The position numbers and the translations under genes were made by a program. This document shows, in pieces, positions 1 through 64,000 of a stretch of DNA of 64,000 nt. The notes beneath the pieces are model-generated. The model ran no database searches and had not been told where the DNA came from. It was given only the letters and a program-made list of their open reading frames with translations. The DNA is taken from positions 1 to 64,000 of the forward strand of contig NZ_JACHIS010000001.1 of NCBI RefSeq assembly GCF_014203365.1, given 5' to 3'. The DNA is from Actinoalloteichus hymeniacidonis. Its GTDB lineage: Bacteria > Actinomycetota > Actinomycetes > Mycobacteriales > Pseudonocardiaceae. How positions within the stretch are numbered: the first letter of the stretch is position 1; each line of letters starts with the position of its first letter.

Positions 1-99
1 GCGAACCGACCGACGCATCACGCAGACACTCCGGACAGGCCGGGCGTCCACATCGAGTGCAACTCAACCCGGTGGCACGATCCGGGTGCCGCACACAGC

Positions 100-129
100 C
101 CGGCAGCGAGGGCGTCCCCTCGCTGCCGG
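100..129. terminator. Hairpin downstream of ppiA
   Basis: Perfect 13-bp inverted repeat (100-112 with 117-129, 4-base loop) about 70 bases past the ppiA stop on the minus strand. No clear T-tract follows, as is common in high-GC actinobacteria. It could equally end a rightward transcript entering the window. Nothing else is seen in 1-197. Confidence 0.55.
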
Positions 130-197
130 ATCCAGGATGCTGCCCAGGTGGCGTGGTCACCACGCCACCCGCACGCTCCGGGCCGTCATCTGGATGA

Positions 198-752
198 TCA
201 GCCTTCCCCGCGCTCGATCTTGATCGTCTTGATGACGACATCGGTGGTCGGCCGGTCGCCTGCACCGGTCGAGGTGTGCGCGATCTTGTCGACGACCGTG
301 CGGGAGTCCTGGTCCGCCACCTCGCCGAAGATGGTGTGCTTGAAGTTCAGGTGCGTGGTCGGGCCCACGGTCACGAAGAACTGCGAGCCGTTGGTGTTCG
401 CACCCGCGTTGGCCATCGCCAACAGGTAGGGCTTGTTGAACTGGAGCTCCGGGTGGAACTCGTCGGCGAACTTGTAGCCGGGGCCGCCACGACCGGTGCC
501 GGTCGGGTCGCCGCCCTGGATCATGAAGCCGTCGATGACCCGGTGGAAGATCGAGCCGTTGTAGAACGGTCCGGAGCGCTCCCCCTGCGCGTTCGGCTCG
601 GAGTAGTCCTTGGTTCCCTCGGCGAGTCCGACGAAGTTCGCCACGGTCTTGGGTGCGTGATCGGGCAGCAGGTTGATCTTGATGTCACCCATCGAAGTCT
701 CAAGGATGGCAACGAGCTTGCTTCCGACCAGCGTCTCATTACTGTCAGCCAC
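198..752 (-). CDS. ppiA: Cyclophilin-type peptidyl-prolyl cis-trans isomerase
   Basis: A 184-residue single-domain cyclophilin that catalyses cis-trans isomerisation of prolyl bonds in the cytoplasm. Family motifs are clear: [19 protein letters not shown] around residues 69-87 holds the catalytic Arg and the QGGD loop, GSQFFVT follows near 121-127, and HTIFGEV near 138-144. There is no signal peptide. The GTG start at 752 has no strong ribosome binding site but fits the homologous N-terminus. It diverges from the gene at 846. A cyclophilin at this distance from gyrA matches ppiA (Rv0009) in Mycobacterium tuberculosis. Confidence 0.95.
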
Positions 753-845
753 GCAACCATCGTGCCATCTTCAGCGAGACCCCCGGCGAAGGGGCAGTAT
801 GGGTTTGGCGGCATCACGTCCGTCAACAAGGTTCCGGAGGCAATC

Positions 846-1433
846 GTGGACGAGGTGAGAGCAATGGCCGCGGCGGGAGAATCCGTCGGCAGGGCGATGG
901 GCAGCGGTGTGAGAACCGTCCGCGAAGGCGCGCAACGAGCGAGCAAGGCAGGTACCGAGGCGACCGTCAAAGCGGCCAGGAAAGCGGCCCGCAGTGCCGA
1001 GGCACAGCTTGCCGAGCGTCGGCTCACACCCCAGCAGCTCGCGGAACTCATCGAAAGCAAAGCCCGACAGGGGAAGATCACGGTGGCCAGTAACAAGAAG
1101 AAGCTGCGCAAGCAACAGGCTCGCACCGGCCGAGACCTGCGCAAGGCAGGGAAGTCGGCCCGACGAGAGCTGGAGAAGCAGCTCGCCGGAGCCCGTAAGC
1201 GCAGGCGCTGGCCCTGGGTGCTCGGTTTGATCGCACTGGGTGGGGCGGCCTACGTCCTGAGCAAGCGACCCGAGGTCGACACCATCGCCGTCGACGAGGC
1301 TTTCGACTCCAACGATGCGATGCACAGCAGCGGCCGGGAGTCGAACGAGACCGTAAGCCGCAACGGATCCTCTCCCTCGCATCGTGCCGACAAGCCGGCA
1401 TCCGTCGATGGGGATGCCACGAACCGCAGCTAG
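846..1433 (+). CDS. Small basic single-pass membrane protein, function unknown
   Basis: Predicted 195-residue protein. The GTG at 846 is chosen because GGAGG at 836-840 lies five bases upstream; GTG 855 and ATG 864 are alternatives. Residues 10-120 are helical, rich in Ala, Lys and Arg, and look like a coiled coil or amphipathic helix. A single membrane segment follows at about 123-138 (WVLGLIALGGAAYVL), then a polar Ser/Asp-rich tail. The topology suggests a cytoplasmic basic domain tethered to the membrane. Streptomyces carries DUF5324 proteins of similar build near its cyclophilin gene, which may be the positional counterpart, but I cannot confirm homology by eye. Confidence 0.75.
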   Translation: MDEVRAMAAAGESVGRAMGSGVRTVREGAQRASKAGTEATVKAARKAARSAEAQLAERRLTPQQLAELIESKARQGKITVASNKKKLRKQQARTGRDLRKAGKSARRELEKQLAGARKRRRWPWVLGLIALGGAAYVLSKRPEVDTIAVDEAFDSNDAMHSSGRESNETVSRNGSSPSHRADKPASVDGDATNRS

Positions 1434-1446
1434 CGGGCAAGCAGAA

Positions 1447-1482
1447 CGAACGAGGGCGGGAGCTGATCCCCGCCCTCGTTCG
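1447..1482. terminator. Bidirectional terminator hairpin
   Basis: Perfect 14-bp stem (1447-1460 with 1469-1482, 8-base loop) between two convergent genes ending at 1433 and 1488. The position suits termination in both directions. Confidence 0.75.
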
Positions 1483-1487
1483 GCGTT

Positions 1488-2033
1488 CTACAGCGCGAGA
1501 CCGGTGATGACCTCCTCGACGACTGCCTGCGCCGGGTAGCTCTGCTGCTGGTTGGTCCACACGACCACGGCCGTCTCGTCCTTCCAGACCGCGAACACCG
1601 AGCCGTCCTCGCCGCTGGTGCGTCCGCCGCTCCAGCCGCCCTCGACCTCGGCCAGCTGCGAATCGTCCACCGGGGCCTGCTCGTCGACCAGCGCCTTGGC
1701 CGTCTGCGGCTCCCCCACGAACACCCGGACGGTTAACTGGTCACTGCCATCCGGTCTGCCGAAGAAGCAGGACGGGTGCGGCTCGTCGTCGCCGATTCGA
1801 ATATCGCCGAGGCGCTGGCCGTTGACCTGCTCCACGACGGTGGCGTCCAGATACGGACAGGGTCCGTCGGCAACGGGCTCCACCGGCGGCGGTGGTGCGC
1901 CGTCATCGGTGACGATCGTCGTCGATGTCGTCGTTTCGGTGGAGCCGGGTTGGGTCTGCGCATCCTGGTTGGAACAACCCGAGACGACCGCAGCGCTCGC
2001 CAACAGGACGGCGATGAGAACCGAGTTCTTCAT
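1488..2033 (-). CDS. DUF2020-like lipoprotein
   Basis: Predicted 181-residue secreted lipoprotein. The ATG at 2033 gives a short signal peptide with lipobox VSGC and lipid-attachment Cys20. A Thr/Pro-rich linker (about 25-52) leads to a compact domain opening with CPYLDATVVEQVNGQRLGD and a later PSCFFGRPDG motif. This two-cysteine arrangement with conserved NGQ resembles the actinobacterial DUF2020 family, whose function is not established. It would be anchored on the outer face of the membrane. An upstream start at 2102 would destroy the signal peptide and is rejected. A tRNA-like gene lies upstream on the same strand. Confidence 0.8.
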   Translation of the reverse strand: MKNSVLIAVLLASAAVVSGCSNQDAQTQPGSTETTTSTTIVTDDGAPPPPVEPVADGPCPYLDATVVEQVNGQRLGDIRIGDDEPHPSCFFGRPDGSDQLTVRVFVGEPQTAKALVDEQAPVDDSQLAEVEGGWSGGRTSGEDGSVFAVWKDETAVVVWTNQQQSYPAQAVVEEVITGLAL

Positions 2034-2174
2034 AGCTGGCGATAATCGACCACCCGCCGAAACGACTCGGCACCGGGTCGCAGGCCGCTGCATTCGAAGC
2101 ATGATCGCCGGATCGGGACATGCAGGCTTCCACGCAGCAGAGCACGTTCAATCGCCAGAACCGGCGGTCAGCAG

Positions 2175-2246
2175 GGGGAACGGGGGGATTCGAACCCCAA
2201 CCTCCGCCGTGAAGGGGCGGTATTCTGCCACTTAAACTACGTTCCC
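2175..2246 (-). tRNA. Atypical tRNA-Glu (anticodon TTC)
   Basis: The 72-base minus-strand sequence folds as a full cloverleaf: a 7-bp acceptor stem (2240-2246 with 2176-2182), a 4-bp D stem with two wobble pairs, D-loop GG at 2228-2229, a 5-bp anticodon stem (2216-2220 with 2204-2208) and a T loop TTCGAAT. The anticodon at 2211-2213 reads TTC, for Glu. Three features are odd: position 33 is C instead of the near-universal U, the 49-65 pair of the T stem is T-C, and no 3' CCA is encoded. It may be a functional variant tRNA or a decaying copy. PcnA in this window could add CCA. Confidence 0.8.
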
Positions 2247-2459
2247 AGTCGCCTCCGGTAACTCCTACCGGGGTGAGCACCGCTGCGGATTCGATCTTAT
2301 AACTCTGCCCGGCACTCGCCATCGCTTTTCCCGGAACCGGCATGCGCTGAACGGCAGCATCGCCATCACGGTCGGTCAGGAATCGAGAAGCGCCGACAAT
2401 CGGCCCTTCCTATGGTGGATCCACCAGGTTGGACGACGGCACGGGAGTGGGAGAGGCAG

Positions 2460-2927
2460 ATGGCCGACAAGGGATCGAAGTCCGCAGACGGGTTCTCCGC
2501 GCAGGAACGCGCGGCGATGAAGAGCAGGGCCGCCGAGCTCAAGGCCGAGGCGCGACGTGCCCGCGATGCGGACAAGGCGGCGACGGACAAAGCGGACGTC
2601 CTGGCGAAGATCGCGGAGATGCCCGAGACGGATCGGCTGCTGGCCGAACGCGTGCACGCCACCGTGACCGAGGCGGCCCCCGAATTGGCGCCGAAACTGT
2701 ATTACGGGCAGCCGGGCTACACCCAGGGCGGCAAGGTGCTGTGCTTCTTTCGCAGCGGGCAGATGGACAAGGAACGCTATTCGACGTTCGGATTCAGCAC
2801 ACAGGCCGATCTGGACGATCCCAGCAGCCTCTGGCCGACCTCTTACGCGTTGAGTGAGCCGACGAAGGAAGCGTTGGCCGCGATCGGCGATCTCGTCAAG
2901 CAGGCGGTGCGCCGAACAGCGAATTGA
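2460..2927 (+). CDS. DUF1801 (YdhG-like) domain protein
   Basis: Predicted 155-residue cytoplasmic protein. ATG 2460 follows a good GGGAGAGG ribosome binding site. The N-terminal third is a charged Lys/Glu/Ala helix (about 15-60). The rest matches the YdhG/DUF1801 fold, with APKLYYGQPGYTQGGKVLCF near 78-97 and a later YSTFGFS segment. Members of the family have been linked to iron or frataxin-like folds, but no firm function is known. It stands alone between a tRNA-like gene and the tRNA-Ala/tRNA-Ile pair. The 270 bases downstream, up to tRNA-Ala, hold nothing I can support. Confidence 0.8.
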   Translation: MADKGSKSADGFSAQERAAMKSRAAELKAEARRARDADKAATDKADVLAKIAEMPETDRLLAERVHATVTEAAPELAPKLYYGQPGYTQGGKVLCFFRSGQMDKERYSTFGFSTQADLDDPSSLWPTSYALSEPTKEALAAIGDLVKQAVRRTAN

Positions 2928-3197
2928 CATCGTGCGGGGGCGGTCGGCGCGAGCGTTCGCATCCCATTTACAGGGTGTTGACGACACTCGTGCTGCCGCT
3001 TTTGGCCGAGTATTTCCGATTCGATCGGATTTCGACGATATCGCCAGCCCGGACATCGACATCTACATCGTCAGGACCGGGCACGGCCGCGCCGTTCGAA
3101 TCTCTTACCGGCGTTTCGAAGGACTCACGCTCGAAGAAGGAGCGGCGAAACGGAATTCGGACCTCAAGCCTGCCAGTTCGACAGCGCTGGTCTCCGG

Positions 3198-3270
3198 TGG
3201 AGACGAGGGGGATCGAACCCCTGACCTCCGCCTTGCAAAGGCGGCGCTCTACCAATTGAGCTACGTCCCC
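3198..3270 (-). tRNA. tRNA-Ala (anticodon TGC)
   Basis: Canonical 73-base cloverleaf with a 7-bp acceptor stem (3264-3270 with 3199-3205), an anticodon loop with TTTGCAA giving anticodon TGC, and a T loop TTCGATC. The discriminator is A and CCA is not encoded. Together with tRNA-Ile it matches the ileT-alaT pair downstream of gyrA in Mycobacterium tuberculosis. Confidence 0.97.
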
Positions 3271-3306
3271 GTTCGAGCGAGGAGGACTCGCATCCTCCCG
3301 ACCCGA

Positions 3307-3332
3307 TCGGCTAGCGCCTGAGCGCTAGCCGA
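3307..3332. terminator. Hairpin between DLW-39 gene and tRNA-Ala
   Basis: Perfect 11-bp stem (3307-3317 with 3322-3332, loop CTGA) just past the DLW-39 stop on the minus strand. It is a likely terminator or processing hairpin separating the small gene from tRNA-Ala. Confidence 0.65.
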
Positions 3333-3344
3333 GTACTACGCGAC

Positions 3345-3467
3345 TCAGCCCTCGCTGGGTGCGGTTGCCTCGCGCCACAGGTCCGCCTCCGCCTTCGCGG
3401 AACGGTTGCGGCGGACGAGCAGCAGCACGACTCCAGCCACAGCGGCGAGTGCAAGCAGCTTCTTCAC
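3345..3467 (-). CDS. DLW-39 family small membrane protein
   Basis: A 40-residue protein read from GTG 3467, with an AGGAGG ribosome binding site nine bases upstream. It begins VKKLLALAAVAGVVLLLVRR, one short hydrophobic segment followed by basic residues, and then carries the family signature ADLWREAT. DLW-39 proteins are tiny conserved actinobacterial proteins named after the Asp-Leu-Trp motif and typically sit beside the tRNA-Ile/tRNA-Ala pair near gyrA, exactly as here. Function is unknown; a membrane-anchored peptide is the natural reading. Confidence 0.9.
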   Translation of the reverse strand: MKKLLALAAVAGVVLLLVRRNRSAKAEADLWREATAPSEG

Positions 3468-3544
3468 CTTTAATCGCCTCCTCAAGAATGTGGCGCACAA
3501 TGGCCCGAACGGGCCTGAGATTCATCGAAGATCATCATGTGCGG

Positions 3545-3618
3545 TGGGCCTAGGAGGACTTGAACCTCCGACCTCTTCGTTATCAGCGAAGCGCTCTAAC
3601 CGCCTGAGCTATAGGCCC
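3545..3618 (-). tRNA. tRNA-Ile (anticodon GAT)
   Basis: Canonical 74-base cloverleaf with acceptor GGGCCTA paired to TAGGCCC, D-arm GCTCAGGCGGTTAGAGC, anticodon loop CTGATAA giving GAT, and T loop TTCAAGT. Discriminator A; no encoded CCA. It follows the gyrA-DUF3566 unit on the same strand. Confidence 0.97.
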
Positions 3619-3746
3619 CCGTGGGTGCGATGGAAGGAGCGTACCGCACGCCTCCCACCGCACCCAAACCGGCTACCTGTTCAGGGTGCGCGATCCACTG
3701 TTCGCGACTGAATCACCTGGTCAGCAAGCCCTAGGCCGTTTTCGCC

Positions 3747-4708
3747 TCAGTCCCGCTCGGAGAGCGTGACCTCGATGCCGCCCGCCAGGTCGGCCGAGAC
3801 GTTGTAGACGAAGGCGCCCACTGTGGCCAGAGCAGTGAAGAGCACGATGTTCACCGCACCGATGATCGCCGCGACACCGAAGACCCTTCCGGCGCTGATC
3901 AGAGCGGCGTCCGCGCTCTCACCGGCCAGGTCGTTGTAGGTGCCGTTGAGCTGATCCCACACCTGCATGCCGTCCAGAACCCCGTAGAGGACCCCGACGG
4001 CGATCAGCCAGACGACGAACATCGCCAGCGACAAGACAAGTGTGAGCTTGAGCACAGACCACGGATCGATCCGCTTGATCTGCAGACTCGCCCGCCGAGG
4101 TCCGCGGCCGGGACGTCTACTCGCCCCGCTCGGTGAACCACCGACCGGCCGAGGCGGCGTCTGAGAACCGGGAGTCTGCCCCGGCGCCGAGCCGGGCGGA
4201 CGAACGCTGCCTGCTGGGAAGGTCACGGCCGTGCGGCCGAGGCCGCCAGCCTGCTGACCACTACCTACGGGTTGGGTCATGGTCGTCGCCTCGCCTCCCC
4301 CCGCGCCCATCGATGGGCCTGCGGGTGCCCCACTCGCAGAGTACCCGGATGGCTTCACCGCGTCAGGAGACTGAGCGGCCGACGGCTGCTCCGCCACGGT
4401 CGTGCGCTGCCACGGCGGAGCGGCGGCCGGGGTCTCGACCTGCGGGGTGTCCGATCTGGACTCGGACTTCGCCGCAGGCTTCGTTCCCGTCGTCGACCCC
4501 GAACCCGCGCCCGTCGCCGAGCTGGTCGAGGCGGTGTCGGTCTTCGCGGCCGATGCTGGGGACCCCAGATCGGTCGCCTTGATCTTCGCTTGGTCGCCGC
4601 CCTCACTCTTTTCGCTCTTGGCGTCCAGAGTCGTCATGAATGAGGTCTTCTCCGAGTCCGGCGACTGTTGGTCGGTGCCAGAGGCCGAATCGGAGTTGCC
4701 TGGCGAAC

Positions 4709-4712
<4 letters not shown>
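3747..4712 (-). CDS. DUF3566 membrane protein
   Basis: A 321-residue protein whose ATG overlaps the gyrA stop by four bases (ATGA), so it is translationally coupled to gyrA. The first 200 residues are low-complexity Ser/Pro/Gly/Thr-rich sequence. The conserved C-terminal DUF3566 domain starts near [17 protein letters not shown] and contains two membrane segments, about 221-245 ([21 protein letters not shown]) and 275-305 ([22 protein letters not shown]). The gene directly downstream of gyrA is the same in Mycobacterium tuberculosis (Rv0007). The molecular role is unknown; the disordered N-terminus would be cytoplasmic. Confidence 0.92.
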
Positions 4713-7261
<2,549 letters not shown>

Positions 7262-7311
7262 TGAAGTCCTTCGTGTGGGGACGTATGCGTGTCTTCGGAA
7301 ACGACGACGAC

Positions 7312-9691
<2,380 letters not shown>

Positions 9692-10477
9692 TCAGCCGTA
9701 GGTGTCCCTCGGACCTCGCCCCGGAACATGCTTCGGCCCGTACCGCCAACTCGGCGCCGCCGGACCCTGCACCTTCAGTCGGCGCACCACACCGGGACCT
9801 GCGGCGGAGCCGATCCGGGTCAACAGCTGCGGTTGCAGCAGGCGAAGCTGGGTCGCCCAGGCCGTCGAATCGGCCTGCACCGTGAGTTCGCCATCGTGCA
9901 GCGCGATCGGTTTGCTGTGCTCGGCCACGTCCGCGCCGACCACCCGGGCCCAACGACTGAAGACCGTGCCACCCGCCAGGCCGTCCGACCAGCCACGTTC
10001 CGTCGCCAGGCGGGACGCGAGCCTGCCCAACGGCTGCGGGTCGCGATCGTCGGGACGAGGCCCGGACCAGGTACGACGTCGACCCGCCCGCGAGCTGCGC
10101 TTGCCGGTCTGCTGCCGGGGAGACCGCCCCTTGGCCTTCGCGGCCGCGCGCGCCGCAGCGAGACTGGCCCGGGCGAGATCCACTCCCGTCGGCGGTGCCG
10201 CATCGGTCGGCGACGTCTTCGCCGGGAAGGTGTTCGCCGCGAATTCGGCGTCGACCGGGGTATCACGCGCCGCCGACGGCTTCGCACCTGCGAAATCCGA
10301 CACTGTGACCTCGGGCACGCTCCGTCGAGGCGACCGGCCCGCGTCGGCGTCCGCCCAACGTGAGTTATCCACACCATCCACAGGGTTATCCCCAGATATG
10401 GGGGTCGTCGGCCCGAGATCACCCATACCGTGTGGTCGACGGTGCTGAGTCAGGTCTCTTGATCGCTCAGTCGTCAC
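9692..10477 (-). CDS. dciA: DciA (DUF721) replicative helicase loader-type protein
   Basis: Predicted 261 residues. GTG 10477 is chosen because GGGGAGG lies six bases upstream and the gene then overlaps the recF stop by 11 bases. The N-terminal 150 residues are low-complexity. The conserved C-terminal DUF721 domain includes [20 protein letters not shown] and [17 protein letters not shown], the typical KH-like fold. DciA is the ancestral bacterial factor that helps load the DnaB helicase. Its position between recF and gyrB equals Rv0004. Notably, DNA encoding residues about 24-38 contains a run of DnaA-box-like sequences (see separate entry). Confidence 0.9.
10365..10407 (+). promoter_or_regulatory. 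DnaA-box cluster inside dciA
   Basis: Three abutting 9-mers lie on the plus strand: TTATCCACA (10365-10373, the consensus strong box), CCATCCACA (10374-10382) and, after GGG, TTATCCCCA (10386-10394). They are followed by the near-palindrome CCCCAGATATGGGG (10391-10404). The box-GGG-box spacing repeats the arrangement upstream of dnaA (16846-16866), and the palindrome recurs in oriC (14378-14391). It could be a DnaA-binding regulatory or titration site. Confidence 0.65.
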
Positions 10478-11642
10478 GTCGCACCTCCCCGTCTCGCACC
10501 CGGTATCGAACGCCCGCCAACTCCGGCGGCACATCGGCGGCCACGGCGGCGGTGATCAACACCTGCTCCGCGTCGGACGCGACCGCGGCCAGCCTGCCGC
10601 GCCGTCGTTCGTCCAGCTCGGCGAACACGTCGTCCAGGAGCAGCACCGGCTCCCCGCCATCGGCGCGCAGGAGTTCGTAGGCACCCAGCCGCAGCGCCAA
10701 CGCGAAAGACCACGACTCGCCGTGGCTGGCATAGCCCTTCGCAGGCAGCGCTCCGAGCGCCAAGTCCAGTTCGTCCCGATGCGGGCCGACCAGACAGACA
10801 CCGCGCTCGAGTTCCTTGGACCTGACCCGGCCGAGCTCGGCCAGCAGCGCCGCCTCCAGCTCCGCCACCGAGAGGCCCGCCGGGTCCAATCCCTCCACCG
10901 AGCAGCGATAACGCAACGATGCCTCCGCTGACTCGGGCGCCACCATGGCGTAGGACTCGGCGACCAACGGCCCCAGATCCGCCACCAGTTCGAAGCGACC
11001 AGCCAACAACGCCGCACCGAAATGCGCCAGTCGGGAGTCCCAGACATCCAACGTCGCGATCGCGTCGCCGAGTGGCTCCGGCTCGGACCGACCGGAACGC
11101 GACCGGCCACGGCCACGCAGTGCACCCGCGGATTTCAACAGCGCACTGCGTTGCCGCAGCACCTTCTCGTAATCGGCCCGGATCCCGGCGAACCTAGGTG
11201 CCCGCGCCGTCAACAGCTCGTCGAGCAACCGCCGTCGATCGGACGGATCGCCCCGGACCAGCGTGAGGTCCTCCGGCGCGAACAACACCGTGCGCAGGAT
11301 TCCCAACACCGACCGTGGCCTGGGTACCGGCGCCCGATTCACCCGCGCCCGATTCGCCCGCCCCGGAGTGATCTCGACCTCGACCAGCAGTTCCCGGCCC
11401 TCGTTGACCACCGCACCACGCACCACGGCGCGGTTCGTGCCCTGCCGGACCAGCGGCGCATCGGCCGCGACCCGATGCGAACCGAGACTGGACAGGTAGC
11501 CGACGGCCTCGATGAGATTGGTCTTGCCCTGACCGTTGGCACCGAGCAACACGGTCGGGCCCCGCTCCAGGCTCAGATCAAGCTGGGGCCAGGATCGGAA
11601 ATCGGTGACCTGGAGATGGCGTAGATGCATGAGCTCCGTCAT
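10467..11642 (-). CDS. recF: DNA replication and repair protein RecF
   Basis: A 391-residue SMC-like ATPase that binds gapped DNA and helps load RecA with RecO and RecR. The Walker A motif is [13 protein letters not shown] near residues 34-46. The C-terminal signature and Walker B region is [14 protein letters not shown] near 335-348. Length is normal. The ATG at 11642 is taken; an internal ATG at 11630 ([14 protein letters not shown]) fits homologous N-termini slightly better. It ends within the start of dciA. A hairpin at 11716-11743 separates it from gnd, so recF may have its own promoter. Confidence 0.97.
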
Positions 11643-11715
11643 CCGGTGGGCACTTCTCGGACGGTCGAGAATTGCGACGGTCGAGACGAAGGACCTGGTG
11701 AGCAGCGTCCGGCTG

Positions 11716-11743
11716 GCTGGGCGAGAGGAATCCCCCGCCCAGC
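11716..11743. terminator. Possible terminator after gnd
   Basis: 8-bp inverted repeat (11716-11723 with 11736-11743, 12-base loop) just beyond the gnd stop. It may attenuate dnaN-gnd transcription into recF. Confidence 0.45.
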
Positions 11744-11753
11744 ACGTCTCGTC

Positions 11754-12674
11754 TTACGCGTTGTCGGTTACCCGACCGGCGCCGGACGTCGGGCCCGCGT
11801 TCTGCACGGCGTGGCCGCCGAACTGGTTGCGCAGCGCCGCCACCGCCCGCATCGCGGGGGAATCGGGCTGGCGCGAGGCGAATCGCGCGAACAGCGCGGC
11901 GGAGATCACCGGTGCGGGAACCGCGTGGTTGAGTGCTTCCTCGACGGTCCACCGGCCTTCGCCCGAGTCCTCCACATAGCCTCGGAGGTCATCGAGTTCC
12001 GGATCGGATTCCAATGCCTTGATCAGCAGGTCCAGCAACCAGGACCGGACGACGGTTCCCCGGCTCCATGCCTTGAGCACGGCGGGCACATCGGTCACCT
12101 CGGGAGCGGCATCCAACAGCTCGAAGCCCTCCGCATAGGCCTGCATCAGGCCGTATTCGATGCCGTTGTGCACCATCTTCGCGTAATGACCGGCCCCGAC
12201 GCCGCCCGCGTGGGCGAATCCCTCCTCGCGAGGGCCCTCCGGACGCAGGGCATCGAAGATGGGCATGACCCGCTCGACGACGGCCGCATCGCCGCCGACC
12301 ATCAGGCCGTAACCGACCTCCAGCCCCCACACTCCGCCGGAGACCCCGCAGTCCAGGTAGTCGATGCCGTGCTCGGCGAGGGTGCTCGCGTGCTCGCGGT
12401 CATCGGTGTAGCGGGAGTTGCCGCCCTCGATGATCAGGTCGCCCGCCGACAACAGCTCGGCGAGTTCGGCCACCGCCTGCTTGGTCGGTTCTCCGGCGGG
12501 CACCATCAGCCACACGACTCGGGGACCGGTCAGCTCGGCAACCATGTCGGCAAGGCTGGCCACGTCGCTGGCCCGAGGATTCCGGTCGTAGCCGACCACC
12601 TCGTGTCCCGCGCGACGTAGCCGCTCGCGCATGTTGAAGCCCATCTTGCCGAGACCGACCAGACCGATTCTCAC
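11754..12674 (-). CDS. gnd: 6-phosphogluconate dehydrogenase, decarboxylating (short form)
   Basis: A 306-residue enzyme that oxidatively decarboxylates 6-phosphogluconate to ribulose 5-phosphate in the pentose phosphate pathway. VRIGLVGLGKMGFNM at the N-terminus is the Rossmann nucleotide-binding motif. The substrate motifs LIIEGGNSRYTDD, CGVSGGVWGLEVGYGLMVGG and HYAKMVHNGIEYG (catalytic Lys and Asn) follow. At about 300 residues it belongs to the short family, often NAD-dependent, rather than the 470-residue type. GTG 12674 has GGGAGGAC just upstream. Its position between dnaN and recF is characteristic of Streptomyces and Pseudonocardiales. Confidence 0.95.
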   Translation of the reverse strand: MRIGLVGLGKMGFNMRERLRRAGHEVVGYDRNPRASDVASLADMVAELTGPRVVWLMVPAGEPTKQAVAELAELLSAGDLIIEGGNSRYTDDREHASTLAEHGIDYLDCGVSGGVWGLEVGYGLMVGGDAAVVERVMPIFDALRPEGPREEGFAHAGGVGAGHYAKMVHNGIEYGLMQAYAEGFELLDAAPEVTDVPAVLKAWSRGTVVRSWLLDLLIKALESDPELDDLRGYVEDSGEGRWTVEEALNHAVPAPVISAALFARFASRQPDSPAMRAVAALRNQFGGHAVQNAGPTSGAGRVTDNA

Positions 12675-12727
12675 CGAAGTCCTCCCCTGCTGACGAAGCT
12701 CTGACAAACCCGGCAACCGCCGGTGGA

Positions 12728-13885
12728 TCAGCCGGGCAACCGCACCGGCATCAAGAGGTACAGGTAGCCCTCGATGACCGCGCCCTCGTCGTTGACCGGC
12801 TTGATCAGCGCGGGCCGAGTCGGCACGGTGAAGGACAGGTGGGCGCGATCGGTCCGCATGACGCCGAGGCCGTCGAGCAGGTATCCCGGGTTGAACGCGA
12901 TGGTCAACGGCTCGCCGTCGAGCTGGATCGGCAGCTCTTCCTCGGCGCTGCCCTCGTCGTCGCCGCCTGCAGTCAGCCGCAGGCTGGACTCGCTGAACTC
13001 CAACCGGACCTGGGTACCGCGTTCGGCCACCAGCGACACGCGCTTGATCGCCTCGACCAGCGGGGCGACCTCGACGATCGCGCTGGCGTTGTGCTCGTCG
13101 GGCAGCAGCTGCCGGTACTTCGGGAAGTCGGCGTCCAACAGGCGGGTGGTGGTGCGCCGCCCAGAGCCCGCCAGGCCGAGCAGACCATCGCCCGAGGCCA
13201 GGGACAGCTCGACCTTGTTGCCCGCGCCGCCGAGGGTCTTGGCCGCCTCGGCCAGGGTCTTGGCCGGTACCAGCACCGAGGTGTCGATGTCGGCGTCGTT
13301 GGACTCCCAGGTGAAGTCGCGCACCGCGAGCCGGAACCTGTCGGTCGCGACCAGGGTCATCCGGTCGGCCTGGATCTCGACGCGGACGCCGGTGAGCATC
13401 GGCAGGGTGTCGTCCTTGCCCGCCGCGACCGCGACCTGCGACACCGCCTCGCCGAAGGTCTCGCCGAGCACGCTGCCCGCGAGGCCCGGCATCTCCGGAA
13501 GCTGCGGGTAGTCCTCGACCGGCATGGTCGGGAGGGTGAATCGTGAGTTGCCACAGGCGATCGTGGCGCGGGAGCCGTCGACGGTGATGTCCACCGGACG
13601 GTTCGGCAACGCCTTGGTGATGTCGGCGAGCAGTCGCCCCGACACCAGCGTCCGCCCGGGGGTGACCACCGTCGCGGGGACTCCGACCTGAGCCGAGACC
13701 TCGTAGTCGAAACCGGAGACCGTCAGGGTGCGCTCGGTCTCGTCCGGCTCCTCGCCGATCGCATCGGGGTGGCCCGCATCGAGCAACACACCGCCGAGGA
13801 CCGGGATCGGTGGCCGGGACGGCAGGCTCCTGGCTACCCAGGCGACGGCGTCGGCGAGACCGTCACGCTCGACTCGGATCTTCAT
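12728..13885 (-). CDS. dnaN: DNA polymerase III beta sliding clamp
   Basis: A 385-residue clamp with three repeated clamp domains that tethers the replicative polymerase to [23 protein letters not shown] opens the first domain, and the C-terminus ends [12 protein letters not shown], the usual beta-clamp ending that forms part of the peptide-binding pocket. ATG 13885 is chosen over ATG 13900 because AAAGGA sits just upstream of 13885 and overlaps the earlier ATG. It is the first gene on this side of oriC, followed 53 bases later by gnd. Confidence 0.98.
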
Positions 13886-14042
13886 CAGGCGTCCTTTCAT
13901 GCCGCTGCGATCTTGGGCAGCCGACCGAGCGTGACCAGGTCAGACAGCGGCGGCGCACAAGTGGCTCACCGAAGCTGCTGCCGAGCATGCTCGCCGTCGA
14001 TGGCCGGGCTCGATCGGGCGAGGAGGTGTGGCAGCCCCAGGC

Positions 14043-14085
14043 GGGGACACCAACGTAGAGCCAGTGGGGACACCACCGTAGAGCC
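14043..14085. repeat. Tandem 20-mer in oriC
   Basis: Two copies of GGGGACACCAMCGTAGAGCC at 14043-14062 and 14066-14085 differ at one base and are spaced 23 bases start to start, just over two helical turns. They lie on the dnaN side of the origin, outside the DnaA-box field. They could be a protein-binding iteron pair; no function is known to me. Confidence 0.75.
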
Positions 14086-14166
14086 TCCGGGCCGGTGCCC
14101 GTGAGTGGGGCCGGCGCTTCGGGAGGTTTTTCGGCGTGTGGTTCGGCGAGCTGTCCCCACCCCCTG

Positions 14167-14197
14167 TTTTTCTTCTTCTTCTCTCTTAGAAGAAAAA
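14167..14197. other. Oligopyrimidine/oligopurine inverted repeat in oriC
   Basis: TTTTTCTTCT at 14167-14176 is inverted as AGAAGAAAAA at 14188-14197, extending on both sides as CTG and CAG with a two-base bulge. This is the most AT-rich stretch of the origin and is a candidate duplex-unwinding element or structured DNA next to the DnaA boxes. Confidence 0.5.
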
Positions 14198-14227
14198 GAC
14201 AGTGATCGTAGTAAGGGCTGTGGATTG

Positions 14228-14236
14228 TGGGGATAA
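14228..14236 (-). promoter_or_regulatory. DnaA box (TTATCCCCA)
   Basis: Minus-strand 9-mer with one mismatch to TTATCCACA, adjacent to a weaker CAATCCACA on the same strand at 14219-14227. Confidence 0.55.
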
Positions 14237-14294
14237 CCCTCGTTTTCGCTGCTCACATGCCCCGTCACCCTGTGTGTGAACCAGTGGATCAACC

Positions 14295-14323
14295 GGTGGA
14301 CAACTGAGGCGTTCGGTGGACAA
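14295..14323 (-). promoter_or_regulatory. Pair of DnaA boxes (TTGTCCACC)
   Basis: Two identical minus-strand 9-mers at 14295-14303 and 14315-14323, each one mismatch from TTGTCCACA, 20 bases apart, which is close to two helical turns and suits cooperative DnaA binding. Confidence 0.7.
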
Positions 14324-14341
14324 CTTCGAGGCCTTGTCGAT

Positions 14342-14404
14342 CTGTCCACAGGGGAGCCAGGTTGTGCACATTTCTGTCCCCAGATCTGGGGGTAGTTATC
14401 ACCA
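14342..14404 (+). promoter_or_regulatory. Plus-strand DnaA-box cluster
   Basis: Contains CTGTCCACA (14342-14350), TTGTGCACA (14362-14370), CTGTCCCCA (14374-14382) and the weaker TTATCACCA (14396-14404). The 14-base perfect palindrome CCCCAGATCTGGGG at 14378-14391 overlaps the third. The boxes face the minus-strand boxes at 14295-14323. Confidence 0.6.
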
Positions 14405-14450
14405 GGTGCTGCACAGGCATGACGTGTTGTGGATCTCGCCCGATCGTGGC

Positions 14451-14459
14451 TGTGGACAA
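14451..14459 (-). promoter_or_regulatory. Perfect DnaA box (TTGTCCACA)
   Basis: Exact match on the minus strand to the high-GC actinobacterial DnaA box. It is the best box in the origin. The remaining 350 bases to the dnaA stop show no further clear boxes. Confidence 0.8.
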
Positions 14460-14806
14460 CTCTAATCCGAGGCTTTTTTGGGCAGGTCACGGCCCATCGG
14501 CGCCCACCGGACCAAAAATTTCTCAGCGATTTTCCGGGTTCTCCGGCCTGTCGACGCCGTTCGGCGTGTCGATGGCCGTTCGAGGACTCCGTCCTGGGCC
14601 CCGGGCGTACTCACCGGGCCTACGCACCGCCCCAGCTGGACGCGGGGCTCTCGATGGGGCGCTCCGGTCGGCCCGGCGCGCTGGAGCTCGACCGCTTCAT
14701 TGCGGTCTGTACTGCTGTACTGCCGGGCGGATGCCGGGCAGGCGAACACGATGTGGGTGGCGTTGTAGCGTCCGCACCGGGCGCGAGCCCGATTAGAGCC
14801 GCGCCG

Positions 14807-16711
14807 TCAGCTCCTCGCGCGCTGCTTGATGCGTGAGGTCAGTTCCTGCACCTGGTCGTAGATGCGTCGCCGCTCGGCCATCTCCTTGCGGATCTTCTTG
14901 TTGGCATGCATGACCGTGGTGTGGTCCCGACCGCCGAAGGTCTGCCCGATCTTCGGCAGCGACAGGTCGGTCAGCTCCCGGCACAGATACATGGCGATCT
15001 GCCGGGCCTGCGCCAATGCCTTGGTCTTGCCGGGGCCGCAGAGGTCGTCTATCCCGACATTGAAGAAGTTCGCCGTCACGGCCATGATCGTCGAGGCGGT
15101 GATCTCGGGGGCATGCGAATCCGGGATCAGATCCCGCAGCACGATCTCGGCCAGCTGCACGTCCACCGGCTGCCGGTTGAGCGAGGCGAAGGCCGTCACC
15201 CTGATCAGGGCGCCTTCCAACTCTCGGATGTTGCGCTCGATGCGCGCCGCGATGAACTCCAACACCTCGGCGGGCGCCGCCAACCGGTCCTGCGCGGCCT
15301 TCTTCCGCAGGATGGCGATCCGCGTCTCCAGCTCCGGTGGCTGGATGTCGGTGATCAGGCCCCACTCGAACCGGGTGCGCAGTCGGTCTTCCAAGGTCTC
15401 CAGCCGCTTCGGCGGCCGGTCCGAGGACACCACGATCTGCTTGTTGGAGTTATGCAGGGTGTTGAAGGTGTGGAAGAACTCCTCCTGAGTTCCCTCCTTG
15501 CCCTCCAAGAACTGGATGTCGTCCACCAACAGCACGTCGACATCGCGGTAGCGGCGCTGGAAGGCCACCTTGCGGTCATCGCGCAGCGAGTTGATGAAGT
15601 CGTTGGTGAACTCCTCGGTGGAGACGTACCGAACCCGCATCCCCGGGAACAGCCGCTGGGCGTAGTGCCCGACCGCATGCAACAGGTGGGTCTTGCCGAG
15701 CCCGGACTCACCCCAGATGAACAGTGGGTTGTACGCCCTGGCCGGGGCCTCGGCGACGGCGACGGCCGCGGCATGTGCGAACCGGTTCGAGGCACCGATG
15801 ACGAAGGTGTCGAAGTTGTACTTGGCGTTCAGCCTGGTCTGCGAGCTGGGCGGTCCGTGTCGGGGTGCTGTGTAAGCCTCGTTGTGCCCGTGCGCTTGGC
15901 CGCCGCCATTGGGCGGCGGGGGGTGCTGGGTCTGTGGAGGAGGAGTGAAGCCCTGCCATGCCTCGCCGGAGTCGGGATGCGGTTCCTGATCGTCGCCGTC
16001 GCCATCCTCGTGCGGCTCGATCTCGGGGCCCTCGGACTCCTGACTCTCCTCGACCGGAGTCGGATGCGGGGCGGACAGGACGTCCGGGATCGGGGCCTGA
16101 CCAGCGTGTTCGCCCCGATGGCCCTCGAACTCGAGCTGGTCGTAGCCGCCGCCGTCGAACGACGGCCGGTCGAAGGGGATGGACTCGAAGGGCAGCGTCT
16201 CGAAGTGTGTCGGTCTACCCGGTCCATCGAGTCTCGGCGGTTCGCCCTGGCCTCGGCCGTAGCCGGGGGCGAATCTGCTCGGCGGCGGTGTCCACGCCAT
16301 CGACGGCGGCATCGGTGCCGGACGGTCGCGGCCGGGGAGTTCGGCGGGATCGACGATCGGCCGTTCGAAACCCTGCGGCGGGGTGGGCGCCTCCGAGGCC
16401 AGCGGATCCGACAGCGGATCGGGCTGAGGAAGCGTGAAGGACTGCGGTCTGATCTCGTCGACCTTCACCGCGAGGGTGACCTGCCGGTCGAGATATCGGG
16501 AGAGCGCATCGGCGATGGGGACTCGAAGCGTGCGCTCGATCGCGTCCTTGGCGAACTCACTCGGCGCGGCGAGCAGCGCGATCCCATCGAGGAGACCGAT
16601 CGGCCTGGTGTCTCGAATCCACGCGCGATGCAATGGCGAGAGGGTGCTGGACGAGAGTTCCTGCACCACCTGATTCCAGACAACTCCGAGATCGGCCTGG
16701 TGGTCGGCCAC
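14807..16711 (-). CDS. dnaA: Chromosomal replication initiator DnaA
   Basis: A 634-residue AAA+ initiator that binds DnaA boxes and unwinds oriC. Domain I (about 1-90) is the helicase/DnaA-interaction domain. Domain II (about 95-290) is an unusually long Pro/Gly/Glu-rich linker, as in Streptomyces. Domain III carries Walker [12 protein letters not shown] (334-344) and Walker [12 protein letters not shown] (394-404). Domain IV has the box-binding signature [15 protein letters not shown] near the C-terminus. GTG 16711 follows a GGGGAG ribosome binding site. DnaA boxes at 16846-16866 upstream suggest autoregulation. Confidence 0.99.
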
Positions 16712-16845
16712 CGACGTGCTCCCCTCCCCTCACCACGCTGCCCCGCCCTCATAGCGGGTGCCTGTGCCTGATCGCCGTCCCTCGACGATCGGCCCGCGGA
16801 GACGAACCGACCGTGTTGACGCCGAGGTGTGCACGGCCGAGCCGA

Positions 16846-16866
16846 CAATCCACAGGGTTGTCCACA
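16846..16866 (+). promoter_or_regulatory. DnaA boxes upstream of dnaA
   Basis: CAATCCACA (16846-16854), then GGG, then a perfect TTGTCCACA (16858-16866), about 140 bases upstream of the dnaA start. This suits DnaA autoregulation. The same box-GGG-box layout occurs inside dciA. Confidence 0.75.
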
Positions 16867-17159
16867 AGCTGTGCATGAAGGTACGACGAAGCGAAGACCG
16901 ATCCCCCGCTGGGGCCCACCGGGATGGCTGAGGCGGCCCTGGAGAGGAGTCTCGTCGAACGTGCGGGGCTCCGGCGTCGGTCCGGGAGATGGGCACGCTA
17001 ACAAGCGGCGGGCTCAGCCACAAGGCGGCCCGCGCGGTCGGGTGAGATTCGGAGCGATCGGCGTGGCATGCCGATCGAATAAGGGGTGTCTGTGGTTGGG
17101 GAGCGTACCGTATCCAGCCCGGTCCTTGATCAACACCCAGGCGGGCGAACCGTCCCGGT

Positions 17160-17189
17160 TTGGGCTCTGCCGACTCCACCACGTAGTCT
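17160..17189 (+). promoter_or_regulatory. Candidate rpmH promoter
   Basis: TTGGGC (17160-17165) and TAGTCT (17184-17189) with an 18-base spacer resemble a housekeeping sigma promoter ahead of rpmH. By-eye match only. Confidence 0.35.
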
Positions 17190-17382
17190 CATGCGGTCTA
17201 TCGCCCGGCGTCACGTACTCTGGTCTTTCGCACCGCGTCACCCTGTGCCTCGCGCCAGGTTGTAGGTGTGAGTCGACATGGGTTGTGGCGGTGAAGGTCC
17301 GCGTTCGCGCCGCCGTTGCCGCCGAGCATTCGCTGGGGGAAGACCGCAGACCCTAGCTGTAGTGAAACCGGGAGACACGACC

Positions 17383-17520
17383 GTGAGCAAGCGCACCTTC
17401 CAGCCGAACAACCGTCGCCGGGCCAAGACCCACGGGTTCCGGCTGCGCATGCGCACCCGCGCCGGCCGCGCCATCCTCGCCATGCGCAGGCGCAAGGGCC
17501 GCGAGAAGCTGTCGGCCTGA
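17383..17520 (+). CDS. rpmH: 50S ribosomal protein L34
   Basis: A 45-residue very basic ribosomal protein, reading [19 protein letters not shown] after the start and ending GREKLSA, diagnostic for L34. GTG 17383 has GGGAG eight bases upstream. It is followed after 12 bases by rnpA, the near-universal rpmH-rnpA order opposite dnaA. Longer upstream starts would add a non-homologous extension and are rejected. Confidence 0.98.
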
Positions 17521-17532
17521 TCCACGCAGGCC

Positions 17533-18006
17533 GTGCTTCCGTCGGCGGCCAGGCTGACTCGGAGTCAGGACTTCTCCACGGTGGTCCGGCGGGGACGTCG
17601 GGCGGGACGACCGCGAGTCGTCGTGCACGTGCTGGCAGCGTTGCGTCCAGACGACAGCACGTCCACCACAGCGGAGGCAGCCATGGCCAGCGGTCAGCGC
17701 TCGACCCCCACCCGGGCAGGCAGTGCTCGGGTGGGTTTTGTCGTGAGCAAAGCGGTGGGTGATTCCGTGGTTCGCCACCGGGTCTCCCGTCGGCTTCGCC
17801 ATGTTCTTCGTGCTCGCCTGGGCGCGCTGCCGCCCGGCACCGATGTGGTGGTTCGAGCCTTGCCGCCCGCAGCGTCGTCGACCAGCGACCAGCTCGCGTC
17901 CGACGTCGATCGGGCATTCCGGCGGCTCGGTATCACCGTCGCAGCGGTCGCCGAGACTCCGGCCGAACCCAGAGTCGGCACCGAGCAGCAGGCAGGTGGC
18001 AAGTGA
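17533..18006 (+). CDS. rnpA: Ribonuclease P protein component
   Basis: A 157-residue protein subunit of RNase P, which with the catalytic RNA removes 5' leaders from tRNA precursors. The family signature near [26 protein letters not shown] (about residues 68-93) contains the RNR-like basic helix. The N-terminus [20 protein letters not shown] is typical. It is longer than the usual 120 residues owing to an insert at about 40-65 and a C-terminal tail. It starts at GTG and overlaps yidD by four bases. Confidence 0.95.
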
Positions 18007-18311
18007 ACGACGATCGGTCGGCGGACGCCAAGCGCGCCGGGCCGGTCAGTCGTGTGCTCCTGCTACCGGTGCGGGCCTATCAGCGGTGGATCTCCCCGCT
18101 GTTGCCGGCCAGTTGTCGCTTCTACCCGACCTGTAGTGCTTACGCCGTCGAGGCGTTGACCGTTCATGGCGCCGCGCGGGGCATTTGGTTGACCCTGCGC
18201 AGGCTCGGCCGCTGCGGTCCATGGCACGCAGGTGGGCTGGACCCCGTTCCTCCTCGTCGACCTCCGTCCGAGGAGACCATGGTGACCAACGACAAACGCG
18301 CCGAGGAGTAG
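18003..18311 (+). CDS. yidD: Membrane protein insertion efficiency factor YidD
   Basis: A 102-residue short amphipathic protein with the family core [20 protein letters not shown] and [13 protein letters not shown], including the conserved cysteines, then [15 protein letters not shown]. YidD assists YidC-dependent membrane insertion at the inner face of the membrane. The GTG start overlaps the rnpA stop (GTGA), so translation is coupled. yidC begins five bases after its stop. Confidence 0.97.
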
Positions 18312-18316
18312 CTTCC

Positions 18317-19408
18317 GTGCTCAACTTCATCTACTACCCGGTGTCAGCCATCATGTGGTTCTGGCATCGGGTCTTCGGGTTCGTCCTGGGCCCTGACAGC
18401 GGGGTCGCGTGGGCGCTCTCCGTGGTCTTCTTGGTCTTCACCCTGCGATTGCTGCTGCTGAAGCCCGCCATCAGCCAGGTCCGGTCGATGCGGAAGATGC
18501 AGGAGTTCGCTCCGCAGATTCAAAAGCTGAGAGAGAAGTACTCCAACGATCGCCAGAAGATGGCGATGGAGATGCAGAAGCTGCAGTCTCAGCACGGGGT
18601 GAACCCGCTCGGCGGCTGTCTGCCCGCGCTGGTCCAGCTGCCGGTGTTCATCGGTCTGTTCCACGTGCTGCGGTGGTTCGCGATCCACGACACCGTCTAC
18701 GTGTTCGGCGAGGCCGAGGTCGCCTCCTACCGCGCCGCGACCCTCTTCGGTGCGCCGCTGTCCGGCACGCTCGCCGACCCGGTGCTCGGGGCCAGCGTCA
18801 CAAGCATGGCGCTGGTCGCCATCCCGCTCGCGATCATCGCCAGCATCGCCACGCACTTCACGGCGCGGCACTCCGTTCAGCGCCAGGCGATGAACCCCTC
18901 GGCGACCTCGAACGCGCAGACCGCCGTCATGAACAAGCTGATGCTGTGGGTCTTCCCGCTCTTCGTGCTGTTCGGTGGTCCCTTCTTCCCGATCGCGATC
19001 CTGGTCTACTGGCTGAGCAACAACACCTGGACGCTGGCTCAGCAGCACCTCATCTACCGTCGGATCGACCGCGAGGAAACCAAGAAGAAGGCGGAGGCCG
19101 ACGCCAAGGCGGAGGCCTCGCGGCAGGCGCTGGCGCCCAAGCCGGGACAGAAGCCGAAGTCGGCAGCAGCGAAGAACCGCCGTCCGGCCGCCGGTGCCAA
19201 GCCGCAGAACGCGGCAGGCGGCGCTCAGGTGCCGAAGTCAGGCGGCGCCCAGGAGCAGAAGGCCGCGTCGAACGGCAAGGTCGAGTCGAGTGGCACGAGC
19301 TCCAAGGGGTCCAACGATTCCGGGGCCGGGGCAGCGAGCCGCAACGGGGTGACCGATCCGGTGCAACAGAGCTCCAGCTCGAAGAAGAAATCCAAGAAGC
19401 GTCGTTGA
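18317..19408 (+). CDS. yidC: Membrane protein insertase YidC
   Basis: A 363-residue Oxa1-type insertase that places proteins into the cytoplasmic membrane with or without SecYEG. GTG 18317 has GAGGAG seven bases upstream. The N-terminal segment FIYYPVSAIMWFWHRVFGFV is the first membrane helix. The conserved core includes the second helix with LLLKPAISQVRSMRKMQEFAP, the coiled-coil QKLREKYSNDRQKMAMEMQK and the motif NPLGGCLPALVQLPVFIGLF. The tail from about residue 255 is Lys/Ala-rich and basic, consistent with ribosome binding. It lacks the large periplasmic domain of Gram-negative YidC. Confidence 0.97.
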   Translation: MLNFIYYPVSAIMWFWHRVFGFVLGPDSGVAWALSVVFLVFTLRLLLLKPAISQVRSMRKMQEFAPQIQKLREKYSNDRQKMAMEMQKLQSQHGVNPLGGCLPALVQLPVFIGLFHVLRWFAIHDTVYVFGEAEVASYRAATLFGAPLSGTLADPVLGASVTSMALVAIPLAIIASIATHFTARHSVQRQAMNPSATSNAQTAVMNKLMLWVFPLFVLFGGPFFPIAILVYWLSNNTWTLAQQHLIYRRIDREETKKKAEADAKAEASRQALAPKPGQKPKSAAAKNRRPAAGAKPQNAAGGAQVPKSGGAQEQKAASNGKVESSGTSSKGSNDSGAGAASRNGVTDPVQQSSSSKKKSKKRR

Positions 19409-19484
19409 GGCGACTTCGACGTGCGACCCACCCCGTCGCACACACAGCTCGTCTGCTGGACAGACTCACGGAGAGGAGAGGCCG

Positions 19485-20042
19485 GTGTCGGACACCGCGC
19501 AGGTGACCGGCGTCGACCAAGAGGTCGACGCGGCCGAACAGAATGGCGACGCGGCTGTCCGCGCCGCAGAGAGCAGCGAGGAGTTGCTGGTTCGCGAGGG
19601 CGACATCGCGGGCGACTATCTGGAGCGACTCCTGGACCTGCTGGACTACGACGGTGACATCGACCTCGATGTCGAGGCGGGTCGGGCGGTCGTCAGCATC
19701 GAGGGCGGTGAGGATCTGGAGCGGCTGGTGGGCACCAAGGGCGCCGTGCTCGAAGCGCTGCAGGAGCTCACCCGGCTGTCCGTCCAACAGGCCACCGGCG
19801 TGCGGAGCAGGTTGATGCTCGACGTCGCGGGCTGGCGGGCGGAGCGTCGGGCCGAGCTCGCCGAGTTGGGCCGGACCAGTGCCGAGCAGGTCCGCGATTC
19901 CGGCAAGGCGGTCCGGCTGCACCCGATGACGCCGTTCGAGCGCAAGGTGGTGCACGACGCGGTGGCGACTGTCGCGGGCACCCGCAGCGAGAGCGAGGGC
20001 GAGGAGCCGCAGCGTCGCGTGGTGGTCCTCCCCGCCGACTGA
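19485..20042 (+). CDS. jag: KH/R3H RNA-binding protein (Jag/KhpB)
   Basis: A 185-residue RNA-binding protein with a KH-like domain (LERLLDLLDYDGDIDLDVEA, then LERLVGTKGAVLEALQELTR) and a C-terminal R3H domain (VRLHPMTPFERKVVHDAVA). KhpB/Jag partners KhpA and affects cell wall synthesis and small-RNA biology in other Gram-positives. The acidic N-terminus lacks a Jag-N domain. GTG 19485 follows GGAGAGGAGAGG. It ends the rpmH-rnpA-yidD-yidC-jag unit, with a parS site and a terminator just downstream. Confidence 0.93.
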   Translation: MSDTAQVTGVDQEVDAAEQNGDAAVRAAESSEELLVREGDIAGDYLERLLDLLDYDGDIDLDVEAGRAVVSIEGGEDLERLVGTKGAVLEALQELTRLSVQQATGVRSRLMLDVAGWRAERRAELAELGRTSAEQVRDSGKAVRLHPMTPFERKVVHDAVATVAGTRSESEGEEPQRRVVVLPAD

Positions 20043-20056
20043 CTCGGACTCGCTGA

Positions 20057-20072
20057 CGTTTCACGTGAAACA
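20057..20072. promoter_or_regulatory. parS: parS site
   Basis: CGTTTCACGTGAAACA matches the parS consensus TGTTNCACGTGAAACA at 15 of 16 bases. It lies between the jag stop and its terminator. Confidence 0.88.
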
Positions 20073-20074
20073 GA

Positions 20075-20105
20075 GAACGGCCCCGTCTTTCCGACGGGGC
20101 CGTTC
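20075..20105. terminator. Bidirectional terminator between jag and coaA
   Basis: 13-bp perfect stem (20075-20087 with 20093-20105, loop TTTCC) between convergent genes ending at 20042 and 20131. Confidence 0.85.
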
Positions 20106-20130
20106 GCTGTTGTCCGGGTGGCTCGCGCCG

Positions 20131-21060
20131 TCAGAGCTTGCGGAGTCGAACGCGGTGGATGGAGTGATCGCTGCCCTTCTGTAGAACGAGGGTGGCGCGC
20201 GCTCGGGTCGGCGCGATGTTCTCGATGAGGTTCGGTTCGTTGATTCCGGTCCAGAGGTCGGTGGCGATCCGGCGCGCCGCCTCGTCGTCCAGATCGGCGT
20301 AGCGATGGAAGTGCGAGTCGCTGCGGGAGAAGGCGGTGCGGCGCAAGGTCAGGAACCGGTCGACGTACCACTTCCGGAGATCTGCCAGTCGCGCGTCGAC
20401 ATAGATCGAGAAGTCGAAGAAGTCGGAGACGGCGAGGCTCGGGCCGGGCTGCAGGACGTTGAGTCCTTCGATGAGCAGGATGTCGGGTTGCCGGACCAGC
20501 TGGTGCTCCCCCGGCACGATGTCGTAGCTCAGGTGCGAGTACACCGGCGCTCGTACCTCGGAGCGACCGGACTTCACGTCCACCAGGAACCGCAGCAGAC
20601 TTCGGCGGTCGTAGCTCTCCGGGAAGCCCTTGCGCTTGAGTAGTCCGCGCTGTTCGAGTTCGGCGGTCGGCAGCAGGAACCCGTCGGTGGTCACCAGATC
20701 GACTCGCGGATGGTCCGGCCAGCGGGCCAGCAGCGCCCGCAGGATTCGGGCCGTCGTGCTTTTTCCCACGGCGACACTTCCCGCGATGCCGATGACGAAC
20801 GGCGTTCGAATGCTCGGCTCCCGAAGGAATCGGGTCGTGGTCGCGTGCAGAGCTTGGTGCGCGGCCACCTGGAGGTTGATGAGTCGCGATAGTGGGAGGT
20901 AGATGTCGGCTACCTCCTGCAGCGAAATCGCGTCGCCAAGGCTGCGCATTCCGGCGAGTTCGTCGTCGGTCAGTGGCAGCGGGGTGGCATCACGAAGCCC
21001 TCGCCAGAGGTCGCGGTTCAGCTCGACATAGGGCGAAGTGTCTAAGGTCGTCGATCGCAC
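20131..21060 (-). CDS. coaA: Type I pantothenate kinase
   Basis: A 309-residue kinase that phosphorylates pantothenate in the first committed step of coenzyme A synthesis. Walker [16 protein letters not shown] lies near residues 92-106. The conserved [10 protein letters not shown] and [11 protein letters not shown] segments, the [10 protein letters not shown] loop and the C-terminal [17 protein letters not shown] are all typical of prokaryotic CoaA. Length is normal. It is read against the surrounding genes and sits between jag and rsmG, which are adjacent in Mycobacterium tuberculosis, so this looks like a lineage-specific insertion. The start is GTG at 21060. Confidence 0.97.
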
Positions 21061-21186
21061 CCTTGCAGTGTGCGTTCCCGGCTCGGCGGATGCGACATGA
21101 TGTGAGCTATCGGCGCGGTGCTTGCCTCCTTGGGCAATCCATGCGGGACACTGTCATCGAGCGACTCGGCGCGTACCGGCGCCGCG

Positions 21187-21202
21187 CGTTTCACGTGAAA
21201 CA
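21187..21202. promoter_or_regulatory. parS: parS site
   Basis: CGTTTCACGTGAAACA, 15 of 16 to consensus, in the coaA-rsmG intergenic region. Confidence 0.88.
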
Positions 21203-21254
21203 TGGCCTGCGTGGTGGCAGGCGCACCCGAGCTGATCGCTTGGCTTTCCGGCCA

Positions 21255-21270
21255 CGTTTCACGTGAAACG
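21255..21270. promoter_or_regulatory. parS: parS site
   Basis: CGTTTCACGTGAAACG is a perfect 16-base palindrome matching consensus at 14 of 16 positions. It lies 22 bases upstream of rsmG and 68 bases from the preceding site. Confidence 0.82.
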
Positions 21271-21291
21271 TCAGACCAATGGATAGGCGGC

Positions 21292-22008
21292 ATGACGAAC
21301 CCCAGCGCGGACTCCCCCACCACAAGCGACGAACCCGAGGCGGTGGCTGAAGCGGCGACCCGGGTATTCGGAGCGGCGTTGCCACTGGCGCGACGCTTCG
21401 TCGAGTTGCTCACCGAACATGGGGTCGAGCGAGGGTTGATCGGTCCCCGCGAGGTGGATCGGCTCTGGAGCCGGCATGTGCTCAACTCCGCGGTCGTCGG
21501 CGAACTGATGCCCGCCGGTTGCCGAGTCGTGGACGTCGGGTCCGGTGCGGGGCTGCCGGGCATTCCGCTGCAGATCGCTCGTCCCGACCTTCGTCTGACA
21601 CTGCTTGAGCCGATGGCCCGCCGGGTCGCCTGGCTGGAAGAAGTCGTGGCGGAACTCGGGCTGACGACGACCGTGGTTCGAGGACGAGCCGAGGAGCCCG
21701 GGGTGCGGAAGCGACTGCGGGACTTCGATGTGGTCACCGCCCGGGCGGTGGCGCCGCTGGCGAAGTTGGCGGGCTGGGGACTGCCGTTGCTGCGGCCGGG
21801 CGGTGTGCTGCTCGCGCTGAAGGGCGCCTCGGCGCACGAGGAGTTGGCCAGAGACAAGTCTGCGGTGACGGCGATCGGGGGTGCCAGGCAGGAGGTGGCC
21901 TCCTGCGGATCGGGGATCGTGGCCGATGCCACGACGGTGATTGTGGTTGAGCGCGGTAATGCCACCAAGAGCCGTGACACCCGACGAAACTCCAGGAAAG
22001 ATCGGTGA
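21292..22008 (+). CDS. rsmG: 16S rRNA (guanine-N7) methyltransferase RsmG
   Basis: A 238-residue SAM-dependent methyltransferase that modifies G527 (E. coli numbering) of 16S rRNA. Motif [17 protein letters not shown] lies near residues 77-92, followed by [17 protein letters not shown] and [14 protein letters not shown]. The ATG at 21292 is chosen over a longer reading that would run through a parS site. It precedes parA in the classic gidB-parA-parB order. Loss of RsmG is known in other actinobacteria to give low-level streptomycin resistance. Confidence 0.95.
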
Positions 22009-22097
22009 CGGATTCGTAGGTCGATCGTCTCGACCGGCTCAACTGTGAGACCGAGTGGGCACGATGACCTCTGGCGCAGATCGGAGCAAGCACGGCA

Positions 22098-22113
22098 TGT
22101 TCCACGTGAAACA
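22098..22113. promoter_or_regulatory. parS: parS site (consensus)
   Basis: TGTTCCACGTGAAACA matches TGTTNCACGTGAAACA at every position. It lies in the parA leader, 45 bases before the proposed TTG start, so ParB bound here could also affect parAB expression. Confidence 0.95.
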
Positions 22114-22158
22114 ACGCCGAACAGTGGTGTCTTCGGCGTTCCGAGGAGGGTCGCACCG

Positions 22159-23061
22159 TTGAGTTCCCCGAGGGATCACCATCAGCTTTCCTCCTGGACG
22201 CCCATCGCCGAAGAGGCGGAGCGGGCGACGAAGGTGCTGCATCCGAGCGAGACACTGCCTCCCCCGGCCCGGCGGAGGATTCTCACCGTCGCCAACCAGA
22301 AGGGCGGCGTGGGTAAGACGACGAGCACGGTGAACCTCGCGGCTGGGCTGGCATTGCGTGGGTTGAAGGTGCTCGTCATCGATCTCGATCCACAGGGGAA
22401 CGCGAGCACCGCACTCGGTGTCGACCACCGATCCGGTGCGCCCTCGGTCTACGAGGTGTTGCTCGGTGAGATCAGCATCAGCGATGCGGCGGCGGTCAGC
22501 ACGCAATCCGACAACCTGGTGTGCGTGCCCGCCACGATCGACCTGGCCGGTTCGGAGATCGAGCTGGTGTCGATGGCGTCCCGAGAATCGCGGCTGAAAG
22601 AGGCGCTCTCGCCCGAGGCGCTGGATCAGTTGCAGGCCGACTATGTGTTCATCGACTGCCCGCCGTCACTGGGGCTGCTCACGTTGAACGCCTTGGTGGC
22701 CGCTCCCGAGGTGCTGATTCCGATCCAGTGTGAGTACTACGCGCTGGAGGGCTTGGGACAGCTGCTGAACAACATCGACCTGGTGCGCGCGCACCTCAAT
22801 CCCTCGCTGTGGGTGTCCACCATCCTGCTCACGATGTACGACGGTCGGACCAAGCTTGCCGACCAGGTGTCCGCCGAGGTGCGTCAGCATTTCGGCGACC
22901 TCGTACTGCGGACGGTCATCCCGCGCAGCGTCAAGGTTTCCGAAGCGCCTGGCTTCGGACAGACGGTGCTGACCTACGACCCGGGTTCTCGTGGCGCGAT
23001 GAGCTACCTGGACGCGGCTCGGGAGATCGCCGTCAAGGGAGCCGAGTTGGAGAACAAATGA
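22159..23061 (+). CDS. parA: Chromosome partitioning ATPase ParA
   Basis: A 300-residue Walker-type ATPase that drives segregation of ParB-parS complexes. The deviant Walker [18 protein letters not shown] is near residues 42-58, the A' motif [13 protein letters not shown] follows, and [19 protein letters not shown] is the Walker B region. The start is probably TTG 22159, because GAGGAGGG lies eight bases upstream; a longer frame would begin at 22045 and read through parS. Its stop overlaps the parB start by four bases (ATGA). Confidence 0.95.
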
Positions 23062-24056
23062 CCGAACGCAGGGGGGGACTCGGTCGCGGTCTTGCCGCGC
23101 TGATCCCCAGCGGCCCGCCGCCCACCGAGTCGGCCGATTCGAGGAGCGCCCCTCCCCGGACGGACCGGCTCGCTGGACCACCGGTGCGGGGCAGCAGCGT
23201 CGCCGAGGCGAAGCTCGATGCTCTCCTGAAGGAGGAGACGGCCAGCGCGGTCTACCGCGAGCTGCCGATCGCATCGATCACGCCCAACCCGAAGCAGCCT
23301 CGGCAGGTCTTCGACGAATCCGCACTGGAGGAGTTGGAGCACTCGATCCGGGAATTCGGTCTGCTTCAGCCGATCGTCGTGCGCGAGCTCGACGACGCGA
23401 AGTACGAACTGATCATGGGCGAGCGCCGTTGGCGGGCGGCGCAGCGGGCCAGGATCCCGAACATCCCGGCCATCGTGCGTCGCACCAAGGACGACGCGAT
23501 GCTGCGGGACGCGTTGCTGGAGAACATCCATCGGGTTCAGCTGAACCCCTTGGAAGAGGCGGCGGCGTACCAACAGCTTCTCGAAGAGTTTCACGTGACA
23601 CACGAGGAGCTGGCTGCGCGGATCGGCCGTAGCCGTCCGGTCATCACGAACACCATCCGGCTGCTGAACCTCCCCCTGCCGGTGCAGCGCCGGGTGGCGG
23701 CGAACATCCTCTCGGCGGGTCATGCCCGAGCGTTGTTGAGTCTGGACGACGCCGAGTCGCAAGAGGACCTGGCGGCTCGCATCGTCCGGGAGGGCCTCTC
23801 GGTTCGTTCGACCGAGGAGGCCGTCCGGCTGTCCCGCCATGACGATGAGCCCGCCAAGCCGAAGGCTGCCCCCCGGAAGCAGATGCAGGCACCCGGTCTC
23901 CAGGACGTGGCCGACCGGTTGTCCAACGCCTTCGACACGAGGGTCAAGGTCGAGTTGGGCCGGCGGAAGGGGCGGATCGTCGTCGAGTTCGGCTCGGTGG
24001 ACGATCTCGAACGCATTGTGGCGATGATGGCGGAAGATCAGGCAAATCGGACATAG
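23058..24056 (+). CDS. parB: Chromosome partitioning CTPase ParB
   Basis: A 332-residue parS-binding CTP switch protein. The N-terminus [16 protein letters not shown] contains the ParA-interacting segment. The CTP-binding domain shows [22 protein letters not shown] and the [11 protein letters not shown] motif. The helix-turn-helix region is [20 protein letters not shown], and the C-terminal dimerisation domain ends the protein. It overlaps parA. A degenerate parS-like 16-mer falls inside the gene at 23587-23602. Confidence 0.97.
23587..23602. promoter_or_regulatory. Degenerate parS-like site in parB
   Basis: AGTTTCACGTGACACA keeps the CACGTG core but has two mismatches to consensus, one in a core half-site position. 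Probably weak or inactive. Confidence 0.4.
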
Positions 24057-24066
24057 AAGCGTCCTA

Positions 24067-24102
24067 CCCGGTCATACCGGGGCTTTTCGTCACGGTGACG
24101 AA
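24067..24102. terminator. Hairpin and palindrome downstream of parB
   Basis: A 6-bp stem (24067-24072 with 24076-24081), GGC and TTTT follow the parB stop and look like a terminator. It is followed by a 17-base palindrome centred at 24094 (24086-24102), which could serve the convergent ddl gene. Confidence 0.55.
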
Positions 24103-24162
24103 TCAATCTTGGGCTTCGCCGGCGACTCGGAGGCCATCCGAATCGCCGGCGAGCCGAGATGA

Positions 24163-25110
24163 TCAAGCTCGATCGATGGCGCGCTCGATCAGGTCGGCGA
24201 AGACCATTCCGAACGACTGGTCCGCCGCCTCGATCGCCATCGGCAGCAGCGACGTCTCGGTCAGACCCGGGGACACATTCACCTCAAGGAAATGCACCTG
24301 GCCGTCCGCGTCGACGACGGCATCGGTCCGCGAGACATCGCGAAGACCGAGCAGCCGATGCGCCGCGACCGCCAACTCCCCCACGTGCTCCGCGTCTCGC
24401 TCCGAGAGCCGGGCCGGCGTGTGGAAGTTCGTCAGGCCCGCGGTGTATCGCGCCGCATAGTCGTAGACCCCGCCCGTCGGATCGATCTCCACGGCGGGCA
24501 ACGCGACCGGACCGTCGGCCGTGTCGATCACGCCGACGGCGACCTCCACTCCTTCGACGAATCGTTCGATCAGCACGGCATCGCCGTAGGCCAGTACTCC
24601 CACCATCGCGGCGGGCAGTTCCTCGGCGGTGCGAACCACTCGCGCCCCCAACGCGGAGCCGCCCTGATCCGGCTTGAGCATCAGGGGTAGTCCGAGCTGT
24701 TCGACGAGAGCGTCCAACACCGCCTGCGCGCCGAGGGTGCGGAAGGTGCTGTGCGGCAGCACGACCCAGTCCGGGGTGGTGAGACCCGCCCCCGCCACCT
24801 CCGCCTTCGCCGACGGCTTGTCCCAGGCCCGCCTGCACGATCGTGAGTCCGTGCCGACGAACGGCACATTGCGCATCTCCAACACGGATTGCACCGCGCC
24901 GTTCTCGCCCTCGCCGCCATGCAGTGCGACGACCACGGCGTCGGGTCGATCGCTGCCCAATCTGGACAACAGCGTCGAATCGGCGTCCCACTCGTCCACG
25001 GTCACGCCGACCGAGCGCAACGCGGCGGACAGCCTGCGGCCCGACCGCAAGGAGACGTCCCGCTCGTGCGAGAGCCCTCCCGACAGCACGGCCACCCAAC
25101 GATCTGACAC
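24163..25110 (-). CDS. ddl: D-alanine--D-alanine ligase family protein
   Basis: A 315-residue ATP-grasp ligase of the Ddl family, which joins two D-Ala for peptidoglycan precursors. The N-terminus VSDRWVAVLSGGLSHERDVS and the segment VVALHGGEGENGAVQSVLEM match the first substrate-binding region. MLKPDQGGSALGARVV is the ATP-grasp Lys strand, and FLEVNVSPGLTETSLLPMA contains the metal and substrate residues (E, N, G-L-T). GTG 25110 has GAGGAG six bases upstream. A diverged copy with another ligase role is possible, since a canonical ddl may exist elsewhere. Confidence 0.88.
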   Translation of the reverse strand: MSDRWVAVLSGGLSHERDVSLRSGRRLSAALRSVGVTVDEWDADSTLLSRLGSDRPDAVVVALHGGEGENGAVQSVLEMRNVPFVGTDSRSCRRAWDKPSAKAEVAGAGLTTPDWVVLPHSTFRTLGAQAVLDALVEQLGLPLMLKPDQGGSALGARVVRTAEELPAAMVGVLAYGDAVLIERFVEGVEVAVGVIDTADGPVALPAVEIDPTGGVYDYAARYTAGLTNFHTPARLSERDAEHVGELAVAAHRLLGLRDVSRTDAVVDADGQVHFLEVNVSPGLTETSLLPMAIEAADQSFGMVFADLIERAIDRA

Positions 25111-25287
25111 TGCGACTCCTCGAGGTGTTGTTCGGGTCGGGCACGGTTCCCATCGCGTGGCGACGGCGCGGCGACCTAATCGACGGGCGCCAAGCCGGTC
25201 GCGGCGAGGGGATCCTCCCAAAACATCATCCGGGCGCGCGCAGACCGGCCGAGAGCCGGTGAGCGAATACAGCGAAAGCCGCCGGAA

Positions 25288-26610
25288 TCAGGCCGTGTCG
25301 GGGCTAGGCGACTCGGAGCCGAGCTGCGGACGCTGCGCGACATTGCCGAAGGTGGCGAGCAACTCCAGTTCGTCCCGCAGGACGGTGCCCAGCCTGCGCA
25401 CCCCCTCGTGGATGCGCTCCGGCGTCGGATAGCAGAAGGACAACCGCATCTGCCTGCTGCCGAACCCGTCCCCGTGGAAGGCGGTGCCGGACACATAGGC
25501 CACCCGCTGGGTCACCGCCCGAGGCAGCATCGCCTTGGTGTCGACGCCCTCCGGGACGGTCAGCCAGACGTAGAACCCGCCATCGGGCTTCGTCCACGTG
25601 CAACCGGGCGGCATGTACTGCTCCAAGGCACTGAGCATCGCATCGCGCCGCTCGCTGTAGACCTCCCGATAGGTCTTGACCTGGCCCTGCCAGTCGTGTG
25701 TTGCCAGGTATCGGGAGACCAACAGCTGGTTGAAGGTGGGTGGGCACAGCGTCGCCGACTCCGAGGCCAGCACGAGCTTCTCGCGCACCGCGTGCGGAGC
25801 CAACGCCCAGCCCACCCGCAGGCCGGGCGCGAAGGTCTTGGAGAAGGAGCCGAGGTAGACGACGTTCTCCTCGTCCATCGACCGCAGCGCCGGGTAGGTC
25901 TGGTCGTCGAAGCCCAGCAGGCCGTACGGGTTGTCCTCCAGGACCAGCACGTTGTGCCGGGCGCAGATCTCCAACACCTCGGCGCGGCGCTCGACCGCCA
26001 TGGTGACGCCTGCGGGATTGTGGAAATTGGGGATCGTGTAGAGGAACTTGACCCGCTTGCCCGCGGAATGGACTGCTTCGAGGGCAGCCCGCAGTGCGTC
26101 CGGAATCAATCCGTCGTCGTCCATCGCGACGTGCACGACCTCGGCCTGGTAGGCGGAGAAGCTGCCCAACGCTCCGACGTAGGACGGCGCCTCGGCCAGC
26201 ACCACGTCGCCGGGATCGCAGAAGATCCGGGTAACGGTGTCCAATGCCATCTGGGAGCCGACGGTCACCACGACGTCGTCGGGATGCGCGCGGATACCCT
26301 CCAGCGCCATGACCTCGGTGATCTGTTCGCGCAGCTCCGGAACGCCCTGTGCCGAGCCGTACTGGAAGGCGACCTGGCCGTCCTCGGCGACCAGTCGGGC
26401 GACCTCGGTGGCCAGCGAGTCCATCGGCAGCGCGGAGAGGTTCGGCATGCCGCCCGCCAGGGAGACGACCTCGGGCCTGCTCGCCACCGCGAAGAGCGCA
26501 CGAATCTCGGATGCCGTCATGCCCGCCGTCCGCGCTGCGTAGCGGTTCAGGTGCGCATCGAGGCTCCGGCCTCGGTTCTGCTGCGGTGGCTGCGACTCCT
26601 GGCTGGTCAT
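25288..26610 (-). CDS. PLP-dependent class I/II aminotransferase
   Basis: A 440-residue fold-type I aminotransferase similar to 2-aminoadipate/valine-type enzymes without the GntR domain of MocR. SLAGGMPNLSALP near residues 49-61 is the substrate-loop region. TIPNFHNPAGVTM contains the conserved Asn and Pro, and EDNPYGLLGF the PLP-ring Asp/Tyr region. The Schiff-base lysine is in GSFSKTFAPGLRVGW, and the Arg that binds the substrate carboxylate is in RQMRLSFCYPT. ATG 26610 has GGAG upstream. An aminotransferase near parB recurs in actinobacteria; the substrate cannot be deduced. Confidence 0.9.
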   Translation of the reverse strand: MTSQESQPPQQNRGRSLDAHLNRYAARTAGMTASEIRALFAVASRPEVVSLAGGMPNLSALPMDSLATEVARLVAEDGQVAFQYGSAQGVPELREQITEVMALEGIRAHPDDVVVTVGSQMALDTVTRIFCDPGDVVLAEAPSYVGALGSFSAYQAEVVHVAMDDDGLIPDALRAALEAVHSAGKRVKFLYTIPNFHNPAGVTMAVERRAEVLEICARHNVLVLEDNPYGLLGFDDQTYPALRSMDEENVVYLGSFSKTFAPGLRVGWALAPHAVREKLVLASESATLCPPTFNQLLVSRYLATHDWQGQVKTYREVYSERRDAMLSALEQYMPPGCTWTKPDGGFYVWLTVPEGVDTKAMLPRAVTQRVAYVSGTAFHGDGFGSRQMRLSFCYPTPERIHEGVRRLGTVLRDELELLATFGNVAQRPQLGSESPSPDTA

Positions 26611-26792
26611 GCGGCACTCCGAACTGTGTCTCGTCGCGTCCCGGCGAGTTCCGATCGATCGAGTGTGTTCGGCCGGGTGAGGGGCGCGTCCGACTCCTCA
26701 GTGTAACTTCGGCGGCGAAGGTCCACCGTTACCCTGTACTGGTAGATGCGGCCTCCACCGGCTGCGCCCAAGACTGGGCTTAAGGAGGTCAG

Positions 26793-27437
26793 GTGTCGAG
26801 AAGCGTGGTCGGCATCACGCTGGACAACCTGCATGAGCTGCCGAAGCAGTGTCGGCGCTGTGTGTTCTGGGAGCTGGCGCCACACATCAGGGAACAGGCG
26901 GAGGAATTCGGCCAGACCGAGTTCGAGAAGGAGGCCTGGATCTCGAGTGTGCTGTTGGAGTGGGGTTCATGCGGTCGGTTGGTTCGGGTTGCCGGAGTAC
27001 CCGCCGGATACGCGCTCTATGCCCCGCCCTCGGCGGTCCCCAGGTCGGGAACCTTCCCCACCTCGCCGGTCAGCGCGGACGCAGTGCTGCTGACGACCCT
27101 CAAAGTGATGCCCGAGTTCGCCGACACGGGCCTGGGACGCCTGTTGGTGCAGTCGGTGGCCAAAGACCTCACTCGTCGCGGTGTGAAGGCCGTGGAGGCC
27201 TTCGGATACGCCGAGGGTGAGTCCGAGGGCAACTGCGTGATCCCGGCGGAGTTCCTGCGTCAGGTGGGCTTCAAGACGGTGCGCCCGCATCCTCGGTGGC
27301 CGCGACTGCGGCTGGAGCTGCGTTCGGCCTTCACCTGGAAGGAAGACGTGGAGGCCGCGCTGGAGCGACTCCTGGAACCGATGACGGTCTCCACCGACCC
27401 GGTTTCCCGTGGTTCGGTGGGTGCACCCACCCGCTGA
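26793..27437 (+). CDS. GNAT family acetyltransferase
   Basis: A 214-residue protein. GTG 26793 follows a strong AAGGAGG. An N-terminal CRRCVFWELA segment with paired cysteines precedes the GNAT fold; the acetyl-CoA loop is recognisable at VMPEFADTGLGRLLVQSVAKDL (a Q/RxxGxG/A-like loop). The C-terminal part RWPRLRLELRSAFTWKEDVEAALERLL is typical of the conserved actinobacterial protein next to parAB (compare Rv3916c). The substrate is unknown. It is convergent with cwlM across a strong terminator. Confidence 0.85.
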   Translation: MSRSVVGITLDNLHELPKQCRRCVFWELAPHIREQAEEFGQTEFEKEAWISSVLLEWGSCGRLVRVAGVPAGYALYAPPSAVPRSGTFPTSPVSADAVLLTTLKVMPEFADTGLGRLLVQSVAKDLTRRGVKAVEAFGYAEGESEGNCVIPAEFLRQVGFKTVRPHPRWPRLRLELRSAFTWKEDVEAALERLLEPMTVSTDPVSRGSVGAPTR

Positions 27438-27459
27438 GCGGACGGTACCCGAGCTGACA

Positions 27460-27524
27460 CAGTCCCCCTCGATACTCCAACAGTCTCCGGTCGGCCCGGG
27501 CTGTTCGAGTATCGAGGGGGACTG
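27460..27524. terminator. Long bidirectional terminator hairpin
   Basis: Perfect 18-bp stem (27460-27477 with 27507-27524) continuing after a one-base mismatch as a 5-bp stem (27479-27483 with 27501-27505). It lies between convergent genes ending at 27437 and 27531. Confidence 0.9.
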
Positions 27525-27530
27525 CGTCGT

Positions 27531-28685
27531 CTAGTCGATCTTGGCCAGCTCGTGACGGAGCAGGTCGTCGAACGTGAAGGTGCCGGTGGGCTGGTCGTTC
27601 TCGCCGAGCAGGTAGAGCCGCTTGACCGCGACCAGGATCCGTTCGGCGAGGATGTCGCGGAACGTGGGGTCCATCAGCCTGCGCCGGTCACCGGGATTGG
27701 TCAGGTAACCGACCTCGATGTGCACGGCGGGCATCCGGGTGAGCCGCAGCACCTCCCAGGTCTTGGGATGTGCCCCGCAGTCCACCATGCCGGTCTTGGC
27801 GACGACCTCGCGCTGGATGTAGCCCGCGAGCGCCTCCCCGACGGTGGAGGTGGTGCCGTTGCCGGTGCCGAAGTGGTACGAGGCGATGCCCTGCGCAGCT
27901 GGAGACGGGTTCGTGTCCGTGTGCAGCGAGAGGAAGAGGTCGGCGCCCGCGTCGTTGGCGAACGCGGCGCGATCGGCCTCCGGCGGGCAGGTGTCCTGGC
28001 CACGAACCAGGATGGCCTCCATGCCGGTGGCGACCATGCGGCCTTCCAACCTGCGCGCCAGATCCCAGGCGAGGTCGGCCTCCGCGGCGTCCTCCACCAC
28101 GGCGCCGCGATCCGCACCGCCATGACCCGGATCGAGCACGATGCGCTTGCCGCGCAGCTTCGGCCCCGAGGTGCGTACCCGTTCCTGCTCCCGGAGGAAC
28201 ACGGGCCTGCCGCCTCGGACCTTGGGCATGAGCTGGCGCAGGGCTCGCAGCGTCTCCGGGCCGCACACGCCGTCGGCGGTGAGCCCGTAGTCACGCTGGA
28301 AGCTCTTCAACGCGTGCTCGGTCTGCGCGCCGAAGACCTTGTTCGGTCTTCCAGCGTCGTAACCGAGTTCCAACAGGCGTTCCTGGAGGGCGAAGACGTC
28401 GTCTCCGGTGATCGTCTGACTGATCTGATAGGCCAGCGGGCGATCGCCGAGGCTCCACCGGGCGTCACGCAACGCCCGATAGGTGGCAGACCCCACCACC
28501 CCGTCGGTGATCAGCCCACGCTGTTGCTGGAAGGCTCGAACTGCGTGCTCGACGAGCCCGTCGAAGACCTGTTCCTTCTCGTCGCCGAGATTTCCGTTCG
28601 GCGGTGGGAGCAGACCCTGCGATGTGAGAATGGCCTTGATCTCGGCAACAGCCGGACCGAAGTCACCGCGGTGGAGCAGTTGCAT
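27531..28685 (-). CDS. cwlM: CwlM-like N-acetylmuramoyl-L-alanine amidase family protein
   Basis: A 384-residue protein with two peptidoglycan-binding domains (about 1-75 and 85-155, each with a GxxG/D pattern such as GLITDGVVGSATYRALRD and GLTADGVCGPETLRAL) followed by an amidase-3 domain. Zinc-ligand positions appear present: H in VLDPGHGG, E in the following helix, H in LFLSLHTDTN, and the catalytic E in HIEVGYLTNPG. In mycobacteria CwlM (Rv3915) is a cytoplasmic, PknB-phosphorylated activator of MurA rather than a hydrolase; there is likewise no signal peptide here. The neighbours trxA-trxB match that locus. Confidence 0.92.
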   Translation of the reverse strand: MQLLHRGDFGPAVAEIKAILTSQGLLPPPNGNLGDEKEQVFDGLVEHAVRAFQQQRGLITDGVVGSATYRALRDARWSLGDRPLAYQISQTITGDDVFALQERLLELGYDAGRPNKVFGAQTEHALKSFQRDYGLTADGVCGPETLRALRQLMPKVRGGRPVFLREQERVRTSGPKLRGKRIVLDPGHGGADRGAVVEDAAEADLAWDLARRLEGRMVATGMEAILVRGQDTCPPEADRAAFANDAGADLFLSLHTDTNPSPAAQGIASYHFGTGNGTTSTVGEALAGYIQREVVAKTGMVDCGAHPKTWEVLRLTRMPAVHIEVGYLTNPGDRRRLMDPTFRDILAERILVAVKRLYLLGENDQPTGTFTFDDLLRHELAKID

Positions 28686-28818
28686 GTACTCCTCGCTTGA
28701 CTAGAGCGCCGATGTACGGCGCGAGGGGAAGCAGACAACCTATTGTGCCCTGCTGATGACATGCCGACACTTCGGGCTGCGCGCCGAGGCATCCTCACTG
28801 GTAGTGGTCTTTTGAACG

Positions 28819-28848
28819 CCCAAATGGTGGTTTAGCCACTCATTTGGG
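28819..28848. repeat. Inverted repeat between trxA and cwlM
   Basis: CCCAAATG (28819-28826) pairs with CATTTGGG (28841-28848), with inner GTGG pairing to CCAC, a one-base bulge and loop TTTAG. The hairpin is AT-richer than its surroundings. It could terminate trxA or be a binding site ahead of cwlM. Confidence 0.6.
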
Positions 28849-28976
28849 TGAAAGGTTGTCCGCCGCTGACGGAGCTTCGTCGTGGGGGCCGCGAGACCCT
28901 GTCGATTCCCGGCCGAGGACTTCCCCCGATGCCAGACCCGACAGGGTCCGCTGCGGCTGCCCGCACGCCTGATCGG

Positions 28977-29306
28977 TCAGTCCAGGTGCTTGGACAGCTC
29001 ACTCATCAGTGCGGCCTTCGGCTTGGCTCCGACGATCTGGCTGACCGGCTGGCCGTCCTTGAACAGGATCAGCGTCGGGATCGACATCACCTGGTAGTCA
29101 CGCTGGACGGACTGGTTGGCGTCGATGTCCAGCTTGGCGATCGTCAGCTTGTCCGCCTGCTCCGCGGCGATCTCCTCCAACACCGGAGCGACCATCTTGC
29201 ACGGGCCACACCAGGTCGCCCAGAAGTCGACGAGCACCGGCTTGCTGCTGTCCAACACCTCCGACTGGAAGTTCTTCTCCGTGACGGTGACTGTTGTGCC
29301 TGCCAT
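28977..29306 (-). CDS. trxA: Thioredoxin
   Basis: A 109-residue thioredoxin with the active site WCGPCKM (residues 32-38) and the cis-proline segment SIPTLILFKDG. It reduces protein disulfides in the cytoplasm and is itself reduced by the neighbouring TrxB. ATG 29306 follows AAGGAGAGACC. The trxB-trxA-cwlM order equals Rv3913-Rv3914-Rv3915. Confidence 0.98.
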   Translation of the reverse strand: MAGTTVTVTEKNFQSEVLDSSKPVLVDFWATWCGPCKMVAPVLEEIAAEQADKLTIAKLDIDANQSVQRDYQVMSIPTLILFKDGQPVSQIVGAKPKAALMSELSKHLD

Positions 29307-29450
29307 GGTCTCTCCTTGCGTTGTGGCTGGTCGCCGGTTGTGCTGGCGCTTGTAGCGGGGCGAGAGTCGGTGTGCGGTGAGCGCGAGATCGGCCCGTCCG
29401 ATCGCGACGATGAACCGCCGCGCGCTCGCCGCTGTGAAAACTCCCCGGTG

Positions 29451-30434
29451 TCAGACCGAGGGGACCGGGTCGCCGAGGCCGTAGCCACCGCCGACGGACT
29501 CCGAGGTGGTCTCATGGTCGGCGAGCCACCGCTCGGCGTCGATCGCCGCCGAACAGCCGGAGCCTGCGGCGGTGATGGCCTGCCGGTAGGTGTGGTCCAC
29601 CAGGTCGCCCGCAGCGAAGACACCCGTCAGGTTGGTCGCCGTGCCGCGCTCGGCAACGCGCACATAGCCCTCGTCGTCCAGCTCGACCTGGCCCTTGACC
29701 AGCTCGCTGCGCGGGTCGTGGCCGATGGCGACGAACATGGCGGTGACGTCGAGCACGGACTCCTCGCCGGTGACGGTGTCGCGCAGCCGAAGACCGCTGA
29801 CCGAGCTCTCCCCCAGCGCCTCGACGACCTCGGCGTTGGTCCGCCACTTGATCTTCTCGTTGGCCCGCGCCCGTTCGAGCATGATGCGCGACGCCCGGAA
29901 CTCGTCGCGGCGGTGCACGATCGTCACCGACCGGGCGAAGCGGGTGAGGAAGGTCGCCTCCTCCATCGCCGAGTCACCACCGCCGACGACCGCGATGTCC
30001 TGGTCCCGGAAGAAGAACCCGTCACAGGTCGCGCAGGAGGACACCCCACGGCCGAGCAGCCGTTCCTCGCCCGGCACGCCCACGTAGCGCGCGGCGGCGC
30101 CCATCGCGAGGATGACGGCCGTGGCGCGGTACTCGGTGCCATCGACGACGACCTTCTTCACGGGACCGGCGAGCGACACGGACTCGACGTCGGCAGGACG
30201 TAGCTCCGCCCCGAACCGCTCCGCCTGGGCACGCATCTGCTCCATCAGCTCCGGCCCCATGATGCCGTTGCGGAAGCCCGGATAGTTCTCCACCTCGGTG
30301 GTGGTCATCAGGGCCCCGCCGAACTGGGTTCCCTCGAAGATGAGCGGCTCAAGCTGGGCACGGGCCGCGTAGACCGCGGCCGTGTAACCCGCAGGTCCCG
30401 AGCCGATGATGATCAAATTCCTCACGTCGGACAA
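29451..30434 (-). CDS. trxB: Thioredoxin reductase
   Basis: A 327-residue NADPH-dependent flavoenzyme that reduces thioredoxin. The FAD dinucleotide motif [15 protein letters not shown] is at residues 12-26, the redox-active CATC is in [12 protein letters not shown] near 135-138, the NADPH motif is [12 protein letters not shown], and [18 protein letters not shown] is the C-terminal FAD motif. The start codon is TTG at 30434, supported by GGAGG eight bases upstream; GTG 30425 is an alternative. It has a short C-terminal tail beyond the E. coli enzyme. Confidence 0.97.
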
Positions 30435-30655
30435 CTTCGCCGCCTCCGCCGACTCGCGTATGCACCGTTCTCGCTCCGGGCGATCCCGTCCTCGCCCGTC
30501 GCCGGTCCTCTTCGCTACGAGTTACGAGCTACCAGGGTCCGACATGGGGTGCAACGCGATCCTATGCGCGGCTGTTCCCGGCGCGAGCACGTCAGGTGGG
30601 TTCGTCCGTGGTCGTCGGGTTCGACGACCGGTGTTCGCGACGAACCCACCCGAGG

Positions 30656-31582
30656 TCATCCGCCGATGGTGGTGTCCCCAAGGAACTCGGATTCACCCGG
30701 ACCACAGGTCGCGGGGACCACGATGACGCGGAACTGGTTGAAGCCCTCGCTGAGGATCACCATCAGGCCCGGCTGGCCTGCCAGTTCGGCTTCGCGGGAG
30801 CCGAGAACGTTCGCATCGGCGACGCCGCCTGCCTCCAGGCAGCTCAGCAGCGCCTGTTCGTCGCCCAGCGCCCCGAACTCCTCGGATTCCAGGACACCGG
30901 AGAGATCGGACACTCCGAGGGCGTTCAGATCGTCCTGGCCGTCGAGCATCAGGGGCGGCTGGCCGGAGCCGGTCTCGGAACCCGGTGGGGTGGCGCTGTC
31001 GTCCTGCGTCGGGCTCCCACCGGCGTGCGGGATCCCCGGCTCGCTGTTGGAGGGCAGATTCACCGCCACGACGCTGACCACGGCCGCCGCCGCCACGAGC
31101 AGACCCGCTCCCCAACCGGCCATCCGCCTGCGCCGCTTGCGGGCCACATCCAGATTCGTCACCGGCGCGGGCGGGCCCTGATCCGGTGCCTCGTGGACCG
31201 GATGCTGATTCGGACCGTGCTCGGCGGGCGCTGCGGGCGGCAACTCGGTGACGGTCGCCGGGGTGGCTCGGGCCGGGCTGAACATGGCCTGTGCCTCACG
31301 AGCCAACGCGGCGTCCAACCGTTCCGCGAAGATCTCGGGCATCGGTGGCACCGGAGGAAGGTCACGCAGCTGCGCCTGAGTGGCGTCCAACGCTGCGAAC
31401 AGTGCTTTTGCTTCGGAGTCGGACTCCGTTCTAGGTTTCAGTCGGGCTGCTGTCTCATCATCGAGAGCCCCGGCGTGGAGATCCGCCAAGAGGTCGAGAG
31501 ACCACGCGGCCCCGTCTTCCGAGTCGGGCCGTGACCCGCTGGTGGGGTCGAGCCCACGCCCTTCCCACTCACTGCCGGTCAT
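30656..31582 (-). CDS. Anti-sigma-M factor (RsmA-like)
   Basis: A 308-residue single-pass membrane protein, start overlapping the sigM stop by four bases. The N-terminal cytoplasmic region holds an anti-sigma-like helical segment (WSLDLLADLHAGALDDETAA, then ALFAALDATQAQLRDLPPVP). A basic RKRRRRMAG leads into one membrane helix (GAGLLVAAAAVVSVVAV, about 154-170). The extracellular part is acidic and Ser/Gly-rich. Position and overlap match Rv3912, the regulator of SigM. No zinc-binding HxxxCxxC motif is present. Confidence 0.85.
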   Translation of the reverse strand: MTGSEWEGRGLDPTSGSRPDSEDGAAWSLDLLADLHAGALDDETAARLKPRTESDSEAKALFAALDATQAQLRDLPPVPPMPEIFAERLDAALAREAQAMFSPARATPATVTELPPAAPAEHGPNQHPVHEAPDQGPPAPVTNLDVARKRRRRMAGWGAGLLVAAAAVVSVVAVNLPSNSEPGIPHAGGSPTQDDSATPPGSETGSGQPPLMLDGQDDLNALGVSDLSGVLESEEFGALGDEQALLSCLEAGGVADANVLGSREAELAGQPGLMVILSEGFNQFRVIVVPATCGPGESEFLGDTTIGG

Positions 31583-32196
31583 CGTCCCTCCCGAGTGCGT
31601 CGCTGCTGGCGAGCGATGTCGTCAGATGGGACGTTCGCAACTGCATCGGGGTTCCTCAGGTGCCCGAGAAGTTTCGCCAAGCGGGTTCGCCCACGGGCAC
31701 AGCGACTCTTCACTGTCCCCTCGGCTATCTGCAGGATCTGTGCGGTCTCCGCCACGGAGTAACCCTCCACGTCGACCAACACGATCGCGGAACGTTGCTC
31801 CGCGGGTAGTTCGGCGAGGGCATCGTTCACCGCGAGCCTGGTCTCCTGCTCGGCCATGGCGTCCCGGGTGCTGGCGGGCTCATTGGGCCCGGTCTCCGGC
31901 AACGGGACCACCGGTCTGCTTTGTTTTCGTCTGATGCGGTCCAGGCACGCATTCACCACGATGCGGTGTAACCACGTGGTCACCTTGGACTCGGCTCGGA
32001 ACGACGCGGCCGCCCGGAACGCCGAGATCAAGGCGTCCTGAAGGGCGTCGGCCGCTTCCTCCGGGTCTCGCATCGTGCGCAGCGCCACCGCCCACAATCG
32101 GTCGCGGTGGCGCCGAACCAGCTCGGTGAATGCGTATGGATCCCCGCTTGCGTGAGCCGCTATCAGGTCGGCGTCCGAACTTGCTGGGGCTGTCAC
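31579..32196 (-). CDS. sigM: ECF RNA polymerase sigma factor SigM
   Basis: A 205-residue extracytoplasmic-function sigma factor. Region 2 is EEAADALQDALISAFRAA with the promoter-melting segment VTTWLHRIVVNACLDRIRRK. Region 4 is LPAEQRSAIVLVDVEGYS followed by AETAQILQIAEGTVKSR, the helix-turn-helix. It is translationally coupled to its anti-sigma gene. The GTG start has no ribosome binding site; TATCCT (32203-32208, minus) ends six bases upstream, so the mRNA may be leaderless. In relatives SigM responds to oxidative or envelope stress. Confidence 0.93.
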   Translation of the reverse strand: MTAPASSDADLIAAHASGDPYAFTELVRRHRDRLWAVALRTMRDPEEAADALQDALISAFRAAASFRAESKVTTWLHRIVVNACLDRIRRKQSRPVVPLPETGPNEPASTRDAMAEQETRLAVNDALAELPAEQRSAIVLVDVEGYSVAETAQILQIAEGTVKSRCARGRTRLAKLLGHLRNPDAVANVPSDDIARQQRRTREGR

Positions 32197-32290
32197 ACGC
32201 CGAGGATAGCGGCAGTCACATTCGGACTCGACCAGTACACGGTCCGTTAAATTCCAGTGAACGCCGCCCTGCTCGGCGATGTCGTAGTGC

Positions 32291-33904
32291 TTACTCGGCC
32301 TCTTGGAAGGTCACCTCGGAGATCCGGGTCTGATAGCCGCCCGGCACCGGAACGATCCCGGTGACCCAGAGCAGCACGTGTTCGGTCTCGGCCACCTCGT
32401 CGAAGTTCACGGTGGTGTCCCCGTTGGTGAGGTTCATCGTGTCGATCAGTGTGGTCTCGTCGAGCCCGCCAGGGTTGGCGGTCGGTGAGCTGCGAATCTC
32501 GATTACGCCGCCCGCGCTCGGCGAGTTCACCGTGACCTCCGCCAGCCGGGACGCCTCGGAGAAGGAGACCATCAAACCGACGCCCTCCTTGAGCGCTCGA
32601 TCACTGTCGAAGGAGTCGAAGTACGCCGAGGTCGTCCAAGCGGTGGCCGGGTCGCCATCGATCGCCTGACCGGCGCGCGCCGCATCATCGAGATCCTTCC
32701 CCGGCGGCTGCCACTCCGCTACGCCGCTGGGACCGATCGGACCAGCCGCGACCGGCGGGCCTGTCTCCTCGACGTCTTCCTCGGCGTTGCCGTCCTCGCC
32801 ATCGTCCAGCCCGTCCTCGACGATCTCGAACTGGCCCTCGGCGCTACTGTTGCTGGTGAACATCTGGGCCACCTGGAAACCGAGCCACCCGACGATCAAC
32901 AGGGTCGCGACACTCAGGATCGCCATTCCGACACTGAGCTTGCGCTTGGTGGCGGTGTCGGGCTCCGGGTCGCGGTCCCGCCAGATCTCGTTCTCGGGCG
33001 CGGGATTGCCGATCGGCGACTGATGCATCAGGGTGCCCGAATTCTCGGACGCCGCAGCGCGCTCGAGCACCGGGATCATCGCTGCGGCAGTGCGAATGCC
33101 GCCGGTGTTGATGGTGCTGTCCGGTCCGGCCAACGCCTTGACCGCCGCGTTCGACAGCTCCAACGGCACCGCCGGCCGCAGGGACCGAGGCGTGATCGGC
33201 TGGCCGTCGTGCGGCATCTGAACGGTCTGCACCCCATCGGGGGCGTCCGGCAACGGCCAACGGCCGGTGAGCAGGTAGAACAGCACCGCGCCGAGTCCAC
33301 GGACGTCGTCGGTGGCGCTGGCCTCGGGCCGCACGCCAGGGAAGGCGAACCGCAGTTCGCCGTCGGCGCTGACCCGGATTCGCTGTGGGTGATCGATGCC
33401 GAGCACCAAGCCGACATGGTGTGCGGTCTCCACCGCAACGGCGAGTGCCTGCAGCAGCCGCGCCGCCGTGGCAGGCGGCACCGGCGAGTCCTTGACCAGC
33501 TCGGCCAGGTCGGTGCCGTGAGTCCATTCGGCCACCACGATGCCGAGCACCCGATCCGAGTCCGCCAGCCCCTGGTTCGCGCTGATCACGTCGAGCACCC
33601 TGGCGGCGCCGACGCAGTGGAAGCTCGCCGCGTGCATGGCGCGTTCGAGGGCTCGACGGGCCTTGGCCGTCACCTGGGTGTCGGAACGGTCGCCGACCAG
33701 GATGGTCAGGGCGACGTCTCGGCCCAGCGCGGAGTCCTTGGCCCGCCACAGCTGGGCGTTACCTCGGACGTCGTGGCCCACGTTTCCGATAAGCCGGTAG
33801 CGGCCGTCACCGAGCACGGTGCCCGGCGCCAGCCCAGCATCCTCAACGCCCGGACCGGTGTCCTTTCGGTTCGGTGCGATGTACTCCGTCGGCTTGCCGC
33901 TCAC
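32291..33904 (-). CDS. Membrane pseudokinase (MviN-associated)
   Basis: Predicted 537 residues. GTG 33904 has AGGAG eight bases upstream. The N-terminal half is a protein-kinase fold (GDGRYRLIGNVG onward) that lacks catalytic residues: the VAIK Lys is replaced in DVALTILV, HRD in VLGIDHPQRI, and DFG in FAFPGV. One membrane helix (MAILSVATLLIVGWLGFQV, about 330-348) leads to an acidic linker and a discoidin/carbohydrate-binding-like domain ending QTRISEVTFQEAE. In Mycobacterium the same parts form the C-terminus of MviN, where the phosphorylated pseudokinase binds FhaA to restrain peptidoglycan synthesis. Here it is a separate gene. Confidence 0.85.
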   Translation of the reverse strand: MSGKPTEYIAPNRKDTGPGVEDAGLAPGTVLGDGRYRLIGNVGHDVRGNAQLWRAKDSALGRDVALTILVGDRSDTQVTAKARRALERAMHAASFHCVGAARVLDVISANQGLADSDRVLGIVVAEWTHGTDLAELVKDSPVPPATAARLLQALAVAVETAHHVGLVLGIDHPQRIRVSADGELRFAFPGVRPEASATDDVRGLGAVLFYLLTGRWPLPDAPDGVQTVQMPHDGQPITPRSLRPAVPLELSNAAVKALAGPDSTINTGGIRTAAAMIPVLERAAASENSGTLMHQSPIGNPAPENEIWRDRDPEPDTATKRKLSVGMAILSVATLLIVGWLGFQVAQMFTSNSSAEGQFEIVEDGLDDGEDGNAEEDVEETGPPVAAGPIGPSGVAEWQPPGKDLDDAARAGQAIDGDPATAWTTSAYFDSFDSDRALKEGVGLMVSFSEASRLAEVTVNSPSAGGVIEIRSSPTANPGGLDETTLIDTMNLTNGDTTVNFDEVAETEHVLLWVTGIVPVPGGYQTRISEVTFQEAE

Positions 33905-34157
33905 GGTCATTTCTCCTGGTCCACCCACTCCCCGGACAGCGGAGGCCTCAATGGGCATGCCGTGGTCTCGAATGGCATGCCGTGGAGAGACTCGTGGTCG
34001 AGAGTACGGGAAGTCGGCTGTCGTCGAGTTGCCACCAGCACGTCATGTTCGGAGTGCACCCATGTGGCGAAGGGCGGTTCCAACACCTTCAGGGGACGTA
34101 CTGCAGGGGGTGCGAGGTTGCTTCCCATTTCCATATACGTGTGAGGTGGGCCAATCG

Positions 34158-36242
34158 TTACCGCCTGATCATGCGTTTGACCCTACCGAGCACCGGATCG
34201 AGTTCCCGGACCTTGAGCAACAGCATGAAACCGAGAGTGACGACGGCTAGGAGCGCGGAGCCCGCGATGAGCTGAACCCACGCCGTGCCCGCGCCGTCGG
34301 CCTGCGGCATCACCATGCTGATGCCCTGCGCGGCGAGCAGGGCCAGCCCGCCGCCCCAGATCGAGGCCATCGCGGCCTTGCCGATGGTGACCATCAGCGC
34401 CTTGTTGCCGAGCTTGCCGATGCGATGACGCAACCACACCTCGCCGACGATCCAGCCGACGACGAAGGTGAAGGAGTTGACGAAGGTGATACCGAGTACG
34501 ACCTGATCGTCGTCGAGCAACACCGGGCACAGGTACAGCAGCGGCACCTTGACGGCCGTCATGATGGCCAGGATCAGCGTCGGAGTCCTGGAGTCCTTCA
34601 TCGCGTAGAACACCCGAAGCTGCAACATGGTGATCGCATAGGGCAGCAGGCCGAAGGACGACACGACCAATGCCTGACCGAGTCGAGTCGCGCCGCCCGC
34701 GCCCTCGCCGAGCGAGAACAGCGCGACACCGATCTGGGTGCCGAACACCGTCATGAGCACACTCAGCGGGAGCAGGATCAGGGTGCAGAGCCGGGCGCCC
34801 AGGGAGAGGTCGGCCTTGAGACGATCGTAGTCCTCGTCGGCGGCGGCCCGGCTCATCCTGGGCAGCACGGCCGTCATGATCGAGAAGCCGATCACGCCGT
34901 ATGGCAGCTGCAACAACAACCAGGCGTTCTGATAGATGGCCAGGCTGCCGGGGAAAGCGGTAGCCACCCTGGTCAGGGCGATGACGCCGAGCATTCCGAC
35001 CAGCGCGTAGCCGATCACCCAGGCGGCCAGGCCGCCGAACTCGCTGAGCCGTTTGTCCCAGCCCCAGCGCCAGGCAGGCCGGAAGCCACTGCGACGGAGC
35101 GCCGGGATGAGGATGGCTGCCTGTGCCACCACGCCGAGTGTCACCCCGAGGCCGAGGGTCAATAGATGCGCATCGGTCATCCGAACCGGGTCGACGACGA
35201 TCTCGCCGGGGATCATCCAATAGACCAGGATCGTGCCGATGATGACGAGGTTGTTCACCACCGGCGCCCAGGCCGGCGGACCGAACACCTGCTTGGACTG
35301 CAGGATCGCCATCAGCAGGGCGCTCAGGCCGTAGAAGAGGATCTGCGGTAGGAGCAGATAGGCGAACGCGGTGACCAACGCCCGGTTGGCCTGACCGTCG
35401 CCGCCGCTCACGTACACCGCCGTCAACAGCGGTGCCGCGATGATCGAGAGCAGGGTGCCGACGCCCAGGATGACCGTCGCCAGGGTCACCAACCGCTGGG
35501 TATAGGCCAGACCGCCGTCGGAGTCCTCCTTCTGCGCGCGGACCAGGACCGGCACGACGATGCTGGTCAGCACCCCGCCGAGCAGCAATTCGGTGATGAT
35601 GGTCGGCAGGTTGTTGGCCACGGTGAAGGAGTCGTTGATCAGGCCGAGCCCGACGACCCAGACCAGCATCGCCTTCCACAGGAAGCCGGTGATGCGGCTG
35701 ATCAAGGTGGCGATGGCCATCATCCCGCTGGCCTTGAGCAGGGACTTGCCCGCAGGCTTGCTCTCCACCGCCGCCTGCTGCGCGGTGGTCTCGGCATCCT
35801 CGTCGGGCACCGACGGCACCGGCGACATCTGGGTCGTCTGCTCCGGGTCGACCGGGTCGAGCATCGGGATGGCCCTGGTGCGGTCGAGATCGGGTCCTCT
35901 GGCCGCACCGGGATCGCGGCGCGGGGGTGCCGGACGATCCCGACGAACGTTGGGCCCCGCACCGGGAGCCTGCGCATGACCCATCGCGGGCGGTTGTGGA
36001 TATCCGGGCGCCGGGCGCCCCTGCTCCGGCCGCAAGTTCGGCTCCGAATCGTGGTCGGGTCGCGGCCGAGGCTGCGACGGGCGATCAGGTGGTGGCTGAG
36101 GATGGCGATGTCGCGGCGGGGCCGGCGGGCGCTGCTGGTGCGGAGGCGGTGGGAAGGGCGGCCGGGCCGGTGGACCCGGGGAACCCTGCGGCCGGGTGGG
36201 ATGCTCGCCGAAGCGAGGGTGCTCCGCGTCGTCCGTGCTCAC
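34158..36242 (-). CDS. murJ: Lipid II flippase MurJ
   Basis: A 694-residue protein. Residues 1-175 are a Pro/Arg-rich cytoplasmic extension; the rest is a MurJ/MviN domain with about 14 membrane helices, starting ASGMMAIATLISRITGFLWK, the typical first helix with the conserved Ser-Arg. It exports lipid-linked peptidoglycan precursor across the cytoplasmic membrane. GTG 36242 has GGAGACG upstream. Downstream genes encode the pseudokinase and sigM-rsmA, upstream is the DUF6049 protein, the same order as Rv3909-Rv3912. Confidence 0.93.
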   Translation of the reverse strand: MSTDDAEHPRFGEHPTRPQGSPGPPARPPFPPPPHQQRPPAPPRHRHPQPPPDRPSQPRPRPDHDSEPNLRPEQGRPAPGYPQPPAMGHAQAPGAGPNVRRDRPAPPRRDPGAARGPDLDRTRAIPMLDPVDPEQTTQMSPVPSVPDEDAETTAQQAAVESKPAGKSLLKASGMMAIATLISRITGFLWKAMLVWVVGLGLINDSFTVANNLPTIITELLLGGVLTSIVVPVLVRAQKEDSDGGLAYTQRLVTLATVILGVGTLLSIIAAPLLTAVYVSGGDGQANRALVTAFAYLLLPQILFYGLSALLMAILQSKQVFGPPAWAPVVNNLVIIGTILVYWMIPGEIVVDPVRMTDAHLLTLGLGVTLGVVAQAAILIPALRRSGFRPAWRWGWDKRLSEFGGLAAWVIGYALVGMLGVIALTRVATAFPGSLAIYQNAWLLLQLPYGVIGFSIMTAVLPRMSRAAADEDYDRLKADLSLGARLCTLILLPLSVLMTVFGTQIGVALFSLGEGAGGATRLGQALVVSSFGLLPYAITMLQLRVFYAMKDSRTPTLILAIMTAVKVPLLYLCPVLLDDDQVVLGITFVNSFTFVVGWIVGEVWLRHRIGKLGNKALMVTIGKAAMASIWGGGLALLAAQGISMVMPQADGAGTAWVQLIAGSALLAVVTLGFMLLLKVRELDPVLGRVKRMIRR

Positions 36243-36344
36243 AACGTCTCCTCGTCGAGCCGCCGGGATAGCGGCCCCTTGGCGCGAGCGGCCCGGCCAC
36301 CATGCTCTCGGCAGCCGGTCGGACGGACCAATCCGGCGGTGCGG

Positions 36345-38981
36345 TCAGTCACCGGACTTCTCACTGCTCGTCGACCCACGGCCGGTCGTGAGACCCGCGC
36401 TCGCCTCGGCTCGCTCGCCACCCTGCCGCTCCGAACCGTGCCGCTCCGAACCGTGCCGCTCCGAACCGTGCCGCTCCGAACCGTGCCGCTCCGAACCCTC
36501 GCCGTCGTCTGCCTCGGCTGGACCCGCCTTGTCCTCGGGGTCGGGTTCGGCCGCCGTCGATTCGGCGTCCCTCGGACCGACATCGGGATCGTCCGCCTGC
36601 GGTGAAGCGGCGGGCTCGGGTTCGTCCGGCGAGATCTCGGTGGGTCCCGACTCGGGTGTGTCCGTATCGGCTGCGGTGCCCTCCGTACCGGGATCCGCCG
36701 CGTTGCCGCCGTCCTCGGGGTCGGTGGGCACGCGATCGTTGGGATTGGGACCGTCACCCTCGCCCGGCCTGCCCGCGCGGATCCGCCGAACCAGTCGATA
36801 GGTGACCAACAGGATCAGCGTCGCGCCCGCGACGATGGTGAGGATGAGTGTCAGGGTGCCGTAGGCGCTGGACATGACCACGAAACGCACCGGGCTGCCG
36901 AGACCGGCGCCGTCCGGGGTGCGCAGCGCGACATCGGTGGTGAACTGGCCGGAGCGACTCACCTCGGCCGGCACCCGGATGGCCCGCGAGTTGTGGGCGG
37001 GAACGGCGAACTCCTGCACGCTCGCCGCCCGAAGACCGGGCGAGTTCTCCAAGGTCACCTGGACCCGGATGTCCACCGGCAGGTCGTTGGTCACCGACAG
37101 CGGCAGCGGACTGTCCGAGGCGGCCAAGGAGAGCGGGATGCCGGGGTCGTTGACCTGCACCTGTCTGCGCAGAGCCGTCAATTCGTCGACAGCCCGATCG
37201 ACCACCCGCATGGCTGCGCTCTCGTCGCCCCGCAGGCTGCTGGACATGCCGCGCAACAGGCCGAGCTGCAACGGCTGCATCAGATCCACCGGTTCGGTGC
37301 GGGACTCCGGTGGAACGGAGAGATCCGAGCTCATCGCCGAGCCGAACTCCTCCGCGAGGGTCGCCGCCCGGGAGACCTCCCGCGACACCGATGCCTGCAG
37401 TTCTGCGGCTCCAGCCTCGGCCGGGTAGTTCAGCGTGCTGGTGCCCGCGGGCTCGGTAAGGCCCTCCGAGAGCGGCACGGGCACGGCGAGGCCCATATCG
37501 AAGAGCCTGCCCAGCTCGCCGAGCAGGACGGACAGCTCCTCGGCCTCGGGCTGCCAACGGCGCGGCGGGGCGATCACCACTCTGCCTGCCGCTTCGCCGC
37601 TGGTGTCACCGATCGCCCGGAACATCACCATGCTCAACGTGTCCTGCACGGGATCGCGAACCCCCGGCGGAACCGTCGAGCCCGCCTCGGCGGTCATGCT
37701 CTGCGGTCGCCAACCGGTGGTGGTCGATCCGGCGAGGACGTCGCTGATCAACGGATCGATCTGGACTGCCACCGGCGGGGTCTCGGCTTCCGCGTTCGCC
37801 AGGGTCGTCGGGGTGAGTTGTGGCGGCGCGCCTTGGAGGCTTCTCGGATGCAGCAACATCGAACCGGCCCCGGAGCCGACCAATGTGTCGAGCGTCTGAT
37901 CGTCCAGCACTCCATCGGCCGGCCAGACGAAGCCGTCCATCGGCCGGGTGCCCACGATCTCCTCGACGACGGCGGCACCACGGTCGAGCGCCAGATCGAC
38001 GAGATCGGGCCGTCCTGCCCTGGACAACGCGACCACATCGGCATCCGCATAGGGCATCGCCACCATGCAACGGCCTTGGGCCACATCCTGCAGCCGCATC
38101 AACCAGACGCCTGCCGCCGCCGAACCCACACCGTCGACGAGGCCGCCGCCTGCCGATTGGACACGGTAGCCATCGCGCATGGCCGCGACCGTCTCCAGCA
38201 GATCCGGATCGACCGCGAAGCAGACCGACCTGGAGAGCTCCGATGCGGGTGGCACCGAATCCTCCATGGCCGACAACAGCATGGCCAACCGACCACCGCC
38301 GACCAAGGAACCCGCCAGCTCGTCATCGGTCAGGATCGTCTCGCCGCCGATGCCGTTGCGCACCATCTTCGGTTCATCGGCCAGCGGCCAGATCAACGTG
38401 GTCCGCGGCTGAGTCGATGGTTCGGCCTCGGCGCCATCCGGTACCCCGACGACGGGCAGCAGCAGATCTGCGGTGGCGATGCGGGCCTGCGCGCCGTAGT
38501 CGGGCATCCCGTTGACGTTCATCAACAACGGATAGACACCGGGCTCGTCGATGCCTAGTCCATCGGGGGCGTCGACCGGGACGGCCACGGTGAAGTCGGT
38601 GCTCCGGCCTGCGGGCAACGGCGACTCGATCGGGACGAACTCCGATGATCCGGCATCGGTCTCGGACTCGCCGCGCAGCGAGGCCAGTGTCGCGCCGGTG
38701 CTCTCCAGCGGATCGCCCCGCTGGGCGCGGATCGAGATGGCCTCGATGGACCGATCGCTGGTGTTGGTCAGCGTGCCGGTGATGCGCAGCATCCGGTCGC
38801 CGTCGACGGTGACGACCCGGGGGGCGATCTCGTCGATCTGCAGATCGGCCAGCGGCTCCTCCGGCTGTGCCTCGGCGGGGCGCACCGAGCCCACCAATGC
38901 CACCGGTAGTGCGACCAGGGCGGCAAGTGCGGCGTGCACCAGCCGGGTGCCGCCCTTTCGGCGGTCGATGTGTTGTCTCAC
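36345..38981 (-). CDS. DUF6049-type large exported membrane protein
   Basis: An 878-residue protein equivalent by position to Rv3909. A signal peptide ([21 protein letters not shown], cleaving near residue 38) precedes a large extracellular region of about 680 residues with beta-sandwich-like segments. One membrane helix follows ([20 protein letters not shown]), then a cytoplasmic acidic tail ending in five tandem pentapeptides of the type GSERH. Function is unknown; location beside murJ suggests an envelope role. The GTG start overlaps the NUDIX gene stop by four bases. Confidence 0.85.
36425..36499. repeat. 15-bp tandem repeat, five copies
   Basis: Five in-frame copies of GCCGCTCCGAACCGT (plus strand), the last with one change, encoding the GSERH pentapeptide repeat near the DUF6049 C-terminus. 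Copies are nearly identical at the DNA level, so copy number may vary between strains. Confidence 0.95.
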
Positions 38982-39526
38982 CCTCGCTCCGTGCCTGCCT
39001 GACGCATCGACCGCGTCTGGTCGGTTGCGGCATCGAGTTCGGTCAGTACCTGGTCGAGCCTGCGGACCAGCTTGCGCTCATCGGCGTATGCCAGTCGTCC
39101 ATCCAGCTCACCAAGCGGCACCCATGCCACCTCGGTGACCTCCACGTCCTCGTCGGAAAGCTCACCGCCGACGGCCTCGATCACGAAGTGATGCACCGTC
39201 TTGTGTACGCGTCGATCCTCGGCGACGAACCAATAGTCGATCGTCCCCAGCGGGGCCAGAACCGTGCCACGGATGCCCGTCTCCTCGGCTACCTCCCGGA
39301 CAGCGGCCTGCGGCGCGGTCTCCCCCGCCTCAAGATGTCCCTTGGGAAGCGACCAGAGCAGTCTGCCCCGTCGATCCAGCCGCCCAATGATCGCAGCGTT
39401 CGCTTTCGCCGCGTCGAGCACCAGCCCACCCGCCGACGTCTCGTCCACGGTATGGAGTCTCCGACGCCTCCTCCGGTTCCGGCGTCGCGGCTTGGCACCG
39501 CCAGAACGGCCGGATGACGTGGGCAT
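38978..39526 (-). CDS. NUDIX hydrolase (MutT4-like)
   Basis: Predicted 182 residues from ATG 39526; a longer start at 39601 is possible but less likely. A very basic N-terminus ([12 protein letters not shown]) precedes the NUDIX domain. The NUDIX box is [20 protein letters not shown] followed by TGI, with all catalytic Glu residues present. It hydrolyses a nucleoside diphosphate linked to another moiety; the substrate is not determined. It is coupled to the DUF6049 gene and divergent from pcnA, as Rv3908 is to Rv3907. Confidence 0.88.
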
Positions 39527-39633
39527 ACCTGGATGGTAATCCGACTGGTCCAGGCTCGTCTGGTTCCGATGCCACATCCCGACGGCCCAATCAGCCGACA
39601 CGCAGAAGGCCTCGACCGATACCCTCGCTCACC

Positions 39634-41232
39634 GTGTCTCCATCCAGGCCAGACCGGCAGCAGTCCGTCCAGCATGTTCCCGACGCCTCGGCGAACGCAG
39701 CGATGCCCACCGGCACCGCGATAGGTACCGCAGGCATCGATGATCGTGCCGTGGACCGGGATGCGGTCCGCCGGGAAGCCGTGACACGGCTGCTGCGGAC
39801 CAATCCGGTCGCCGTCGATCTCGCGGGCCGATTCGCCTCGGCGGGGCATCGGCTGTACCTGGTGGGCGGCAGTGTGCGGGATGCTCTGCTCGGCAGGTTG
39901 GGCACCGATCTCGACTTCACCACCGATGCTCGCCCCGAACAGGTGCTACGGCTGGTCAAGGGCTGGGCGGAGGCAGTCTGGGACACCGGGATCGAGTTCG
40001 GCACCGTCGGCGCGTCCCGACAGGGCGTGATGGTGGAGATCACCACCTTCCGGGCCGATCGGTACGACCGGATCGGACGCAACCCCGAGGTCGTCTACGG
40101 CGATGACATCGAGAGCGATCTGATTCGACGGGATTTCACCGTCAACGCGATGGCGGTCGACCTGGCGGCGGCGGGCACCCCGGATGGGGGCGTCGATGCG
40201 GCGGCGGGCTTCGTGGACCCGCACGGTGGGCTCGACGCCCTGCTTGCGGGCCGACTGGACACCCCGGCCACCCCGCAGGAGTCCTTCGCCGACGACCCGC
40301 TGCGGATGCTGCGGGCGGCCCGGTTCGTCGCCCAGCTCGGCTTCACCCCGGAGCCCAGGGTGGTCGAGGCGATGACCGCGATGGCCGGTGAGATCGATCG
40401 CATCACCGTGGAACGCGTCCAAGCGGAACTCGCCAAGCTGATGTGCGGGGTCGAGCCCCGCAAGGGCATCGAGCTGCTCGTGGAGACGGCCCTCGCCGAC
40501 CGGGTGTTGCCCGAGGTTCCCGCGATGCGGCTGGAGATCGACGAGCATCACCAGCACAAGGACGTCTATCAGCACTCACTGGTAGTACTCGATCAAGCGG
40601 TCGACCTGGAGCGACGCGACGACCCGAACAACCCGGACCTGGTGTTGCGGCTCGCGGCGTTGCTGCACGACATCGGCAAGCCGGACACTCGGCGATTCGA
40701 GTCGGGCGGCGGGGTGAGCTTCCATCACCACGAGGTGGTCGGCGCGAAGATGGCGCGCAGGCGACTTCGCGAGCTGCGTTTCCCCAAGGACGTCGTCGAA
40801 CAGGTCTGCCAGCTGGTCTACCTGCACCTTCGGTTCCACGGTTACGGCACCGGCGAGTGGACCGACTCGGCGGTGCGGCGCTATGTGACCGATGCGGGGG
40901 TGCTGCTGTCCCGGCTGCACAAGCTGGTTCGCGCGGACTGCACCACACGCAACCGGCGCAAGGCCAACGCGCTGCAGCGGTCCTACGACGACCTGGAAGC
41001 CCGCATCGAACGGCTGCTCGCCGAAGAGGACCTGAAGCGGGTCCGACCGGATCTCGACGGCAACGCGATCATGGAACTGCTGGGGCTGCCGCCGGGCCCG
41101 ATGGTTGGTAGGGCCTGGAAGCATCTCAAGGAGCTTCGACTCGACCGGGGTCCGCTGGACCGGGACGAGGCCGAGGCGGAGCTGCTGCGGTGGGCTGCCT
41201 CGGAGGGCATCGAGGTACCGGACCGTCCCTGA
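39634..41232 (+). CDS. pcnA: CCA tRNA nucleotidyltransferase
   Basis: A class II nucleotidyltransferase that adds or repairs the 3' CCA of tRNAs, needed here because none of the three tRNA genes in the window encodes CCA. The catalytic motif LVGGSVRDALLGRLGTDLDF contains GGxVRD and DxD. RRDFTVNAMAVD and DPLRMLRAARFVAQLGF are the nucleotide-template motifs. A C-terminal HD domain shows LLHDIGKPDT and SFHHHEVVGA. The start is uncertain: GTG 39634 gives 532 residues, ATG 39703 gives 509. It opens close to the divergent NUDIX gene. Confidence 0.94.
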   Translation: MSPSRPDRQQSVQHVPDASANAAMPTGTAIGTAGIDDRAVDRDAVRREAVTRLLRTNPVAVDLAGRFASAGHRLYLVGGSVRDALLGRLGTDLDFTTDARPEQVLRLVKGWAEAVWDTGIEFGTVGASRQGVMVEITTFRADRYDRIGRNPEVVYGDDIESDLIRRDFTVNAMAVDLAAAGTPDGGVDAAAGFVDPHGGLDALLAGRLDTPATPQESFADDPLRMLRAARFVAQLGFTPEPRVVEAMTAMAGEIDRITVERVQAELAKLMCGVEPRKGIELLVETALADRVLPEVPAMRLEIDEHHQHKDVYQHSLVVLDQAVDLERRDDPNNPDLVLRLAALLHDIGKPDTRRFESGGGVSFHHHEVVGAKMARRRLRELRFPKDVVEQVCQLVYLHLRFHGYGTGEWTDSAVRRYVTDAGVLLSRLHKLVRADCTTRNRRKANALQRSYDDLEARIERLLAEEDLKRVRPDLDGNAIMELLGLPPGPMVGRAWKHLKELRLDRGPLDRDEAEAELLRWAASEGIEVPDRP

Positions 41233-41296
41233 ACCACCCGGCGCGGCCGCTTGGATCGCAGCCCGTTGACCGCCGGGCACTCGATCACCCCACCGA

Positions 41297-42007
41297 GTGG
41301 TGGGGAACCGGCTGTCCGATGCCGATGGTCCAGTCGTGGCCGAGGCGCAGTGGGGCGTGATCCCGGACGGAGCTCTGCAGTACTCCTTCGGCACGGGCTC
41401 CGCCCCGCCGACGGTGTGGACCAGCTCGGCCGACGTCGACTTCGCGGGCGGCGGCAGCTACGACGCGGTGCGGTTGGATTTCACCGGCGACGGTCGTGCG
41501 GTCGATCTGCTGTGGGACTCCGATGGCGACGGGGTGGCGGACACCGCACTGCTGGACCTCGACGGCGACGGCCTGGTGGACGCGGCATTCACCGATCCAT
41601 CCGGGACGGGCGTATGGAACACCCCCGTCGAGCTGCCCGCAGATCAATCGGGTCCGACCGATGCCGATGCCGATGCCGATGGGGACGCGGCGGGCTCGGC
41701 GGACCTGCACTGGGTGGACGCCGACGACACCGCCTGGACCAGCAGAGCCGAGGTGGACATCGACGCGGACGGCATCCCCGATACGGCGTGGGTGGACTAC
41801 GACGGCGATGGCCTGGTCGACGAGGTGATCGTGGATATCGATGGGGATGGCATCGTCGACGAGGTCTACCTCGACGGTGAGGGCGGCATCCTCGACAGCA
41901 TGCTGTTGGATCTGGACGACGATGGTCGGATGGACGTCCGGTTGGTCGATTCCGACGGTGACGGAGAGACGGACCAGATCATCGAGCGGGGCGAGCCCGG
42001 CTTCTGA
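41297..42007 (+). CDS. Calcium-binding-type Asp-repeat protein
   Basis: About 236 residues, GTG start uncertain (41297 or the next codon, 41300). The sequence is dominated by repeats of the form DxDGDGxxD, for example DSDGDGVADTALLDLDGDG near residues 74-92, DYDGDGLVDEVIVDIDGDG near 167-185 and DSDGDGETDQI near 217-227. These resemble thrombospondin type-3, dockerin or EF-hand calcium loops. No signal peptide or membrane helix is visible, so location is unclear. It may belong to the DUF6802-like Asp-repeat proteins of Pseudonocardiales (tentative). It is convergent with the MFS gene. Confidence 0.7.
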   Translation: MVGNRLSDADGPVVAEAQWGVIPDGALQYSFGTGSAPPTVWTSSADVDFAGGGSYDAVRLDFTGDGRAVDLLWDSDGDGVADTALLDLDGDGLVDAAFTDPSGTGVWNTPVELPADQSGPTDADADADGDAAGSADLHWVDADDTAWTSRAEVDIDADGIPDTAWVDYDGDGLVDEVIVDIDGDGIVDEVYLDGEGGILDSMLLDLDDDGRMDVRLVDSDGDGETDQIIERGEPGF

Positions 42008-42031
42008 TCGGCGAACCCGTCGAGGTGCGCG

Positions 42032-43405
42032 TCATGGGGTCGCGCCGTCGACGGATGCCCGTGCCGGGCTCCGATGCGGGTGCACCGAGAGATGGGCCAC
42101 CAGCCCGAGCAGATAGACGGCGGCGGCGAGGCCGATGAGCCAGGGCGCGTCCCCATTGCCCGGTACGACGGTGGCCGCTGCGGCGATCGCCAGCACGTAG
42201 GCCGCGTTGAAGACGGTGTCGTAGAGGGCGAACACCCGACCTCTAGTCGTGTCGTCGACATCCTGCTGCACGTGTGCGTCGGTGCAGAGCTTCACCACCT
42301 GGCCTGCACCGCCCACCAGGAACGCGGCGAGCACCATGGCGGGCAGCGACAACAGGGCGGCCGCGGCCAACTGAGTGGCCGCAGCGAGCAGCAACGCGCC
42401 TCGGACGGCGCGGGCGGTGCCGAAGCGGGCCACCAATCGCGGGGTGGCGACGGCTGCGATCAGGACGCCGACGGCGGCTGCGCCGATGAGCTGTCCGACT
42501 CCTGGCAGCCCGGCCCGAAACAGGCCTGCATCGACGAAGACATGCCGCATGAGCAGCAAACCCACCAGGGTGGTGATACCGAACGCCGCCCGGTGGGCGA
42601 TCAACGCCAGGAAGCTCGCGGCGACGGTGGGCCTGCTCGCCGCGGCCCGCGCGCCCTGCCACAGCCCGCCTGCCACGGCGAGGATCGTCTGTCGGGCGGT
42701 GCCGTGCTCCAGTCGATCCGGCCCCAGAGCGCCCCGTGCGAAGGTGAGTACCACCGCTGCGGCGCCGAGGGCGCCCACCGCGCCGAACGTCGTGACCATG
42801 GCCGATCCGACGTCGCCCGCTCCGAAGACGCTGCGCAGGGCGATCGCCGAGCCCGCGCCGATGGCGGTGACCACGGCACCGAGGGTGGTGGCCACCGCGT
42901 TCGCCTCGACGAGATGCTCGCGGGGAACCACATGTGGCAGGGCTGCGGACAGCCCCGCGCCCGCGAATCGGCTGACCGCCATCACGATGAGCGCCCCGAC
43001 GAACAACGGTGCCCCGTCCGCTCCGGTCGCCAACGCGGCGGAGACGGCCACGATCAGCAGGGCCCGGAGCAAGTTGGCCACCAGCAGGACCCGACGTCGG
43101 TCCCAACGATCCAACAGGGTGCCCGCGAAGGGTCCGATGATCGAATATGGCAGGAGCAGAACCGCCAGACCTGCGGCGACCGCAGCGGGATCGGCTTCCC
43201 GCTCCGGGTTGAACAGGACAGCGCCGCCCAGACCCGCCTGGAAGATCCCGTCGCCCCATTGGGCAGCGAACCGGGTGAAGAGCAGTTTGCGGTAATCGGC
43301 GAACCGGGTGACGAGTTGGACTCCGAGGCGCAGCGAACCGGCCCGGCCCGTCGTCTCGGCCGTGTTCGTCGGTTCGGGGTCAGCACCGGGGTTCGTCGAG
43401 GCCAC
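42032..43405 (-). CDS. MFS transporter
   Basis: A 457-residue major facilitator with about 12 membrane helices and short loops. The conserved cytoplasmic loop between helices 2 and 3 is GTLLDRWDRRRVLLVANLLR. The N-terminus RFADYRKLLFTRFAAQWGDG is typical of the MFS_3/enterobactin-exporter-like group. Substrate cannot be inferred. It lies immediately before yqgE, as the MFS gene Rv0037c lies before Rv0038. The GTG start is at 43405. Confidence 0.9.
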   Translation of the reverse strand: MASTNPGADPEPTNTAETTGRAGSLRLGVQLVTRFADYRKLLFTRFAAQWGDGIFQAGLGGAVLFNPEREADPAAVAAGLAVLLLPYSIIGPFAGTLLDRWDRRRVLLVANLLRALLIVAVSAALATGADGAPLFVGALIVMAVSRFAGAGLSAALPHVVPREHLVEANAVATTLGAVVTAIGAGSAIALRSVFGAGDVGSAMVTTFGAVGALGAAAVVLTFARGALGPDRLEHGTARQTILAVAGGLWQGARAAASRPTVAASFLALIAHRAAFGITTLVGLLLMRHVFVDAGLFRAGLPGVGQLIGAAAVGVLIAAVATPRLVARFGTARAVRGALLLAAATQLAAAALLSLPAMVLAAFLVGGAGQVVKLCTDAHVQQDVDDTTRGRVFALYDTVFNAAYVLAIAAAATVVPGNGDAPWLIGLAAAVYLLGLVAHLSVHPHRSPARASVDGATP

Positions 43406-43521
43406 GCGTCGACTCTACGGATCCGTGCCAGGTCAACGTGGTGGTCGGGCCGCTGGAATGTTCCATGCCCGTGATAGCCGGTGGTTGATGATTCGGTATC
43501 CCCGGATGGGATCATGGCGGG

Positions 43522-44094
43522 GTGGGAGCCGACGCCGAGGTGGGACCGGGAAGTCTCTTGGTGGCCTCGCCTGGGCTGGGCGACCCCAATTTCCGCCGTA
43601 CTGTCGTGTACGTCATCGAGCATCGCGACGAGGGAACGCTCGGCGTGGTGCTCAACCGCCCGGACGAGACCTCGGTCGGAGACGTGCTGCCCGAGTGGGG
43701 CCCGTACGTGAGCAATCCGCAGGCGGTCTTCCTGGGCGGACCGGTCGAGCAGCAGGTCGCGCTGTGCTTGGCGACCTTGCGTAGCGGGGTGGATTCCACC
43801 GAGCTCTCCGGGGTCGTGGGAGTGCGAAAGCCGGTCGCGATCGTGGCGTTGGACTCCGATCCCGCATTGTTGGCGCCCCGACTCGGCGGGCTGCGGGTCT
43901 TCGTCGGTTATGCCGGCTGGGATAGCAGTCAGCTCGCGGGTGAGATCGAACGCGGGGATTGGTTCGTGGTTCCGGGGTTACCGGACGACGTGGTCGGTGT
44001 GCCGGGTAAGGATTTGTGGGGTCGGGTCCTGCGACGACAGCCGTTGCCGTTGTCGCTGTTGGCGACCCACCCGCTTGACCTGCGCAGGAACTAG
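43522..44094 (+). CDS. YqgE/AlgH family protein (UPF0301)
   Basis: A 190-residue protein of the YqgE/AlgH family. The N-terminus GSLLVASPGLGDPNFRRTVV and the segments EGTLGVVLNRP, VFLGGPVEQQVALC and RVFVGYAGWDSSQLAGEIER are diagnostic. It is cytoplasmic; the biochemical role is unresolved, although AlgH in pseudomonads was linked to transcription control. Corresponds to Rv0038. GTG 43522 follows GGCGGG. Confidence 0.93.
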   Translation: MGADAEVGPGSLLVASPGLGDPNFRRTVVYVIEHRDEGTLGVVLNRPDETSVGDVLPEWGPYVSNPQAVFLGGPVEQQVALCLATLRSGVDSTELSGVVGVRKPVAIVALDSDPALLAPRLGGLRVFVGYAGWDSSQLAGEIERGDWFVVPGLPDDVVGVPGKDLWGRVLRRQPLPLSLLATHPLDLRRN

Positions 44095-44261
44095 TTAAGA
44101 ATTTATTTCGCATTTAGTGGCATTCGCGGATGTCGACAGCGGAATAGTTCTCTCTGCAATTACTTTTCAGTGTTCGACTCACGTCGAGAAACGTTGCCCG
44201 GAAATAGCCGCCATTGATACCTTCTGTAATGAAGTGGGCACACACGGCTAAGGGGGCGAAC
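44095..44261 (+). promoter_or_regulatory. AT-rich upstream region of the type VII-associated cluster
   Basis: The stretch 44095-44165 (starting TTAAGAATTTATTTCGC) is markedly AT-richer than the rest of the window and probably holds the promoter of the downstream four-gene cluster. No clear operator is seen. Confidence 0.5.
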
Positions 44262-45668
44262 GTGGCCACGGGGGATGGATCTACCACGCCGATGATGCTG
44301 AAATGCCATCGGTTCGAAGGCTACGAGTTGGCGGAGAAGTATTCCTGGATGCAGGACGGCTCCGGGGCTGCGGAAGCGGTCAGAGTGAGCGCCGCGATCA
44401 ACGACCTGCACACCCTGATGGCCGAATCGGACCCGCAGCTGCGGTCGGCCCTGGCCAGAATCGGTGTCGAGTGGCACGGCGACACGGCACAGCTGTTGAG
44501 CTCGGCCATCGCCGAGAGCGCTGCCTGGTCGGTGCAGACCACCCAGACCGCCCAGGACGTCGTCGGACAGCTCGCGGCGGACGGCGAGGTCTTCGCCGCG
44601 ACGAGGCAGGCGATCGATCAACCGGCGGACGTCGGAGGCTACGGGCTCGGCGATCGCGTGGTCGACGTGCTCGGCGGTCCCTTCGGCGCCGTGTCCGATC
44701 ACCGGAAGCGGGCCGAGGAGGAGGCGGCCAAGGACGAGGCCGCCAACCGGGCGCTCTATGCCTATGAAGCACACAGCCACCAGACCTTGGCCGCGATCAG
44801 GACTCCGGAGGCCCCACCGACGATCGTCGTTGGCAGCAGTGCCGCGCAGCGCCCGACGATCTCCGAGCGGATCGAGATCGGTGACCTACAACAGCCGGGC
44901 GGCCACGGTGGTGGCGGCGGAACCGGTGGTGGCGGTGGCGGGCACGGCGGCGGTGGCGGTGGTGGAACCGACCACGACAACGGCGGGCATGGCGGCGACG
45001 ACAACGACAGCGATGACGGTCGCGAGCCGGATCTTCCGCCGCGACCGGAGCCGCCGGAGGACGAACTGTCCGACCCGGTCCTGCCGCTGCCACCCGACGA
45101 ACCCCCGGACTGCCCGGATACCCCGGAGTCCCCCTCGGATCTGGAGATGCCCGACTACCAGATTCCGTGGTCCGAGACGCCCTACCAACCAAGGCCGCCA
45201 CTCGAAGAACCACGTCCGCCCCTCGAACAGCCCGATACCCAGGTTCCCGATCGACCGAGCCCGGAGGTCGACACCGCCGGATACGGCCCGCCGGGCGGTG
45301 GCGGGATGTCACGCCCGGACCTGCCGGTCGCAGGCGCACCGGGCTTCACCGCAGGTCAGGGGACGGGGACACCCGGTTCGGCGGGTCTGTTCGGCACGCA
45401 GGTCCCGATCGGCGGTCTCGGTTCTTCCGCTCCCGCCGCCGGCGGCGTGCCTGCAAGCCAGCCCCCGGCGCTCAACTCCCCACGCGCAACCATGGGGACC
45501 GCCGGCCTGGCAGGCGGTGCCGCTCCGAGGGGACAGGCTGCCGAGGAGGTCGAGGACCTGGAGCACACCGATCAGTACGCGAAACCGGACGACGGGTTCT
45601 TCGGGCTGGACGACCTGCCTGCGGTGGCACCGCCCGTGCTCGGCGAGAGGCAGGGGCCGTGGCAGTGA
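44262..45668 (+). CDS. PPE-like type VII secretion substrate with Gly/Pro-rich tail
   Basis: Predicted 468 residues. GTG 44262 follows AAGGGGG; ATG 44229 is an alternative. The first 180 residues are helical with a W-x-G turn (WHG, residues 71-73), as in the helical hairpin of WXG100/PPE proteins. A poly-Gly stretch (about 215-245), a Pro/Asp/Glu-rich linker and a C-terminal motif YAKPDDGFFGLDDLPAVAPP follow; the last resembles a conserved tail of many Pseudonocardiales PPE-like proteins. It is followed by an EspG chaperone, a small partner and a lipoprotein. Export by an ESX system located elsewhere is inferred. Confidence 0.82.
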   Translation: MATGDGSTTPMMLKCHRFEGYELAEKYSWMQDGSGAAEAVRVSAAINDLHTLMAESDPQLRSALARIGVEWHGDTAQLLSSAIAESAAWSVQTTQTAQDVVGQLAADGEVFAATRQAIDQPADVGGYGLGDRVVDVLGGPFGAVSDHRKRAEEEAAKDEAANRALYAYEAHSHQTLAAIRTPEAPPTIVVGSSAAQRPTISERIEIGDLQQPGGHGGGGGTGGGGGGHGGGGGGGTDHDNGGHGGDDNDSDDGREPDLPPRPEPPEDELSDPVLPLPPDEPPDCPDTPESPSDLEMPDYQIPWSETPYQPRPPLEEPRPPLEQPDTQVPDRPSPEVDTAGYGPPGGGGMSRPDLPVAGAPGFTAGQGTGTPGSAGLFGTQVPIGGLGSSAPAAGGVPASQPPALNSPRATMGTAGLAGGAAPRGQAAEEVEDLEHTDQYAKPDDGFFGLDDLPAVAPPVLGERQGPWQ

Positions 45669-46444
45669 ACTCCTCCCCCGTCGTGGACCGGGCTATCGAA
45701 CTGTCGGTCGTCGAGTTCGACGTGTGCTGGGAGGCGGCCCGGCTAGGTGAGCGTCCGGTGCAGCTCAGAGGACCGAGCCCGGGGCGGACCGCCGAGGAAC
45801 GCCGCCGAATCGTCCACGAGGCGATGAACGGGTTGCAGCGGCGAGAACTGGCCTCCGCAGGTAGGCCGTCCGATGAGCTGACCGAACTGTTGACCATGCT
45901 CAAGCACCATCGGTGGTCGGTGGACGCCTGGTTGTGGCTGGCCCGACCGGTCTCCGCGATCGTCTGCGTCGCAGGGCGAGAAGCCGTGCTTGCGGCCTTG
46001 GACGGGGCCACGGTGCGGCTGCAGGCGTTGCCCGACTATCGGGCCATCACCGGGCTCGTCCGGCTGGCGGGCTCCGCGAAACCGGGCGTCGGTGACTCGA
46101 CGAGTCTGCGAGCCGACCTACTGCTGCGAATCAACAAGGAAGCCGACGGCGACCTGCACTTCCTCGCGGAACGTCTGATCGCGGCGGGCGAACGGCCTGC
46201 GACGGTGCGCTCCTTCCTCCGCATGATCGACGGCGCGGGAACTCACGGTCGGTTCGCCGCAGGCAAGGTCGATGCGAACGGACGACGGCGGTACGGCGAT
46301 CGAGCCGTGGTCTTCCACGACACCCCGAGCGGCAGACACCTGCAGTTACACACGGGGTCGGGTTCCGACGCGTGGATCACGGTGTTGCCCGCAGACGAGG
46401 CGAAGGTCATCGCGGCCGTGCGGGAACTCGTCGATGAGTTGTAG
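45659..46444 (+). CDS. EspG family type VII secretion chaperone
   Basis: Predicted 261-residue cytoplasmic protein. It begins at GTG 45659, or at GTG 45665 with a four-base overlap with the preceding stop. The fold follows the EspG family: an N-terminal VDRAIELSVVEFDVCWEAA, a central RWSVDAWLWLARPVSAIVCV, and the C-terminal RYGDRAVVFHDTPSGRHLQL with WITVLPADEAKVIAAVREL. EspG proteins bind the tip of PPE proteins and keep PE-PPE pairs soluble before export. Placement directly after the PPE-like gene supports that job. Confidence 0.88.
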   Translation: MAVNSSPVVDRAIELSVVEFDVCWEAARLGERPVQLRGPSPGRTAEERRRIVHEAMNGLQRRELASAGRPSDELTELLTMLKHHRWSVDAWLWLARPVSAIVCVAGREAVLAALDGATVRLQALPDYRAITGLVRLAGSAKPGVGDSTSLRADLLLRINKEADGDLHFLAERLIAAGERPATVRSFLRMIDGAGTHGRFAAGKVDANGRRRYGDRAVVFHDTPSGRHLQLHTGSGSDAWITVLPADEAKVIAAVRELVDEL

Positions 46445-46480
46445 CGATCAATCGAGCTGCATCGAGAAGGAGTCGAGTCG

Positions 46481-46843
46481 ATGACCTCCACACCTACAAC
46501 CGGAGGTGGTGCTGTGGACATCGAGGTGTCCGAGGAGACGGTCCTGGGTGTGCGCAGCGTGCTCCTGGCCGAGGCGGAACGCCTCCGGGGCGGGCTGATC
46601 CACCTGCACCGCGAACTGAATGTCGAGCCGATGGGTGGTGACCCGGTGTCTCTCGAGGCTGCGCCGATCTGGACGGGGAGATTGGCGGTCGATCAGGATT
46701 CCTATTGGCAGCGTTGCTGGGACTACATGGAGAGCCTCCGGCAGGCGGGCGAGGAACTCACCCAAATCGCCTTGACTTACGGCTACACCGAAGAAGAGAT
46801 CAGCAACTCCTTCACGCCGGTCCGGGCGGGACTCGATGACTGA
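46481..46843 (+). CDS. Small PE/WXG-like type VII substrate partner
   Basis: A 120-residue helical protein. ATG 46481 has AAGGAG eight bases upstream. It has a W-x-G turn (WTG, residues 64-66) between two helices and ends with TYGYTEEEI, in which Tyr100/Glu104 and Tyr102/Glu106 both fit the YxxxD/E type VII export signal. This is the arrangement expected of the partner that carries the signal for a PPE-like heterodimer. No family name is certain. The gene overlaps the lipoprotein gene by eight bases. Confidence 0.78.
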   Translation: MTSTPTTGGGAVDIEVSEETVLGVRSVLLAEAERLRGGLIHLHRELNVEPMGGDPVSLEAAPIWTGRLAVDQDSYWQRCWDYMESLRQAGEELTQIALTYGYTEEEISNSFTPVRAGLDD

Positions 46844-47459
46844 GCAGCGCACGGGACTCGCGATCGTCTGTGTCGTGGTGGGCGTATTGGCCGGTTGTTC
46901 GAGCCAGGACAGCGGGTCGGCAGGCCCGACTGCAGGACCGGACACGGCGGGCGGCGATCAGACCGCCCAGCCGGAGGTCGCGCCGACGGATTCGGCGGTG
47001 ATCGAACCTGTTTCGAGGCCACAGGACATCGATGTCGCGGGGGTCGATTCGTGCACCCTGCTCACCGAGGAGCAACTGGCCGAGCTCGGCGCGTCGGATC
47101 CGCCGAGGGCCACGGACTTCGCCGAGGGCTACGACGACGGCTGTACCTATGGTGACTTTCTCGGGGACCCCGCGTTCAGCTATGTCCTCGGGACCGGATC
47201 CTCGTTGGAGTTCGATCGCTTCCAGGATTCGCCGAACTCCGAGGTACGGGCCATCGAGGTGCTCGGCTACCCGGCCTCGCAGCGCCAGTTGATCGGGGCC
47301 GAGGCGAATTGCATCGTCGATGTGAGCCCGTCAGAAGGACAAACCCTCTCGGTGCAGTACATGGACGACAGCTTCGAGGAGGGTGCCGAGGTCGTGTGCT
47401 CGAAGGCGGCCGACGCGGCGGGCCTGGCATTGGAGACGCTGCGCGCAGCAGGCAGTTGA
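46836..47459 (+). CDS. DUF3558 lipoprotein
   Basis: A 207-residue lipoprotein with signal peptide IVCVVVGVLAGC giving lipid-anchored Cys21, a Ser/Gly/Thr-rich linker, and a DUF3558 domain beginning VDSCTLLTEEQLAELG with a second cysteine in DDGCTYGDF. DUF3558 lipoproteins are common in Pseudonocardiales and often accompany EspG and PE/PPE-like genes, as here. It faces the outside of the membrane. Its start overlaps the previous gene. Confidence 0.88.
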   Translation: MTEQRTGLAIVCVVVGVLAGCSSQDSGSAGPTAGPDTAGGDQTAQPEVAPTDSAVIEPVSRPQDIDVAGVDSCTLLTEEQLAELGASDPPRATDFAEGYDDGCTYGDFLGDPAFSYVLGTGSSLEFDRFQDSPNSEVRAIEVLGYPASQRQLIGAEANCIVDVSPSEGQTLSVQYMDDSFEEGAEVVCSKAADAAGLALETLRAAGS

Positions 47460-47468
47460 GCACCGTAC

Positions 47469-47486
47469 GCGGCCGTTATCGGCCGC
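47469..47486. terminator. Hairpin between DUF3558 and SdpI genes
   Basis: 7-bp stem (47469-47475 with 47480-47486, loop TTAT) just past the DUF3558 stop, between convergent genes. Confidence 0.55.
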
Positions 47487-47544
47487 TATGCGCCGACGGT
47501 CACCGCGTCGGCGGGGGCGTCGGCGGAGATGCGTGCGGCGCCGA

Positions 47545-48018
47545 TCAGGCGATGCCGCAGACGTTGCTGCCGCAGCACTGGCCCGCGCAGCCGATCTTGC
47601 GGGCAGGCTTGTCCGGAACCAGGGCCGCAGCGCGGGTGCCCAGCACGCCACCGGCCGCGACCAGCCCGAAGACGCCCAGCACTCCGATGGCCAGCGCGAC
47701 CCACTGCGCCGGTCCGGAGAGGCCGAGTAGCGCGACGGCGGTGAGGATGCCGATCACTCCGGAGACCATCGTCGGCAGGCCAGCAGCGCGGTTTCCCACC
47801 CGGAACGCCTCGTCACTGCGCAGCGTCGCGGGGGTGCGCACGCCTGCGAATCGATTTCTCGGCAGCTTCTCCTGCAGCCCACGCCAGCCGATGACCGCCA
47901 GCGCCGCGCCGACAAGGATTAGCACGACCGACACGGCCACGACGATCGGAAGCGGCACTGTGCCCGCCTCGGCCGTCGCTGCCTGCACGAACCCCTGACT
48001 GGACTCCGCATTCGTCAC
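47545..48018 (-). CDS. SdpI-like membrane protein with Cys-rich tail
   Basis: A 157-residue integral membrane protein with about three helices (22-43, 85-103, 105-127) and the SdpI-family segment LPRNRFAGVRTPATLRSDEAF followed by NRAAG. SdpI in Bacillus is the immunity protein and signal transducer for the SdpC toxin; in actinobacteria the family is widespread without known toxin. The tail KIGCAGQCCGSNVCGIA has four cysteines within 14 residues, which is unusual and could bind metal or form disulfides. GTG start at 48018. Confidence 0.82.
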   Translation of the reverse strand: MTNAESSQGFVQAATAEAGTVPLPIVVAVSVVLILVGAALAVIGWRGLQEKLPRNRFAGVRTPATLRSDEAFRVGNRAAGLPTMVSGVIGILTAVALLGLSGPAQWVALAIGVLGVFGLVAAGGVLGTRAAALVPDKPARKIGCAGQCCGSNVCGIA

Positions 48019-48139
48019 CCCAGCAGGGTAGGCGCCGGTCGATGACGGCCGCCGTTCACCCTATCGGTGCGGTGACCGTGGTCACGGCGGCGCGCTGCCT
48101 CGGCGCGGCAGCGGCCGTAGGCCCGGGGGCGGCTCCCGG

Positions 48140-48145
48140 TATGCT
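48140..48145 (+). promoter_or_regulatory. Candidate -10 element for the leuS leader
   Basis: TATGCT ends six bases before the leader-peptide ATG at 48152, the spacing expected for a leaderless transcript. No good -35 is visible. Confidence 0.4.
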
Positions 48146-48151
48146 TGGGGT

Positions 48152-48181
48152 ATGAGCACGGGTCGCCTGCTCCTTAGTTAG
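48152..48181 (+). CDS. leuS leader peptide
   Basis: A nine-codon reading frame, MSTGRLLLS then TAG, with three consecutive Leu codons (CTG, CTC, CTT at 48167-48175) directly ahead of mutually exclusive hairpins and leuS. This is the layout of a ribosome-mediated attenuator sensing charged tRNA-Leu. Attenuators for leuS have been predicted in some Streptomyces. There is no strong ribosome binding site; the leader may be translated from a leaderless mRNA. Confidence 0.75.
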   Translation: MSTGRLLLS

Positions 48182-48247
48182 CCGTGTTGACCGGCTAGGC
48201 CGAGTCGACGCGGCAGCCCCTCTCGTCCATCAGGGCGGAGGGGTTTC
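48179..48247 (+). promoter_or_regulatory. leuS transcription attenuator
   Basis: Three alternative pairings are visible. TAGCCG (48179-48184, containing the leader stop codon) pairs with CGGCTA (48192-48197). GGCT and CCG (48193-48196, 48200-48202) can instead pair with CGG and AGCC (48211-48213, 48215-48218). The terminator pairs 48215-48222 with 48238-48245 and 48224-48228 with 48233-48237 (loop ATCA), ending TTT. Stalling at the Leu codons would block the first pair and favour the second, which consumes the terminator's left arm and lets leuS be transcribed. Confidence 0.7.
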
Positions 48248-48304
48248 GTCTTGTTCGGGGCGCACACGTAGCTGCCGAGGCGACCAAGAGGAAGGAACGG
48301 ACCC

Positions 48305-51196
48305 ATGGGTGAGGGCAATCCCCATCCCGTCACGCAGGACGAGACCCCGCCGTTCCGCTACACAGCGGAACTGGCCGCGCAGGTCGAGAGCCGGTGGCGG
48401 ACGCACTGGGAACAGCATGGCACCTTCCACGCGCCGAATCCGGCGGGCGCGTTGGCCGAGGACGCCCTGCCATCGGACAAGCTGTTCGTGCAGGACATGT
48501 TCCCCTATCCCTCCGGCGCGGGGCTGCATGTCGGCCACCCGCTCGGTTTCATCAGCACCGACGTCTTCGCTCGTTTCCATCGGATGCTCGGCCGCAACGT
48601 GCTGCACACGATGGGCTTCGACTCCTTCGGGCTGCCCGCCGAGCAATACGCGGTCCAGACGGGTCAGCACCCCAGAATCACGACCGAACAGAACATCGAG
48701 CGCTACCTGGAGCAGATCCGTCGCCTGGGGCTCGGGCACGACGAGCGTCGGCGGGTCGCGACGACCGACGTCGAGTTCTACCGCTGGACTCAGTGGATCT
48801 TCCTGCGTGTCTTCAACTCCTGGTACGACCCCAAGGCACGCGACGGGCAGGGCGGCGCCCGGCCGATCGAGGAGCTGATCGAGCAGTTCGCCTCCGGTGA
48901 GCGGGCCACCCCCGACGGCTCGCCGTGGGCGGAACTGGACACCGCCCAGCAGCGCGCGGTGATCAACGACTACCGGCTGGTGTACCGGTCGGAGGCCCCG
49001 GTGAACTGGTGTCCAGGACTGGGCACCGTGTTGGCCAACGAGGAGGTCACCGCCGACGGTCGCAGCGAGCGGGGGAACTTCCCGGTCTTCCGACGCAATC
49101 TGCGTCAGTGGATGATGCGGATCACCGCCTACGCCGACCGGTTGATCGACGATCTGGACCGGCTGGACTGGCCGGACAAGATGAAGACGATGCAGCGCAA
49201 CTGGATCGGTCGCTCGCACGGTGCGCGGGTTCGGTTCCCCGCCTCGGTGGCCGATGGGTCCGAGGAGAGCATCGAGGTCTTCACCACGCGGCCGGACACC
49301 CTGTTCGGCGCGACCTACATGGTCTTGGCGCCGGAACACCCGCTGGTGGACGTGCTGAGCACCAGGGTGTGGGGCCAGGATATCGACCCGCGCTGGACGG
49401 GTGGCGCGGAGAGCCCTGCCGAGGCGGTCACCGATTACCGGGCCAAGACGGCGCGGAAGTCGGAGTTGGATCGGCAGGAGAACAAGGACAAGACCGGTGT
49501 CTTCATCGGGGCCTATGCCACCAACCCGGTCAACGGCGAGCAGATTCCGGTGTTCATCGCCGACTACGTGCTGATGGGCTACGGCACCGGCGCGATCATG
49601 GCGGTCCCCGGCCAGGACCAGCGGGACTGGGACTTCGCGACCGCGTTCGGGCTGCCGATCATTCGCACCGTGCAACCGCCCGAGGGCTTCGACGGCGAGG
49701 CGTACGCGGGCGACGGGCCCGCGATCAATTCGTCCAGCCTGTTCTCGGTGAACCTGGATGGCACCGACATCGCCGAGGCGAAGAAGACCATCATCGACTG
49801 GCTGGAGTCCAACGGCTGGGGCGAGGGCACGATCCAGTACAAGCTGCGCGATTGGCTGTTCTCGCGGCAGCGGTACTGGGGCGAGCCGTTCCCGATCGTC
49901 TACGACTCCGACGATCAGCCGATCGCGCTGCCCGCCGATCAGCTGCCGGTCGAGCTGCCGGAGGTCGACGACTACTCGCCGAAGACCTTCGATCCGGAGG
50001 ACGCCGAAAGCGAGCCGTTCGCGCCGTTGGGTCGGGCGGAGGAGTGGCTGACGGTCGAGTTGGATCTGGGCGACGGACTCAAGACCTACCGTCGAGACAC
50101 CAACACGATGCCGCAGTGGGCCGGTTCCTGCTGGTACCAGCTGCGCTACATCGACCCGAAGAACGACGAGGCCTTCGTCGATCCGGAGAACGAGCGCTAT
50201 TGGATGGGGCCGAGGCCCGAGATCCATGGCGAGTCGGACCCGGGTGGCCTGGACCTGTACGTCGGCGGCGTCGAGCACGGCGTGCTGCACCTGCTGTACA
50301 GCCGGTTCTGGCAGAAGGTCCTGTTCGACCTGGGCGAGGTCTCGGCGGTCGAGCCGTATCGGAAGCTGTTCAACCAGGGCTACATCCAGGCGTTCGCCTA
50401 CACCGACTCGCGAGGGATGTACGTCCCCGCCGCCGAGGTCGAGGAGCGGGACGGCAAGTTCTTCTGGAATGACGAAGAGGTCACCCAGCAGTACGGCAAG
50501 ATGGGTAAGAGCCTGAAGAACTCGGTCTCTCCCGACGAGCTGTGCGACGAGTACGGCGCGGACACCCTGCGGCTGTACGAGATGTCGATGGGGCCGATGG
50601 ACGTCTCGCGGCCCTGGGCGACCAAGGACGTCGTCGGCGCGCATCGCTTCCTGCAGCGGTTGTGGCGTAACGCGGTGGACGAGACCACCGGCGAGGCTCG
50701 CATCAGCGAGGACGCTCCCGGCGAGGAGACGCTGAAGCTGCTGAACCGGACCATCGCGGGCGCGCACGAGGACTTCGCCGCCTACCGGTTCAACACGGCG
50801 GCAGCGAAGCTGATCGAGCTGAACAACCACCTGACCAAGACCTACTCGGCCGAGGCGGGCACGCCGCGCTCGGTGATCGAGCCGCTGATTCAGCTGTTGG
50901 CGCCGTTGTGCCCGCACATCGCCGAGGAGCTGTGGTCGAAGCTGGGCCACGGCGAGTCGTTGGCACATGGCCCCTTCCCGGTGGCCGATGAGAAGTACCT
51001 GGTCGACGACACGCTGGAGTACCCGATCCAGGTCAACGGCAAGGTGCGGTCGCGGATCACGGTCGCGGCCGACGCGGCCAAGGACGTCGTGCAGGCGGCC
51101 GCCTTGGCCGAGGAGAAGATCGTCGCCGCGCTGGAGGGGCGAGAGCCGAAGAAGGTGATCGTCGTTCCCGGGAAACTGGTGAACGTCGTGCTCTGA
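48305..51196 (+). CDS. leuS: Leucyl-tRNA synthetase
   Basis: A 963-residue class I synthetase that charges tRNA-Leu. The HIGH-type motif is in [15 protein letters not shown] and the following [13 protein letters not shown]. The CP1 editing domain includes [20 protein letters not shown] and the later [20 protein letters not shown]. The KMSKS loop reads [10 protein letters not shown]. The C-terminal anticodon-binding region runs from about residue 800. Length is normal for high-GC actinobacteria. ATG 48305 follows AGGAAGG. The attenuator upstream suggests control by leucine charging. Corresponds to Rv0041. Confidence 0.98.
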
Positions 51197-51240
51197 GGCT
51201 TCCGTCGCCCTGCAGTGGGCGATGAAGGTGGACTGCGCTG

Positions 51241-51284
51241 ATCGGCCCGGTCGATGTTTCACGTGAAACATCGACCGGGCCGAT
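51241..51284. terminator. parS: 44-bp perfect palindrome: leuS terminator with central parS
   Basis: Every base from 51241 to 51262 pairs with its counterpart in 51263-51284, and a short T-run follows. As RNA this forms a very strong hairpin between the convergent leuS and tetR genes. Its central 16 bases (51255-51270) are TGTTTCACGTGAAACA, a perfect parS. It therefore appears to be both a bidirectional terminator and a ParB nucleation site about 28 kb from parAB. Confidence 0.9.
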
Positions 51285-51293
51285 TTTCGTCCG

Positions 51294-52052
51294 TCAGTCG
51301 TGCGATCCGGCCTGCTGGTCCGTGGATTCCTGCAGGAAGGCCATGTCCTGCACGAGTTCGGTCAGCATCGACTCGAAGAGTCGTTCCGCGTTGTTCACCG
51401 CGAAGGGGAACCGCCCGAACACCTCCAGTGCGACATGCCCGTACACCCGTATCCACCAGTTCAGCAGCGCATAGACCGCGGTGAGCTCCAACATCTGCGG
51501 CGGGACCACGATGTCCAGGCCCGCCATGCTCTCGACGACGGCGGTGCGCGCGACGATGAGTTCGGCTTCCAACTCCGGTGGAAACCGTTCTTGGGCGGGC
51601 ATGGGCGCCTCGGTGGTGACGATATTCGCCACCAAGGCGAGGAATATCTGCCCGAATTGATCCGGGACCGTGCACGAGGGGTCGGAATCGGCGCGGGTAT
51701 GGCGCGATGCGAAGACGAGTTCGAATTCCTTCGGGTGTTCCAATGCCCAGGTTCGGAGTCGCCGACAGGCGGCGAGCACCCGGCCGGGCAGGTCGGAGGT
51801 GTCGACTCGTTCGATCGCGGTCGTCAGTTCCGCCGCGAGTCGCAGACAGATGTCATCGCCGACCTGTCTCAGCAGGTCTTCGCGCGAGTTGTAATAGCGG
51901 TACAGCGCTGGCGCCGTGACCCCCAGTTCGCGGGCGATGGCTCGAAGGGTGACCGCGTGCTGTCCCTGGTCTACCAGGAGTTGTCGGGCGTGTTCGCGGA
52001 TCTCCAGCTCGGTTGCCGCCCGAAGTCGCTCGCGGCGAGTGATCTCTGTCAT
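51294..52052 (-). CDS. TetR family transcriptional regulator
   Basis: A 252-residue one-component repressor. The N-terminal helix-turn-helix is VTLRAIARELGVTAPALYRY (residues 39-58) within the typical TetR DNA-binding domain. The C-terminal ligand and dimerisation domain is all-helical and resembles the WHG-type TetR_C. It diverges from an MMPL exporter gene, with three inverted repeats in the 141-base gap, so it probably represses that exporter and itself. The ligand is unknown. ATG at 52052. Confidence 0.93.
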   Translation of the reverse strand: MTEITRRERLRAATELEIREHARQLLVDQGQHAVTLRAIARELGVTAPALYRYYNSREDLLRQVGDDICLRLAAELTTAIERVDTSDLPGRVLAACRRLRTWALEHPKEFELVFASRHTRADSDPSCTVPDQFGQIFLALVANIVTTEAPMPAQERFPPELEAELIVARTAVVESMAGLDIVVPPQMLELTAVYALLNWWIRVYGHVALEVFGRFPFAVNNAERLFESMLTELVQDMAFLQESTDQQAGSHD

Positions 52053-52070
52053 GCGTCCCTCTTCGGGGTT

Positions 52071-52085
52071 GTAAACGCTGTTTAC
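52071..52085. promoter_or_regulatory. Candidate TetR operator O1
   Basis: GTAAACGCTGTTTAC is a 6-bp inverted repeat with a 3-base centre, 19 bases upstream of the tetR start. Its pattern GTRAACG...TTYAC is shared with O2 at 52111-52125, centres 40 bp apart. Confidence 0.7.
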
Positions 52086-52091
52086 TGAGTT

Positions 52092-52110
52092 CTACAGTGT
52101 CCGACTGTAG
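52092..52110. promoter_or_regulatory. Inverted repeat between the two operators
   Basis: CTACAGT (52092-52098) and ACTGTAG (52104-52110) form a 7-bp dyad with a 5-base centre. It may overlap promoter elements or bind another regulator. Confidence 0.55.
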
Positions 52111-52125
52111 GTGAACGTAATTCAC
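52111..52125. promoter_or_regulatory. Candidate TetR operator O2
   Basis: GTGAACGTAATTCAC resembles O1 in its half-sites and lies on the exporter side of the divergent control region. Confidence 0.6.
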
Positions 52126-52193
52126 CGCTTTTTACGTTGTTCACACAACTTATCCCGGTTGCGGCCGGCGATCCAATATGTGGAGGCCGACAG

Positions 52194-54368
52194 GTGTTCG
52201 CCAGATGGGGGGCCGCGGTACACCGTGCTCGGTGGACCGTGCTCATCACGATGCTCGTGCTCGCGATCGTCGGCGGCGGTTGGGGGCTCGGGGTCTTCGA
52301 TCGACTGACCCAGGGCGGTTACGACGATCCGAACAGCGAGGCATCCGAAGCTGGCGAGATCGCCGCCGATGCACTGGACGGCCAAGCAGGCGACGTCGTC
52401 ATCATGTACACCGTTCCGGATGGCCAGACACTGGACGACCCGGAACTCGCCTCGGCCGTCAACGACCACCTGGCCTCGCTGCCCGAAGCCCAGGTCGAGA
52501 GCGCGATCTCGTACTGGCAGACCGGCTTACCGCAGTTCGCCTCCGAGGACGGCGACGTCGGTCTCGCCGTGCTCGGCCTGGTGGGCGAGGACTCGGACGA
52601 GAAACTCACCGCCTATGAGGAGATCGCCGACGATCTCACCCTCGACGGCGTCGAAACCCAGGTCGCAGGCGCGGTCGTCGCGGAACACACCATCGGCATC
52701 CGGGCCGAGGAGGACATCATCGCAGCGGAGATCGTCTCGCTGCCGATCGTCCTAGTGCTACTGGTGGTCATCTTCGGTGGTCTGGTCGCCGCTTCGCTCC
52801 CGGTCATCGTCGGTGGCCTCGCGGTGTTCGGCTCCCTCGGCGTGCTCAATCTGATCGCGCAGTTCACCACGGTGAACGTGTTCGCGGTCAACGTCGCCAG
52901 CATGCTCGGCCTCGGTCTGGCGATCGACTACGGACTCTTCGTCGTCGGCCGATTCCGCGAGGAACGGGAAGCGGGCCGCGACACCTCGGACTCCGTGCGG
53001 CGCAGTGTGGCCACGGCCGGTCGGACGGTCGCCTTCTCCGCGGTGCTGCTGGTCATCGCGCTGTCCGGCTTGATGCTCTTCCCCCAGGAGTTCCTGCGCT
53101 CGCTGGCCTACGGCGGAATGAGTGCCGTCGCCATGGCCGCGGTGATGTCGTTGACCGTGCTGCCCGCAATGCTCGCGTTGCTGGGTCACCGAGTCGACAA
53201 GCTCTCGTTGCCCTTCCTCAAGCGCAGGCAGGGTCGCGACACCGGCGCGGGCTGGCGTCGGTTGGCCAACGGGGTGATGAAGCGCCCCGGGCTCATCGCA
53301 CTGCCGATCACCGCAGGCTTGATCCTGCTCGGCTCGCCCTTCCTGAACACCCAGTACGGCATGCCGGACGAGCGGGTACTCCCGGCCGACGACCCAGCCC
53401 GGGTCGCCACCGAAGCACTCAAGGCCGACTTCCCGGCGATGGGCGGCGACGGCATCCAGGTGGTGCTCCAGGGTGACGGCGCGCCGCCTGCCGAGGCCGA
53501 GATCGGTGCCTATCTCGCCGAATTGGGCCAGGTCAACGGGATCGAGTCCGCCGCGCCCGCCGGTGCTGCCGGCGAGGTCGTCGTGTTGGAGGCGCAGGTC
53601 GACTCCGACCCCTTCGGCGACACGGCCAACCAGGCGGTCCGCGACATCCGGGCTCTCGATGCTCCGACGGACACCGAGGTGCTGGTCGGCGGCATCACCG
53701 CTGCCAACCTGGACAGCCTGGACGCCACCGCCGAGATGTTGCCGTGGATGGCGTTGCTGTTGGTCGGTGCGACCCTGATCCTGATCTTCCTCGCCTTCGG
53801 CTCGGTGCTGCTGCCGATCAAGGCCGTGATCATGAGTGCCCTGAGCCTCTCGGCCACCTTCGGCGTGTTGACCTGGTTGTTCGTCGACGGGCACGGTTCC
53901 GGCCTGTTGGGCGTGACACCGATGCCGATGGAAGCCGGAATCGTGGTGCTCATCGCCGCGATCGTGTTCGGGTTGTCCACCGACTACGAGGTCTTCCTGC
54001 TCTCGCGCATGGTGGAGGCCAGGGCGAACGGTGCCACCACCGAGGAAGCAGTCCGCACGGGTCTGGTTCGTACCGGCCGGGTGATCAGCGCCGCCGCCTT
54101 GCTGTTGGTCGTGGTCACCGGCGCCTTCGCGTTCTCCGGCATCCAGATGATGCGGTTCATCGGCGTCGGGATGATCATTGCTCTCATCCTGGACGCGACG
54201 ATCGTGCGAATGCTGCTGGTCCCCGCCGTGATGAAGCTCCTCGGCGACGCTGTCTGGTGGGCCCCCGGCCCGCTCAAGCGGCTACAGGAGCGCGTCGGGC
54301 TCTCCGAGGTCGAGAAGCCCGAGGAAGCCGAGGCCGAGACCGCGAGTGCCGGAGCGGGATCCCGGTAG
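52194..54368 (+). CDS. MMPL family RND-type exporter
   Basis: A 724-residue membrane transporter. GTG 52194 has GGAGG seven bases upstream. It has two MMPL repeats, each with a large extracellular loop (about residues 40-180 and 410-510) and five or six membrane helices. Characteristic segments are GLGLAIDYGLFVVGRFREE and its counterpart GLSTDYEVFLLSRMVEAR, which carry the proton-relay Asp-Tyr pairs. Such proteins export lipids, siderophores or toxic hydrophobic compounds. The divergent TetR gene probably controls it. The substrate is unknown. Confidence 0.94.
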   Translation: MFARWGAAVHRARWTVLITMLVLAIVGGGWGLGVFDRLTQGGYDDPNSEASEAGEIAADALDGQAGDVVIMYTVPDGQTLDDPELASAVNDHLASLPEAQVESAISYWQTGLPQFASEDGDVGLAVLGLVGEDSDEKLTAYEEIADDLTLDGVETQVAGAVVAEHTIGIRAEEDIIAAEIVSLPIVLVLLVVIFGGLVAASLPVIVGGLAVFGSLGVLNLIAQFTTVNVFAVNVASMLGLGLAIDYGLFVVGRFREEREAGRDTSDSVRRSVATAGRTVAFSAVLLVIALSGLMLFPQEFLRSLAYGGMSAVAMAAVMSLTVLPAMLALLGHRVDKLSLPFLKRRQGRDTGAGWRRLANGVMKRPGLIALPITAGLILLGSPFLNTQYGMPDERVLPADDPARVATEALKADFPAMGGDGIQVVLQGDGAPPAEAEIGAYLAELGQVNGIESAAPAGAAGEVVVLEAQVDSDPFGDTANQAVRDIRALDAPTDTEVLVGGITAANLDSLDATAEMLPWMALLLVGATLILIFLAFGSVLLPIKAVIMSALSLSATFGVLTWLFVDGHGSGLLGVTPMPMEAGIVVLIAAIVFGLSTDYEVFLLSRMVEARANGATTEEAVRTGLVRTGRVISAAALLLVVVTGAFAFSGIQMMRFIGVGMIIALILDATIVRMLLVPAVMKLLGDAVWWAPGPLKRLQERVGLSEVEKPEEAEAETASAGAGSR

Positions 54369-54430
54369 TCCAGCGGAACCGATTCGTGGTCGACATGATT
54401 CGGCGACGGAGATCGAGCATGCTTGGGGTC

Positions 54431-54694
54431 ATGACCGAGGTTGTGTTCTACGCCAGGCCAGGGTGCCCGTTCTGCGTGATGCTGCGGGCTGACCTGCGTC
54501 GTCGGAAACTGCCGTTCCGCGAGGTGAACATCTGGGAGGACCCGGAGGCCGCTGCGGCGGTCCGCGCGGTCGCTGACGGGAACGAGACGGTGCCGACCGT
54601 GAATGTCGGCGAACGGTGGATGGTCAATCCCTCCGGCAAGAAGGTGATCGCCGCCGTCGAGGAGCAGGCACCGGAGTTGTTGCCCGGCAATTGA
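54431..54694 (+). CDS. Mycoredoxin/glutaredoxin-like protein
   Basis: An 87-residue glutaredoxin-fold protein with active site CPFC in VVFYARPGCPFCVMLRADL and cis-Pro segment NETVPTVNVG. Actinobacterial mycoredoxins reduce mycothiol mixed disulfides; the short length and lack of a glutathione partner make that the likely role. ATG 54431 is taken; ATG 54419 has a better ribosome binding site (GGAG seven bases upstream) and would add four residues. It stands alone after the MMPL gene, with a strong terminator behind it. Confidence 0.87.
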   Translation: MTEVVFYARPGCPFCVMLRADLRRRKLPFREVNIWEDPEAAAAVRAVADGNETVPTVNVGERWMVNPSGKKVIAAVEEQAPELLPGN

Positions 54695-54729
54695 TGGCGG
54701 CTGGGGCGACCAGCCGAGTAAGACCGTGA

Positions 54730-54766
54730 GAGATGGGGCCGAAAGGATCGCTTTCGGCCCCATCTC
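54730..54766. terminator. Strong terminator after the mycoredoxin gene
   Basis: Perfect 16-bp stem (54730-54745 with 54751-54766, loop GATCG) 35 bases past the stop codon. Confidence 0.88.
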
Positions 54767-55273
54767 CTGTGTCTGCCATCGGTTGCGGCCGGTCTTCGTA
54801 GAGCTGCAGGGGCGATGCCGACCGCGTCGGGGGGCTCCACGGAAGGCATCGCCAACCGGCTTCGGCCCGCAGGACGATGGAAATGCCGGTCGAAGTGAAC
54901 CGACGCGGCCGGCCGACGGCCGGATCCCTGCTTTTGCAAACTTCTGCCGCCGGTGCACCGAGTTCTGCATCACGTGCGGCAACCTCGGATGGCGGTCATC
55001 CCGTCGGCCCGTGCCTGGCCTGCCGCCGAAGGGCTAAGGAGGGGCGGCGGTGGTAGCGCTCCGCGCTGCACTAGCGTACGGAGCCGCGTACAAGTGACGG
55101 ATTGGTCTAGGCCCGGTGAACCGTTGATCACTAAACCGGTAAAGCGGTCGCAAAAGCTTGTGTATTCGATTAACCATCCCGTGTAATCGTTACCAGGGCG
55201 ACGAGGTCATGACACTCCGTGTCGACACTCTTTCCAATATCGGATTCGTCGTAGACCTCACGAGGAGCGCGCA
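54767..55273. promoter_or_regulatory. Upstream region of the ribose operon
   Basis: About 500 bases without a convincing gene. The last 170 bases are AT-richer. A CGATTA (55167-55172) and TAATCG (55184-55189) dyad with an 11-base centre, and ACCGGT at 55133-55138, are possible sites for the LacI-type regulator encoded next. I see no clear sigma promoter. Confidence 0.5.
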
Positions 55274-56296
55274 GTGGCGACCATGAAGGACGTGGCGCAG
55301 GCGGCAGGCGTGTCCACCGCCACCGTCTCTCGCGTTCTCAACGGTCACCCCGCGCCCACCGAGCAGACCCGCAGGCGGGTCGCCGAGGCGATCGAGGCAC
55401 TCGGTTACCGACCCAACACCCTGGCCCGATCGTTACGGCTGCACACCACGCACACGCTGGGCCTGGTGATCTCCGACCTGACCAACCCCTTCTTCGCCGA
55501 GGTGGCCAGAGCGGTCGAGAACGAGGCGAGGGAACACGGCTACAGCGTCGTCGTCGGCAACGCCAACGAGAGCGTCGAGCAGCAGCGGCGGTACGTGCGC
55601 ACCCTGTTGGATCGTCGGGTGGACGGGCTGCTGGTGTGCCCGGCCACCGACGAGGGCGATTGGTTGGCCGAGGCCGCCGAGACCGGGGTGCCGCTGGTGC
55701 TGCTGGATCGTCGGATCGCGGGCTCGGTCAAGGTCCCGGTCGTCCGAGTCGATGGCACGGCGGCACTGGACAATCTCGCCGCGCACCTGGTGGCCTTAGG
55801 CCATCGACGTATCGGAGTGATCGCAGGCCCGGCGGAGGCCAGCACCGGCCGGGAGCGGCTGGACGCGTTCGCCGCCGCCCTGGGTTCCCGAGGCGCGCCG
55901 CTGGCGGAACGCTTGGTCGTCTACGGCGACTTCCAACGGCCCAGCGGTGCCTCGGCGGCGCACACCCTGATGTCCGGGCCGAATCGGCCGACCGCCCTGG
56001 TCGCAATGGACAACCTGATGGGCCTCGGCGCTCTGGAACAGCTTCGTGCCATGGGCTTCTCGGTCCCCGGCGACGTCGGGCTCGCCGTCTACGACGACCT
56101 GCCCTGGTTCTCGTTGCTCGAACCGGCGATCACCGCCATCGCCCAGCCCACCGATGACCTCGGTCATGCCGCCGTCCGTGTCCTGCTCGACCTCATCGAG
56201 CGGGGCAACGCGGAGAACGTGGTGCTGGATGCGGAACTGGTCATCCGCAGTTCCTGTGGAGAACGGGCCGAACACGGCCGAGGAGAAGGTGTATGA
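55274..56296 (+). CDS. rbsR: LacI family regulator of the ribose operon
   Basis: A 340-residue LacI-type repressor. The N-terminal helix-turn-helix and hinge are MKDVAQAAGVSTATVSRVLN and RPNTLARSLR. The periplasmic-binding-like sensor domain starts GLVISDLTNPFFAEVARAVE. GTG 55274 follows GAGGAG. It is the first gene of, and overlaps (ATGA), the rbsACBKD unit, so it probably senses ribose and controls its own operon. The gene name is assigned from context. Confidence 0.88.
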   Translation: MATMKDVAQAAGVSTATVSRVLNGHPAPTEQTRRRVAEAIEALGYRPNTLARSLRLHTTHTLGLVISDLTNPFFAEVARAVENEAREHGYSVVVGNANESVEQQRRYVRTLLDRRVDGLLVCPATDEGDWLAEAAETGVPLVLLDRRIAGSVKVPVVRVDGTAALDNLAAHLVALGHRRIGVIAGPAEASTGRERLDAFAAALGSRGAPLAERLVVYGDFQRPSGASAAHTLMSGPNRPTALVAMDNLMGLGALEQLRAMGFSVPGDVGLAVYDDLPWFSLLEPAITAIAQPTDDLGHAAVRVLLDLIERGNAENVVLDAELVIRSSCGERAEHGRGEGV

Positions 56297-57828
56297 CCTC
56301 GCATGACCCCTTGCACCATCCGGCGGGCCCTGTCCTGCTCGAGGTGCGTGACATCACCAAGCGCTTCACCGGGGCGTTGGCCCTCGACGAGGTGGACTTA
56401 GCGGTCCACGCGGGCGAGGTGCATGTCCTGTTGGGTGAGAACGGTGCGGGCAAGAGCACGCTGATCAAGATCCTGGGTGGCGTGCACAGCCCGGACAAGG
56501 GCGAGATCCTGGTCGACGGCAAGCCAACGACCATCCGATCGCCCGGGCACGCCAGGAAACACGGCATCGCCGTCATCCACCAGGAGTTGACCCTGGTCCC
56601 TCGGCTCTCGGTCGCGGAGAACCTCTTCCTGGGTCGGGTGCCCCGCCGGTTGGGGATCGTGGACAAGCGACGGATGCTGCGGGATGCGATCCCGTTGCTC
56701 CAGCGGGTCGGGCTCGACGTCGATCCGCGCGTCGCGGTGGACACCCTCGGCATCGCCCAGCAGCAGATGGTGGAGATCGCCAGGGCATTGGACGAGGACG
56801 CGCGGGTGTTGATCCTCGACGAGCCGACGTCGGCGCTCACCGCCACGGAGACCGACCGACTGCTGGAGATCATGGCCGAACTGCGCCAACAGCAGGTCGG
56901 ATTGGTCTTCATCACCCATCATCTCGACGAGATTCAGCGCATCGCCGATCGGATCACCGTGTTGCGGGACGGTCGCGGTGCAGGCGTGCTGCCCGGCGGC
57001 TCCTCGGTCGATCTGATGGTGCGGACGATGGTGGGCCGGGACATCAACGACCAGTTCCCCCGGCATCGGACGTCTACCGGCGGGCCCCTGCTGAAGGTGT
57101 CGAAACTGACCCGCAAGGGCGTCTTCAGCGATATCGACTTCGAGGTTCGGGCCGGGGAGGTCGTCGGTATCTCCGGCCTGGTCGGCGCGGGCCGGACCGA
57201 GGTGGTGCGAGCCATCTTCGGCGCCGACCGCTATGACTCCGGCACCGTCGAGGTGGCCGGAACCGTGCTCCCCGGCGGGAATATCGGTGCCGCCATGCGC
57301 GCGGGGATCGGGCTGGTTCCCGAGGACCGCAAGGGCCAGGGACTGGTGTTGAACTCCTCGGTCGGCGAGAACATGGGCCTGGTCACGCTGCGCTCGGCCA
57401 CCTCGGCCGGGCTGGTGGATCGCAGCGGCCAAGCGCGTCGAGCCGCCGAGATGGCAGGCAAGCTCCGGGTCAAACACTCCGGTGCGAACCAGACCATCCG
57501 CGAACTCTCGGGTGGCAATCAGCAGAAGGTCGCCATCGGCAAGTGGTTGCTGTCCGACCCCAAGGTGCTGATGCTCGACGAGCCGACCAGGGGAATCGAC
57601 GTCGGCGCCAAGGTCGAGATCTACGAACTCATCAATGCGCTCACCGACTCCGGACACGCGGTTCTGCTGGTCTCCAGTGAACTGCCCGAGGTCATCGGCA
57701 TGAGCGATCGAATCCTGGTGATGGCGCATGGCCGCATCACCGGCGAGCTGCCCACCGACGGTGTCACCCAGGAACAGGTGATGGCGCTCGCGGTGGCGGC
57801 CAGGGAAGAGGAGGACCTGGCGTCATGA
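56293..57828 (+). CDS. rbsA: Ribose ABC transporter ATPase (two ATP-binding domains)
   Basis: A 511-residue CUT2-type ATPase. The first ABC domain has Walker A GENGAGKSTLIKILGG (residues 52-67), a degenerate signature QQQMVEIARAL and Walker B VLILDEPTSALT. The second has the degenerate Walker A GLVGAGRTEVVRAIFG, signature LSGGNQQKVAIGKWL and Walker B VLMLDEPTRGIDVG. This asymmetry is typical of RbsA and XylG. It powers import through RbsC. It overlaps rbsR and rbsC by four bases each. Confidence 0.96.
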   Translation: MTSHDPLHHPAGPVLLEVRDITKRFTGALALDEVDLAVHAGEVHVLLGENGAGKSTLIKILGGVHSPDKGEILVDGKPTTIRSPGHARKHGIAVIHQELTLVPRLSVAENLFLGRVPRRLGIVDKRRMLRDAIPLLQRVGLDVDPRVAVDTLGIAQQQMVEIARALDEDARVLILDEPTSALTATETDRLLEIMAELRQQQVGLVFITHHLDEIQRIADRITVLRDGRGAGVLPGGSSVDLMVRTMVGRDINDQFPRHRTSTGGPLLKVSKLTRKGVFSDIDFEVRAGEVVGISGLVGAGRTEVVRAIFGADRYDSGTVEVAGTVLPGGNIGAAMRAGIGLVPEDRKGQGLVLNSSVGENMGLVTLRSATSAGLVDRSGQARRAAEMAGKLRVKHSGANQTIRELSGGNQQKVAIGKWLLSDPKVLMLDEPTRGIDVGAKVEIYELINALTDSGHAVLLVSSELPEVIGMSDRILVMAHGRITGELPTDGVTQEQVMALAVAAREEEDLAS

Positions 57829-58808
57829 CCAGTGCCGAGAAGACCGGAAGCCGCACCAAGGGCGGCTTCGACCTCAGCAAGCTGCTCGGCGAGAACGGTG
57901 CCCTGCTCGGGCTCCTGGTGCTCGCGGGTGCGCTCTGGCTCATGGTGCCGAGCTTCGGCTCGCCCCAGAACCTGCTGAACATCGGCGTCCAGGCTGCCGT
58001 GGTGGCCGTGATGGCCTTCGGTGTCACCTTCGTCATCATCTCCGGCGGCATCGACCTCTCGGTCGGCAGCGTTGCGGCGCTCTCGGCGATGGTCGGTTCC
58101 TATTCGGCAGCCGAACTCGGGCTGTCCTCCGAGTTAGCCCTGATCATGGGCCTGCTGACCGGTGTGGCAGCCGGGTTGGTCAATGGAATGCTGGTCAGCT
58201 TCGGCAAGCTGCCCGCATTCATCGCCACGCTCGCGATGCTCAGCATCGCCCGAGGGCTCACCCTCGTGGTCTCCGAGGGCAGGCCGGTCGCGACTCCCGA
58301 GTCGATCAGCTTCCTCGGTTCGACGCTCGAACTCGGATCGTTCCAACTTCCCGTGCCGGTCATCATCCTGCTCGGCATGTTCCTGGTGACCGGTTTCGTG
58401 CTGGTCAGGACCTACTCCGGCCGTGCGATGTATGCGATCGGTGGCAACGAGGAGGCCGCACGGCTCTCCGGGATCAACGTGCGCAACCAGAAGCTCGTCG
58501 TCTACGCACTGTCGGGCCTGTTCGCCGCGATGGCGGGCATGATGCTCGCCGGCAGGCTCTCCTCGGCCGGACCGCAGGCCGCCGAGGGTTACGAGCTCGA
58601 TGCCATCGCGGCGGTCGTCATCGGCGGCGCCTCGCTGTCCGGCGGGATCGGACGCGCGACCGGAACCCTGGTCGGCGCACTCATCCTCGCTGTGCTGCGT
58701 AACGGACTCAACCAGCTGCAGGTCTCGTCGTTCTGGCAACAGGTCGTGATCGGCGTCGTGATCGCACTGGCGGTCCTAGTGGACACCCTCCGCAGACGCG
58801 GCAGGTGA
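57825..58808 (+). CDS. rbsC: Ribose ABC transporter permease
   Basis: A 327-residue BPD_transp_2 permease with about eight to ten membrane helices. The motif GVTFVIISGGIDLSVGSVAAL near residues 65-85 and the EAARLSGIN loop that contacts the ATPase are diagnostic of sugar-type CUT2 permeases. The end AVVIGGASLSGGIGRATGTL is likewise conserved. It is coupled to rbsA by ATGA overlap. Confidence 0.96.
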   Translation: MTSAEKTGSRTKGGFDLSKLLGENGALLGLLVLAGALWLMVPSFGSPQNLLNIGVQAAVVAVMAFGVTFVIISGGIDLSVGSVAALSAMVGSYSAAELGLSSELALIMGLLTGVAAGLVNGMLVSFGKLPAFIATLAMLSIARGLTLVVSEGRPVATPESISFLGSTLELGSFQLPVPVIILLGMFLVTGFVLVRTYSGRAMYAIGGNEEAARLSGINVRNQKLVVYALSGLFAAMAGMMLAGRLSSAGPQAAEGYELDAIAAVVIGGASLSGGIGRATGTLVGALILAVLRNGLNQLQVSSFWQQVVIGVVIALAVLVDTLRRRGR

Positions 58809-58863
58809 TTCGTCCCGGCTGATGCCGGGCGGGGAACTCGGGGCGACCCGAGGAAGGAGAAAA

Positions 58864-59814
58864 GTGCAGATGCGAGGGGTACAGCGAGCGGGAACGACCG
58901 CTCTCACCGTCGCCGCTCTCGGGTTCGTCGCAGCCTGTGGCGGTGGCGACGCAGAAGGCTCCGGTGGCGGCGACGCGGAGTTCACCATCGGACTGTCGGT
59001 CTCGACCTTGAACAACCCGTTCTTCGTCGACATCGAGCAGGGCGCACAGGAGGCTGCCGAGGAGTTCGGCATCGAGCTGATCGTGCAGGACTCCCAGAAC
59101 GACCCGGCGACGCAGATCAGCCACGTCGAAACCTTCGTCACCCAGGGCGTCGACCTGATCCTGATCAACGCGGTCGACTCCGACCAGGCCACCGCCGCAG
59201 CGGCCGCTGCCGCCAATGCCGACATCCCGGTGATCGCGCTCGACCGGTCGATCACCGACGGCGAGGTCGTCCAGGAGATCGTCTCCGACAACGTCCAGGG
59301 CGGTGAGCTGGCCGCCGATGCACTGGTGGAGGCCGGTGTCGAAGGCGACGTCATCATCCTGCAGGGCGTGCCCGGTTCCTCGGCCAGCCGGGAGCGTGGC
59401 GAGGGCTTCGGCAACGGCGTCGAGGCGCACTCGGAGTTGAACGTGGTGGCAGAGCAGCCCGCGAACTTCGACCGCACCGAGGGCTTGGACGTCATGACCA
59501 ACCTCCTGGAGTCCAACCCCGACGTCTCCGCGGTCTTCGCCGAGAACGACGAGATGGCACTCGGCGCGATCCAGGCGCTCGGCGAGCGGGCAGGCGAGGA
59601 CGTGCTGGTCTTCGGCTTCGACGGCACGCCGGACGGTTTGGACGCGATCGTGTCCGGGACGCTGGCGGGCACCATCGCCCAGCAGCCCGAGGAGATGGGC
59701 TTCCAGGCCGTGGAGCAGGCGCACACCCTGCTCGACGGTGGCGAGATCGAGCCGAAGATCCAGATCGAGGTTCAGGCGGTCACGCCGCAGAACGTCGAGC
59801 AGTACACCCCCTGA
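58864..59814 (+). CDS. rbsB: Ribose ABC transporter substrate-binding lipoprotein
   Basis: A 316-residue periplasmic-binding-type 1 lipoprotein. Signal peptide TTALTVAALGFVAAC gives lipid-anchored Cys near residue 22. The mature domain begins FTIGLSVSTLNNPFFVDIEQ, with DLILINAVDSDQATAAAAAA and VPGSSASRERGEGF typical of ribose-binding proteins. GGAG lies upstream of GTG 58864; ATG 58870 is the alternative start. It captures ribose outside the cell for RbsAC. Confidence 0.95.
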   Translation: MQMRGVQRAGTTALTVAALGFVAACGGGDAEGSGGGDAEFTIGLSVSTLNNPFFVDIEQGAQEAAEEFGIELIVQDSQNDPATQISHVETFVTQGVDLILINAVDSDQATAAAAAAANADIPVIALDRSITDGEVVQEIVSDNVQGGELAADALVEAGVEGDVIILQGVPGSSASRERGEGFGNGVEAHSELNVVAEQPANFDRTEGLDVMTNLLESNPDVSAVFAENDEMALGAIQALGERAGEDVLVFGFDGTPDGLDAIVSGTLAGTIAQQPEEMGFQAVEQAHTLLDGGEIEPKIQIEVQAVTPQNVEQYTP

Positions 59815-59821
59815 GCCGGCG

Positions 59822-60724
59822 ATGACCAAGCAGGCAGACGTGGTGGTGATCGGTTCGGCTAATGCCGATCTCGTGGTCACGGTCGATCGTCGACCGGCGG
59901 CGGGCGAGACGGTGCTGGGCGACGACGTGACGACGATTCCCGGTGGGAAGGGCGCCAATCAGGCGGTGGCGGCGGGCAGGCTCGGCGGTGCGGTCGCACT
60001 GCTGGGCGCTGTGGGCGCCGATCAGTACGGCGAGCTTCTTCGGGAATCGCTGCGCGCGGCGATGGTCGACACCTGTCTGCTGCGCACCGTCGAGCGGCCC
60101 ACCGGTAACGCGTTCATCACCCTGACCCCCGATGGGGAGAACACCATCGTGGTCTCGCCGGGAGCGAACGCGGCGGTGTTGCCCGCCGATGTGGTCGAAG
60201 CGGCTTCGGCGCTGGCTGCGGCGAAGGTGGTGGCACTGTCGCTGGAGATTCCGCTGGAGACGGTGCGCCACGCCGTCGCAGCGGCCTCGGCCGCCGGGGC
60301 ACGGGTGTTGTTGAACCTGTCCCCGGTGGCTCCGCTGGACGAACAGACCCTGCGGCAGCTCGACCCCTTGGTGGTCAACGAGCACGAGGCCGCGTGGTTG
60401 CTCGAGGAGCGGGCGGCAGCGGATCCGGCGACGACCGCGCGGCGGTTGTTGGAGCTCGGCGTGCGATCGGTGGTCGTCACGCTGGGTGCCAGCGGTGCCG
60501 TCGTCGCCGATTCGACGGGGACCACCGCGATCGATGCGCCCCGGGTGCGTGCGGTGGACAGCACGGGTGCGGGTGACGCCTTCGCCGGTGCACTGGCCGT
60601 CGGTCTCGCCGACGGTCGGTCGCTGGTCGAGGCGGCCACCTTCGCGGCACGGGTGGCGGCGACCGCCGTGACCCGGCCGGGTGCGCAGCCGTCCTACCCG
60701 ACGTTGTCGGAGGTGATCTCGTGA
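59822..60724 (+). CDS. rbsK: Ribokinase
   Basis: A 300-residue PfkB-family kinase that converts ribose to ribose 5-phosphate. The N-terminal VIGSANADLVV and GGKGANQAVAAGRLGG bind the sugar. The C-terminal signature DSTGAGDAFAGALAVGLADG holds the catalytic Asp and the anion hole. ATG 59822 begins seven bases after the rbsB stop. It overlaps rbsD by four bases (GTGA). Confidence 0.96.
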   Translation: MTKQADVVVIGSANADLVVTVDRRPAAGETVLGDDVTTIPGGKGANQAVAAGRLGGAVALLGAVGADQYGELLRESLRAAMVDTCLLRTVERPTGNAFITLTPDGENTIVVSPGANAAVLPADVVEAASALAAAKVVALSLEIPLETVRHAVAAASAAGARVLLNLSPVAPLDEQTLRQLDPLVVNEHEAAWLLEERAAADPATTARRLLELGVRSVVVTLGASGAVVADSTGTTAIDAPRVRAVDSTGAGDAFAGALAVGLADGRSLVEAATFAARVAATAVTRPGAQPSYPTLSEVIS

Positions 60725-61110
60725 AGCGAAGCGGAATCCTGCATGCGGAACTGAGTGGGGCGTTGGCCCGGCTCGGTCACACCGACAAGGTGGTGGTCGC
60801 CGATTGCGGGCTGCCCATCCCGGCGGGACCCACTCTGATCGATCTCGCATTCCGGTTCGGAGTGCCGTCGTTCCTCGAGGTGCTGGACGGCCTGCTGGCC
60901 GAGGTGGTCGTCGAGGGCGCGGTGGTGGCAGGCGAACTGGCCGCCGGGAATCCGGTGATCGCCAGCGGCGTGGCCGAGCGTCTCGGCGAGACCGAACAGG
61001 TACAGCACGAGGAGTTCAAGAGCCTCGTCGCGGGCGCCGCGCTGGTGATCCGTACCGGCGAGGCGACGCCGTACGCGAACGTCATCCTCCGGTGCGGCGT
61101 TCCGTTCTGA
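60721..61110 (+). CDS. rbsD: D-ribose pyranase
   Basis: A 129-residue RbsD/FucU protein that interconverts beta-pyran and beta-furan forms of ribose so that ribokinase can act. ILHAELSGALARLGHTDKVV contains the catalytic His near residue 19, and PIPAGPTLIDLAFRFGVPSF with the final PYANVILRCGVPF completes the fold. It is the last gene of the ribose operon. Confidence 0.96.
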   Translation: MKRSGILHAELSGALARLGHTDKVVVADCGLPIPAGPTLIDLAFRFGVPSFLEVLDGLLAEVVVEGAVVAGELAAGNPVIASGVAERLGETEQVQHEEFKSLVAGAALVIRTGEATPYANVILRCGVPF

Positions 61111-61215
61111 GTTCGTAGTGTTGCTCGGCTGGCCGTCGCGTCGAATCCTCGACAGCGGCGGTCACGCCGGGCACACCGACTTCCGGCAGCCCCCTTACCA
61201 CGCTCAGACAGCGGT

Positions 61216-61229
61216 ATGGTCTAGACCAT
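61216..61229. promoter_or_regulatory. DasR-type (dre) palindrome at the ptsI start
   Basis: ATGGTCTAGACCAT is a perfect 14-base palindrome agreeing with the central part of the DasR responsive element ACTGGTCTAGACCAGT at 12 of 14 positions. It overlaps a -10-like TATGGT (61215-61220) and the first bases of the ptsI ATG. GntR/DasR regulators of amino-sugar and PTS genes bind such sites in Streptomyces. Confidence 0.8.
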
Positions 61230-62874
61230 GGCCGTCATCAGTCTGCAAGGGGTAGGGGTCAGCGCCGGGCAAGCGGCCGGACCGATCGTCCGGGTGGCCG
61301 AACCGTTGCCGCCGCCCCCGACCGGTCCCGCCCCCACCGATCCCGAGGCCGAGGCCGCGCGGATCGGTCCCGCCGCCGAAGCGGTGGCAGGCGAGCTGAC
61401 CACCCGCGCCGCGCGGCTGGACGGCGAGCCGAAGGCGGTACTGGAGACCACGGCGGCGATGGCCGCCGACCCCGCCCTGATCTCCTCGGCCGAGGCCTTG
61501 GTGCGCGATGGTGGATTGCCCGCCGCCCGCGCGGTGTACGAGGCAGCCGAGAAGTTCGCCGCGGACCTGCGCGCCCTCGGCGGCTACCTCGGCGAACGGG
61601 CCAAGGACGTGCTCGACATCCGCGACCGGGTGGTCGCAGAGCTGTCCGGTGCGCGGCCCCCGGGAGTCCCCGACCTGCTCGAACCGGCCGTCCTGGTGGC
61701 GCGCGATCTCGCCCCCGCCGACACCGCAGACCTCGACCCCACGCTGGTCCTCGCGCTGGTCACCGAGGAGGGCGGGCCGACCAGTCACACCGCGATCCTG
61801 GCCAGAGCACTGCGGATTCCCGCCGTGGTGGCCTGCGCAGGTGTCCTCGAACTGGATGACTCCCTCGGCCTCCACATCGACGGCGACACCGGCACCATCA
61901 CCGTGCAACAGGGCCCGATCGAGGTCCATGCGGTCGAGCGGAGCCCGGAACCGACCTGGTCCGGCCCGGGACGCACCGCCGACGACGTCCCCATCCGGCT
62001 GGTGGCCAACGTGGGTTCGGCCGCCGACTCGGCCTCGGCCGCCGAAGCGGGCGCGGAGGGAATCGGACTGTTCCGTACCGAGTTCTGCTACCTCGACGCC
62101 GAGACCGAGCCGACGGAGTCCGCGCAGCGCACCGCCTATTCCGAGGTGCTCGGCGCCTTCCCCGGCAAGCCGGTGGTGGTGCGGAGCCTGGACGCCGGCT
62201 CGGACAAGCCGCTGCCCTTCCTCACCGGTGCCGGTACCGAGCCCAACCCGGCGTTGGGGGTGCGCGGTTTGCGGCTCGGTCGGGTGGAGACGGGAGTGCT
62301 CGACCGACAGCTGGCGGCCATTGCGGGTGCCGAGGCCGATTCCGGGGCCGTCGTCTCCGTGATGGCCCCGATGGTGGCAACCGCCGAGGAAGCCGCCTGG
62401 TTCGCCGATCGGGCGCGGGCCGCCGGAATCTCCCGAGTCGGCGTCATGATCGAGATTCCGGCTGCGGTGCTCACCGCCCGCGAGGTGTTCGAGGTGGTCG
62501 ACTTCGTCAGCGTCGGCACCAACGACCTGGCGCAGTACGTGTTCGCGGCCGATCGGATGCTGGGTTCGCTGGCCACACTGAACGACCCGTGGCAACCCGC
62601 CTTGCTGCGCTTGCTGGCCACCCTCGGCGATGCGGCTCGGGAGACCGGTTTCCCGGTCGGTGTGTGTGGCGAGGCCGCAGGCGACCCGTTGCTCGCCCCG
62701 GTTCTGGTCGGATTGGGCGTCACCAGCCTGTCGATGACCGCAGGAGCGCTGTCCTCGGTGGGCAACCGACTCGCCTCGGCGACCTCGGCGCAGTGCGCGG
62801 AAGCGGCGCGGATCGCGCTGCGTAGTCCCGACCCGACGGCTGCGCGCGCGGCGGTCCGGGAATCACTCGGCTGA
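61228..62874 (+). CDS. ptsI: Phosphoenolpyruvate-protein phosphotransferase (enzyme I)
   Basis: A 548-residue enzyme I, slightly shorter than the usual 570. It takes phosphate from PEP onto its active-site His in EEGGPTSHTAILARALRIP (near residue 187) and passes it to HPr. The C-terminal PEP-binding barrel has GIGLFRTEFCYLD, VRSLDAGSDKPLPF, VGVMIEIPAAVL and FVSVGTNDLAQYVFAADR, and the catalytic Cys lies in VGVCGEAAGDP. No ribosome binding site precedes ATG 61228, suggesting a leaderless mRNA. No ptsH is nearby. Confidence 0.96.
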   Translation: MAVISLQGVGVSAGQAAGPIVRVAEPLPPPPTGPAPTDPEAEAARIGPAAEAVAGELTTRAARLDGEPKAVLETTAAMAADPALISSAEALVRDGGLPAARAVYEAAEKFAADLRALGGYLGERAKDVLDIRDRVVAELSGARPPGVPDLLEPAVLVARDLAPADTADLDPTLVLALVTEEGGPTSHTAILARALRIPAVVACAGVLELDDSLGLHIDGDTGTITVQQGPIEVHAVERSPEPTWSGPGRTADDVPIRLVANVGSAADSASAAEAGAEGIGLFRTEFCYLDAETEPTESAQRTAYSEVLGAFPGKPVVVRSLDAGSDKPLPFLTGAGTEPNPALGVRGLRLGRVETGVLDRQLAAIAGAEADSGAVVSVMAPMVATAEEAAWFADRARAAGISRVGVMIEIPAAVLTAREVFEVVDFVSVGTNDLAQYVFAADRMLGSLATLNDPWQPALLRLLATLGDAARETGFPVGVCGEAAGDPLLAPVLVGLGVTSLSMTAGALSSVGNRLASATSAQCAEAARIALRSPDPTAARAAVRESLG

Positions 62875-62905
62875 CCTACCTCGGGCGGGGTCGTCGCGCG
62901 GGCGC

Positions 62906-63469
62906 TCAGCTACGAGCGTTGCGGATCCGAATGGAACTCCCGCGCGCGATCCCGCTCAGCCGCAGCCGGTGCTCCGGCTCCACTCGCGGCGACCGCGTTC
63001 GATCCCGGAAGAAACCGAAGCGGTTCTCCAGATCGATGGAGTCGATGACCGTCGTCCGCCCCACCGTGATGTCCAAGTTGCAGCCCAGGATGTCGATGTC
63101 GATCTCGACCACCCGGCTGAGGAACTCCGCCTCGGAGAAGTCGAGTCGCATCTCGCCGGCGCGCGCCTGCACGTTGACCGCCGGGGGAACCGTCCAGCGG
63201 CCATTGCGAACCAGGCTGGAACTGGTGAGTTTCAGATTCAGCGGCGTGTGCTCCGGAAGTGGGGCCACGACCAGTCCAGGCAGATCCACCAACAGGACGT
63301 TGAGCTCCTCCCTGGTGCGGGAGGTCAGTGCCTGATCGGCTCGATCACTGAATTCGTCCAGATCGATGAGGCCGAGAGCGACGGCCTTCTGGAGCAGTTC
63401 GACGACGTGTGCACGTTCGGCATGGGACACCCGGAGACGCCGTGGCGGCACCGGATCTGCGGTGGTCAC
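62906..63469 (-). CDS. DUF1707 domain protein
   Basis: A 187-residue protein. The N-terminal DUF1707 domain reads RRLRVSHAERAHVVELLQKA, then GLIDLDEFSDRADQALTSRT, the usual Asp/Glu-rich helix pair. The C-terminal half (VNVQARAGEMRLDFSEAEF) resembles LiaF-like beta-helical domains found in cell-envelope stress proteins. No membrane helix is visible. It is followed on the same strand by a response-regulator gene, so a link to envelope sensing is plausible but unproven. GTG start at 63469. Confidence 0.82.
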   Translation of the reverse strand: MTTADPVPPRRLRVSHAERAHVVELLQKAVALGLIDLDEFSDRADQALTSRTREELNVLLVDLPGLVVAPLPEHTPLNLKLTSSSLVRNGRWTVPPAVNVQARAGEMRLDFSEAEFLSRVVEIDIDILGCNLDITVGRTTVIDSIDLENRFGFFRDRTRSPRVEPEHRLRLSGIARGSSIRIRNARS

Positions 63470-63542
63470 AGCAGCAACCGTAGGTCATCTTCGGCAGGCG
63501 CGCGGCAGATTTGACGGGCCGGACCCATCGCTGTGGCGGACT

Positions 63543-64000
63543 TCAATCCTCGTCGAGTCCGTGCTCGATGGCGTATCTGGTCAGTTCGACGCGATTGTGC
63601 AGTTGGAGCTTGCGAAGTGTGGATTGGACGTGGTTCTCCACCGTTCGATGCGACAGCGACAGCCTGCTCGCGATCATGCGTGCGGACAGGCCTTTCGCGA
63701 CGAACCGCAGCACCTCGGTCTCCCGATCGCTCAATCTCGGCGCGTCGGCGCCCCGCACCGACGCGATGCGCCGGTACTCGCCGAGGACCAGACCGGCCAG
63801 ACCCGGCGTGAAGACCGCATCGCCCACCGCGGTCTGACGCACCGCATCCACCAACTCGGTGACCGAGGCCGACTTCAGCAGATATCCCGAGGCGCCCGCC
63901 TTCACCGCCTCCAGCACATCGGCGTGCGCGCCGCTCGCCGATAACACCAGGACCCGCACCTCCGGCAGCGACGCGGCCAGTCGCCGGATCGCCTGCACGC
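63543..64000 (-). CDS. LuxR-type response regulator (partial)
   Basis: The C-terminal 152 residues of a NarL/LuxR-type response regulator, with the 5' part beyond the window edge. The remaining receiver part contains VRVLVLSASGAHADVLEAVK and AGASGYLLKSASVTEL, including the conserved Lys of the receiver. The output domain is LSDRETEVLRFVAKGLSARM followed by SLSHRTVENHVQSTLRKL, the LuxR helix-turn-helix. The phosphorylated Asp is outside the window. A partner histidine kinase is expected upstream. Confidence 0.93.
   Translation of the reverse strand, partial: VQAIRRLAASLPEVRVLVLSASGAHADVLEAVKAGASGYLLKSASVTELVDAVRQTAVGDAVFTPGLAGLVLGEYRRIASVRGADAPRLSDRETEVLRFVAKGLSARMIASRLSLSHRTVENHVQSTLRKLQLHNRVELTRYAIEHGLDED

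Follow-up and report, generated by a model that had tools for sequence, protein, structure and literature searches.

Might a nine-codon reading frame just upstream of leuS in Actinoalloteichus hymeniacidonis decide whether transcription reaches this leucyl-tRNA synthetase gene, and might its translation begin at the very first base of the mRNA, as a first-pass annotation of the locus had proposed? Classical attenuators of the trp, his and leu operons are built of control codons, a 1:2 hairpin and a 3:4 terminator. For leuS, as the first-pass annotation correctly stated, attenuators were predicted in Streptomyces coelicolor and S. avermitilis in 2005 (accessible part of PMC1262725, where ilvB leaders of actinobacteria are also covered), and leuL2 (MRAVRLLLSEPR), found before leuS of S. 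lividans TK24, was reported to be leaderless in a 5'-end study of 2021 (accessible part of PMC8079986); the leuS attenuator of the window (i.e., of the whole 64,000-nt stretch of DNA analyzed) is of a kind already known from Streptomyces. Our main reading, to which we would assign a probability of roughly 0.8, is that leuS is preceded by a leaderless attenuator through which ribosomes govern its transcription, and leuS is very likely switched on by leucine shortage.

The leuS leader and its hairpins in the window

All of the features concerned lie on the forward strand. A -10 box, TATGCT (48140-48145), is read directly 6 nt upstream of the leader ATG, which is the predicted transcription start and opens the frame MSTGRLLLS plus TAG (48152-48181; ATG AGC ACG GGT CGC CTG CTC CTT AGT TAG), a frame resting on both the sequence and its comparison with relatives. 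The three Leu control codons CTG CTC CTT at 48167-48175, which had been pointed out before, are confirmed by direct reading, the last of them, CTT, being a near-invariant rare codon. Directly read as well are the leader stop TAG (48179-48181) and, further on in frame, TGA (48188-48190), the stop at which 12-codon relatives end. Hairpin H1, the 1:2 hairpin (48181-48214; left arm 48181-48195, right arm 48199-48214), is supported by folding and compensatory changes, and so the hairpin that had been proposed stands, but its left arm does not hold the leader stop codon as had been stated: in the fold obtained, only the last G of TAG falls inside H1, and TGA is wholly inside its left arm. The strong 3:4 terminator of the first-pass annotation was likewise recovered as a bulged stem-loop at 48215-48245, by folding and by covariation in relatives, with a U-rich tail, UUUCGUCUUGUU, read at 48244-48255, and leuS follows at 48305-51196 (TIGR00396, 878.6 bits against a cut-off of 548.4). 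Two features of an attenuator are present, namely a short ORF with Leu codons and, between it and leuS, a terminator backed by fold and covariation.

When 48153-48258 (106 nt) is folded, H1 directly adjoins the terminator, both being present in the minimum-energy structure, and the fold has a stability z of -5.3, none of 200 shuffled sequences being as stable. A simple consensus scan returned no sigma-70 promoter and no terminator, the latter, in our reading, because the stem is bulged and the tail imperfect; no -35 box is recognizable by eye, and no T-box or other Rfam element was matched at E<=1 within 47000-49000. Just 3' of the terminator tail lies a G-rich stretch (48254-48262 in the window), which in many relatives often reads TCAGGGGC.

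According to the accessible part of PMC8079986, leuL2 of S. lividans is a leaderless leader of the M...RLLLS.PR-stop type before leuS, with a hairpin and a run of U downstream of it, much like the arrangement in the window. The window leader shares with it the RLLL frame before leuS and the -10 box at leaderless spacing, and differs in ending after nine codons and in having a longer, bulged terminator stem (CCCCUCUCGUCC...GGGCGGAGGGG), compared with CCCCUC-CUGYGY-GAGGGG at loci encoding the leuL2 peptide (loci other than the S. lividans DNA itself).

Recurrence in relatives, the start and the control codons

LeuS was searched for in three genomes of the genus, 120 of the family (115 with a match) and 148 of the class (69 with a match), the closest named homologs being those of Saccharopolyspora, Lentzea, Saccharomonospora and Actinokineospora (best segment 77-79%, among the best 80 of at least 594 stretches), which suggests a member of the Pseudonocardiaceae. 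The regions upstream of leuS were read at 210 loci: 70 from the family (30 taken automatically and 40 picked for genus spread), 60 from the class and 80 named ones. A first scan, demanding LL and a -10-like box, picked 60/70 family (one of the picks, L039, being wrong) and 31/60 class regions. The anchor scan, by comparison, looked for a pair of Leu codons, a further one to three codons, CCG[CT][AG], GCGG and CCC...GGG and included neither promoter nor start, which is why the -10 spacing test presented below is not circular; it anchored leaders at 117 of the 210 loci (59/70 family, 30/60 class and 28/80 named), leaving 93 regions without one, and, five leaders being duplicated between the named and the other sets, 112 of these are unique. 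A second finder, which allowed other H1 sequences while requiring H1 to pair (its pair table is, hence, no proof of pairing), found 56/70, 30/60 and 36/80, respectively, with TAnnnT in every one, and added leaders such as MAGVFLLLTGPC of Micromonospora, bringing the union of both to 59 family, 32 class and 42 named loci.

Neither of these two finders placed a leader in the upstream stretches searched at the Rhodococcus, Nocardia, Gordonia, Dietzia, Williamsia, Corynebacterium and Mycobacterium gordonae loci, and the promoter-demanding scan found none in the regions of families f2 (0/10), f14 (0/5), f17 (0/8) and f24 (0/2). All leader counts are lower bounds, as R1, the leader covariance model treated below, matched in one region (L104, genome G188) that the scans had missed. 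The commonest form within the family is [MV]ST[AG]RLLLxxPR and a stop, and the leaders of family f18 (L084, L088 and others) are MRAVRLLLSEPR, the very peptide of S. lividans leuL2. Judged by sequence comparison, the recurrence of this arrangement before leuS of relatives is beyond chance.

In 117/117 anchored leaders, the frame has a start codon that is preceded by a TAnnnT ending 5-8 nt before it, as compared to 61/3736 (1.6%) of the remaining start triplets in these regions, the spacer being 6 nt in 65, 7 nt in 47 and 8 nt in five of them. The proposal of a leaderless leader peptide with Leu control codons that targets leuS is backed by both the sequence and the relatives, and in A. hymeniacidonis itself the first base of the mRNA is probably also the first base of the leader frame. 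Calling such an architecture "unusual", as had been done, is not borne out, since leaders of this build turn up across the class and S. lividans has been reported to have a leaderless one before leuS (accessible part of PMC8079986).

The Leu codons, whose loss in relatives had been named as grounds for dropping the proposal, turned out to be conserved: the last one is CTT in 112/117 anchored leaders and CTC in the remaining five, and the penultimate one is CTC in 79, CTT in 23 and CTG in 15. CTC and CTT would both be read by one tRNA, that with the GAG anticodon. Within the coding sequences CTT is scarce, accounting for none of the 76 Leu codons of the window's leuS and for one of 574 in the leuS N-termini of named loci with a leader. 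The distance from the last Leu codon to the conserved CCG is 6 nt in 113/117 leaders (3, 6 or 9 nt having been permitted by the anchor). With the ribosome edge modeled 12-14 nt past the first base of the A-site codon in 57 family leaders, about 10 pairs of H1 are kept when the ribosome is at the first or second Leu codon, and only six (edge 12) or two (edge 14) when it is at the last; as, among the three Leu codons, only the last has H1 open, the modeling points to the last Leu codon as the likely switch, i.e., the sensor.

The nine-codon leader had been called minimal. The leaders of both congeners read MSTGRLLLSTPR: where they have AGT ACG CCG CGT TGA, the window has AGT TAG CCG TGT TGA. Leaders of nine codons or fewer make up 14 of the 112 unique ones, and stops at codon 10 are found in other genera as well. 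The nine-codon leader thus looks like a derived variant, and the most economical reading of these sequences would be that a 12-codon leader was shortened more than once while H1 was retained.

Covarying hairpins, the candidate antiterminator and competing explanations

In alignment A1 (58 leaders, 57 of them distinct, from 60 picks after L039, a wrong MVFLL... pick, and L026 had been dropped), 95.1% of the H1 and terminator cells are paired and 11 pairs changed on both sides, against 4.3 (sd 1.2) in shuffles, none of 500 reaching this, a fairer count than the pair table of the second finder, although the structure had been drawn from the same alignment (both points apply to A2, below, as well). 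In relatives, the codons CCG CGC TGA (Pro-Arg-stop) form the left arm of H1, which accounts for the conserved PR ending of the leader peptide, and left-arm CAC and CAT are matched by right-arm GTG and ATG (L041, L059). By column mutual information, H1 and terminator pairs come right after a top pair, 5-126, that belongs to neither helix and is taken as kinship noise. The terminator 5' arm CCCCTCAYGCC (A1 columns 93-103, with a bulged Y) is more conserved in sequence than its pairing with the 3' arm would require, and a second partner, e.g., the right arm of H1, may be the explanation. Two other helices were tried and rejected: 5'-terminal RUGAG with terminator CUCAY, which came up in a column scan, is 88.6% paired versus 88.7% in shuffles, and Leu codons with the terminator 3' arm have a duplex energy of -10.8 for own and -11.1 for cross combinations.

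An antiterminator of the 2:3 kind is the part of the model where the evidence is mixed. In f18- and f19-type leaders, the H1 right arm and the terminator loop (GCGCGG with CUGYGC) line up as a neat helix, with an unbroken 6-bp pairing in the former, and the register of this helix can be followed into the window as 48207-48213 with 48221-48227, overlapping both H1 and the terminator, so that the alternative pairing of the first-pass annotation does exist on paper with one mismatch, but is weak in the window and carries no energy signal. Within A1, the 2:3 helix is 90.9% paired versus at most 68.4% when slid, four cells changed on both sides versus 0.9 (sd 0.9) in shuffles (5/500), and an A83-U102 change seen in the window's genus and L059 fits it; sliding the register by +2, however, gives more cells changed on both sides (eight) and a score as high. 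The duplex energy over 89 leaders (of which two or more were mis-parsed) is -8.19 for own combinations, versus -8.00 when permuted over all (42/300 as low), -8.09 when permuted within the family (76/300) and -8.48 with shuffled loop letters (175/200), and among the 14 leaders with A at the third 2:3 position of the right arm (a GCACGG arm), 12 have this pair disrupted.

When the ribosome was modeled at the last Leu codon, the number of 2:3 pairs rose from 0.07 to 1.4 (edge 12) or 2.4 (edge 14) in the 57 family leaders, with 3.4 and 6.5 pairs in the nine leaders of f18 and about 0.2 in the window; at the modeled stop position the window has 3.2 and the family a mean of 2.8, meaning that a ribosome resting there would also open H1 and that the scheme needs quick release. 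Equilibrium folding of the window gave no strong classical antiterminator. The expectation that alternative stems would be conserved in relatives is, thus, borne out for H1 and the terminator, which covary, and only weakly and ambiguously for 2:3, which we regard as the weak, unproven part of the model. Compared with the classical trp, his and leu attenuators, the window has a leader without a Shine-Dalgarno sequence and a 2:3 helix that is only a candidate.

Around what was documented above (the element, its conservation, the -10 spacing, the rare codon, its fixed spacing to the hairpin and the covariation of H1 and the terminator), the mechanism might run as follows. RNA polymerase would start at or beside A48152, and a 70S ribosome would initiate on the 5'-terminal AUG. 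With ample leucyl-tRNA, it would clear CUG CUC CUU, terminate and depart, release at the stop being presumably quick; with the ribosome gone, H1 would form and the terminator would then halt transcription. If the CUU-reading tRNA is uncharged, the ribosome would stall on the last Leu codon, where its front edge would meet the base of H1, open it and free its right arm, which, in what is the most conjectural step of all, would pair with the terminator 5' arm and loop and let leuS be transcribed. Leaderless polycysteine attenuators of mycobacteria, reportedly described by Canestrari in 2020, are alike in having a leaderless short frame rich in codons of the amino acid sensed. They differ in sensing cysteine and in being described, in the accessible part of PMC13236596, as translation attenuation.

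How the opening of H1 is conveyed could be imagined differently. That it acts without any 2:3 helix, via adjacent or stacked hairpins, polymerase pausing or ribosome-polymerase coupling, is possible, if rather unlikely: H1 does abut the terminator, both covary and the support for 2:3 is only mixed, yet H1 and the terminator coexist in the minimum-energy fold, so that opening H1 alone would be without obvious effect, and the f18-type leaders do offer an unbroken 6-bp pairing of right arm and loop. Control at the level of translation, with the leuS ribosome-binding region of readthrough RNA masked by base-pairing to the Leu codons until a stalled ribosome uncovers it, would resemble the LEU element of actinobacterial leuA, which also has a Leu-run leader and in which pairing of the Leu codons with the Shine-Dalgarno sequence is described (accessible part of PMC1262725), and CUGCUCCU is able to pair with the G-rich stretch past the terminator in many relatives. 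The leuS leaders, which have a terminator, lend it little support: over 53 leaders, the energy of Leu codons with the downstream G-rich stretch is -15.3 for own, -14.7 for cross and -14.1 for shuffled combinations, a small difference, and the conserved terminator would be left unexplained, which makes this control improbable.

Whether the frame is leaderless, or a leader at all, may be questioned too. The failure of the scan to find a sigma-70 consensus promoter and of the eye to find a -35 box would suit a transcript beginning further upstream, with the short frame an ordinary leadered uORF or untranslated, but such an origin is very improbable given a TAnnnT-start spacing fixed at 6-8 nt in all 117 anchored leaders and a leaderless leader in S. 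lividans (accessible part of PMC8079986). A nine-codon frame alone would be weak evidence of anything, and a chance frame beside a plain terminator could have been suspected; this idea is refuted by conservation (the covariation, the spacing in 117/117, CTT in 112/117 and the 6-nt ruler in 113/117) and its probability is practically negligible. A leaderless transcription attenuator thus stays our preferred reading, and the leuS leader represents a widely shared, testable design (no Shine-Dalgarno sequence, a hairpin to which one rare codon keeps a constant distance, and a terminator), and a natural system in which to study how leaderless initiation can keep up with RNA polymerase.

Related leaders upstream of cimA, ilvB, leuA and an ilvA-like gene

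When run on its own genome at E<=1, R1, whose alignment includes the window leader, reported one match, the leuS leader (as expected, it being in the model), and neither the ilvB nor the cimA leader of that genome. At E<=0.01 it matched in 89/148 class genomes, the own one included, many having two matches and not all of these being before leuS. The downstream genes of the 20 sites read, as called by eye, were ilvB (seven), cimA (seven), leuA (two), ilvA-like (two) and leuS (two). One protein of each kind was scanned: citramalate synthase, acetolactate synthase, 2-isopropylmalate synthase and leucine-tRNA ligase pass the curated cut-off, the threonine ammonia-lyase call (L232) is below it, and the seven cimA sites adjoin citramalate synthase matches. 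TAnnnT stands at leaderless spacing in only four of the 20 sites (L219, L221, L223 and L224), leaderlessness of the other 16 being putative, in some cases on the strength of weaker boxes; Rfam gave no match to the leaders at seven loci scanned. One of the two leuS sites (L219) has a leader, VTAYRLLLPEPR and a stop, before a divergent leuS in a genome (G151) that is not among the matches listed for the LeuS query.

The leader of cimA is VTHRGMIIIA and a stop in the own genome, with CATCAT 6 nt before its GTG, and is followed by H1 and a terminator (L235, 1315-1413; C1, 186 nt upstream of the cimA match at 995259). An Ile-run frame with a terminator was found at 30/30 family cimA loci (the best 30 of 56 matches in 60 genomes) and 21/29 class ones (the best of 120 genomes with a match), and in none of the 210 leuS regions. 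In these 51 leaders, nAnnnT lies 5-8 nt before the start in 49, against 81/899, the -10-like box being mostly CAnnnT and never TAnnnT. Alignment A2 holds 43 of the 51 (L270, which had a wrong start, and seven VLSFA-type leaders were dropped), and in it 94.4% pairing is seen for H1 and the terminator, the cells that changed on both sides numbering 46 versus 12.3 (sd 2.6) in shuffles and further pair types not raised (22 versus 22.6). From the last Ile codon to the GCGC of H1 there are 5 nt in 38/51 and 8 nt in 8/51 leaders, and this codon is ATT in 30/51, ATT making up six of 185 Ile codons in cimA. These sequences point to an isoleucine attenuator of citramalate synthase, which is apparently undescribed, as no description of it was found among the papers listed from the literature searched (coverage of which left out most subscription journals).

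We lean mildly towards the view that one ruler-like family of leaderless attenuators runs much of the actinobacterial branched-chain supply (leuS, leuA, ilvB, cimA and ilvA), the cimA leader being an undescribed member. In each member, transcription would start on the start codon, a rare control codon would be followed some 5 nt later by the base of H1, and a terminator would adjoin this hairpin; through the spacing, the last control codon would become the sensor. The interest of the locus lies in this rare-codon ruler and the related cimA leader, rather than in an "unusual" architecture.

The same design is also seen in the own genome before acetolactate synthase, with the leader VLRLTDILVLPWRADV and a stop, TACCGT 7 nt before its GTG (L234; C1, 215 nt upstream of the ilvB match at 980966). 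In family f17, where the promoter-demanding scan had picked up no leuS leader in eight of eight regions, VPLFLMVIT (L225) and VPQHLMVIT (L232), each with a stop and an adjoining hairpin and terminator, precede a threonine ammonia-lyase-like gene. Before leuA-type genes, leaders of the same design read MKHLLLIESARH (L221) and MTNLLLT (L222), each with a stop, and the protein encoded downstream of the latter passes the NCBIfam 2-isopropylmalate synthase cut-off.
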